Below are positions 1-38,524 of a stretch of DNA of 38,524 nucleotides, piece after piece; the first letter of the stretch is position 1, and the number at the start of each line of letters is the position of its first letter. This DNA comes from Clostridiales bacterium (GTDB taxonomy: Bacteria; Bacillota; Clostridia; Lachnospirales; JAQSXR01). Under the pieces are notes generated by a model, which saw only the letters and a program-made list of their open reading frames with translations, was not told the DNA's origin and did no database searches. A program made the position numbers and the translations under genes. The stretch is taken from contig JAQSXR010000013.1 of assembly GCA_029256575.1 (NCBI GenBank), forward strand, positions 1-38,524. Direction: 5' to 3'.

Positions 1-1
1 A

Positions 2-697
2 TATGGGATTACAAGAGAAGCACAAGATACCTTTTCTGCAGAATCACAGAGAAAAGCAATCGAGGCAGTTGACTCTGGAAGATTTAAGAATGAGATAGTA
101 CCTGTAACGGTTAAAGTTGGTAGAGAAGAGGTTCTCTTTGATACAGACGAATATCCGAATAGATCTACTAATTATGAAAAGTTAAATAAGTTAAAACCTG
201 CGTTTAAGAAGGACGGGAGTGTTACAGCTGGTAATGCCTCAGGGTTAAATGATGGTGGAAGTATAATGCTAATCGCGAGTGAAGATGCAGTGGAGAAATT
301 TAACCTAAAACCTTTGGCTGAGATAATTGGAATCGGACAAGGTGGAGTTGATCCAAAGTATATGGGCCTTGGACCTGTACCAGCAATTAGAGCCGCACTT
401 AAGGATGCTGATCTTAAGTTGCAAGATATGGATGTGTTAGAAATTAATGAAGCGTTTGCAGCTCAAATGCTTGGTGTTGTACACGAACTTTCTCTCGAAC
501 ACGGAATGACAGAGGAGGAGATATTGAATATATCAAATCCAAATGGAGGAGGAATCGCTCTTGGGCATCCAGTTGGAGCAAGTGGTAATAGAATAATGGT
601 GACATTATTACACGAAATGACGAAGGGACAACATGGCCTTGCAAGTTTATGTATAGGTGGTGGAATGGGAACGGCAGTTGTTTTAAAAAAATTATAA
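2..697 (+). CDS. Acetyl-CoA acetyltransferase (thiolase), 5' part outside window
   Basis: The reading frame is open from the left edge, so this is the C-terminal 231 residues of a thiolase of about 390 residues; the N-terminal part with the acyl-accepting cysteine lies outside the window. Visible motifs are NEAFAAQ, GGGIALGHPVGASGNR with the active-site histidine, and CIGGGMGTA with the second catalytic cysteine near the C-terminus. The family reversibly condenses two acyl-CoA units or cleaves 3-ketoacyl-CoA with CoA in the cytoplasm. The next gene starts 26 bases downstream, so the two are co-transcribed. An internal ATG at 266 is not a gene start, because conserved thiolase sequence continues upstream of it. 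Whether it prefers acetoacetyl-CoA or longer substrates cannot be told from this part. Confidence 0.96.
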   Translation, partial: YGITREAQDTFSAESQRKAIEAVDSGRFKNEIVPVTVKVGREEVLFDTDEYPNRSTNYEKLNKLKPAFKKDGSVTAGNASGLNDGGSIMLIASEDAVEKFNLKPLAEIIGIGQGGVDPKYMGLGPVPAIRAALKDADLKLQDMDVLEINEAFAAQMLGVVHELSLEHGMTEEEILNISNPNGGGIALGHPVGASGNRIMVTLLHEMTKGQHGLASLCIGGGMGTAVVLKKL

Positions 698-723
698 TTT
701 AAAAATATTGGAGGGTGATTAAA

Positions 724-1443
724 ATGAGATTAAAAGATAAGATTGCAGTTGTAACTGGAGGAGCAAAAGGGTTAGGTCAGGCAATGGCTGAATTATTTGC
801 GAAAGAAGGAGCAAAAGTTGTAGCGGTAGATATGGGTGATCTTTCATATTCGAACCCTAATGTAGAGGGTTATAAGCTAAATGTTACAAATTCAGAGGAT
901 TGTAAGAAATTTTTTGATTATATGGTTGAGAAATATGGAAAGATTGACATTCTTGTTAACAATGCTGGAATAACAAAAGATGCAATGACAAGAAAAATGA
1001 CTGACGAACAGTGGGATTTAGTAATCGATGTAAACCTCACAGGAGTATTTAACTTAACTAGATTTATTGGCCCTCATATGCAAACAATGGGTGGTGGATC
1101 AATCATAAGTATTTCATCAATCGTTGGAGAGTACGGCAACATTGGTCAAGCAAACTATGCTGCGACTAAGGCAGGAGTATTAGGACTTACTAAGACTTGG
1201 GCCAAAGAATTTGGAATGAAGGGCGGAAATGTTAGAGTGAATGCAATTGCCCCAGGTTACATAATGACAGATATTTTAAAAACAGTACCACAAGAACTTC
1301 TTGATGGATTTGCAAAGCAAACAATGATTGGAAGATTAGGGCAACCAGAGGAAATTGCAAACGCAGCATTATTCCTTGCATCAGACGAAGCATCCTACGT
1401 AACAGGACATACACTTAGTGTTAACGGAGGAATGAGGCTATAA
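724..1443 (+). CDS. SDR-family 3-oxoacyl-CoA/ACP reductase, FabG/PhaB type
   Basis: A 239-residue classical short-chain dehydrogenase. It has the Rossmann motif TGGAKGLG (residues 11-18), NNAG (79-82), Asn104, and the catalytic Ser132, Tyr145 (YAATK) and Lys149. Asp36 at the end of the second beta strand (VVAVD) usually selects NAD(H) over NADP(H), which suits a reversible or catabolic role; this is inference. FabG/PhaB-type enzymes interconvert 3-oxoacyl and (R)-3-hydroxyacyl thioesters, matching the (R)-specific MaoC-type hydratase later in the operon. I chose the ATG at 724 because GGAGG at 710-714 lies 9 bases upstream; an in-frame GTG at 715 overlaps that ribosome site. It sits between the thiolase and the KASIII-like gene. 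Confidence 0.93.
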   Translation: MRLKDKIAVVTGGAKGLGQAMAELFAKEGAKVVAVDMGDLSYSNPNVEGYKLNVTNSEDCKKFFDYMVEKYGKIDILVNNAGITKDAMTRKMTDEQWDLVIDVNLTGVFNLTRFIGPHMQTMGGGSIISISSIVGEYGNIGQANYAATKAGVLGLTKTWAKEFGMKGGNVRVNAIAPGYIMTDILKTVPQELLDGFAKQTMIGRLGQPEEIANAALFLASDEASYVTGHTLSVNGGMRL

Positions 1444-1464
1444 TTAAAATTTAGGAGGATTAAT

Positions 1465-2490
1465 ATGGCAGTAAATGTAGGAATTGTAGGAACGGGAATA
1501 TATATACCAGAAAATTTTATGACTGCAGCAGAAATTGCAAAAGAAACAAATGGTGTTTGGTCAGAAGAGGCAGTTATTCAGAAGCTAGGAATAAAGAAGA
1601 AACCAATACCTGGAGCAGATGATGGTACCCAAGAAATGGGCGCAAAGGCTGCACTTGATTGTCTTAAAAACACAGGAATTAAGGCAGAAGAGATAGATGT
1701 AATCATAAATGTTGGTGAGGAATGGAAGGAATATCCTCTTACGACATCAGCTTTATATGTTCTAGGGAAAATAGGAGCAATAAATGCTTGGGGAATTGAT
1801 GTGCAAAACAGATGTGCCACAACAATTGTAGCATTAAAGATGGCAAAAGATATGTTAGTGTCAGATGATTCAATTAATACAGTTATGGTTGTTGGTGGAT
1901 ATAGAAATGGTGATTTTGTTGATTATACAGATAAGAATATGTCTATGATGTTTAATCTCGGAGCTGGTGGTGGAGCAATCATTCTTAAAAAGAACTATGG
2001 GAAGAATCTACTACTTGAATCACATATTATAGCAGATGGGACATTAGCCAGAGCTGCAGGAGTTGAAATAGGTGGGATAGTTAATCCGATATCAAGTGAT
2101 AATATCGGGGAAGCCTACAAATCACTGAGATTGATGGATGCAGTAGGAATGAAAAACAGACTGAATGAGGTTTCCATGCCTAATTGGTTTAAGTGTATCG
2201 ATACTGCTTTTGAAAAATCAGGAATTGAAAAAAGTGAACTCGATTATCTAGCAATACTCCATATTAAGAGATCTGGGCATATGGAGATGATAAACAGCTT
2301 GAATTTGAAAGAAGAACAATCAATATATCTTGAGGACTATGGCCACATTGGACAAATTGATCAAATATTATCATTACATATTGCTTTACAAGAAGGAAAA
2401 GTTAGAAATGGCTCAGTTGTAGCGATGATAGCAGCAGGAATTGGCTATGTATGGGCTGCCAATGTGATTAGGTGGGGTGATGATAACTGA
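1465..2490 (+). CDS. KASIII-like 3-oxoacyl synthase with Cys-His-His triad
   Basis: A 341-residue protein of the FabH/KASIII branch of the thiolase superfamily. The N-terminus (VGIVGTGIYIPEN) is typical, and Cys117 in NRCATTIVAL is the acyl-accepting nucleophile. His266 (AILHIKRSGH) matches the KASIII catalytic histidine. FabH has YGNTSAA at the third catalytic position; here the segment is YGHIGQI, so Asn is replaced by His294. The C-terminus has a glycine-rich AAGIGYVWAA in place of the usual GGG-type ending. It probably makes or breaks a carbon-carbon bond on a CoA-linked substrate; being next to a thiolase and reductase, and far from any fatty-acid synthesis gene, it is unlikely to be the housekeeping FabH. 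Its stop overlaps the next start by one base (TGATG). Real reaction unknown. Confidence 0.85.
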   Translation: MAVNVGIVGTGIYIPENFMTAAEIAKETNGVWSEEAVIQKLGIKKKPIPGADDGTQEMGAKAALDCLKNTGIKAEEIDVIINVGEEWKEYPLTTSALYVLGKIGAINAWGIDVQNRCATTIVALKMAKDMLVSDDSINTVMVVGGYRNGDFVDYTDKNMSMMFNLGAGGGAIILKKNYGKNLLLESHIIADGTLARAAGVEIGGIVNPISSDNIGEAYKSLRLMDAVGMKNRLNEVSMPNWFKCIDTAFEKSGIEKSELDYLAILHIKRSGHMEMINSLNLKEEQSIYLEDYGHIGQIDQILSLHIALQEGKVRNGSVVAMIAAGIGYVWAANVIRWGDDN

Positions 2491-3374
2491 TGGGGATATT
2501 CATTCAAATACTGTTAAACAGCTTGGAAATTGGGGGTATATACGCACTTGCTGCCTTGGGGATAATACTTATTTATAGAACCTCTAATACACAAAATTAT
2601 GCTCAAGGAACCATAAGTATGTTCAACGCATTTGTAGCTACTTACATATTCGCATTCTTATTTAACAAAGAAAATAAATTTGCTTGGGTAGCAGCTATCT
2701 TAGGAATGGCAAGTGCACTAGTGGTAGGAATGTTAGTGGATAGGGTAGTTATTTCGAGGGCAACTAAGGTTCACCCAGTATCCAAACAAATAATAACACT
2801 CGGACTTATAATGATATTTCTAGGAATGGCACCAATGATATTCGGTACAGATCCTATGCCTTTTCCTAAATTTATCTATGGAAGTCACACTATTTTAGGA
2901 GCAACTATTTCATATAGTGCGATCTTAAATATATTAATTGGTATCGTGATTATGGTTGTTTTATTCTATATGCTTCAAAAGAGTAAATGGGGACTTTCAG
3001 TAAGAGCAACAGCATCCAATGAAGTAGTAGCAAGAATGATGGGAATACCAACTCCTCTTATTACAATGGCTTCATGGGCTATAGCTGCAGCACTAGGAAC
3101 ACTCGCTGCTATTATGTTAGCTCCTGCAACGAGTGTTAACCTTTCTATGATGGATGGGGTTCAAGTAATTGCACTAATGGCTTGCGTACTAGGAGGCTTC
3201 CAAACTTTTCATGGTCCAGTAGTAGCTGCATATATAATTGGTTTTGCAAGTAACTTGATAACCTATTATGTATCATCTGTATGGAGTGATTCAATTTTAT
3301 ATATTTTAATTCTAATCGTTATTTTATTTATGCCGAACGGGTTATTTGGTAAAAAAGTAGTTAAGAAAGTATAG
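2490..3374 (+). CDS. LivH-type ABC importer permease
   Basis: A 294-residue polytopic membrane protein of the branched-chain amino acid permease family (LivH side). The start GGIYALAALGIILIYRTSNTQ-like segment, internal RATASNEVVARMMGIPT loop and C-terminal LFMPNGLFGKK are typical of LivH. The loop after RATASNE is where the ATPase normally docks. The ATG overlaps the upstream stop codon by one base, with GGTGGGG at 2471-2477 as a plausible ribosome site, so translation is coupled to the KASIII-like gene. It forms a heterodimeric pore with the next gene. Members of this family transport leucine-type amino acids, but also urea, short amides and aromatic or aliphatic carboxylates, so the substrate cannot be set from sequence. 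Confidence 0.93.
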   Translation: MGIFIQILLNSLEIGGIYALAALGIILIYRTSNTQNYAQGTISMFNAFVATYIFAFLFNKENKFAWVAAILGMASALVVGMLVDRVVISRATKVHPVSKQIITLGLIMIFLGMAPMIFGTDPMPFPKFIYGSHTILGATISYSAILNILIGIVIMVVLFYMLQKSKWGLSVRATASNEVVARMMGIPTPLITMASWAIAAALGTLAAIMLAPATSVNLSMMDGVQVIALMACVLGGFQTFHGPVVAAYIIGFASNLITYYVSSVWSDSILYILILIVILFMPNGLFGKKVVKKV

Positions 3375-3386
3375 GAGGTGGAGACA

Positions 3387-4427
3387 TTGGATAAGAAAAA
3401 AACCGAACGAATGGCTAAACCAAAGCGTAAAGCCGGCAACCCATATATTAATTACATAGTATTTGGACTTATTATGTTAATGCTTCCTATACTTGTAGAA
3501 AAGGAAGTCATAAAATATTCCTACCTTACAATAGTAGCAGGAATATTAATATATTCAATCGTATCACTAGGACTTAATTTCTTGATCGGATATTCAGGAT
3601 TGGTTTCGCTAGGAACAGCAGGCTTTATGGGTTTAGGTGCTTACCTTTCAGCTTATTTGACGATTAATCTAAAGCTTCCATTTGAAATTTCATTGATTAT
3701 ATCCGTAGCAATTCCGATGGTATTAGGAATATTAACAGGGCTAGTTTCACTTAGAATTGAAGGATATTACCTCGCAATTGCCACATTAGTAATATCGGAG
3801 ATTCTCCGGAAGGCGTTTGGAGAGTTCACAGCGGTTACAAATGGGTTTTCAGGCAAAAGTGCAGGATTTCCTAAGCTCTTAAATGGAAAAGTATTAGACA
3901 GAAACTCCACCTATATTCTTATTGTTGTTGTTCTAGTTATCGTAATTATGATTACACATAATTTAATTAACAGTTACACGGGAAGAGCACTTTCAACAAT
4001 GAGGGGAAGTGAAGCAGCAGCACAAGCAATGGGTATAAATATTTACCGATACAGGCTGTTAGCATTCGCAGTAGCAGTAGCTTTTGCAGCTCTTGCAGGA
4101 GTATTATATGTACACTTTATTAAATTTTCACATCCAAATACGTGGACATTATTATTATCGCTTAATATATTAGCAGTTATCATAATAGGTGGCGTAAGAT
4201 CTATCCCAGGAACAATTCTTGGTGCGTTTATAGTATTTGGTATACCAGATCTTGTTCTAAAAAATCTTCCTGTAATCGGTAAGATTGACGGAATACCATA
4301 CATATTTACAGGAGTGCTGATTATTGTAGTAATATTGTTTTACCCTGCTGGCCTAATTCATATATGGTTTAATCTTAAAAGAGCAATCTTTAGTTTAAGA
4401 AAGAAAGGAGGGAATGACAGTGAATAG
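3387..4427 (+). CDS. LivM-type ABC importer permease
   Basis: A 346-residue membrane protein with the LivM signature GLNFLIGYSGLVSLG followed by GFMGLGAYLSAY, the loop RGSEAAAQAMGINIYRYR and the C-terminal RSIPGTILGAF segment. I start it at TTG 3387 because AGGAGGTG at 3373-3380 is correctly spaced for that codon; a GTG at 3378 lies inside the ribosome site. The first ~20 residues are lysine/arginine-rich (KKKTERMAKPKRK), giving a cytoplasmic tail before the first membrane helix. It pairs with the LivH-type permease upstream. Its end overlaps the start of the next ATPase gene, so the transporter genes are translationally coupled. Confidence 0.93.
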   Translation: MDKKKTERMAKPKRKAGNPYINYIVFGLIMLMLPILVEKEVIKYSYLTIVAGILIYSIVSLGLNFLIGYSGLVSLGTAGFMGLGAYLSAYLTINLKLPFEISLIISVAIPMVLGILTGLVSLRIEGYYLAIATLVISEILRKAFGEFTAVTNGFSGKSAGFPKLLNGKVLDRNSTYILIVVVLVIVIMITHNLINSYTGRALSTMRGSEAAAQAMGINIYRYRLLAFAVAVAFAALAGVLYVHFIKFSHPNTWTLLLSLNILAVIIIGGVRSIPGTILGAFIVFGIPDLVLKNLPVIGKIDGIPYIFTGVLIIVVILFYPAGLIHIWFNLKRAIFSLRKKGGNDSE

Positions 4428-5253
4428 TAAAATGCTAGAAAGTAAAGAAAACATAGAAAATATAGATGATGATGTAGTATTAAGATTAGATGATTTATCG
4501 ATATCTTTTGGTGGACTAAAAGCTGTAGATTCCTTAACCTTTGATATTAAAGAAAAAGAAATCTTTGGCCTTATTGGACCAAATGGAGCAGGAAAAACAA
4601 CTGCATTCAATTGCATAACTCAGTTTTATAAACCGGATAGAGGAAGTGTATACTTCAGAACAAATAAGGGTGAAGTTGAAAATCTGGTCGGGAAAAAACC
4701 ACATGAAATTATTAAAAAAGGACTTGTAAGAACGTTTCAAAATGTTGAGTTAATAAAAGAACTAACTGTATTACAAAATGTTCTTGTAGGTTCACACATT
4801 GAATTTAAGGCATCTTTATTAAGTCAAATTCTCAGACTTCCAAAAGCTAGAAAAGAAGAAATTAGATTAAGAAAAAAAGCGGAAGAAGTACTTGAATATA
4901 TGGGGCTTCATACTATAAAAGATCAACTTGTGGCAGGGCAACCCTATGGAGTACTTAAGAAGATTGAACTTGCACGAACACTAATGTGTAATCCAAGGCT
5001 AATCATTCTTGATGAACCTGCAGCAGGACTAAATGATTCTGAAACATTTGCACTGATTAGAATCGTTAGAGGAATAAGAGATCGCTATAATTGCTCCATA
5101 CTTCTTGTTGAACATGACATGAGATTTGTTACAGATTTATGTGATAGAATTTGTGCTATATCGTTTGGAAAGTTAATTTTTGTTGGAACACCCCAAGAAA
5201 TACAAGCGAATGAGCAAGTGCAGGTTGCTTATTTAGGGAAGGGGGATGAATAA
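4420..5253 (+). CDS. LivG-type ABC importer ATPase
   Basis: A 277-residue ATPase with Walker A GPNGAGKTT, the LivG-specific RTFQNVELIKELTVLQNV region, and Walker B LIILDEPAAGLND followed by the EHDM switch histidine. The signature segment is PYGVLKKIELARTL, diverged from the usual LSYGxQRxLEIARAL. Two starts are possible: ATG 4414 lies only 2 bases after AGGAGG (4406-4411), while GTG 4420 has an 8-base spacing and is preferred. The gene overlaps the livM-type gene and is followed by the second ATPase. It supplies ATP hydrolysis for the importer at the inner face of the membrane. Confidence 0.92.
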   Translation: MNSKMLESKENIENIDDDVVLRLDDLSISFGGLKAVDSLTFDIKEKEIFGLIGPNGAGKTTAFNCITQFYKPDRGSVYFRTNKGEVENLVGKKPHEIIKKGLVRTFQNVELIKELTVLQNVLVGSHIEFKASLLSQILRLPKARKEEIRLRKKAEEVLEYMGLHTIKDQLVAGQPYGVLKKIELARTLMCNPRLIILDEPAAGLNDSETFALIRIVRGIRDRYNCSILLVEHDMRFVTDLCDRICAISFGKLIFVGTPQEIQANEQVQVAYLGKGDE

Positions 5254-5254
5254 A

Positions 5255-5974
5255 ATGAATGATAAGGAACTGATTATTAGAGGCTTGAAGGTTAATTATG
5301 ATAGCATTGAAGCTTTGAAAGGGATAGATATTACAGTTAATAAAGGTGAAATAGTTGCCTTGCTTGGATCGAATGGAGCAGGAAAAACAACTACACTTAG
5401 AAAAATATCTGGAGTTCTCGATGCGAGTGGTGGAACAGTAAAATTCCAAGGACATGATATTACCAAAATGGCACCAAATAAAATTGCATCATTGGGTATT
5501 ATTCAATCACCTGAGGGTAGGCAGATATTTAGAGAACTAAATGTTAATGATAATTTGATGACCGGGGCCTATACAGTAAAGAATAGAAAAGAGATTCAGA
5601 ATAATTTTAAGAGGGTTTACAAGTATTTCCCTGTACTAATGGAGAGAAAAGATCAAGTTGGTTCAACGCTATCAGGTGGGGAACAACAGATGTTAGCCAT
5701 CGGCAGAGCACTTATGGGAAGCCCCAAATTATTGTTATTAGATGAACCATCACTAGGCTTGGCACCGTTAATCGTTAAAAGTATATTTGAAATTATTCAA
5801 GAGATCAGAAAAGATGGTACTACCGTATTAATTATTGAGCAAAATGCACTACAAACTCTGAAAATCGCAGATTATGCTTATGTACTCGAAGTTGGTAAAA
5901 TAGCCATGGAGGGTAAAGCGGAGGAATTGAAAAATAATCCTCAACTCATAGAAGCTTATCTGGGAGGTAAATAA
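5255..5974 (+). CDS. LivF-type ABC importer ATPase
   Basis: A 239-residue ATPase of the LivF group with Walker A GSNGAGKTT, the LivF mark SPEGRQIFRELNVNDNL, the canonical signature LSGGEQQMLAIGRAL, Walker B LLLLDEPSLGLAP and the following IEQNA in place of the histidine switch, as is normal for LivF. I chose the ATG at 5255: it has GGAAGGGGG ending at 5245. An in-frame ATG at 5246 directly abuts that ribosome site. It starts one base after the livG-type stop. The two ATPases probably form a heterodimer serving the LivH/LivM-type pore. Confidence 0.92.
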   Translation: MNDKELIIRGLKVNYDSIEALKGIDITVNKGEIVALLGSNGAGKTTTLRKISGVLDASGGTVKFQGHDITKMAPNKIASLGIIQSPEGRQIFRELNVNDNLMTGAYTVKNRKEIQNNFKRVYKYFPVLMERKDQVGSTLSGGEQQMLAIGRALMGSPKLLLLDEPSLGLAPLIVKSIFEIIQEIRKDGTTVLIIEQNALQTLKIADYAYVLEVGKIAMEGKAEELKNNPQLIEAYLGGK

Positions 5975-6006
5975 AACAAAAAAACCCAATTCAAGGAGGA
6001 AGTTTT

Positions 6007-7314
6007 ATGAAAAAAGTAATATCAATTATGTTAGTAATCACAATGATGGTAACAATGTTAGTTGGTTGTGGTAAAGATGAAAAAGTTGATAACCCAGTTA
6101 CAAGCACAACTAAAGGTGGGGACGTAGTAGCAACAACAACGAAAGAAGAAAAAGTATCACAAGGAGTTACTGACACAACTGTAAAAGTAGGTAATACAGC
6201 TGCAACTTCAGGTGCATTAGCAGCGGTTGGAGTACCATTCAATGCTGGTATTGAAGCACGTTTCAAACAAGCTAATGATGCAGGCGGAATTGATGGCAGA
6301 ATGATAGAATTCGTACATTATGATGATGAATTTGATCCAGTAAAAGCATTAGCTGCAACAGAAAAATTAATCAATGATGACAAAGTATTCGCAATAAATG
6401 GACATTTTGGAACACCAACAATCGGAGCTACATTAGATTTAGTAAAAACAAGCGAAATTCCAGTTGTTTACTTCGCAGCAGGGATAGCATCTCTTTATAA
6501 CGAAGATGCAACTACATTAGAAAATGGAAAAGGACTTTTCCCAGTTCAACCAATATATATTACTGAAGGTAGACTTATGGTTGCAAGAGCAATTGAAGAA
6601 CACCAAGCTAAGAAAATCGGTGTTATCTATACAAATGATGATGCTGGTAAAGACTTACTTAATGGTATCGAAAATCAAGTTAAGAAACTTGGGGGAAGTT
6701 ACACTGTAGTGAAAGAACAAATTAATCCTGGTGCTACTGACGTATCATCAGCAGTATTAAAGATGAAGAATGAAGAAGTAGACGTAATAATGGCAGCTTC
6801 TATACAAGCCACATTACCAACAATTATCAAAGGGCTTATAAGCCAAGGCGTAAGCAAACCAGTATTTACAACTTACTCGAATGCAGATGCTACAACAATT
6901 GCGAACTTTGCAGATGACTATGCAGCATCAAAAGAAAAGTTCCCAATCTATTCAAATGCTTGGGTTGATCTTAGTAACAAAGAAGAAGTAGATTTCTTTG
7001 TAAAAGGAATGACTGATTTTGGTAAACCAGAATATGCTGGAAATGCATTTGCTATGGCAGGTTGGATTGCAGGATGTTTCATGGTCGAAGGTCTTGAAAG
7101 AACATCTGGTCAAGTACTTAACTGGGAAAACTTTATGGAAGCTATGGAATCAGCTGAATTCAAAATCCCTATGGGTGGAACTTTAAACTATGCTGATGGA
7201 CAAAGACTTGGAACACAAGCAATGTCACTCCTAAAAGTAAGTGAAGATGGATTATCATGGGAAAATGTAAAGCCAGTTGAAGATTTAAATGTTATTATTG
7301 ATAGAGTGAAATAA
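6007..7314 (+). CDS. LivJ/LivK-type substrate-binding lipoprotein
   Basis: A 435-residue extracytoplasmic receptor. The N-terminal signal ends in the lipobox LVGC (Cys21), followed by a Thr/Lys/Glu-rich linker to about residue 55 and then the type I periplasmic-binding fold (DTTVKVGNTAATSGALAAVG, KALAATEKLINDDKVFAINGHFG). It captures the ligand outside the membrane and hands it to the LivHM-type permeases. AAGGAGGA at 5993-6000 is a strong ribosome site. The ligand is unknown; family members bind amino acids, amides, and aliphatic or aromatic acids. Its place in an acyl-CoA operon suggests a carboxylate that is then activated to a CoA thioester, which is inference. A 16-bp perfect hairpin follows the stop. 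Confidence 0.93.
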   Translation: MKKVISIMLVITMMVTMLVGCGKDEKVDNPVTSTTKGGDVVATTTKEEKVSQGVTDTTVKVGNTAATSGALAAVGVPFNAGIEARFKQANDAGGIDGRMIEFVHYDDEFDPVKALAATEKLINDDKVFAINGHFGTPTIGATLDLVKTSEIPVVYFAAGIASLYNEDATTLENGKGLFPVQPIYITEGRLMVARAIEEHQAKKIGVIYTNDDAGKDLLNGIENQVKKLGGSYTVVKEQINPGATDVSSAVLKMKNEEVDVIMAASIQATLPTIIKGLISQGVSKPVFTTYSNADATTIANFADDYAASKEKFPIYSNAWVDLSNKEEVDFFVKGMTDFGKPEYAGNAFAMAGWIAGCFMVEGLERTSGQVLNWENFMEAMESAEFKIPMGGTLNYADGQRLGTQAMSLLKVSEDGLSWENVKPVEDLNVIIDRVK

Positions 7315-7320
7315 ATAAAC

Positions 7321-7361
7321 ATAATACTAGGACTGGGCTGACGGTCCAGTCCTAGTATTAT
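7321..7361 (+). other. 16-bp perfect inverted repeat between receptor and CoA-transferase genes
   Basis: The left arm 7321-7336 (ATAATACTAGGACTGG) is exactly complementary to 7346-7361, with a 9-base loop. No U-run follows, so it is not a classical terminator, and the next gene begins only about 25 bases later. Such hairpins often stabilise the upstream message or cause partial termination, which would raise receptor over enzyme levels; that role is inference. Confidence 0.8.
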
Positions 7362-7385
7362 TGATAGAAGGGGTTGGGACATAAT

Positions 7386-8699
7386 ATGGATTACAAACAA
7401 AAACGAATAACAATTACAGAAGCTCTAAATCTCGTTAAGTCGAATGATATGATTGTAACTGGATTAGGATCATCAGAGGCACAACTTTTTATGAATAATC
7501 TTCATACAATTTCTGATCGAGTGGAAAATGTTACGATAACTAACTGTTTATCTATGTCAAGTGGCGAGTTCTTAAAGCCAGAGTATAGCAAATCGTTCAA
7601 TATTGATGGGTGGTTTTATTCATCTTCTCTAAGAAAAGCTCACAAAAATGGAAATATTTCATTTATACCAAACCATCTTCATCTAGCAGGGATAAAGAGA
7701 CTCGATCATGTTAAACCAAATATTTATATAGGCAGTGCATCAATGCCAGATAAACACGGGTACATTTCACTCTCCTTAAGTAATACATATGAAAAACGAA
7801 TGATGGAAGTAGCAGATATTGTAATTCTTGAAATCAATTCAAATTATCCAAGAACATTTGGGGATGTTGAAGTGAAGTTATGTGATGTTGATTACTTAAT
7901 AGAGACTGACTATGAAGTTCCTGTTATAGCAGATATCATTCCTTCTGAAAAAGATAACATCATTGGTCAATACATAGCAGATATGGTAAACGATGGTGAT
8001 TGTATTCAGCTAGGGATTGGTGGTATTCCTAATGCGGTAGCTGCAGCACTTAAGAGCAAAAAGGATTTGGGAATTCATACGGAAATGATGACCTCAGGAA
8101 TGGTAGAATTAGCAAAATTAGGAGTCGTAAATGGAAGTCAAAAAACGTTGCATAAAGGGAAAATAGTGTGTACCTTTGCCCTTGGTAATAAGGAATTATA
8201 TGAATTTCTGGATGATAATCCATCCGTTCTAGTTTTGGATGGTCATTATGTAAATAATCCGGATACAATAGCAAAAGTTGATAATATGGTATCAATTAAT
8301 ACAACGATTGAAGTTGATTTAACAGGTCAATGTTGCTCTGAATCCATTGGGCCAATACAGTTTAGCGGAACAGGTGGTCAAGCAGATACAGCAATAGGTG
8401 CACAAAAAGCTAGGAATGGACGTTCCTTTATTGCACTTTATTCGACTGCAATGGTGAAGAATACGGAAACTGGTGAAAAAGAGGAGATATCAAAGATTGT
8501 ACCTATGCTTAAGCAAGGTGCAGCTGTTACTCTTTCCAGGAATGATGTTGATTACGTGGTTACAGAATATGGGGTTGTTTCTTTAAGAGGAACAAATATC
8601 CGTGAAAGAGTTGATAGACTTATTAGTATAGCACATCCTAAATTTAGAGAAGAAATTAGAAAACAAGCGCGTGAAATAGGATTAATATACGACAAATAG
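7386..8699 (+). CDS. Acetyl-CoA hydrolase/CoA-transferase family protein
   Basis: A 437-residue class I CoA-transferase of the acetyl-CoA hydrolase/4-hydroxybutyrate or butyryl-CoA:acetate transferase group. Visible marks are the GSASMPDKHGYISLSLSN segment in the N-terminal domain, QLGIGGIPNAVAAAL (209-221), Glu233 in HTEMM at the position of the catalytic glutamate that forms the CoA thioester, and FSGTGGQADTAIGAQ followed by GRSFIALYSTA. It would move CoA from acetyl-CoA or another acyl-CoA to the imported acid, or release the acid at the end. The ATG at 7386 is chosen, with AAGGGG at 7368-7373 about 12 bases away; TTG 7374 directly abuts that site. It is the first catalytic gene after the importer. 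Confidence 0.9.
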   Translation: MDYKQKRITITEALNLVKSNDMIVTGLGSSEAQLFMNNLHTISDRVENVTITNCLSMSSGEFLKPEYSKSFNIDGWFYSSSLRKAHKNGNISFIPNHLHLAGIKRLDHVKPNIYIGSASMPDKHGYISLSLSNTYEKRMMEVADIVILEINSNYPRTFGDVEVKLCDVDYLIETDYEVPVIADIIPSEKDNIIGQYIADMVNDGDCIQLGIGGIPNAVAAALKSKKDLGIHTEMMTSGMVELAKLGVVNGSQKTLHKGKIVCTFALGNKELYEFLDDNPSVLVLDGHYVNNPDTIAKVDNMVSINTTIEVDLTGQCCSESIGPIQFSGTGGQADTAIGAQKARNGRSFIALYSTAMVKNTETGEKEEISKIVPMLKQGAAVTLSRNDVDYVVTEYGVVSLRGTNIRERVDRLISIAHPKFREEIRKQAREIGLIYDK

Positions 8700-8715
8700 A
8701 GCAGGAGGAGTAATA

Positions 8716-9852
8716 ATGGATTTTACATTAAGCAAAGAGCATGAAATGGCAAGAACACTTTTTCGAAATTTTGCTCAAAAGGAAGTTAAGCCTCTAGCAA
8801 GAGAGGTTGATGAAACAGAGGTATTTCCAAGAGGAACAGTAAGTAAAATGCAAAAGCTTGGATTTCTAGGAATACCAATTCAAAAGGAATTTGGTGGTCA
8901 AGGTTGTGATACTTTAACATATGCAATTTGTGTGGAAGAATTATCAAAGGTTTGTGGAACAACAGGAGTTATCGTATCTGCGCATACTTCTTTATGCGCA
9001 GATCCAATCAATAAATTTGGGACACCAGAACAAAAAGAGAAGTTTCTAAGACCGTTAGTAAGTGGTGAAAAATTAGGGGCTTTTGGATTAACTGAGCCAA
9101 ATGCTGGAACAGATGCTTCAGGGCAACAAACAAAAGCAGTTTTAGTCGAGAATGAATATATCCTAAATGGTAGTAAAATATTTATTACAAATGGAAAAGA
9201 AGCAGATATCTATATAATCTTAGCAATGACAGATAAATCAAAAGGGACGAGAGGAATTTCTGCGTTTATCCTAGAAAAAGGTACTCCAGGCTTTACTTTT
9301 GGAACGAAAGAAAAGAAGATGGGGATAAGAGGTTCGGCTACTTATGAGTTGATTTTTACGGATTGTAGAATCCCAAAAGAAAATCTTCTTGGTCAAGAAG
9401 GGAAAGGCTTTGGGTATGCAATGCAAACACTTGACGGTGGTAGAATAGGTATTGCAGCGCAGGCACTCGGCCTTGCAGCAGGGGCATTAGAAACTACAAT
9501 CGCATATGTAAAAGAAAGAAAACAATTTGGAAAATCAATATCTAAATTTCAAAATACACAATTTAAGATTGCAGACATGGCAACAAAAGTAGAAGCAGCT
9601 AGACTCTTAGTTTACAAAGCAGCAATTGCAAAAGATACACAAAAAGTATTTTCGGTAGAAGCCGCTATGGCTAAATTATACGCTTCAGAAGTCGCAAGTG
9701 AGGTTACTAGCTTGGCTGTTCAACTTCATGGAGGATATGGTTATACAAGAGAATATGATGTTGAACGTATGATGCGTGATGCTAAGATTACCGAAATCTA
9801 TGAAGGGACATCTGAAGTACAACGTATGGTTATCTCCGGAAACTTACTATAA
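8716..9852 (+). CDS. Acyl-CoA dehydrogenase, short-chain/butyryl type
   Basis: A 378-residue FAD enzyme of normal family length. It shows LTEPNAGTDA and FITNGKEADI (flavin/substrate binding), the C-terminal helical signature QLHGGYGYTREYDVERMMRDA, and the catalytic base Glu363 in IYEGTSEVQ. This is the position seen in short- and medium-chain acyl-CoA dehydrogenases; in isovaleryl- and long-chain-type enzymes the base lies elsewhere. It oxidises acyl-CoA to 2-enoyl-CoA, or with an electron-bifurcating Etf reduces enoyl-CoA. The etfB and etfA genes directly follow, so they are its electron partners. Ribosome site GCAGGAGG is at 8701-8708. Direction in vivo is not decidable from sequence. Confidence 0.95.
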   Translation: MDFTLSKEHEMARTLFRNFAQKEVKPLAREVDETEVFPRGTVSKMQKLGFLGIPIQKEFGGQGCDTLTYAICVEELSKVCGTTGVIVSAHTSLCADPINKFGTPEQKEKFLRPLVSGEKLGAFGLTEPNAGTDASGQQTKAVLVENEYILNGSKIFITNGKEADIYIILAMTDKSKGTRGISAFILEKGTPGFTFGTKEKKMGIRGSATYELIFTDCRIPKENLLGQEGKGFGYAMQTLDGGRIGIAAQALGLAAGALETTIAYVKERKQFGKSISKFQNTQFKIADMATKVEAARLLVYKAAIAKDTQKVFSVEAAMAKLYASEVASEVTSLAVQLHGGYGYTREYDVERMMRDAKITEIYEGTSEVQRMVISGNLL

Positions 9853-9907
9853 ATTACATATGGAAATGAGAAACCATTTTCAGTCTACTAAAAAAGGAGT
9901 GAATAAA

Positions 9908-10690
9908 TTGAAAATCATAGTTTGCATAAAGCAAGTACCAGATACAAATGAGGTTAGGTTAGATCCGGTTACTGGTACACTTATAAGAGATGGAGTACCG
10001 AGCATAATTAATCCAGATGATAAATCAGGGCTAGAAGCAGCTTTAAGATTAAAAGATGAGATAGGCGCAGAAGTTTCAGTAATATCAATGGGGCCACCTG
10101 CGGCAGATGCCGTATTACGTGAAGCTATGGCAATGGGAGCTGACAAAGCATATTTAGTAACAGATCGAGCATTTGGTGGAGCTGATACATGGGCAACCTC
10201 TTCAACATTAGCAGCAGCAATCAATAACTTAGAATATGATCTAATAATTACAGGTCGTCAAGCAATTGACGGAGATACAGCACAGGTTGGACCACAGATA
10301 GCTGAACATCTTAATATTCCAAACATTAGTTATGCTGAGGATATTAAGGTAGAAGGTGATAGTATTATTGTTAAACGCCAATATGAAGATAGATACCATA
10401 TTATTAAATCGAAAATGCCTTGTTTAATAACGGCACTTGCTGAATTGAATGAGCCAAGATATATGACACCAGGTGGAATATTTGATGCGTATAAAGAAAA
10501 GAAAGTTATTATATGGGGGCGATCAGATATAACAGTTGACGATAGCAACCTTGGTTTGAAAGGATCGCCTACAAGGGTAGCACAATCTTTCCCAAAAAGT
10601 ATAAAGGCGAATGGACAAAAAGTTAACTTGGATGCAGATGAATCTGCGACATACATATTAGATAAGTTAAAAGAAAAATATATATTTTGA
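9908..10690 (+). CDS. etfB: Electron transfer flavoprotein, beta subunit
   Basis: A 260-residue EtfB beginning LKIIVCIKQVPDTNEVRLDP, with the conserved GRQAIDGDTAQVGPQIAEHL segment that wraps the nucleotide and ALAELNEPRYMTPGGI near the C-terminal third. TTG 9908 is the start: AAAGGAG at about 9893-9899 is well placed and the family N-terminus begins exactly here. The frame is also open upstream into the acyl-CoA dehydrogenase gene, but that extension is not EtfB-like. It forms a heterodimer with EtfA. In clostridia, Etf paired with butyryl-CoA dehydrogenase can bifurcate electrons to ferredoxin; whether this one does cannot be settled by eye. Confidence 0.95.
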   Translation: MKIIVCIKQVPDTNEVRLDPVTGTLIRDGVPSIINPDDKSGLEAALRLKDEIGAEVSVISMGPPAADAVLREAMAMGADKAYLVTDRAFGGADTWATSSTLAAAINNLEYDLIITGRQAIDGDTAQVGPQIAEHLNIPNISYAEDIKVEGDSIIVKRQYEDRYHIIKSKMPCLITALAELNEPRYMTPGGIFDAYKEKKVIIWGRSDITVDDSNLGLKGSPTRVAQSFPKSIKANGQKVNLDADESATYILDKLKEKYIF

Positions 10691-10746
10691 TAGAAGCGGA
10701 TTATGAGTATCCGTATTGATTGATAAGAAAGAAAGTGGTGAATATA

Positions 10747-11760
10747 ATGGGTATTGAAAATTACAAAGGAATATTTATCTTCGTACAGCAAGTAGATAAT
10801 AAAATCACAGGTGTTTCTTATGAATTAATTGGTAAGGGAAGAGAACTTGCGGTGGAGTTAGGAACGGAAGTAACAGCAGTGTTATTAGGTTCAGGGATTA
10901 GAAGCTTGGCTGATGATTTAGCAGCTTACGGAGCAGATAAGGTTATCCTAGTAGATGACCCAGCTCTTGAGATATATACAACAGAGCCATATACGCATGC
11001 AATGGACAGCATAATAAATAAATATAAACCTGAGATTGTTCTCTATGGGGCTACTGCAATCGGTCGTGACCTTGCACCACGTGTATCAGCGCGAGTACAT
11101 ACTGGTTTGACTGCAGACTGTACCAAATTAGAAATTGATCCACAAACCCAAAATCTAAGAATGACAAGACCAGCTTTTGGAGGAAATATTATGGCTACAA
11201 TCGTTTGCCCGGATTTCCGACCACAAATGGCGACAGTTCGCTCTGGGGTTATGCAAAAAATAAAGCGAATCGAAGGGGCAAAGGTTAATTTGGAAGAATA
11301 TAACCCAGGCTTTGAAAAAAATAATAAATATGTAGAAGTACTCGAAGTAATCAAGAAGGTATCTTCGAAAATAGATATTCAAGATGCTAATATTTTGATA
11401 TCAGGTGGCCGTGGAGTAGGAAAACCAGAGAACTTTAAGATATTAGATGAGTTAGCGGAAGTAATTGGTGGTACAGTAAGTTCTTCAAGACCTTGTGTAG
11501 ATTCTGGTTGGGTAGAAAAGGAATTGCAAGTGGGTCAGACGGGTAAGACGGTACGCCCTAATGTTTATTTTGCAATTGGTATTTCTGGAGCAATACAGCA
11601 TTTGGCAGGTATGGAAGAATCAGAACTTATAATTGCAATTAATAAGGATGAATCAGCTGCGATATTTGATGTAGCCGACTATGGAATTGTAGGGAATTTA
11701 AATGAAATAGTTCCGATATTGACGAAAAAAATAAAAGCAGAAATGGCTATGAAAAACTAG
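10747..11760 (+). CDS. etfA: Electron transfer flavoprotein, alpha subunit
   Basis: A 337-residue EtfA. The C-terminal FAD domain is canonical: ISGGRGVGKPENF, SSSRPCVDSGW, VGQTGKTVRPNVYFAIG, ISGAIQHLAGM and INKDESAAIFDVADYGIVG. There is no N-terminal ferredoxin domain, unlike some clostridial EtfA proteins. The ATG at 10747 has AAGTGGTG at 10733-10740; the open frame extends upstream without homology. A small hairpin (CGGAT 10697-10701 with ATCCG 10709-10713) sits in the gap after etfB. It carries electrons between the acyl-CoA dehydrogenase and NAD(H) and/or ferredoxin. Confidence 0.95.
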   Translation: MGIENYKGIFIFVQQVDNKITGVSYELIGKGRELAVELGTEVTAVLLGSGIRSLADDLAAYGADKVILVDDPALEIYTTEPYTHAMDSIINKYKPEIVLYGATAIGRDLAPRVSARVHTGLTADCTKLEIDPQTQNLRMTRPAFGGNIMATIVCPDFRPQMATVRSGVMQKIKRIEGAKVNLEEYNPGFEKNNKYVEVLEVIKKVSSKIDIQDANILISGGRGVGKPENFKILDELAEVIGGTVSSSRPCVDSGWVEKELQVGQTGKTVRPNVYFAIGISGAIQHLAGMEESELIIAINKDESAAIFDVADYGIVGNLNEIVPILTKKIKAEMAMKN

Positions 11761-11803
11761 TAGTCGACACAGCTACAAATAATTATAATAGGAGGTATAA
11801 ATA

Positions 11804-12211
11804 TTGAATTACGAAGACATTAAAATAGGTGACAAAGCAACAATAGAAAAAATATTTACTTCGAAAGATGTTGAAATCTTTGCAGATGTAACAACAGATA
11901 AAAATCCGATTCATTTAGATGAAGAATTTGCGAAGAACAGTTTATTCAAACAAAGAATCGTACATGGAATGTTAACATCTTCATTAATTTCTGCGGTTTT
12001 GGGGACAAAATTACCTGGAGAAAATACACTATATCTTTCACAAACATTAAAGTTTTTAAATCCTGTTTATTTGGGAGACAGCTGTGTGGCTGAAGTAGAA
12101 GTCATGAGTAAAAGAGCAGATAAGAAAATGTTAACTCTTAAGACAACCATTACAACAAATAATGGAGAAGTAGAAGTTGTAGTAGGGGAAGCGATTGTAA
12201 AGAAAATGTAA
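11804..12211 (+). CDS. MaoC-like (R)-specific enoyl-CoA hydratase, PhaJ type
   Basis: A 135-residue single hot-dog domain, the usual length of PhaJ-type hydratases. The hydratase-2 motif is clear: ADVTTDKNPIHLDEEFA with Asp32 and His37 as the catalytic pair, then IVHGML. Members add water to trans-2-enoyl-CoA to give (R)-3-hydroxyacyl-CoA, the stereoisomer used by the FabG/PhaB-type reductase in this operon. The start is TTG 11804, with AGGAGGT about 7 bases upstream. The gene begins about 43 bases after etfA. Confidence 0.92.
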   Translation: MNYEDIKIGDKATIEKIFTSKDVEIFADVTTDKNPIHLDEEFAKNSLFKQRIVHGMLTSSLISAVLGTKLPGENTLYLSQTLKFLNPVYLGDSCVAEVEVMSKRADKKMLTLKTTITTNNGEVEVVVGEAIVKKM

Positions 12212-12270
12212 TAAGTAAATAATAGTAGGAAATCGTATTACTAAATTTATGAAGAATGGAGAGAGTGAAA

Positions 12271-13092
12271 GTGGCGTACATAGAAATTAAATCAAAAAAG
12301 ATATATTTTGAAACTTATGGACAAGGAAAACCTTTAGTTCTACTTAATGGAATTATGATGTCTACATTAAGTTGGAAAGTATTTATTGAAGCTTTTTCTG
12401 CGAATAACCAACTTATTCTTGTGGATTTTCTTGACCAAGGGAAATCTGATAAAATGGAGGATATTTCATACACACAAGATGATCAAGTTGAAGTATTAAA
12501 AGCAGTTTTTGATGAACTAAAACTTAAAAAAGTAAATCTTGTAGGTATCTCATATGGGGGAGAAGTCGCACTTGAATTCTCAGTAAAGTATGAGGAATAT
12601 GTTGATAAAATGGTTCTTTTTAATACGACTGCAAAAACATCTTCATGGCTTCGAGATATTGGTATTGGATGGAATCAAAGTGCATCAGATCCCCTCGACT
12701 ATTATTGCACAACGATTCCGGTAATCTATTCACCACAGTTCTATAATGAAAGAAGTGAATGGATGAACAATAGAAAAGCGTTTCTTGTTGATAAAGTATT
12801 TAATCAGAAACCATTTATGGATGCAATGGTAAGACTTACGAAAAGTGCAGACTATCATGATGTTACGAATGAGCTACCAAACATAAAAATACCAACTCTT
12901 ATCGTAAGTAGTGAAAATGATTATATTACTCCAATGCCTGAACAAAGGAAATTAAATGAACTAATAGCTACTTCAGAATTAATTGTGTTTCCGAATACGG
13001 GGCATGCTTCTATGTATGAAAGGCCAGTTATTTTTGCATCCTCTGTATTAGGATTTGTTAATATGGATCAAAAAGAATTTTCAATAGGCTAG
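12271..13092 (+). CDS. Alpha/beta hydrolase
   Basis: A 273-residue alpha/beta-hydrolase fold protein with nucleophile Ser94 in GISYGG, acid Asp217 in SENDYITP and His245 in NTGHASMYERP, so the catalytic triad is complete. Its oxyanion region is LLNGIMMSTLSW. Substrate is unknown; in this setting it could be a thioesterase, an esterase that frees the acid, or a C-C hydrolase, all inference. I favour GTG 12271 as the start because GGAGAG at 12258-12263 is 7 bases upstream; ATG 12256 is in frame but has no good ribosome site. It is the last enzyme of the operon. Confidence 0.88.
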   Translation: MAYIEIKSKKIYFETYGQGKPLVLLNGIMMSTLSWKVFIEAFSANNQLILVDFLDQGKSDKMEDISYTQDDQVEVLKAVFDELKLKKVNLVGISYGGEVALEFSVKYEEYVDKMVLFNTTAKTSSWLRDIGIGWNQSASDPLDYYCTTIPVIYSPQFYNERSEWMNNRKAFLVDKVFNQKPFMDAMVRLTKSADYHDVTNELPNIKIPTLIVSSENDYITPMPEQRKLNELIATSELIVFPNTGHASMYERPVIFASSVLGFVNMDQKEFSIG

Positions 13093-13145
13093 CCATAATA
13101 CGATTCGTAAGCTTAATAGTTTGCAATCACAAAGAGAGACAAATC

Positions 13146-13174
13146 TTGACAAAATCCACATTCGGTGGTAAAAC
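13146..13174 (+). promoter_or_regulatory. Probable sigma-A promoter of the TetR gene
   Basis: TTGACA at 13146-13151, a 17-base spacer and TAAAAC at 13169-13174 (4 of 6 matches to the -10 consensus), about 50 bases before the TetR start. It suggests the regulator can be transcribed apart from the long operon. Confidence 0.55.
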
Positions 13175-13222
13175 TAAGCATGGGGCATAGGATAGAAACT
13201 ATGAGCCGAAAGGAGAAAACTT

Positions 13223-13825
13223 GTGGATGAAATAGTAAATTTGCCAAAAACAAAAAGAGGAGAAGTTACTCTTGATAAAATTTGTAGTGCAGCAGAAACT
13301 CTTTTTTATCAAAAAGGTTACAGCAATACTTCGATCGTTGATATAACTAATTTATCGGGTATCGCACTTGGAACTTTTTATATTTATTTTAAAGATAAGT
13401 ATTCACTCTACAAATATCTACTTTTAAGATACTCTCATCAAATTCGTAAGGCAATAAGTGATGCAGCTAAGGGCGTAAATAGCAGACTAGAAAAAGAAAG
13501 AGTTGGTCTAAAAACTTTTCTGAAATATACAAGAGAAAATAAACATGCATACAACATAATATGGGAGTCGCTTTATATAGATAAAAATCTCTTTATGGAG
13601 TATTATGATAAGTTTGCAAATAGATATATAAAAGGAATCAAAGAAGCTCAAGAATCAGGTGAAATGAAAGATTATGATCCTATGGTGATTAGTTATTTTC
13701 TAATGGGAGTTTCTAATTTTATTGGTTTAAAATATGTAATGTTTGACGATGACAATACGGACTATGACAAAGTAGTTGATCAAGTTATAGCTATACTCGG
13801 GAATGGTTTGTTTGAATCAAAATAG
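13223..13825 (+). CDS. TetR-family transcriptional regulator
   Basis: A 200-residue TetR/AcrR repressor. The N-terminal helix-turn-helix is typical: AETLFYQKGYSNTSIVDITN, then SGIALGTFYIYFKDKYSLYKYLL (about residues 20-70). The remaining helices form the ligand pocket and dimer interface. Being last in the acyl-CoA/importer operon, it probably senses the imported acid or an acyl-CoA and controls that operon; this is inference. GTG 13223 is the start, with AAAGGAG at 13209-13215 seven bases upstream. It has its own promoter and is followed by a strong terminator. Confidence 0.93.
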   Translation: MDEIVNLPKTKRGEVTLDKICSAAETLFYQKGYSNTSIVDITNLSGIALGTFYIYFKDKYSLYKYLLLRYSHQIRKAISDAAKGVNSRLEKERVGLKTFLKYTRENKHAYNIIWESLYIDKNLFMEYYDKFANRYIKGIKEAQESGEMKDYDPMVISYFLMGVSNFIGLKYVMFDDDNTDYDKVVDQVIAILGNGLFESK

Positions 13826-13844
13826 TTGCATCTTCATAAAAAGT

Positions 13845-13926
13845 AAAAAAGTCCACATTAATGTAATGAAATGAGTATGTATATATACGTATTCAATCTT
13901 ATGTAATGAATGGACTTTTGTTTTTT
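13845..13926 (+). terminator. Rho-independent terminator closing the acyl-CoA operon
   Basis: A long imperfect hairpin has outer arms AAAAGTCCA (from 13847) and TGGACTTTT (13911-13919), with further pairing inside, and is followed by GTTTTTT. It lies directly after the TetR stop. Confidence 0.85.
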
Positions 13927-14096
13927 ATCTCCAAAAACATAAAATTATTACAATAAAAATAAGAAATTGGTTATATATATTAAGTAAATAAAAGTTAGTT
14001 AAGGGATATTTTAAAATGCTCTAGGCCATCCTATATTAGTGGGTTTAGTTAACAAATAGGGTACAAATATTTTTATATTGTAAGAAAGGGGAATGT

Positions 14097-14666
14097 ATGA
14101 GAAAGAAAAGAATTTCACAAATTCAAAAACAATATAGATTCAATGAAGAAAATAACGTTTATTTAATTGATGTTTCACTTGATGACTATGATGATGTTTA
14201 CGATGAATGGGATCCAGCACCATTTAAAAAACGTTTTATCGAAGAAGAATTTGATGAGTTTATCGTTTCCTCCTCAGAAGATATACCACTGAAATATGAT
14301 ATTAACATTGTCCTTTATATTCCGGAAGCTAAGAAAGAGGTAAACAAAGAAAATTCTGTAGTTTCTGCATATAGAAATTATTACGCTTATGCAATAGAAA
14401 AGGTAAATAAAAGCCGGAAAAGACTAAGGAAAATAAACATCTCCTATTTTCTATTAGCTATAATATTGCTAAGTATTGGATACTTCTTTCAAAATGGTAC
14501 GGAAAGTGTATTATTAGATGTATTAAATGAGGGAGTTTTCATTGGTGGTTGGGTTTTTTTGTGGGAAGTGTTTACTAATATATTCATTATTAGAAGAGAT
14601 ATTCAAACAAAAAATAGCATATATAAAAGGCTGTATTTATCAGATATAATATTTGTTTATGTATAA
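14097..14666 (+). CDS. Uncharacterised membrane protein with acidic N-terminal domain
   Basis: A 189-residue protein I cannot name. The N-terminal ~110 residues are soluble and rich in Asp/Glu (DVSLDDYDDVYDEWDPAPF then KKRFIEEEFDEFI and SSSEDIPLKYDI), ending in a basic helix (KSRKRLRK). Two membrane helices follow at about 114-132 and 143-165, then a short basic tail. The DPAPFxxR...SSxxIPL pattern resembles, from memory, a widespread family of uncharacterised proteins with a similar layout, which needs a search. AAAGGGG at 14086-14091 is the ribosome site. It stands alone between a terminator and the DUF503 gene. Confidence 0.75.
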   Translation: MRKKRISQIQKQYRFNEENNVYLIDVSLDDYDDVYDEWDPAPFKKRFIEEEFDEFIVSSSEDIPLKYDINIVLYIPEAKKEVNKENSVVSAYRNYYAYAIEKVNKSRKRLRKINISYFLLAIILLSIGYFFQNGTESVLLDVLNEGVFIGGWVFLWEVFTNIFIIRRDIQTKNSIYKRLYLSDIIFVYV

Positions 14667-14757
14667 TAGCTATATCTTAAGTTATGATATATGAATTATC
14701 TATAGTGTTGGAGTAAAGACATTTTGCGGATATATTAAAGAAACGGTAGGATAAATA

Positions 14758-15039
14758 ATGGTTATAGGTGTAATTACAATTAAAATATATTCTCCCTGGG
14801 TACATTCATTAAAAGAAAAACGTATGATTGTAAAGAGCATCTGTGCTAAAACACGTAACAAGTTTAATGTGTCAATCATCGAAGCAGAAGAACAGGATAT
14901 ACATCAAATTATTGTACTAGGAATTGCAAGTATTGCAGATAATTCTTCTCATGCAGATAGTACTATTGATAATGTTTTGAGATTTGTTGAGAGTAATATA
15001 GAAGGTGACATAATAAATATTGAGCGAGAATATAGATAA
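14758..15039 (+). CDS. DUF503/YlxP-like protein
   Basis: A 93-residue protein with the DUF503 pattern: an initial beta strand (MVIGVITIKIY), HSLKEKRMIVKSI, RNKFNVSIIEAEEQD, VLGIASIADN and a C-terminal helix VDNVL-like region (IDNVLRFVESNIEG). DUF503 (YlxP) proteins often sit beside infB/rbfA and are assumed to act in RNA or ribosome biology, but the function is not firmly known. Here the gene is away from that cluster, so it may be an extra copy. A weak AGGA at about 14748 precedes the ATG. Confidence 0.88.
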   Translation: MVIGVITIKIYSPWVHSLKEKRMIVKSICAKTRNKFNVSIIEAEEQDIHQIIVLGIASIADNSSHADSTIDNVLRFVESNIEGDIINIEREYR

Positions 15040-15077
15040 ATAATCACAAGTTTAATTATTATATTGATTACCATAAA

Positions 15078-15106
15078 TTGACATTTAGTAGGAAAAATGA
15101 TATAGT
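15078..15106 (+). promoter_or_regulatory. Strong sigma-A promoter for small basic protein
   Basis: TTGACA at 15078-15083, a 17-base spacer and TATAGT at 15101-15106, about 80 bases upstream of the small gene at 15186. Confidence 0.75.
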
Positions 15107-15185
15107 AGAATAATAACCAACGTGCGCTAAAGCTAGAGAAATTTAATTGGCAAAGTAAATTTTTTAGTAAAGGGAGGGATATTAA

Positions 15186-15296
15186 ATGGGGGATAAAAAT
15201 CCAAATAAAACATTAAAGAAGAAAAAAGTAACGGAAAAAGCAACTCCACAAGCTACTAATTCAGTAGGAGCTGCAGCAAAGAAACCTAAAAAATAA
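15186..15296 (+). CDS. Small lysine-rich protein, 36 residues
   Basis: A short open frame with an excellent ribosome site (AGGGAGGG at 15171-15178) and its own consensus promoter. The product starts MGDKNPNKTLKKKKVTEK, continues with a Thr/Ala/Gln-rich stretch and ends KKPKK; roughly a third of the residues are lysine. I recall similar tiny MGDKNP-type proteins in Lachnospiraceae genomes, but no function. The basic, disordered composition would suit nucleic acid or ribosome binding, which is only a guess. A terminator follows at 15382. Confidence 0.72.
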   Translation: MGDKNPNKTLKKKKVTEKATPQATNSVGAAAKKPKK

Positions 15297-15381
15297 CAGA
15301 ATACTTACAAATTATTGATAGGAAAATGAACGTGAGAATTGCCCCGTAATAATAAGTAGGTTATTAACAATTATTTAATTT

Positions 15382-15443
15382 GCGCTAAATTATTTTTATA
15401 AAAGGTATTTGCTTTTATAGTAAAATAATTTGGTGCTTTTTTT
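15382..15443 (+). terminator. Rho-independent terminator after small basic gene
   Basis: Hairpin arms run GCGCTAAATTATTTT...TATAAAAG (15382 onward) and CTTTTATAGTAAAATAATTT plus GGTGC (to 15436), followed by seven T. The rest of the 408-base gap 15297-15704 holds no gene I can support, only this terminator and the promoter region of the next lipoprotein. Confidence 0.85.
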
Positions 15444-15594
15444 GCAATTTATTACATAATCTTTAAATTTAAATTCAAAAAAATATAGTTTTATTTTTAA
15501 ACAAATGCATAAAATGTAAAATACTGTATGGAATAAAAAGGAAATTAATTATGAAAAGAATTTAATGTAATGTCAAGTAATTCAAATGAAAATA

Positions 15595-15622
15595 TTACCA
15601 TATTGTATACAAATAGTGGTAA
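15595..15622. promoter_or_regulatory. Nested dyad upstream of flavinylated-lipoprotein promoter
   Basis: Outer arms TTACCA (15595-15600) and TGGTAA (15617-15622) flank the palindrome TTGTATACAA (15603-15612). It ends five bases before the -35 box, a good position for an activator or repressor site. The binding protein is unknown. Confidence 0.45.
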
Positions 15623-15627
15623 AAGAA

Positions 15628-15656
15628 TTGACTAATTTATGTAATTATGGTATAAC
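15628..15656 (+). promoter_or_regulatory. Sigma-A promoter of the double FMN-domain lipoprotein
   Basis: TTGACT at 15628-15633, a 17-base spacer and TATAAC at 15651-15656, about 48 bases before the start codon. Confidence 0.72.
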
Positions 15657-15704
15657 AGTACTATAAGTAAGTTAAAAAATTAACATACATAATGGAGGGT
15701 TTTT

Positions 15705-16697
15705 ATGAAAAAAACATTAGCAGTATTATTAAGTTTAGTATTAGTTATGAGTATTTTTACAGCTTGTGGAGCTAAGAAGGCAAAGACTGGTTTAGCAATT
15801 ATTACATCAGCTAGTCACAGTTCAAAAGATGCAGGAGAAAAAGATGGGCTTGCACAAACAGATTCTACAGCAGCAGCAGTTATAATTGATGAAAAAGGTG
15901 TAATTAAGGATTGTGTTATAGACGTTGTACAAACAAAGATTAAGTTCTCTACAGCTGGAGAGGTTACAACTGATCTTGCAACAGAATTTGTTTCCAAAAT
16001 GGAATTAGGTGCTGATTACGGTATGAAAGACGCTTCTCCAATTGGAAAAGAATGGGATGAACAAGCGAAAGCTTTAGCTGAATATGTAATAGGTAAAACA
16101 ATTGACGAAGTAAAAGGTATCGCTGTAACAGAAGGATATGCTACAGATAAAGACTTAACAAGTTCAGTAACAATAACTATTTCAGATATGTTAGCAGCAG
16201 TAGAAAAAGCTGTTGAAAACGCGGAAGATTTAGGTGCTTCTGTAGGTGATGAACTTGGATTAGGAATTATATCAACTCTTGGTCATAGTACAAAAAATGC
16301 ATCTGAAGAAGATGGTGTTGCTCAAGCTTATTCACACTACGGTGTTGTTACTTTAAATGAAAAAGGTAAAATAACAAGTAGTATTATTGATGCTTCGCAA
16401 ACAAATGTAAGTTTTTCTAAAGAAGGAATTATAACATCAGATGTTGCAGCTGTATTCAATACTAAGGTAGAACTTGGTGATGCGTATGCAATGAAGGGCG
16501 TTTCAGCTATCGGCAAAGAATGGTATGAACAAGCGAAAGCATTTACAGATTATATCGATGGTAAAACGATTGAAGATGTAAAAGGAATTGCTTTAACTGA
16601 AGGTGTTCCAACAGATAAAGACTTAACAAGTTCAGTAACAATTGATATCGGTTACTTTATAACTGTAATGGATAAAGCAGCAGCAAACGCTAAATAA
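15705..16697 (+). CDS. Lipoprotein with two tandem FMN-binding-like domains
   Basis: A 330-residue exported lipoprotein: signal peptide with lipobox FTAC (Cys21), then two copies of a ~156-residue domain (about 28-172 and 184-328). Each copy has GL.IITS..HS-K-A, EKDG.AQ, VI.D.SQT.V.FS-type strands, a GKEW.EQAKA helix and K..DVKGIA. Each ends in the motif DLTSSVT (Asp150-Thr156; Asp306-Thr312), which fits the D-x-x-[ST]-[GAS]-[AV]-T sequence where ApbE links FMN to threonine in NqrC/RnfG-type proteins. The next gene is an ApbE, so covalent loading of two FMNs is likely. The probable role is electron transfer outside the membrane. AGGAGG-like GGAGGG precedes the ATG. The flavinylation is inference; the repeat and motif are seen. 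Confidence 0.88.
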   Translation: MKKTLAVLLSLVLVMSIFTACGAKKAKTGLAIITSASHSSKDAGEKDGLAQTDSTAAAVIIDEKGVIKDCVIDVVQTKIKFSTAGEVTTDLATEFVSKMELGADYGMKDASPIGKEWDEQAKALAEYVIGKTIDEVKGIAVTEGYATDKDLTSSVTITISDMLAAVEKAVENAEDLGASVGDELGLGIISTLGHSTKNASEEDGVAQAYSHYGVVTLNEKGKITSSIIDASQTNVSFSKEGIITSDVAAVFNTKVELGDAYAMKGVSAIGKEWYEQAKAFTDYIDGKTIEDVKGIALTEGVPTDKDLTSSVTIDIGYFITVMDKAAANAK

Positions 16698-16730
16698 ATC
16701 AAAATATATTAATATGATTTGAAGAACTTT

Positions 16731-16775
16731 ACCTACCTTTTATATTATGAACTTATAATATAAAAGGTAGGTTTT
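16731..16775 (+). terminator. Terminator or attenuator between lipoprotein and apbE genes
   Basis: An 18-bp perfect stem (ACCTACCTTTTATATTAT, 16731-16748, with 16755-16772), a 6-base loop GAACTT, and TTTAT after it. It would end most transcripts of the carrier gene and let a fraction continue into apbE, giving more carrier than enzyme. Confidence 0.8.
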
Positions 16776-16872
16776 ATAGTTTATATTAGGAATATATAAT
16801 ATAGGAAAGGTTTCATAGTTTGCATAAGATGATTTTTATAGTTTTATAAATTTATTACGGGGGTCTATTCAA

Positions 16873-17916
16873 TTGAAGAAAAGAATAGTAATTTTTGTTC
16901 TTATAACGTGTATGATAATAAATATAAGCGCATGTAATTCTAAGAAGACAAAATACGAAGCAAGTTTTTTGGTACTCTTTAATACAGTAACGGAAGTTGT
17001 GGGATATACAAAAACAAAAGATGAGTTTACGAAATTTGCTCAATTAATTTATGACAACCTAGAAGAATATCATCAATTGTACGATAAGTATCATAATTAT
17101 GAAGGAATCAACAATATAAAAGTAATTAATGATAATGCTGGAATTAAACCTGTAAAAGTAGATAAAAAAGTTATTGACTTACTGCTTTATTCGAAAGAAA
17201 TGTACAATCTATCAAAGGGGAATGTTAATATTGCACTAGGACCAGTATTGGAAATTTGGCATGATTACCGTACTATGGGTGTAAATAACCCACAAGATGC
17301 AAAATTACCACCCATGAGTGAATTAGAAGAGGCAAAAAAACATACTGATATAAACAAAATAATAATAGACGAATCTGCATCCACCGTTTTTCTGGAAGAT
17401 GAATTTATGAGTCTTGATGTGGGAGCAATAGCAAAAGGCTATGCTACAGAACAAGTTAGCCAAATTGCAATAAATATGGGGTACCCTAATTTCTTGCTTA
17501 GCGTCGGAGGGAATGTTCGTGCTTCAGGGAGTAAAGGGGAAAAGGAAGAATCTTGGAATGTAGGAATTCAAAATCCGGATCAGGAGTCTGAAGAAGGAAA
17601 TCTCTTTATTCTATCTGTAAAGGATTTATCTTTAGTATCGAGTGGAAATTATGAAAGATACTATACTGTAAATGGAAAACAATATCACCATATTATTAGT
17701 CCAGATACATTAATGCCATCTGAATATTTCACTGCGGTATCCGTTGTATGTAAAGATTCAGGACTTGCAGATACATTATCTACTGCTATATATAACATGC
17801 CCTTTGAAGAGGGTAAAGCTTTGATAGACAGTTTAGAAGATACGGAAGCTCTGTGGGTTTTTGCAAATGGAGAAATGAAATACAGTAATAATTTTGAAAG
17901 TTTCATAAAGAAATAA
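16873..17916 (+). CDS. apbE: FAD:protein FMN transferase, ApbE family lipoprotein
   Basis: A 347-residue lipoprotein: signal peptide with ISAC (Cys21), then the ApbE fold. Key segments are SLDVGAIAKGYATEQV (180-195), LLSVGGNVRASG (208-219), SSGNYERYYTVNGKQYHHII (256-275) and DSGLADTLSTA (295-305), where Asp300 and Thr304 lie in the metal-binding region. ApbE cleaves FAD and attaches FMN to Ser/Thr of target proteins. The usual HHI-[IL]-[DN]-P-x-T-G segment is HHIISPDTLMP here, so the Asp/Asn and the Gly are changed. TTG 16873 is the start, with GGGGGT just upstream. The gene directly upstream encodes the probable target with two DLTSSVT sites. Confidence 0.92.
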   Translation: MKKRIVIFVLITCMIINISACNSKKTKYEASFLVLFNTVTEVVGYTKTKDEFTKFAQLIYDNLEEYHQLYDKYHNYEGINNIKVINDNAGIKPVKVDKKVIDLLLYSKEMYNLSKGNVNIALGPVLEIWHDYRTMGVNNPQDAKLPPMSELEEAKKHTDINKIIIDESASTVFLEDEFMSLDVGAIAKGYATEQVSQIAINMGYPNFLLSVGGNVRASGSKGEKEESWNVGIQNPDQESEEGNLFILSVKDLSLVSSGNYERYYTVNGKQYHHIISPDTLMPSEYFTAVSVVCKDSGLADTLSTAIYNMPFEEGKALIDSLEDTEALWVFANGEMKYSNNFESFIKK

Positions 17917-17947
17917 TCGCTTGGTTTCATTAAATTATATAAGTAGG

Positions 17948-18025
17948 GTTGTATTATGAAATGATCCCCAAATGTTAAGAAGTAGTGTTAACAATTGTGG
18001 TTCCCTTCATAATACAACTCTTTTT
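17948..18025. terminator. Terminator between convergent apbE and SIMPL genes
   Basis: Outer arms GTTGTATTATGAA (17948-17960) and TTCATAATACAAC (18006-18018) enclose a second dyad (TGTTAA...TTAACA). TTTTT follows on the plus side, so it mainly stops apbE transcription. Confidence 0.8.
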
Positions 18026-18035
18026 ATATTGATAG

Positions 18036-18674
18036 CTAATATATAAATTCTGCTGTAACAGTAGCTACGATTCGTTTTAGTCCAGGTTCTATTGGAGTTG
18101 CAAAACCTCCCTCTCTAGAAATATTAAATTGGTCAAAAGGGATAGAGAAAGATGAATTTTCTGTAATTCGAATCGGAATGGGATTAACCCATACCCCCAG
18201 TTGTTGAGAAATTGATTCGGCTTTGTGAATAGCATCTTTAATCGCTAGATTAAGTGCCCTTTGATAATAGATGTCTACATTTGAGATATCGAAAGTTATA
18301 AATTCAACTGCATTAGCTCCATTTTTTACAGCAGCATCAATTACAGAGCCTACGTGCTCGATATTATTTAAACGAATCTCAAAAATATTACGTATTGAAT
18401 ATCCTTTATCTATTCTTGTCCCATTTTCATAAGTATAGATTTTTTCGATGAGGTATTGAAACGTTTTAATATCTAAAGCACCCATCTGCGTAATTGTTTG
18501 AAGAACTAAATTACTTTTATTCGCATTTTCTGATTGAACTTGTTCCAAATTTTCTCCAGTTGTTTGTACACCTAAACGAACGGTTGCTATATCTGGTTCA
18601 GAGCTAACTTGTGCCTGGCCAGTTAAAATCATTGTATTATATTTAGGAAGATTATCAGAGTAAGGTTTATTCAT
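18036..18674 (-). CDS. SIMPL domain (DUF541) protein
   Basis: A 212-residue protein of the SIMPL/DUF541 family: ILTGQAQVSSEPDIATVRLGV at the start, then ENAN..-L-TI, the GYSIRNIFEIRLNNIEHVGSV-like middle strand-helix, and ALNLAIKDAIHKAESISQQLG. Family members are often secreted or periplasmic (YggE-type), but no signal peptide is visible here, so this form looks cytoplasmic. Function of the family is poorly known. The ATG at 18674 is preferred (GGGAG 12 bases upstream); TTG 18686 directly abuts that site. It is convergent with apbE and divergent from the amidohydrolase. Confidence 0.85.
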   Translation of the reverse strand: MNKPYSDNLPKYNTMILTGQAQVSSEPDIATVRLGVQTTGENLEQVQSENANKSNLVLQTITQMGALDIKTFQYLIEKIYTYENGTRIDKGYSIRNIFEIRLNNIEHVGSVIDAAVKNGANAVEFITFDISNVDIYYQRALNLAIKDAIHKAESISQQLGVWVNPIPIRITENSSFSIPFDQFNISREGGFATPIEPGLKRIVATVTAEFIY

Positions 18675-18861
18675 TGTTAAATTCAACTCCCAATGTTAAT
18701 TTACTTTAATATATGTAAATGTATGGGTTAAAGTTCAAATTTATTTATGCAAACATACAATAAAGAATAGAATAAGAAATTTTGTTTAAAATAAGGTAGC
18801 AAAAAATAATAGTATTTAAACACTCTACTTATTTGATCATGATAAGGATGGTAAAAAACAT

Positions 18862-20037
18862 ATGTTATTGATAACAGGTGGAAAAGTTATTACTATGACT
18901 GGGAAAGTATTTGATTCTGGGGATGTTCTGATAGAAGATGGTAAAATTGTATTAATTGATGAGAAGATTGGAATCAAAATAAAAGATAATGATACTGTAA
19001 TTAATGCAGAAGGATTATGGGTTATGCCAGGAATCATAGAATCTCATTGCCATCTTGGAATAGTTGAAGAAAAGAAAGGTGTTGAAGGTAATGACTGCAA
19101 TGAATCCACTACACCAATTACACCGTATTTAAGAGCAATCGACGCAATTAATCCGCTTGATCCAGCATTTCATAATGCGATACAAGCAGGTATTACATCC
19201 GTAATGGTAGGGCCTGGAAGCGCTAACTTAGTTGGAGGACAATTTGCTTTTATTAAAACACATGGCAGGGTAATTGAAAAAATGATAGTATTAGCACCTG
19301 CAGCTATGAAGGTATCTTTCGGCGAAAATACAAAGAATAATTTTAAGAGTATGAATAAGCCTCCTTCAACAAGAATGACGATTGCTTCTATGTTACGTGA
19401 AGAGTTATATCATGCTGTTTCCTATAAAAAGAAGAAAGAAAAGGCGATTGAAAAAGGAGAAGATTTTGATTTTGATTTCAAATTAGAACCATGGTTAGCA
19501 GTTTTGAATAAAGAAATCCCACTAAAAGCTCACGTTCATCGAACAGATGATATCTTAACAGCCATTCGTATAGCAAAGGAATTTGATCTAAATATGACCC
19601 TAGACCATTGCTCGGAAGGGCATATTATCGCGGAAGAGATTAAGGCTAGTGGGTTTCCAACAATTTTGGGACCTGATTTGGCTACTAGAAACAAAATTGA
19701 ATGTAAGAATGCAGATTTTAAAATACCAGGAGTGTTAGCTAAGAAAGGAATTAAAGTAGCAATAACTACAGATCACCCAGTATCACTCATTCAGTACTTA
19801 CCAATATGTGCAGGCTTTGCTGCTAAAAAGGGATTGAGTATAATGGAAGGGCTAAAGGCAATAACAATTAATGCAGCTGAAATATGTGGGGTAGCATCTA
19901 GGGTTGGAAGTTTAGAAGTAGGGAAGGATGCAGATATTGCAATATATACTGGTAATCCAATGGAAGTATTTACAGATACCGTATATACGATAATAAATGG
20001 TGAAATTGTTTATAATATAGAGGATGATAATGAATAA
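18862..20037 (+). CDS. Amidohydrolase family protein
   Basis: A 391-residue metal-dependent hydrolase of the imidazolonepropionase-like amidohydrolase group. The N-terminal beta-sandwich strand (LLITGGKVITMTG) leads to VMPGIIESHCHLG with metal ligands His62 and His64; further ligands are likely His224/His226 (KAHVHRTDD), His249 (LDHCSEGH) and Asp304 (ITTDHP). The C-terminal VGSLEVGKDADIAIYTGNP is the family ending. It would hydrolyse a C-N bond in a cyclic amide, ureide or isopeptide, but the substrate is not clear. AAGGATGG lies just upstream of the ATG. It has its own terminator and no obvious pathway partners. Confidence 0.9.
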   Translation: MLLITGGKVITMTGKVFDSGDVLIEDGKIVLIDEKIGIKIKDNDTVINAEGLWVMPGIIESHCHLGIVEEKKGVEGNDCNESTTPITPYLRAIDAINPLDPAFHNAIQAGITSVMVGPGSANLVGGQFAFIKTHGRVIEKMIVLAPAAMKVSFGENTKNNFKSMNKPPSTRMTIASMLREELYHAVSYKKKKEKAIEKGEDFDFDFKLEPWLAVLNKEIPLKAHVHRTDDILTAIRIAKEFDLNMTLDHCSEGHIIAEEIKASGFPTILGPDLATRNKIECKNADFKIPGVLAKKGIKVAITTDHPVSLIQYLPICAGFAAKKGLSIMEGLKAITINAAEICGVASRVGSLEVGKDADIAIYTGNPMEVFTDTVYTIINGEIVYNIEDDNE

Positions 20038-20044
20038 AATGGAT

Positions 20045-20081
20045 GAAACGTTTTAGCATAATGAAGCTAGCGTTTCTTTTT
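20045..20081 (+). terminator. Terminator after amidohydrolase gene
   Basis: GAAACG and TAGC in the left arm (from 20045) pair with GCTAGCGTTTC (20066-20076), followed by TTTTT. Confidence 0.75.
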
Positions 20082-20174
20082 AATTCATAAAAGAAGTATA
20101 GACTTCATTACTAAAAGAGGGTAAGATTAAGATAACTTGATAATGTTAGTAAAGTAAAATATTGGGGGTCAACT

Positions 20175-21275
20175 ATGGATAAAAACGATATGGAAGAAAA
20201 ATTAAAAAAAGAGCTTAGAAATATTCGAATACAGTTAAGTATTAAAAAGAAACCATTATACTCTTTGAAGGAGTGTTTAGCATGTTACTCAAAGGAGAAA
20301 TTAATTGATATAGCATATATTCACGGAATTTATCAAGCATATTTACAAAAAAAGGCAGATATTATTAGGCTATTAGAAGAAAAACTTATATCAAATATTA
20401 CAAATGATTCTTTGTTTATGTCAGATTTAGAAAGAGAGGCGCTTGCACAAATAGCAATAGATGCCTGTAATGAAACGTGCATAGATACGAGTATCGCCTT
20501 GCAAAACATAGGTTACGTATACCTTTTTTACAATAATGATTGTTTCTATCCCGTTCTACCCGTAGAAATAGCTGAGATATTTATGACTCTTTACAATGAG
20601 GAGAGTAATAAAGAAGTTGTAAAAAGGAACAATGACATATTTCGATTTTCAAAAGCACTAACTGAGATTTATGGGGTGTATGAAGTTGATCAGTTGATAT
20701 TAATTTGGAATAAGTACAACGGCACAAAATTAGAAATGACTGAGGCATATGAACATATGAATACAATGAGTCGACTACAAATGCTGTATTGGTGGGATGA
20801 ACCTTATGTTGTTTCAGCTTATTTTGAAGATGAAGACCAATATCAGGATTTACTGATTGACTCGTCCGATAGAAAATATTATATACCAACAATTGATGAA
20901 ATAAATTATTATGCAGAAAATGACTTTGATGAAGAGAATATTTACTATGTTAAACTTCAAAATTATTTCACGAAAAGAAATCAACTAGATGAGGTAGAGA
21001 TTGATGATTTAATGTTTTCAATACAAATGTCTTGTGTAATGGATGTTCCAATAAAAGAAATTTTGGATGAAGTAATAAATTATGGATGCTCATTAGATGA
21101 TTTGAATGATGTTAATAGGTTAGTTAACCTCATAGTCGAGTTTACAAATAATACTCGAAAATGGATACTAAAAGGGCATAAACCAGTTGAGTTGAAAAGG
21201 GATGATTCACTACCGACTAATAAAAAGTATTCAAACAATATAGTTCCTTTTCCAAATAACAAAGTAAAAAAGTAA
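20175..21275 (+). CDS. Hypothetical protein, 366 residues
   Basis: I do not recognise this protein. It is soluble, acidic overall and mostly helical. The first ~65 residues (MDKNDMEEKLKKELRNIRIQ, then YSLKECLACYSKEKLIDIAYIHGI) look like a charged helix plus a SAP/Rho-N-like helical pair. The middle is rich in aromatic residues (MLYWWDEPYVVSAYFED), and a basic low-complexity tail ends it. Ribosome site GGGGGT is just before ATG 20175. It is monocistronic between two terminators. It could be an adaptor or nucleic-acid-associated protein, but nothing catalytic is visible. Confidence 0.75.
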   Translation: MDKNDMEEKLKKELRNIRIQLSIKKKPLYSLKECLACYSKEKLIDIAYIHGIYQAYLQKKADIIRLLEEKLISNITNDSLFMSDLEREALAQIAIDACNETCIDTSIALQNIGYVYLFYNNDCFYPVLPVEIAEIFMTLYNEESNKEVVKRNNDIFRFSKALTEIYGVYEVDQLILIWNKYNGTKLEMTEAYEHMNTMSRLQMLYWWDEPYVVSAYFEDEDQYQDLLIDSSDRKYYIPTIDEINYYAENDFDEENIYYVKLQNYFTKRNQLDEVEIDDLMFSIQMSCVMDVPIKEILDEVINYGCSLDDLNDVNRLVNLIVEFTNNTRKWILKGHKPVELKRDDSLPTNKKYSNNIVPFPNNKVKK

Positions 21276-21282
21276 TAAAACT

Positions 21283-21317
21283 AAGAGCTGCTATACATGG
21301 TGTATAGCAGCTCTTTT
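21283..21317. terminator. Bidirectional terminator, 15-bp perfect stem
   Basis: AAGAGCTGCTATACA (21283-21297) pairs exactly with 21301-21315 around loop TGG. TT follows on the plus strand and the minus-strand side is also T-rich, so it serves the two convergent genes. Confidence 0.88.
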
Positions 21318-21342
21318 GAGCTTGTTAAATTCAAAAATTTAT

Positions 21343-22842
21343 TTAGTTCTTAAATTTTTCAAATGTTCTCACGCCCATCATTATAGCCATTTCTCTGGTT
21401 GTATTAGCGTAACCATCCGCTATTTCCTTTGCAGTGGTAGCTTTCGGCATAAATTTACCATCTGAACCTAATATGATACCTTGCTTGGTGATATACATAA
21501 CGTCATTTAATGCCCATGAAGAAATAAACTTACCATCTTTAAAAGTTGGGGCTCCAATCGTAGAAAAATCAGCACCTGGCACCATTTTTTTGATGGCACG
21601 AGTAAGCATTGATGCTACTTGTTCGCGGTTTATGAGATCTTTTGGTCCAAATCTACCATCAGAATAACCAGCTACAATGCCAATGTTAAGTGCTTTTAGA
21701 ATCTCTGGATTGGTTGTATCAGGGAATGGATTTGGAGATACTGGTGAAGCACTTAAACCAGTTGTTACTTCATATAATCTTAATGCAACTTCGGCAAATT
21801 CTTCCCTCGTGATGGGCTTCGTCATATCAGCACCTTTTAATGAATCTGGAATTAGATTATTTTCAACTGCCTTGTCTAGTTCGGGTTTTGCCCAGATATG
21901 TGCATCACCGTAAGCGTCCACTTTTGTTGAGGCTATATTGGAATAGATTGAACGTATTTGCTCAGCTCCGTCTGGAATGCACTGGTATAAAATTCTAAAG
22001 TAATATATGTTTTCTTCAATGACCACTTCGTCAACATATTCTTTTTCGACAGGATTAAAAGTGGCAGTTGACGTTAATAACCCACTTGGGGCACTGGGCA
22101 TCCAGTCCCAAGATATTGTCTCAGAAAGCCATTTCCCATTGCCTATCTTAAAGTCAATTATATGTGATACCGGTAACTGCTTATTTGCAACAATTACTGA
22201 ATCTGGAATTGACCAATCTAGTTGAAAATATGGTTTGCCTTCTGTTGTTTTCTTTACTAATACTTTTACTTCTTTTGGAGGATCTAATTTCGTAATCGCT
22301 GTATTTGTTGAATTTTTACCGATAGATGTTACGGATGAATAAGGAGAGTATAAGGATTCAAATTCACCATCAAAAGATTCTAAAACATATCTCATTCTAA
22401 AATAATAGGTATCATTTTTTAAATCAAAAGGCCTATCAAATCCATTTATTGGATCCAAATGCCATGATACGAAGAAAGTCTCAGAGGCGCCAAGTTCATC
22501 AGACATAGTAGAAGCCATATATCCAGAAAATTGATAGTGATGTAATTCTTCGTTATAGCTTGTGTCAGTATAGGTAACACCAATATTCCAAGGACCATCA
22601 TTTTTCTTCCAATCAATTAAATAAATTATGTTGTAAGCGTAATCATTTACATCATCAGTAAGTTGAAGGACACTCTTTGGATTAGTCCAACGAAGCCGAA
22701 AGGTTGAATTATCATCTGTTCGTACAACGACAGACGTAGGCGCTTCTATAGAAGTAGGAGTGGTGAATTCGGCTTTAGAATATTGTGAACAAGATAAAAT
22801 CAAAATGATAGAAATAAAAAGAGTTAGAAATCGTTTTGGCAT
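21343..22842 (-). CDS. Secreted S-layer-homology (SLH) protein with Fn3-like domains
   Basis: A 499-residue exported protein. The signal region MPKRFLTLFISIILILSCSQ may be a lipobox (ILSC, Cys18) or be cleaved after YSKA. Two beta-rich Fn3-like domains follow (about 30-175 and 185-310), with matching EAPTSVVVR/DPPKEVKVLV openings and YYFRM/YYFRI strands. The C-terminus has SLH motifs at about 316-363 (ITREEFAEVALRLYE), 371-418 (VAGYSDGRFGP, INREQVASMLTRAI) and a degenerate one at 434-485 (ILGSDGKFMP). SLH domains usually hold proteins on the cell wall through pyruvylated polymers. The chosen start has AAGGGGGA upstream; an extended frame upstream is not signal-like. Confidence 0.88.
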   Translation of the reverse strand: MPKRFLTLFISIILILSCSQYSKAEFTTPTSIEAPTSVVVRTDDNSTFRLRWTNPKSVLQLTDDVNDYAYNIIYLIDWKKNDGPWNIGVTYTDTSYNEELHHYQFSGYMASTMSDELGASETFFVSWHLDPINGFDRPFDLKNDTYYFRMRYVLESFDGEFESLYSPYSSVTSIGKNSTNTAITKLDPPKEVKVLVKKTTEGKPYFQLDWSIPDSVIVANKQLPVSHIIDFKIGNGKWLSETISWDWMPSAPSGLLTSTATFNPVEKEYVDEVVIEENIYYFRILYQCIPDGAEQIRSIYSNIASTKVDAYGDAHIWAKPELDKAVENNLIPDSLKGADMTKPITREEFAEVALRLYEVTTGLSASPVSPNPFPDTTNPEILKALNIGIVAGYSDGRFGPKDLINREQVASMLTRAIKKMVPGADFSTIGAPTFKDGKFISSWALNDVMYITKQGIILGSDGKFMPKATTAKEIADGYANTTREMAIMMGVRTFEKFKN

Positions 22843-23013
22843 AGTAAATCCCCCTTGATAAAATGTTTTTTGTGAGTAATAAAGAGCCATTACATTACGT
22901 AATATATTTAATTTTACAATGGAAACGTTTTAACTTGTTTCTAATAGTTATCAAATGATTTGCCGAAAATTGCTCTCTTTAATGATTAGAATTAACGTGC
23001 ATTCATATTAACA

Positions 23014-23042
23014 TTGACATATGGAAGAATTAGGAATATAAT
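23014..23042 (+). promoter_or_regulatory. Perfect consensus sigma-A promoter of TetR gene
   Basis: TTGACA at 23014-23019, a 17-base spacer and TATAAT at 23037-23042. The rest of the 326-base gap 22843-23168 contains no gene; it also has the palindrome ATTACGTAAT (22894-22903) near the divergent SLH gene. Confidence 0.85.
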
Positions 23043-23096
23043 TAACAATGTTAATAAATTGTATAGATGTTAATATTTAATAACAGTGTTATTAAA
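23041..23096. promoter_or_regulatory. Two palindromic operators downstream of the promoter
   Basis: ATTAACAATGTTAAT (23041-23055) overlaps the -10 box, and a second perfect 21-bp palindrome at 23076-23096 has core TTAATAACAGTGTTATTAA. Both have the form TTAA..AC-NNN-GT..TTAA, so the same protein, probably the TetR regulator at 23169, may bind both and repress itself. Confidence 0.6.
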
Positions 23097-23168
23097 ATAC
23101 TATAATTTAAATCAAACTTTAAAAATAAATTAACTTAAAATGTTTGATTATTATGAAAGGAATATATT

Positions 23169-23780
23169 GTGAATACTGAAAAGGTAATAGAAGACAAGCA
23201 GAGTATTAAAAGGAAGCGAATAAAGAAGTACTTTTTAAATGCAGCTAAAGAAATTATTATTACTGAAGGGGTTGAGAATTTATCTGTACGAAAAATTGCA
23301 GATATAGCAGGATATTCATACACAACAATTTATAATTACTATACTGACCTCAATGAATTATTACGAGAAGTTAAAGTAATAATGGTAAATGATCTTATTG
23401 AGCATATACAGAAAAAAATGCGACGAATAACTTATGATCTAATTAATTTGAAAATTCTACTGAATGCTTATATGTCATACTATTTTGAAAACCCTAATGT
23501 TTTTAAATTTTTCTATCTACATAGGATGGGAAAAATGGATAATAATCTTGAAGAAGGAGAAAGCAGACCTAATTATAAGGAGATTTGGAAAGAAGCTTTT
23601 AGTGGGTTTGCACATAATGGAATATTTATGGAAAAGGATACTGAAGTATTAGCAAAAATATTTATTTACTCAATGCATGGAATGATGACATTAAGTTTTT
23701 CAGAAAAGGGAAATATTACGCAAGAAAATGTGTATGAAGATCTGGAGAAAATAGTTGATTATCTTATTCAGAAAGATTAA
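23169..23780 (+). CDS. TetR-family transcriptional regulator
   Basis: A 203-residue TetR-type regulator. The DNA-binding region is at about 18-65: LNAAKEIIITEGVENLSVRK, then IADIAGYSYTTIYNYYTDLNELL. The C-terminal part is helical and has no recognisable ligand motif. GTG 23169 follows AAAGGAA at 23155-23161. Upstream lie a perfect promoter and two palindromes, suggesting autoregulation. It may also control the divergent SLH gene or the Dabb gene downstream. Confidence 0.92.
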   Translation: MNTEKVIEDKQSIKRKRIKKYFLNAAKEIIITEGVENLSVRKIADIAGYSYTTIYNYYTDLNELLREVKVIMVNDLIEHIQKKMRRITYDLINLKILLNAYMSYYFENPNVFKFFYLHRMGKMDNNLEEGESRPNYKEIWKEAFSGFAHNGIFMEKDTEVLAKIFIYSMHGMMTLSFSEKGNITQENVYEDLEKIVDYLIQKD

Positions 23781-23954
23781 TAATTTTTTGATTAACAATT
23801 ATAGTTATCTATTTTGAGTGGATAAAATATTAGGAAAAATGAATAATATAGAATGCAGGCGTTAAAATAGACTTGAATATGAAATGAAAAATAACTTTAC
23901 TTTTATTGTTTGTAGAAGTTATATTTTCACAAGAAAACTTAGGAGGATAATATT

Positions 23955-24254
23955 ATGATAAAACATATTGTATGTTTTAAATTAAAAGATAACAGTACAG
24001 AGAATTGCGAAAAGACAAAAGAAGTACTTATGTCGATGAAAGATAAAGTGGATTTAATTCGTGATATTCAAGTAGGAATTGATTTCTTGAAATCAGAACG
24101 TTCTTACGACGTAATATTGGAAGTAATATTGGATAGTCGAGATGCCCTTGATTTATATCAAGACCATCCATATCATGTGGATGTTGTCAAAGCTTACATT
24201 CAGACAGTAAGAAGTGAGAGTATTGCAGTTGACTATGAAATAGAAAAAATTTAA
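23955..24254 (+). CDS. Dabb-domain (stress-responsive alpha/beta barrel) protein
   Basis: A 99-residue protein matching the Dabb fold: initial strand MIKHIVCFKLKD, a helix with the segment KEVLMSMKDKV, then IRDIQVGIDF, SYDVILEVILDSRDAL and the closing YQDHPYHVDVVKAYI with YEIEKI at the end. Dabb proteins are small dimeric barrels, some acting as enzymes or cyclases in secondary pathways, most uncharacterised. It has a very good ribosome site (AGGAGG at 23941-23946). It is not clearly co-transcribed with the TetR gene. Confidence 0.9.
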   Translation: MIKHIVCFKLKDNSTENCEKTKEVLMSMKDKVDLIRDIQVGIDFLKSERSYDVILEVILDSRDALDLYQDHPYHVDVVKAYIQTVRSESIAVDYEIEKI

Positions 24255-24271
24255 TATAGAAAAAAATATAA

Positions 24272-24303
24272 AAGAGGGCGGTTTTAGATTTATGAGCCCT
24301 CTT
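24272..24303. terminator. Terminator between convergent Dabb and HTH genes
   Basis: AAGAGGGC (24272-24279) pairs with GCCCTCTT (24296-24303). On the minus strand it is followed by a T-rich run, so it mainly serves the HTH gene. Confidence 0.75.
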
Positions 24304-24328
24304 AGTTTCAATAATACTATATTTAGAG

Positions 24329-24778
24329 TTAGAGTTTTTCACTAAAGGTATTCATAAGATTATAAATACCATTTGTTGTTCCTGTTAATATTATTCTAAC
24401 CATTTTAGTTTTTTGGTTATAAGAATAAGAAAACTTTAGACTATCATATTGGTTTGTATTTATCAAATCCATTATTATACTGCACATTCTTTTGGCTTCT
24501 TCATTTCCAATATTATTATAATCATATATAGAACAAACTGTATTTACTAATTTAATATCATTTGCCATATACTCATAAACAATACCATTTTTTTTGCTTT
24601 GTATGCTTTGGTTAATAAAATCATTTTTCAAAATTCTATCAATATCTTCGGTTGTAAATTTCCATACACCATCAATCTTTTCACCATCAAAAAAACCTTG
24701 TTTTATATAATTTCTCAGCGTTCTTGTAGATAACATGGTCATTGTAGCCAAATCATCAATAGTAAAAAACTCCTTCAT
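24329..24778 (-). CDS. MerR/excisionase-type HTH protein
   Basis: A 149-residue protein with an N-terminal winged HTH of the MerR/HTH_17 type: FFTIDDLATMTMLSTRTLRN, YIKQGFFDGEKIDGVWKFTT and EDIDRIL (residues 4-50). The C-terminal ~90 residues form an alpha/beta domain (IVYEYMANDIKLVNTVCSIYD) with no known ligand motif. The layout suggests a small transcription regulator with a sensing domain. GAGGT lies before the ATG. It is divergent from the hydrogenase-like gene 255 bases away and could regulate it. Confidence 0.8.
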   Translation of the reverse strand: MKEFFTIDDLATMTMLSTRTLRNYIKQGFFDGEKIDGVWKFTTEDIDRILKNDFINQSIQSKKNGIVYEYMANDIKLVNTVCSIYDYNNIGNEEAKRMCSIIMDLINTNQYDSLKFSYSYNQKTKMVRIILTGTTNGIYNLMNTFSEKL

Positions 24779-24860
24779 ATAAAGACCTCTTTTCTTTATT
24801 TTGTTACATGCATGATAACTATATAATTATTATAAAAAGAATAAGAGATTATTTCAACTT

Positions 24861-24891
24861 GAAAAAGGTCAACTTTTTCATAGCAACTATG
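24861..24891. repeat. Two adjacent small inverted repeats in the HTH/hydrogenase gap
   Basis: GAAAAAG-GTCAA-CTTTTTC (24861-24879) is directly followed by CATAG-CAA-CTATG (24879-24891). No terminator context fits. They may be operators for either divergent gene. Confidence 0.4.
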
Positions 24892-25033
24892 AGTTAATTA
24901 AATTACAATGCATTACACATAATAGATTGAATAGAGATGTGCTTATGGAATGTATATATATATAAGGATTTACAGATAATAAATAAAGCAAGAAATTAAG
25001 CAATAATAATAAAGGACAGAAAAGGGGGAAAAT

Positions 25034-26263
25034 ATGCTTACATTTGAAGAATTATATAAGAAAGTAGTAGAATCATCGACGACAAAAGCTTATGATGAAG
25101 ATTTGGCAGAATTGCAGTATGACCCATATCATTTAGAATGTATTTTAAGACCTGAGAGCACTCCAACCAAGTGGCAAGCTGCAAATGAAGATTGTCGTAG
25201 GGAGGGAAGATACTTTGTTAATTGCTTATTTAAACACCTCTCAAAAGATGAAAATAATAATTACACATTAGAATATGAAGATGATAAATGTAAAGATTGC
25301 ATGGATGTTAATAAAGTAAAAAAATTATTGGCAACAAAGGATAGTATGGCTGTTTTAGAGGCAATTAAAGAAGGGAACAGGCCCGTATTTGCGATGATTG
25401 CACCAGCTTTTCTAAGCCAAATTGATATAATTGATGATGGCCAATTAAGAAGTGCATTTAAGCAATTAGGCTTCAAGGGAATGGTAGAAGTTTCTCTTTT
25501 GGCTGATATATTGACTTTGAAAGAGGCTTTAGAGTTTGATAAAGATATTAACGATGAAAAAGACTTCCAATTAACAAGTTGTTGTTGTCCAATGTGGATA
25601 GCATTGATTCGAAAAATGTATCCGGAGTTGCTTTCCCACGTGCCTAAGGCTGTTTCTCCAATGGTTGCAACGGGGAGAGTTATTAAGAAAATTGTACCGG
25701 AAGCAATAACAGTATTTATAGGACCTTGTATTGCAAAGAAAAAAGAGGCAAGGGAAGATGATATTAGGGATGCAGTTGACTACGTATTAACGTTTCAAGA
25801 GGTGGAAAATATTTTTGAAACTGCTAAAGTAACTCCAGATGACCTTCCAATTGATTTGAGAGAACATTCATCAGCTGCAGGACGCATATATGCAGTTACG
25901 AGTGGAGTGTCAGAAGCTGTACGGGCCACAGTAAATAGGATACGACCAGAAAAGCCAATAAAGGTAAAGGCCGTTCAAGCGAATGGAATGGTAGAATGTA
26001 AAAAATTACTGAAAGATTTAGAAGAGGGTAAAGTGAAAGCTAATTTCTTAGAGGGAATGGGTTGTATAGGTGGATGTGTTGGTGGACCAAAAGCAATTAT
26101 TGACAAAGAAATAGCAGCAAATAAAGTCCGAGAATATGCAGATCAATCAATATATAAAACGCCAATTGATAATCCATATGTTATAGAGCTTTTAAGTCGC
26201 TTGAATATGCATACAATCGAAGAATTACTTGAGGATCAACAAATATTTACTAGAAGTTTTTAG
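25034..26263 (+). CDS. [FeFe]-hydrogenase-like H-cluster protein, TSCCCP type
   Basis: A 409-residue protein carrying all three H-cluster motifs: L1 TSCCCPMW (Cys183-185), L2 IGPCIAKKKE (Cys232) and L3 EGMGCIGGCVGGP (Cys344, Cys348). These resemble the group B / TSCCCP class in place of the classical TSCCPxW/MPCxxKxxE/ExMACxGGC set of group A. No canonical ferredoxin CxxCxxCxxxCP cluster is visible; the N-terminal ~100 residues have only scattered cysteines (36, 54, 64, 86, 89), perhaps one atypical Fe-S site. The small-subunit (HydB-like) C-terminal domain is not obvious. It may evolve or take up H2, or act as a sensor. Ribosome site AAAGGGGGA precedes the ATG. It has no hydrogenase partner genes nearby. 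Confidence 0.88.
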   Translation: MLTFEELYKKVVESSTTKAYDEDLAELQYDPYHLECILRPESTPTKWQAANEDCRREGRYFVNCLFKHLSKDENNNYTLEYEDDKCKDCMDVNKVKKLLATKDSMAVLEAIKEGNRPVFAMIAPAFLSQIDIIDDGQLRSAFKQLGFKGMVEVSLLADILTLKEALEFDKDINDEKDFQLTSCCCPMWIALIRKMYPELLSHVPKAVSPMVATGRVIKKIVPEAITVFIGPCIAKKKEAREDDIRDAVDYVLTFQEVENIFETAKVTPDDLPIDLREHSSAAGRIYAVTSGVSEAVRATVNRIRPEKPIKVKAVQANGMVECKKLLKDLEEGKVKANFLEGMGCIGGCVGGPKAIIDKEIAANKVREYADQSIYKTPIDNPYVIELLSRLNMHTIEELLEDQQIFTRSF

Positions 26264-26323
26264 GAAGATTATTAATTTATATTGTTTAACAACTCCTAAA
26301 CGAATATCATATTTTTGTAAATA

Positions 26324-26367
26324 ATACAAATTTGATTGTATATACGACATTTGTTTGTAAAACAAAT
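26324..26367. promoter_or_regulatory. Two inverted repeats upstream of the MBL lipoprotein
   Basis: ATACAA (26324-26329) with TTGTAT (26336-26341), then the perfect 19-bp palindrome ATTTGTTTGTAAAACAAAT (26349-26367). They lie where a promoter of the gene at 26409 would be, so a regulator, perhaps the nearby AraC protein, may bind here. Confidence 0.5.
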
Positions 26368-26408
26368 TATGGTATCTTAAGTATATTAAATAATTAGGAG
26401 GAAATTAA

Positions 26409-27275
26409 ATGAAAAAACGTATTATTTCAGTATTTATTTTAGTATGTATACTTCTAGTAGGCTGTGCTAAGGAAACAGATGATGCTGTGAATATAAGCAC
26501 TACAACGGCAGTAGAGACACCAGAGGTAGAAGAAACGGTAACGTTAACAGAAAGCGAAGTAGTTGTAACTCCGGAAGTTGAGCTAGTACTTCCATTAACG
26601 GAAAATACAACTAGAAAAGTTCAGATCCAAACAGTATCAGGGGTTACGGCGTATTCATACAACTCGTATATAATAACATCCAGCAATGGGGAATCTGTTG
26701 TAGTTGATCCAAATGCTATGCCGTCAAAAGACATTGTTGATATAAACCCTGCTGCCATTGTTAGTACGCATGGTCATCCTGATCATATAGATAGTGATTA
26801 TACTGACTCATATGATTGTCAAAAAATATTTTATACCAAAGATGATATTAACACGGAAGATTTTCATATTTATACGATATACTCTTCGCATTCTGGAGAT
26901 AAAATATCAGATGATAATGTAATAATTGTTTTCGAGGTTGATGGCCTTCGCATTGCGCATATGGGAGATATCGGACAATCAGCTTTAACGGAAGATCAAT
27001 TAAAAGAGTTAGGTGAAATCGATATAGCTTTTATGCAATTTGAAAATAGTTATTCTGCAATGACTCTTATAAATCAAACAGGTTTCAATATGATTGAACA
27101 ACTAAACCCTAAATTAGTAATTCCTACACATTACACATATAAAACAATAGCTGTTCTTGAAGAAAAGTATGGCACCATTACTGAAGTTGACAATGTACTT
27201 GCGATTTCAAAAGAAGAATTACCGGAAACTCCATTAACTGTTTATCGTATAATAAATAAACACAAATATAGATAA
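26409..27275 (+). CDS. Metallo-beta-lactamase-fold lipoprotein
   Basis: A 288-residue exported lipoprotein with lipobox LVGC (Cys19), a Thr/Glu/Val-rich linker to about residue 70, then an MBL domain of the UlaG-like kind. Metal ligands are in STHGHPDHID (HxHxDH), AHMGDIGQ (Asp) and VIPTHYT (His). The family hydrolyses phosphodiesters, lactones or other substrates; this one would act outside the membrane, unlike cytoplasmic UlaG. AGGAGG precedes the ATG. It is monocistronic with a terminator after it, and the AraC gene follows. Confidence 0.88.
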   Translation: MKKRIISVFILVCILLVGCAKETDDAVNISTTTAVETPEVEETVTLTESEVVVTPEVELVLPLTENTTRKVQIQTVSGVTAYSYNSYIITSSNGESVVVDPNAMPSKDIVDINPAAIVSTHGHPDHIDSDYTDSYDCQKIFYTKDDINTEDFHIYTIYSSHSGDKISDDNVIIVFEVDGLRIAHMGDIGQSALTEDQLKELGEIDIAFMQFENSYSAMTLINQTGFNMIEQLNPKLVIPTHYTYKTIAVLEEKYGTITEVDNVLAISKEELPETPLTVYRIINKHKYR

Positions 27276-27283
27276 CGAATGTT

Positions 27284-27382
27284 AGTAGACAATTCAAAAT
27301 CTGATATGCACATAGTTGTAACTAACAGTTTTTGTTATTTAAACTGTATAGTAGAGCATATTAAGCGAATTGTCTGCTTTTT
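27284..27382 (+). terminator. Long-loop terminator after MBL gene
   Basis: AGTAGACAATTC (27284-27295) pairs with GAATTGTCTGCT (27367-27378, one G-T pair), followed by a run of T. The loop is over 70 bases, so the fold is less certain. Confidence 0.6.
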
Positions 27383-27454
27383 AATTTATGATTTACAATA
27401 TGCCAACAATCAAGTAAAATAATATATAATATAACTAGGATTGTAGGTGATTTT

Positions 27455-28357
27455 ATGGATTTAGTTACAGTTGGAATAAATTATTATTTGAATTATAATT
27501 TTGATGCATATATCACAAACGATATTGAAATGCTAAAGAACCCTTTATCAATAAATTCCTATAAGATAATCTTTATGGAATATGGGACAATACATATTAA
27601 ACTTAACGGAAATGAATATATTCTTACAGGGGCAAATGCTTTATGCCTGAATGAGAAGGACGAGATTTGGGTATATGATATTTCAGGAAGAGAAATTACC
27701 ATTTTATTTTTTAAACCATCTGTGATTAATAATAAATTAAATTTTGAAAGTATAAATAACAATGAGATGCTGTCTATATCTGAATATCAAGATGGATGCT
27801 ATTTATCTCAATTTAAGCATAAGGCATCCCTAGCCGCAAAGTTTACTCAAATTCGTGCGATTGATGCCTCAATTATGAAACAAAAATTCCACTTGTTAAA
27901 TGAACAACTTACCTTGCAAAATTCATCTTTTTGGCCATGTAGGAGCCGTTCTTATTTATTTGAGATTTTATTTTCCTTGGCGAAACCGGAGGAAAATAAA
28001 ATGGATGATGTAGCGAATAAATTAGATTCGAGTTATACCAAACTTACAATTGACGTTATATATTATATTCAAACTTGCTATAATCAAAAAATAACAATCG
28101 AGAAACTATCCCAAGAGTTTCATACGAATCGAACAACTTTACTGAAAGAATTTAAAGATAGTACAGGTCAGTCAATAAATCGTTATATAACACAATTGCG
28201 AATGACAATGGCAACAGCATTATTAAGAGACACTGATTTGTCGATACAAGAGATATGTGAACGGACTGGATTTAGTGAAATAAGTTATTTTAGTAAGTTA
28301 TTTAAAAAGGAAATTCAATTTACACCACTAGAATATAGGCGTATAAATGCTTCATAA
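27455..28357 (+). CDS. AraC-family transcriptional regulator
   Basis: A 300-residue regulator. The N-terminal part has a cupin-like barrel (IIFMEYGTIHIKLNGNEYIL at about 30-60) for ligand sensing. The C-terminal ~100 residues have the two AraC helix-turn-helix motifs: ITIEKLSQEFHTNRTTLLKE, then SIQEICERTGFSEISYFSKL and FKKEIQFTPLEYRR. Ribosome site TAGGTGA is upstream of the ATG. Its targets are not shown by sequence; the palindromes upstream of the adjacent MBL lipoprotein gene are candidates. A terminator follows. Confidence 0.93.
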   Translation: MDLVTVGINYYLNYNFDAYITNDIEMLKNPLSINSYKIIFMEYGTIHIKLNGNEYILTGANALCLNEKDEIWVYDISGREITILFFKPSVINNKLNFESINNNEMLSISEYQDGCYLSQFKHKASLAAKFTQIRAIDASIMKQKFHLLNEQLTLQNSSFWPCRSRSYLFEILFSLAKPEENKMDDVANKLDSSYTKLTIDVIYYIQTCYNQKITIEKLSQEFHTNRTTLLKEFKDSTGQSINRYITQLRMTMATALLRDTDLSIQEICERTGFSEISYFSKLFKKEIQFTPLEYRRINAS

Positions 28358-28387
28358 TAGAAATACTAACCAAATAAAATAAATTAT

Positions 28388-28422
28388 AATAGTAGCAAGA
28401 TCATTCGTGCTATTATTTTTTT
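28388..28422 (+). terminator. Terminator after AraC gene
   Basis: AATAGTAGCA (28388-28397) pairs with TGCTATTATT, with one G-T pair, followed by TTTTT. Confidence 0.78.
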
Positions 28423-28430
28423 ATCTATAA

Positions 28431-28459
28431 TTGACATTTGGTATAAAGTGGAGTAAAAT
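28431..28459 (+). promoter_or_regulatory. Sigma-A promoter of the TetR-ABC-MscL operon
   Basis: TTGACA (28431-28436), a 17-base spacer and TAAAAT (28454-28459), directly upstream of a palindromic operator. Confidence 0.8.
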
Positions 28460-28463
28460 AATA

Positions 28464-28478
28464 ACTGACCAGGTCAGT
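28464..28478. promoter_or_regulatory. TetR operator, 15-bp perfect palindrome
   Basis: ACTGACC-A-GGTCAGT lies five bases after the -10 box, over the likely transcription start. TGACC/GGTCA palindromes are known operators of several TetR-family repressors. Binding by the TetR protein of this operon is inferred from position. Confidence 0.75.
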
Positions 28479-28505
28479 CATTAATTGAAAGGAGAATGGA
28501 GATTA

Positions 28506-29138
28506 ATGTATAAAAAATTTGAATCACTAATAGAAGAGAAGAGAATTCGAATCATTAACGCATCTTTTAATGAATTTGCGAGTAAGCAGTTTAAAGAAGC
28601 ATCAACTGAAGAAATAGCTAAAAATGCAGAAATATCAAAGGGAGCGTTATTTCAATACTTTGGAACAAAAAAGCAATTATATATATATGCTTTAAACTTT
28701 GCATACCAAGTATTTGCTCAGGATTTTTGGGGGGAAGTAGATTTCTCCAAAACTGATATTTTTGAACGTATTAGAGAAACGAGTACGTTGAAAATGAAAC
28801 TTTTTTGTAAGTATCCAAGTATCTTTCAATTTATTTTGAACTCTTATAGAGAAAAAGATAGAGATATCGTTGAATTAATAAAAAAGGAATTGGAAGTACA
28901 TAAGATTACAGCATATTCAAAACTCTATGAGAACTTAGATCTTACTAAAATAAAAGACGAATTTAATTCTACACAAGTATTATCTATAATAGAGTGGACG
29001 TTAGATGGATATGCAAAATCAGAAATTGAAAAGCTTAAACCAGGTGAACTTAACGTTGATAAATGCAATGTTTGGCTACAAGAAATAGATAATTATATAA
29101 TTTCATTAAAAAAAGCATTTTATAAGGAGGGTAATTAG
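28506..29138 (+). CDS. TetR-family regulator of the ABC/MscL operon
   Basis: A 210-residue TetR-type repressor with N-terminal HTH EKRIRIINASFNEFASKQFK, EASTEEIAKNAEISKGALFQ and YFGTKKQLYIYAL. The C-terminal region is helical (ligand and dimer part). ATG 28506 has GGAG at 28496-28499; an in-frame TTG at 28485 would add seven residues unlike the family. A palindromic operator sits on its promoter, so it probably represses itself and the transporter genes behind it. The ATPase gene starts one base after its stop. Confidence 0.92.
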   Translation: MYKKFESLIEEKRIRIINASFNEFASKQFKEASTEEIAKNAEISKGALFQYFGTKKQLYIYALNFAYQVFAQDFWGEVDFSKTDIFERIRETSTLKMKLFCKYPSIFQFILNSYREKDRDIVELIKKELEVHKITAYSKLYENLDLTKIKDEFNSTQVLSIIEWTLDGYAKSEIEKLKPGELNVDKCNVWLQEIDNYIISLKKAFYKEGN

Positions 29139-29139
29139 T

Positions 29140-30030
29140 ATGGTAAAAAATGCAATTGAGACTAACAATCTTACAAAGTTTTATGGAAAAGCAAGGGGTA
29201 TTGAAAATGTAACATTTAGTGTCGAGGAGGGGGAAATATTCGGCTTCATTGGCCCGAATGGTGCAGGAAAATCAACAACAATAAGAACACTTTTATCTTT
29301 GATTTATCCAAGTTCAGGGTCTGCAAAGATATTTGGGATGGATTGTAATAAACAAGCACCAGAAGTATTAAAGAGAATAGGATATTTACCAAGTGAAGTA
29401 TTCTATTATGATGGAATGAAAGTGAAAGATTTATTAAACTACTCTGCAAGCTTTTATAAAAAGGATTGCAAGAAAAGAATACAAGAATTATCTGAACGTA
29501 TGAATTTGGATTTAAATAAAAAAATAGACGATTTATCATTTGGTAATAAGAAAAAAGTAGGTATTGTTCAAGGATTATTGCATTCGCCAGACCTAATAAT
29601 TCTAGACGAGCCGACATCAGGATTAGATCCATTGATGCAACAAACGTTCTTCGACTTATTAGAGGAAGAAAATAAACGGGGAGCAGCTGTGCTTATGTCA
29701 TCTCATATATTGGGTGAAGTACAACGCTTATGTAATCGTGTTGCTATAATAAAAGAAGGAAAAATAATAAAGCTTGAGAAGATTTCTACTTTGCAAGAAG
29801 CAAGCTACAAGCGCTTTAAGTTTGAAATTCAAAATGAAATTCCTAAAGATTATTTTGCAATAAAAGGGGTTAATGATCTAAAGGTGGAGGGCAAAACACA
29901 TAGCTTTATATTCAAAGGTGATATTAATACCATTACAACTAAGTTATCAAATGTTAGATTAACGAACCTATGGGCGGATGAACCAGATCTTGAGGAAATA
30001 TTTATGCACTATTACTCCAAGGAGGTGTAG
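29140..30030 (+). CDS. ABC transporter ATPase (ABC-2 exporter type)
   Basis: A 296-residue ATPase with Walker A GPNGAGKST, Walker B LIILDEPTSGLDP and the switch SSHILGEV. The signature is LSFGNKKKVGIVQ, a changed LSGGQ but a form common in this CcmA/NatA-like group. The last ~80 residues are a C-terminal domain typical of drug- or ion-export ATPases (KRFKFEIQNEIPKDYF). It drives the two permeases that follow. Ribosome site GGAGGG precedes ATG 29140. Confidence 0.93.
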   Translation: MVKNAIETNNLTKFYGKARGIENVTFSVEEGEIFGFIGPNGAGKSTTIRTLLSLIYPSSGSAKIFGMDCNKQAPEVLKRIGYLPSEVFYYDGMKVKDLLNYSASFYKKDCKKRIQELSERMNLDLNKKIDDLSFGNKKKVGIVQGLLHSPDLIILDEPTSGLDPLMQQTFFDLLEEENKRGAAVLMSSHILGEVQRLCNRVAIIKEGKIIKLEKISTLQEASYKRFKFEIQNEIPKDYFAIKGVNDLKVEGKTHSFIFKGDINTITTKLSNVRLTNLWADEPDLEEIFMHYYSKEV

Positions 30031-30034
30031 GCAT

Positions 30035-30832
30035 ATGAACATATACAAACATGAACTTAAAGTAAATTTAAAAAGCACTATTATGTGGATTTGTGTTATA
30101 AGTGGGCTTGCATCATTATTGATGTTATTTTACCCTATACTTAGTAAAGACATGGATAGTTTCATGGAGATTTTAGATAATTTACCGCCAGCTATGAAAG
30201 GATTAATAGGAATTGCTGCAGCTAACATTTTAACACCACTTGGGTATTATGGATTCGCCTTCCTGTACACATTGTTATTTGGCGCAATACAATCAATGAA
30301 TCTTGGTATTGGAATTGTTTCCAAAGAAGAGCGTGAGAAAACAGCGGATTTTCTTATGACAAAGCCTGTTACAAGAGTAAAAATATTAACCGCAAAATTA
30401 TTATCAGTCCTTACTATTTTTATAGTAACTAATATTGTTTATACGATTGTTACAGCAGCCGTTGTAACTTCTATGGCGGATGGAGATTTAGATACCGGTA
30501 AATTTATGTTGATTAATTTGTCACTTTTTCTTGTACAGTTAATTTACTTTTCAATTGGATTGGTTATTTCGATTGCTATGAAGAAAATTAGATCTGTCCT
30601 ATCTATTTCGGTTGGATTGGTATTTATGTTTTTTGCAATATCGGCATTTGCAGTAAAATCGGCGGATGACAAACTACGCTTTATTACTCCGTTTCAATAC
30701 TTTAAAACGGATACTATATTGGCAGAGGGTAACTATGAAATGGCATATGTAATTACGGGAACGTTAATTGTAATAGCAAGTATCGTGACCAGCTATATTT
30801 TATATAAGCGTAAAGATGTACACTCAGTATAA
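30035..30832 (+). CDS. ABC-2 type permease, first of a paralogous pair
   Basis: A 265-residue membrane protein with about six hydrophobic segments. The motif KEEREKTADFLMTKPVTR in the first cytoplasmic loop is typical of this ABC-2 permease group. ATG 30035 is used: AAGGAGGTG lies 7-8 bases upstream, and the open frame before it overlaps the ATPase gene and is not membrane-like. It has the same length and layout as the next gene, so the pair arose by duplication and probably forms a heterodimer with the ATPase. Substrate is unknown. Confidence 0.9.
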   Translation: MNIYKHELKVNLKSTIMWICVISGLASLLMLFYPILSKDMDSFMEILDNLPPAMKGLIGIAAANILTPLGYYGFAFLYTLLFGAIQSMNLGIGIVSKEEREKTADFLMTKPVTRVKILTAKLLSVLTIFIVTNIVYTIVTAAVVTSMADGDLDTGKFMLINLSLFLVQLIYFSIGLVISIAMKKIRSVLSISVGLVFMFFAISAFAVKSADDKLRFITPFQYFKTDTILAEGNYEMAYVITGTLIVIASIVTSYILYKRKDVHSV

Positions 30833-30845
30833 AGGAGGGGAAAAC

Positions 30846-31643
30846 ATGAATATATATTTACGAGAATTAAAAGCACATAGAAAATCACTTATTATATGGT
30901 CGATTAGTATGTTATTTCTTGTTTTAGCTGGAATGGGAAAATATTCTGCAGCAGTTAGTACGCAAGGAGCAGGATTTAATGAAATATTAGACCAAATGCC
31001 AAAATCAATACAGACTTTTTTGGGTGTTGGAGTGTTTGACCTCTCCGTTGCAATGGATTATTTTGGAGTATTATTTTTGTATATTGTGCTCGTGGCAAAT
31101 GTGCATGCGGCAATGTTAGGTGCAGGAATTATAGGGAAGGAAGAAAGAGATAAGACGGTTGAATTTTTAATGGTTAAGCCAGTTTCTCGCCAAAGAATAA
31201 TTACTTCCAAACTATTAGCTGCAATTACAATTGGACTAATTCTAAATATAGTTACTCTTGTAAGTTCAGTTTTGATTTTACCTAATTATACAAAAGGGCA
31301 ACCGTTTATTATGGATTTATTATTGCTGATGCTTGGTATGTTTGCAATGCAATTACTTTTCATAACATTAGGTACTCTATTAGCAGCAATTTTTAATAAA
31401 CATAAATTATCCTCTGCTATCGCTACGGGTGTTTTATTACTGATGTTTATGATAGCAATAATTGTGGATATTGCAGGAAATGTAGACTTTTTACGATTTG
31501 TATCATTCTTTAAATATTATGACGCGAAAGACATTATGAAACTTGGATACGACATAGCATATCCTATTATTTCAATTATTTTACTGGTAATATTCACATC
31601 TGGAACTTATTATTTCTATAAAAAACGTGATTTAAGAATTTAA
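30846..31643 (+). CDS. ABC-2 type permease, second of a paralogous pair
   Basis: A 265-residue membrane protein, co-linear with the preceding permease: both begin MNIY-x-xEL, both have EILD-[NQ]-[LM]-P followed by a hydrophobic run, and both have the loop KEER-[ED]-KT-x-[DE]-FLM-x-KPV-[TS]-R. It differs in the hydrophobic segments, so the two would give an asymmetric pore. ATG 30846 has AAAGGAGGGG just upstream; an earlier in-frame start would overlap the previous gene. Confidence 0.9.
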   Translation: MNIYLRELKAHRKSLIIWSISMLFLVLAGMGKYSAAVSTQGAGFNEILDQMPKSIQTFLGVGVFDLSVAMDYFGVLFLYIVLVANVHAAMLGAGIIGKEERDKTVEFLMVKPVSRQRIITSKLLAAITIGLILNIVTLVSSVLILPNYTKGQPFIMDLLLLMLGMFAMQLLFITLGTLLAAIFNKHKLSSAIATGVLLLMFMIAIIVDIAGNVDFLRFVSFFKYYDAKDIMKLGYDIAYPIISIILLVIFTSGTYYFYKKRDLRI

Positions 31644-31657
31644 ACATAGGAAGAGAC

Positions 31658-32764
31658 ATGGAAAAAATTAAAAGATTTATTAAAAATGAGACAGTTTTTG
31701 TAATAGCACTAATATTTACGATTATATCAATGATTTTTGTAACACCAAGTAAGGAATATTTCGAATATCTTAATTTTTCTGTTCTTGCAATATTATTTTG
31801 TTTGATGGCAGTAGTAGCGGGGATTCAAAAGATTGGAGTGTTTAAAGCACTATCAAATAAACTTCTAGCAAAGACCAGTAATGCTAAGACGATAGGGATA
31901 ATACTAGTATTACTTTGCTTTTTTCTAGCAATGTTAGTCACAAATGATGTTGCTTTAATTACATTTGTTCCTTTTACAATTGGAATACTGGGTGATGATG
32001 ACGACAATCTAATCTTCGTAATTGTAATGGAAACAATAGCAGCTAATTTAGGGAGTATGATGACTCCGATAGGAAATCCTCAAAACCTATTTTTATATTC
32101 CTATTATGGTCTGGATATACTTGGATTCTTTAAGATAATGCTCCCTCTTGTCGTAATCAGCTTAGCTTTGATTATGGGGATTATGCTCATTAGAAAAAAG
32201 AGAGATGTAATAATCGATGCTAATCAAGAAACTGTGTTAATTGATATCGCACAATTGATAAAGTATGGGCTGATGTTTGCTATTTGTATATTAACCGTTT
32301 TGCATGTGGTTAACTATTTAGTTTGCTTGGGGGTCATCTGTTTTGTACTGTTGGTGAGTGATAGGGTTCTATTCTGGAAGATTGATTATATGTTATTGCT
32401 TACCTTTATTTGTTTTTTTATTTTTGTAGGAAACGTTAGTAGTATTGAAGAAGTAAGAATATTTGTCGCGAATATCTTAAACGGCAGAGAGGTATTAGTT
32501 TCGGCATTAATTAGCCAGGGAATAAGTAATGTACCAGCTGCCATTATGTTAGCTCCATTTACAGATAAAGCAACTAAGCTATTAATGGGAGTTAATATTG
32601 GAGGACTTGGAACAATCATTGCCTCCATGGCAAGTTTGATATCATATAAATATTATGCTGTAAGGAAGAACGCGAGAAAAGGAAAATATTTATTGATATT
32701 TAGTTTGATAAATTTTGTTTTATTACTTATACTCTTATTGATAAACATAAATATATTTGTTTAA
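31658..32764 (+). CDS. ArsB/SLC13-type ion transporter
   Basis: A 368-residue polytopic permease of the ion transporter (SLC13/CitMHS/ArsB) superfamily. Two motifs that form the substrate pocket are TNDVALITFVPFTI (about 95-108) with ETIAANLGSMMTPIGNPQN, and QGISNVPAAIMLAPF near residue 290. At 368 residues it is shorter than usual ArsB or citrate permeases. It starts 14 bases after the ABC permease gene, so it is co-transcribed. Citrate, arsenite or another anion are possible; I cannot decide. Its pairing with the ABC exporter and MscL suggests an efflux or ion-stress function, which is inference. Confidence 0.85.
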   Translation: MEKIKRFIKNETVFVIALIFTIISMIFVTPSKEYFEYLNFSVLAILFCLMAVVAGIQKIGVFKALSNKLLAKTSNAKTIGIILVLLCFFLAMLVTNDVALITFVPFTIGILGDDDDNLIFVIVMETIAANLGSMMTPIGNPQNLFLYSYYGLDILGFFKIMLPLVVISLALIMGIMLIRKKRDVIIDANQETVLIDIAQLIKYGLMFAICILTVLHVVNYLVCLGVICFVLLVSDRVLFWKIDYMLLLTFICFFIFVGNVSSIEEVRIFVANILNGREVLVSALISQGISNVPAAIMLAPFTDKATKLLMGVNIGGLGTIIASMASLISYKYYAVRKNARKGKYLLIFSLINFVLLLILLLININIFV

Positions 32765-32799
32765 TGAAATACTTAAGAATAAAACAGGAGGACTAAATT

Positions 32800-33195
32800 A
32801 TGCTTAAAGAATTTAAGAAGTTTGCACTAAAAGGAAATATAATAGATTTAGCAGTCGGCGTAGTTATTGGTGGAGCATTTGGGAAAATAGTAACATCACT
32901 TGTAAATGATATAATAATGCCATTCCTAGGAATTGTTATGGGGAAAGTAAGTTTTGTAGATTTAAAGTGGGTTATTAAAGCCGCTGAAGGAGACACTGCT
33001 GAGTTAGCAGTAAGATATGGATTGTTTTTGCAAACGATGCTAGATTTTTTAATTATTGCATTTTCAATTTTTATTGTAATCAGATTATTAATGAAATTTA
33101 AGAAAAAGGAAGAAGCAAAACCAGCAACTGTATCCGCAAGTAAGGAAGAAGTATTATTAACAGAAATTAGAGACTTGTTAAAAGAAAGAAAATAA
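32800..33195 (+). CDS. mscL: Large-conductance mechanosensitive channel MscL
   Basis: A 131-residue channel subunit with the MscL N-terminus [20 protein letters not shown], followed by [20 protein letters not shown] (first pore helix), the extracellular loop, and the second helix at about 83-103, then a charged C-terminal bundle ([16 protein letters not shown]). It is a homopentamer that opens under membrane tension to release solutes. AGGAGG precedes the ATG. It lies 35 bases after the SLC13-type gene and ends the operon at a terminator. Confidence 0.97.
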
Positions 33196-33208
33196 ATAGA
33201 TTAAATAA

Positions 33209-33236
33209 AACGGGGCACATTGTGCTCCGTTTTTTT
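33209..33236 (+). terminator. Terminator after mscL
   Basis: AACGGGGCAC (33209-33218) pairs with GTGCTCCGTT after an ATT loop (one G-T pair), followed by a run of T. Confidence 0.9.
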
Positions 33237-33292
33237 GCTAATAATAAAACTAATAAGACATTATCTATAAATAAATGGTTCTACTTTTCTTC

Positions 33293-34114
33293 TTATAATT
33301 TACTATCTGTTAGAAAAGGAGGATACATCATTAAGGCATGATTCTCTGCGACATACTCATCCGCTACTTCTACCCCTTCAAGGTCATATATTTTTCTGAA
33401 TAACGTATTATTTCTTGTATAACCTCCCCAAAACTCGTGATCCATTTGATGGTCTTTTTCATAAACCTCATATGTATACAAAGGTATAACATTTGATTTC
33501 CAGCACCCTTCTAATTCAGAATCCGTTACCTGTACCACAAGTTCAAATGGTTGTCCGGTGTCATTCCTAATCACTAAATCACGGTAATTATACACACATG
33601 TAGCCCCGCTTCCAAAAGGTTGAGTGCGATTGGAATCTGGAAACACATCGTAACTGTGTCGATAGCGTTCAACTACAGTAAGTGGAGTATGTATTGTCAT
33701 CCAGTAAATTAGATTAGATAGTTGACACAAACCACCCCCTACACCGGGTTTAAAAGTACCACCTTGCAGTATCATACCTTTTTTATACCCTTTTCTCTTT
33801 GTTGGGTTTCCGATTGCTTTCCAATATGAAAATGTTTGTCCTGGCATTAATACAGTATGGTTAATTTTCTTAGTTGCTAGTTTAAGATTTATTACTTTAT
33901 TATGTTGTAAATACATATCAACATCCTTTAATTTTCGTAGGAGTGGAGTATGATGAGTAAAATAAGTATGGTTATTGTTTGCGGCCATAATAATTTTACC
34001 ATATTTATTTCCACCAAATAACCAGAATAACCAACGTCTAAACATAAAATAACTTGTGCCAATAAACAGTCTAAGCTTACTTCTTTTTTTATACCTCAAT
34101 AAATTATTGTTCAC
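33293..34114 (-). CDS. VanW-family protein
   Basis: A 273-residue VanW-domain protein. Marker segments are VLMPGQTFSYWKAIGNPTKR, YKKGMILQGGTFKPG and VGGGLCQLSNLIYW, then YRHSYDVFPDSNRTQPFGSG. VanW is found next to some vancomycin-resistance genes and in cell-wall settings, but its function is not known; no resistance genes are here. The N-terminus (LRLFIGTSYFMFRRWLFWLF) is basic and hydrophobic without a clear signal peptide. The start is GTG 34114 with GGGGTGA four bases upstream. It is divergent from the GntR gene. Confidence 0.9.
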   Translation of the reverse strand: MNNNLLRYKKRSKLRLFIGTSYFMFRRWLFWLFGGNKYGKIIMAANNNHTYFTHHTPLLRKLKDVDMYLQHNKVINLKLATKKINHTVLMPGQTFSYWKAIGNPTKRKGYKKGMILQGGTFKPGVGGGLCQLSNLIYWMTIHTPLTVVERYRHSYDVFPDSNRTQPFGSGATCVYNYRDLVIRNDTGQPFELVVQVTDSELEGCWKSNVIPLYTYEVYEKDHQMDHEFWGGYTRNNTLFRKIYDLEGVEVADEYVAENHALMMYPPFLTDSKL

Positions 34115-34263
34115 ATTATCACCCCATTAAGAATTAGTAAAGAACACTTGAAAATATACGCATGATTAAAGTATATATTTTTAATACGTAATAAAATAGA
34201 GAAATTTGTAATTAAAAAATATTTAGTTATTTTTATATTAATACGTTTGCTTAAAAATATAGA

Positions 34264-34291
34264 TTGACAAAACTGGTATATTGTATATAAT
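34264..34291 (+). promoter_or_regulatory. Sigma-A promoter of GntR-ABC operon
   Basis: TTGACA (34264-34269), a 16-base spacer and TATAAT (34286-34291). Confidence 0.82.
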
Positions 34292-34306
34292 GAGTATATA
34301 CAATAT
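34278..34306. promoter_or_regulatory. 29-bp dyad operator over the -10 box
   Basis: ATATTGTATATA (34278-34289) and its exact complement TATATACAATAT (34295-34306) around ATGAG. It covers the -10 region, a strong site for repression by the GntR protein of the operon. Confidence 0.72.
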
Positions 34307-34328
34307 TGGAAAGAAAGATGAGGTATTT

Positions 34329-34703
34329 ATGGACATTATAATTAGTAATTCAAATAGCAAACCAATCTACGAGCAAATTACCTCACAAATTAAGAATTTG
34401 ATCATAACAGGTGATTTGAAATCAGGAGATATGCTTCCATCCATGCGACTACTTGCGAAAGAATTAAGAATCAGTGTTATTACTACAAAACGTGCCTATG
34501 AAGACTTAGAACGAGACGGTTTTATTGAATCGGTAACAGGAAAAGGTAGTTTTGTAGCAGATAAAAATTCTGATTTTATAAAAGAAGAGCATCTTCGAAT
34601 TACGGAACAATATCTCCAAAAAGCGGTTGGAACTGCTAAATTGTCGGGCATAACACTAGATGAACTTATAGAAGTATTAACTATGATATTTAAGGAGGAG
34701 TAG
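34329..34703 (+). CDS. YtrA-type GntR regulator
   Basis: A 124-residue GntR protein of the short YtrA subfamily: winged HTH KPIYEQITSQIKNLIITGDL, KSGDMLPSMRLLAKELRIS and TTKRAYEDLERDGFIESVTGKGSFV (about 9-78), plus a short dimer helix and no large effector domain. ATG 34329 has GAGGT upstream; earlier in-frame starts would fall inside the operator. It probably represses its own ABC operon. The ATPase gene follows after two bases. Confidence 0.93.
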   Translation: MDIIISNSNSKPIYEQITSQIKNLIITGDLKSGDMLPSMRLLAKELRISVITTKRAYEDLERDGFIESVTGKGSFVADKNSDFIKEEHLRITEQYLQKAVGTAKLSGITLDELIEVLTMIFKEE

Positions 34704-34705
34704 CA

Positions 34706-35554
34706 ATGAATAATATTTTAGAAATTAAGAATCTATCTAAAAATTATGATGGATTCAAATTAAGGGATGTAAATATCGTTCTTCCAAAAGGATGTATAAT
34801 GGGGTTTGTAGGAGAAAATGGTGCAGGAAAAAGTACAACAATAAAACTTATATTAAATCTGATTCATCGAGACAACGGAGAAGTAAACATTCTTGGTCTT
34901 GATAATATTAAATTTGATAAACAAATAAAAGAGGATGTTGGAGTTGTATTCGACGAAAGTAATTTTCCGGATGTAATGAGAGCAACTGACATAAGCATTG
35001 TAATGAAAAATATATATAAGAATTGGGACGATGCTGTATTTAAATCATATCTAGAGAAATTTTCGCTTCCACATAATAAGACCGTTAAAGAGTATTCAAG
35101 AGGAATGAAGATGAAACTCTCTATTGCGGTTGCTCTATCGCATAACCCTAAGTTACTAATTCTTGATGAAGCGACTAGTGGACTTGATCCGATAGTAAGA
35201 GAAGAAATATTGGATGTATTTCTAGAATTTATTCAAAATGAAGAACATGCAGTATTTATATCATCACATATTACAAGTGACCTTGAAAAGATTGCGGACT
35301 ATATCACCTTTATACATAAAGGGAAGATTATGTTTAGTGAGCCAAAGGATAATCTTTTACATGATTATGGTATATTAAAGTGTTCGAATGCTAAATTTGA
35401 AAGTATCGATAAGACATATGTAATTGGGTATCGCAAGAATCAATTCGGTGTTGAAGCTTTGGTTAAGAGAAATAAGCTGAGAGGCGATTATACGATTGAT
35501 AATGCGAGTATTGAAGATATTATGGTATTTCGAATTAAGGGGGAAATCAAATGA
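34706..35554 (+). CDS. ABC transporter ATPase (YtrB/BcrA-like)
   Basis: A 282-residue ATPase with Walker A GENGAGKST, signature YSRGMKMKLSIA, Walker B LLILDEATSGLDP and switch SSHITSDL. The Asp-Glu-Ala of Walker B replaces the usual Asp-Glu-Pro. The C-terminal part (residues ~215-282) is an added domain of unknown role. Systems of this GntR + ATPase + permease form commonly react to cell-envelope antibiotics. The stop overlaps the next ATG (ATGA), so the two are coupled. Confidence 0.92.
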   Translation: MNNILEIKNLSKNYDGFKLRDVNIVLPKGCIMGFVGENGAGKSTTIKLILNLIHRDNGEVNILGLDNIKFDKQIKEDVGVVFDESNFPDVMRATDISIVMKNIYKNWDDAVFKSYLEKFSLPHNKTVKEYSRGMKMKLSIAVALSHNPKLLILDEATSGLDPIVREEILDVFLEFIQNEEHAVFISSHITSDLEKIADYITFIHKGKIMFSEPKDNLLHDYGILKCSNAKFESIDKTYVIGYRKNQFGVEALVKRNKLRGDYTIDNASIEDIMVFRIKGEIK

Positions 35555-36174
35555 AGGGATTAATATTAAAGGATTTATATACACTTAGAAAACAAGTAAA
35601 AATGATGATACTTATTATAGTGTTTTATAGTTTTTACGCAGTAATGATGAAAAGTACTAGTTTTCTTGGAGCAATGGTTGCATTATTGTGTGCAATGCAA
35701 CCAATATCAACCTTATCCTATGATGAATATTGTAAATGGGATCGATATGCACTTTCTATGCCGGTATCAAGAAAAAATATTGTGTTAGGTAAGTATTTAC
35801 TTGGAGTTATATTGTGCTTGGGAGGACTTGTTATAGTGACACCAATAAGTATAGTAATAGCTCAATATACAGGTGAAATGAAGATTATTGAATCACTGAT
35901 TATGATACTTGCATATGCTGGTATTGCAATAGTATTTTTATCTGTTGTTCTTCCTATTATTTTTAAATTTGGGGTTGAAAAAGGTAGGATGCTAATGATG
36001 CTAACAATTTTCATCCCAATGATGCTGGGCTTTTTTGCATCAAAACTTGGATTGCAACTGCCTAGCGCGCAAACTTTAAGAGTTTTAGCTTATGCTTCAC
36101 CCTTCGCAGTGATTATCATATTCTTAATATCCATTCGTATTTCGATTGGAATTTTCGTAAAGAAAGAGTTTTAG
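35551..36174 (+). CDS. ABC-2 permease, small
   Basis: A 207-residue membrane protein with about six hydrophobic segments; the loop YDEYCKWDRYALSMPVSRKNIVLGKY is typical of ABC-2 permeases of this small group. It starts inside the ATPase stop (ATGA overlap). It forms the membrane part of the transporter, probably as a homodimer since no second permease is present. Confidence 0.9.
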   Translation: MKGLILKDLYTLRKQVKMMILIIVFYSFYAVMMKSTSFLGAMVALLCAMQPISTLSYDEYCKWDRYALSMPVSRKNIVLGKYLLGVILCLGGLVIVTPISIVIAQYTGEMKIIESLIMILAYAGIAIVFLSVVLPIIFKFGVEKGRMLMMLTIFIPMMLGFFASKLGLQLPSAQTLRVLAYASPFAVIIIFLISIRISIGIFVKKEF

Positions 36175-36175
36175 T

Positions 36176-36204
36176 TTGACATTTCTTTCCTACCATAGTA
36201 TTAT
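36176..36204 (+). promoter_or_regulatory. Sigma-A promoter of chemoreceptor gene
   Basis: TTGACA (36176-36181), a 17-base spacer and TATTAT (36199-36204), immediately after the upstream stop codon. Confidence 0.8.
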
Positions 36205-36229
36205 GAATGAAATAAAAGCAACGGAGCTT

Positions 36230-36268
36230 ATGTGAACCCGAAGAGGGGGAACATAGGCTTTTTTTTGA
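36230..36268 (+). terminator. Leader terminator/attenuator before chemoreceptor gene
   Basis: AGCTTATGT pairs with ACATAGGCT (one G-T pair), with an inner CCC/GGG stem around GAAGA and a purine-rich internal loop (GAA/GGA), then eight T. It lies between the promoter and the chemoreceptor start at 36293. A competing stem AAGC/GCTT uses part of the left arm, so termination may be regulated. Confidence 0.72.
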
Positions 36269-36292
36269 TATACTGAAAAGGAGCACATCGAG

Positions 36293-37765
36293 ATGAAAAA
36301 ATCTATTAAAACTCTAACGAAAAAAGCAGCTTGTATTGTAAATGGGAACTATTTCGAAGAAATAAATCCAAATCAATATCGAAAAAGTATAACTGGCGTA
36401 GCATCTGTCGTTGAAGATTTACAAAAACAATTGCGATCACATATTTTTGAAATGCAAGTTGTCTCTTCGCAAATTGATTCCTCAACAGATGAAATAGGAG
36501 AAGTTTTATCAAACCAAAAAAACCTTTCAGAAAAAATATTTAAGAATTCTGAGAATTTATCTCAGGCGAATTTGCTAAGTTTTAAAAAAGTATCGGAAAG
36601 TGTAAATGTTTCGGATGAAATGGGTAATAACACAAAAAGACTGAAGCAATCCATTCAAACTTTACTAGAATCAAGTGATCTCTCGAAAGAAATTATCCAT
36701 GGCCAATTGAACTCGATTGATAAAAACATAGCTATAATAGAAAATATTTCTGAGTCGAGTAAGGCCTCAATTGAGTATATTGACAAGCTTTTTAATTCTA
36801 CTACCAAGATAGCAGAGATTCTAAAAACAGTTCAAGCATTTTATGCTCAAACGCAGTTGCTTTCACTGAATGCATCAATAGAATCTGCGCGGGCAGGAGA
36901 AGCTGGTGCTGGGTTTGCAGTAGTAGCAAATCAAATTCGTACCCTAGCTCAAAATAGTTCACAATCTGTTAACCAAATCTCTGACATAATTGAAGAGATT
37001 GATTTTGATATTAACAATGTAATCGAACATGCAAAATTAACTCAAAATAATGTTGCAACTGCTGTTGATAACACAACAATTATTCAAGATGGATTGAGAA
37101 AAATAGATAGCACGTATTCTAAAGTTGATATTCACATTCATGAGATGCGTGAGAAATTAGATGCTAACCTTGAACTATTTAATCATCTTAATTCAACAAT
37201 TCAAGAAAGCTCTGGTGCATCTCAAGTTGTCGCATCTGAAATTGATAATATTAATTCACACATACAAACATTACATGGAAAAACGAGCCAAATAACAAAG
37301 CTTGAAGTTGATTTAAAGGACACGTCAAGAAGTCTACGCGGGTTAACCAATAAGGTTCAAGTTGATTTATTAAGCGAAGCGAAAAGGAAAATTGAAAAAC
37401 AAGTATCAGAGGTAACACAAAAATTAAGCAATCTTATTCAAAAAGAATGGGAACTTAAAAGTCATGATCGTTTATTGCATAAAAAAATATTGGATAAGGC
37501 AATCGCAGAGAATGAACAAATAGAGGCAATTTGGACGAATAATGAAACAGGTGATTTTATCTATTCAAATCCTCCGGCTGGAATTGCGAATGCAACTATT
37601 CGTGATTGGTTTAACGAGAGTAGAAGTGGTAATGTTTATGTTTCTAAAATATACATATCAGCAATATCAAAAAATCCTTGCATTACCATAAGTTTACCGA
37701 TTCGCAATGATAGCCAACAAATCATTGGAGTATTTGGAGCAGACATAGGTATTAACTATCTATAA
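36293..37765 (+). CDS. Soluble methyl-accepting chemotaxis protein with C-terminal Cache-like domain
   Basis: A 490-residue chemoreceptor without membrane helices or signal peptide. Long coiled-coil regions (about 35-350) hold the signalling tip QTQLLSLNASIESARAGEAG (187-206), close to the universal hairpin that binds CheA/CheW. After it, residues ~375-490 form a Cache/PDC-like sensor: EAIWTNNETGDFIYSNPPAG, then SGNVYVSKIYISAISKNPCI and SLPIRNDSQQIIGVFGADIG. So the sensor is C-terminal and in the cytoplasm, the reverse of typical receptors. AAAAGGAG precedes the ATG by about 12 bases. Ligand is unknown. Confidence 0.9.
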   Translation: MKKSIKTLTKKAACIVNGNYFEEINPNQYRKSITGVASVVEDLQKQLRSHIFEMQVVSSQIDSSTDEIGEVLSNQKNLSEKIFKNSENLSQANLLSFKKVSESVNVSDEMGNNTKRLKQSIQTLLESSDLSKEIIHGQLNSIDKNIAIIENISESSKASIEYIDKLFNSTTKIAEILKTVQAFYAQTQLLSLNASIESARAGEAGAGFAVVANQIRTLAQNSSQSVNQISDIIEEIDFDINNVIEHAKLTQNNVATAVDNTTIIQDGLRKIDSTYSKVDIHIHEMREKLDANLELFNHLNSTIQESSGASQVVASEIDNINSHIQTLHGKTSQITKLEVDLKDTSRSLRGLTNKVQVDLLSEAKRKIEKQVSEVTQKLSNLIQKEWELKSHDRLLHKKILDKAIAENEQIEAIWTNNETGDFIYSNPPAGIANATIRDWFNESRSGNVYVSKIYISAISKNPCITISLPIRNDSQQIIGVFGADIGINYL

Positions 37766-37781
37766 ATAGGTAAATAGCAGT

Positions 37782-37892
37782 AAAATAAGCTCTAAGTAAT
37801 TGATATAATCCTTCCGAAGTAGTAGTACTTTTTGTATTTGTACGGTCTACTTTAGAGGTATCATTTCATTTGTTTGGAGCTTATTTTTATTT
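37782..37892. terminator. Terminator after chemoreceptor gene
   Basis: AAAATAAGCTC (37782-37792) pairs with GAGCTTATTTT (37877-37887), enclosing a smaller hairpin, then a T-rich run. Confidence 0.7.
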
Positions 37893-37897
37893 AAAAC

Positions 37898-38524
37898 TTA
37901 TTGAAACTGAGATCTTAAAAAAGCACCTACTTCCTCCCAAGCAGCTTGACCTTCAGGAGTGATGTTTCCAAGTAGTTGGAATACATGAAACATTCCCTTG
38001 TATCTCGTAAGTGTAACATTTACCCCAGCAGCAGTAGCTTTTTCAAATACAGCAATGGAATCACTTTCTATTAGTTCAAAAGTCCCAACCTGTATTAACA
38101 TAGATGGAAAGCCATTAAAATCACTATAAACAGGTGAAAGATACTTATCATGAGGGTCGGTATCTCCTGCGTATAAGCCAATTTTACCTGAGGTTTCTAT
38201 CTTCTTGGTTGTAGTCTCCCCCTTTTTTAATCCGAAAATAGGATCATTATATAAATTATAGGAATACGATTCTCCCTCTCCTGCCATGTCAGCCCAAGGA
38301 GACATGCAAATAATCGCTTTTGGCAAGGGTTTACCATTGTCGCGAAGAATCGCGACAAGTGCCAAAGCCAGATTTCCTCCCGCACTATCCCCAACCACAA
38401 CAATATTCTCTTCTTTATAACCTTGCTCCAAAAGCCAGTTCCAAGCCTTCTGTGCATCCTCTAATGCTGCGGGATATTGGTATTTGGGAGCAATACGATA
38501 ATCGATAGATGCAACATTTACTCC
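37898..38524 (-). CDS. Alpha/beta hydrolase, HSL-type esterase, N-terminus outside window
   Basis: Minus-strand gene whose 5' part runs off the right edge; 208 C-terminal residues are seen. The start of the visible part (YRIAPKYQYPAALEDA) is a standard hormone-sensitive-lipase-type segment. The nucleophile is the serine in GDSAGG, and the histidine is in GMFHVFQL. The acid region reads VGTFELIESDS, near the usual VGxxExLxxDS form. The HGGG oxyanion motif should lie just outside. It hydrolyses an ester or small acyl substrate in the cytoplasm. Confidence 0.88.
   Translation of the reverse strand, partial: GVNVASIDYRIAPKYQYPAALEDAQKAWNWLLEQGYKEENIVVVGDSAGGNLALALVAILRDNGKPLPKAIICMSPWADMAGEGESYSYNLYNDPIFGLKKGETTTKKIETSGKIGLYAGDTDPHDKYLSPVYSDFNGFPSMLIQVGTFELIESDSIAVFEKATAAGVNVTLTRYKGMFHVFQLLGNITPEGQAAWEEVGAFLRSQFQ

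Follow-up and report, generated by a model that had tools for sequence, protein, structure and literature searches.

The window, i.e. the whole 38,524-nt stretch of DNA that was analysed, carries a gene for a lipoprotein, subsequently designated the carrier, whose next neighbor on the same strand encodes a second lipoprotein belonging to the ApbE family; a terminator-like hairpin lies between both genes (Table 1). The carrier is composed of two repeats of ~150 aa, which align without gaps at 52% identity (alignment A4). Both repeats contain the heptapeptide DLTSSVT ending in Thr156 and Thr312, respectively, as reported by the first-pass annotation. AlphaFold2 yielded a two-domain model of the full-length protein with a pLDDT of 95.2 and a pTM of 0.89, and a pLDDT of 95.6 for the single domain. 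Elsewhere in the window, a series of genes related to acyl-CoA metabolism (266-12211; named by eye) comprises a thiolase, a reductase, an ABC transporter of the branched-chain amino-acid type, a CoA transferase, an acyl-CoA dehydrogenase, EtfBA and a MaoC-like hydratase. Positions 25034-26263 encode a 409-aa protein with the C-terminal domain of the iron-only hydrogenase large subunit (PF02906).

Table 1. Features of the carrier-apbE locus, with positions counted in the window.
Feature	Position	Strand	Remarks
Carrier lipoprotein, 330 aa	15705..16697	+	lipobox Cys21; two FMN-bind2-like domains, ~27-178 and ~183-330
Predicted flavinylation site 1, DLTSSVT, residues 150-156, predicted acceptor Thr156	16152..16172	+	
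Predicted flavinylation site 2, DLTSSVT, residues 306-312, predicted acceptor Thr312	16620..16640	+	
Terminator-like hairpin of 19 pairs followed by a T-rich tail	16731..16772	+	between carrier and apbE
ApbE-family FAD:protein FMN transferase lipoprotein	16873..17916	+	next ORF, same strand; lipobox Cys21

The textbook target of ApbE is D-x-x-[ST]-G-A-[ST], and DLTSSVT departs from this consensus in that Gly is replaced by Ser and Ala by Val. Since the strict pattern has no match in the carrier sequence, the initial claim that the sites match the ApbE target pattern is not quite accurate. Taken alone, the motif says little because of this absence and because two loose matches also occur in ~1.6% of shuffled copies of the carrier. 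It stands above chance because it is conserved over 93 relatives and an apbE gene adjoins in 85 loci, where it lies directly downstream of the carrier at a median gap of 98 nt. Relatives were sought in a sample of 196 genomes from the order of the window, a minority of which have close relatives, and by scanning species genomes for the pattern of a four-carrier alignment, which provided at least 569 confirmed relatives, 80 of which were kept. Among the matches listed, carrier relatives occur in Lachnoclostridium phytofermentans, Herbinix, Mobilitalea, Anaerocolumna, Ruminiclostridium and Sedimentibacter. The consensus of the site over 93 carriers is [DE]-L-x-[SA]-S-V-T. Conservation of the motif in homologues had been named beforehand as a test, and indeed position 156 is Thr or Ser in 91 of 93 relatives (T 89, S 2), while all 88 relatives with a residue at position 312 have Thr or Ser there (T 85, S 3). 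Relatives with a single domain were also found. The genome of the window additionally encodes a lipoprotein of 173 aa with one such domain (contig C43, L058:10041-10559, minus strand), which carries the canonical motif DAVSGAT; it has no match to FMN_bind of Pfam and is reached by the carriers-only profile at E 5e-4 in a small set. A plasmid search with the paralogue P0001 as query returned no match.

The domain had been described as unlike a plain short FMN_bind domain, which is true at the level of Pfam: FMN_bind (PF04205) did not match the carrier at E values up to 1. A scan of NCBIfam at E up to 1, including the PplA model NF041941, did not list the carrier either; neither Pfam nor NCBIfam assigns it to a family. 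A search against FMN_bind profiles had likewise been proposed in the first-pass annotation. The carriers-only profile reaches 2kzx (site DAISGAT; E 1e-6 in a small set) and the PplA-like protein L053 (sites DVISGVT and DVISGVS; E 1.8e-18 in a small set), in both cases with the acceptor Thr in register, and L052 as well. When the PDB was searched with the profile of A4, which includes one paralogue with canonical motif from the window genome (P0001, DAVSGAT), 2kzx was found at E 6e-4 and domain 1 of CbFMN4 weakly at E 0.03. L053 in turn matches the PplA model NF041941 at 1.6e-20, which is below the cut-off. In hhalign, the carrier aligned with four PplA-model proteins at 94%, a score stemming partly from the signal peptide, and with PplA plus the PplA-like group at 99.4% (E 3e-21) with both sites aligned, the signal peptide again contributing. 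The direct carrier profile found nothing in the bona fide PplA L253, and therefore the link between carrier and PplA needs intermediates.

Structural comparison points in the same direction as the profiles. Neither the full-length model nor the single domain gave a Foldseek match in the PDB below E 0.001, and FMN_bind proteins emerged only upon re-alignment. In the re-alignment of the carrier domain to PDB chains, 3o6u ranked first (Z 8.6, rmsd 3.3, 108 residues aligned) and 2kzx second (Z 7.6), and RnfG of Clostridium tetanomorphum scored Z 4.1. IscU-type folds reached Z 6-7, slightly below FMN_bind, and so the fold by itself would not decide. One could read the carrier as a lipoprotein of FMN_bind-like or IscU-like fold in a non-redox role with ApbE as a hitch-hiker, a reading that also draws on the lack of an adjacent redox partner. 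We consider it very improbable, as the sequence profiles reach FMN_bind proteins only and the pairing with ApbE and with genes for flavin-based extracellular electron transfer (EET) is conserved. Profile and fold relation, with the acceptor Thr in register, place the carrier in the FMN_bind fold superfamily.

Within this superfamily, the carrier resembles the longer FMN-bind2 subtype, which was described to comprise ~160 residues, to occur in even copy number and to form an extended sheet and a predicted two-flavin unit (Huang et al. 2024, PMC11334425). The carrier has two domains of ~150 aa (~150-160 aa in the comparison), hence an even copy number, a long three-strand sheet followed by helices and likewise a predicted two-flavin unit. 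For FMN-bind2, motif and flavinylation test are absent from the main text of that study, whereas the carriers are distinguished by [DE]Lx[SA]SVT, pair with ApbE and mostly reside in an EET locus. 2kzx (Clostridium thermocellum A3DHT5) and 3o6u (CPE2226), the latter being the reference FMN-bind1 protein (PMC11334425), share the FMN_bind fold and the place of the acceptor Thr with the carrier, but are single short domains with the canonical GAT motif. CbFMN4 and SaFMN3 (PMC10339131) are also secreted multi-FMN proteins flanked by ApbE; however, they consist of 3-4 copies of FMN-bind1 domains with the canonical motif. A further parallel is Listeria PplA, a two-domain lipoprotein with two FMN-threonines and an adjoining ApbE (Light et al. 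2018; PMC8906456, PMC9973259). The members of the PplA model differ by shorter domains and canonical sites, DVVTGAT and EVVTGAT, and the carrier falls short of this model.

The gene next to the carrier had been called an ApbE lipoprotein, and this was confirmed by PF02424 (E 2.5e-65; 221 bits, cut-off 25.6) and by the lipobox. Its best-scoring relative in the PDB is FmnB, the ApbE of Listeria (7esa; E 5.5e-35), with which it shares the catalytic residues: Ser257, Glu261, Arg262, His273 and Asp300 align with active-site residues of FmnB, whose catalytic or essential residues (Asp-Ser-His, Glu261, Arg262) have been reported (PMC8906456). In contrast to FmnB, the window ApbE has Leu280 in place of the glycine of the canonical P-x-T-G-x-P loop and falls into a separate clade. 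The loop glycine is a frequent trait of ApbE proteins rather than a requirement of the family. It is present in most other ApbEs, among them FmnB, TM1553 and those unlinked ApbEs that fall into the other clade, whereas the 85 carrier-linked ApbEs have Leu (82), Met (2) or Lys (1) and never Gly at this position. In a tree built by FastTree, the non-glycine ApbEs cluster without any glycine type inside, albeit at a weak node support of 0.63; the linked ApbEs together with four others form one group (support 0.92), and the window ApbE sits in a 12-member branch (support 0.98) that matches the carrier branch. A pairing of the T-G to T-L change with the altered carrier motif was considered and rejected, as 13 further non-glycine ApbEs without a carrier nearby turned up in an unbiased sample from the order. 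Several of the genomes with such carrier-less ApbEs encode FMN_bind proteins with canonical motifs, and hence the loop change is a clade marker and no proof of a matched enzyme-substrate pair. T-L ApbEs without a carrier within reach are found at L172-L186; some of them adjoin EetA/EetB-like genes, and their targets may be canonical RnfG proteins. The window genome encodes another ApbE next to a cluster of RNF genes, and dedication of the window ApbE to the carrier is therefore plausible at most.

These data also bear on the idea that the carrier domain descends from flavinylated FMN_bind ancestors but lost its covalent flavin, so that DLTSSVT would be a structural remnant and ApbE would serve RnfG or other FMN_bind proteins. 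Both the G and the A of the motif are changed, and related non-glycine ApbEs without carrier occur in genomes with canonical FMN_bind motifs as the sole ApbE detected. In the fumarate reductase of Klebsiella, G-to-A and A-to-V changes in the motif cut flavinylation to ~50% (PMC12052999). However, the acceptor Thr/Ser hardly changes at either site, in contrast to the variable remainder of the motif, ApbE is found directly downstream in 85 loci, and the window genome possesses a separate ApbE beside RNF. We therefore judge loss of the flavin unlikely, though it is the strongest of the competing explanations. Double flavinylation of the carrier by ApbE, as predicted from sequence, is well supported by homology.

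The hairpin between carrier and apbE folds with a z score of -3.1. Similar hairpins were detected in 27 of 74 carrier-apbE gaps of the set as compared to 0.5% of mononucleotide shuffles, which suggests that partial termination makes the enzyme less abundant than its substrate. The hairpin thus probably lowers apbE relative to the carrier.

The genomic context of the relatives was assessed in the 61 loci whose upstream flank spans 6 kb or more by scoring five EET genes, i.e. those for the Ndh2-like NADH dehydrogenase, polyprenyl synthetase, UbiA prenyltransferase, NusG_II/EetA-like and Hpre_diP_synt_I/EetB-like proteins. In 42 of the 61 loci the carrier-ApbE pair is part of an EET locus: 39 have at least three of the five genes and three have ndh2 and dmkB. 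The gene set is the same as that listed for the flavin-based EET locus of Listeria (PMC8906456), and thus the relatives mostly share the ndh2-dmkA-dmkB-eetA-eetB locus of PplA. Since most relatives reside there, the carrier is the counterpart of PplA in these loci and, together with its ApbE, takes the place of PplA/FmnB in many Clostridia. The branch of the window carrier (15 tips from 14 loci including the window; support 1.0) has an EET gene in no locus, and its flanking genes vary except for carrier and ApbE. The Ndh2-like query of EET scored at most 35 bits in 12 of 13 genomes of this branch, whereas Mobilitalea and three genomes used as EET controls gave 838-1118 bits; the absence of EET from the branch is provisional because many of the genomes are drafts. 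In the window itself, ndh2, dmkA and dmkB are absent from the flank, no donor or acceptor genes are encoded near the pair, and, in line with the earlier remark, the flank read around the carrier contains no NQR or RNF genes. The proposal of a stand-alone system consequently stands for the window's branch, in which EET genes are missing from the flank and an EET-type NADH dehydrogenase from 12 of 13 genomes, but not in the sense of a separate invention, given the EET locus of most relatives.

Further redox genes are present elsewhere in the window genome. Contig C10 (L054:5412-11797) encodes RnfC, RnfD and RnfG-like proteins, NusG_II and Hpre_diP_synt_I proteins (EetA/EetB-like) and the second, glycine-type ApbE; an insertion in the RnfG-like protein splits its FMN_bind match. 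A second RNF-type cluster, named by eye, is located on contig C42 (L055:5552-10398). Two lipoproteins of ~585 aa with an FMN_bind domain, noted apart from these contigs (L056:7982-9736 and L057:5727-7487), are possibly extracellular fumarate-reductase-like flavoproteins, which could accept electrons. One may ask whether carrier and ApbE are simply the ordinary PplA and FmnB of a complete EET system with its remaining genes elsewhere in this genome, as most relatives lie in an EET locus and contig C10 has EetA/EetB-like genes beside RNF. This appears improbable to us, since the Ndh2-like query gave only weak matches of at most 20 bits in the window genome against 838-1118 in EET genomes, and UbiA/DmkA had no match in this draft, which is 95% complete, so that a missed gene is possible. 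In six loci of the Herbinix type (L066, L070, L071, L072, L074, L075), a gene for a CcdA-thioredoxin-like membrane protein is located a few genes upstream of the pair. It is a possible but weak hint to a donor; the RNF genes on two contigs of the window genome would be the more obvious candidate.

Taken together, we favor, at a probability of roughly three in four, that the pair consists of a surface lipoprotein with two FMN-bind2 domains predicted to carry two covalent FMN and the ApbE attaching them, i.e. counterparts of PplA and FmnB that became detached from the EET module in the window's branch. The pair is a divergent PplA/FmnB module, derived from EET machinery that is already known, and no separately invented carrier system. 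The sequences show homology, site conservation, the pairing, the location of most relatives in EET loci and the lack of such a context here, whereas covalent FMN, electron transfer, donor and acceptor are inferred. The carrier would be anchored in the membrane on its extracytosolic side, where ApbE would take exported FAD and join FMN through a phosphoester to Thr156 and Thr312, and the two domains may pack as a two-flavin unit. Electrons would enter from a membrane donor and leave to an acceptor beyond the membrane, and the intergenic hairpin probably holds the enzyme below its substrate. In the ancestral state, the EET locus would have supplied the donor with its Ndh2/demethylmenaquinone module; as this module is gone in the window's branch, the donor there must be another one, presumably RNF or another membrane reductase. 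On balance, we lean towards the view that ApbE substrates of a large group in the Clostridia, 2x FMN-bind2 carriers replacing PplA, are flavinylated at the non-canonical motif [DE]-L-x-[SA]-S-V-T, with one branch that lacks the NADH dehydrogenase/quinone module and hence would use a hitherto undescribed donor.

This carrier family, with its at least 569 confirmed relatives, would escape surveys that rely on the SGAT motif and on FMN_bind (PF04205). If the carriers are flavinylated, the known target rule of ApbE becomes wider, and many gut and biomass-degrading Clostridia would have a recognizable EET carrier. The electron source of an orphaned EET carrier would then be testable in culturable organisms such as Lachnoclostridium phytofermentans and Herbinix.
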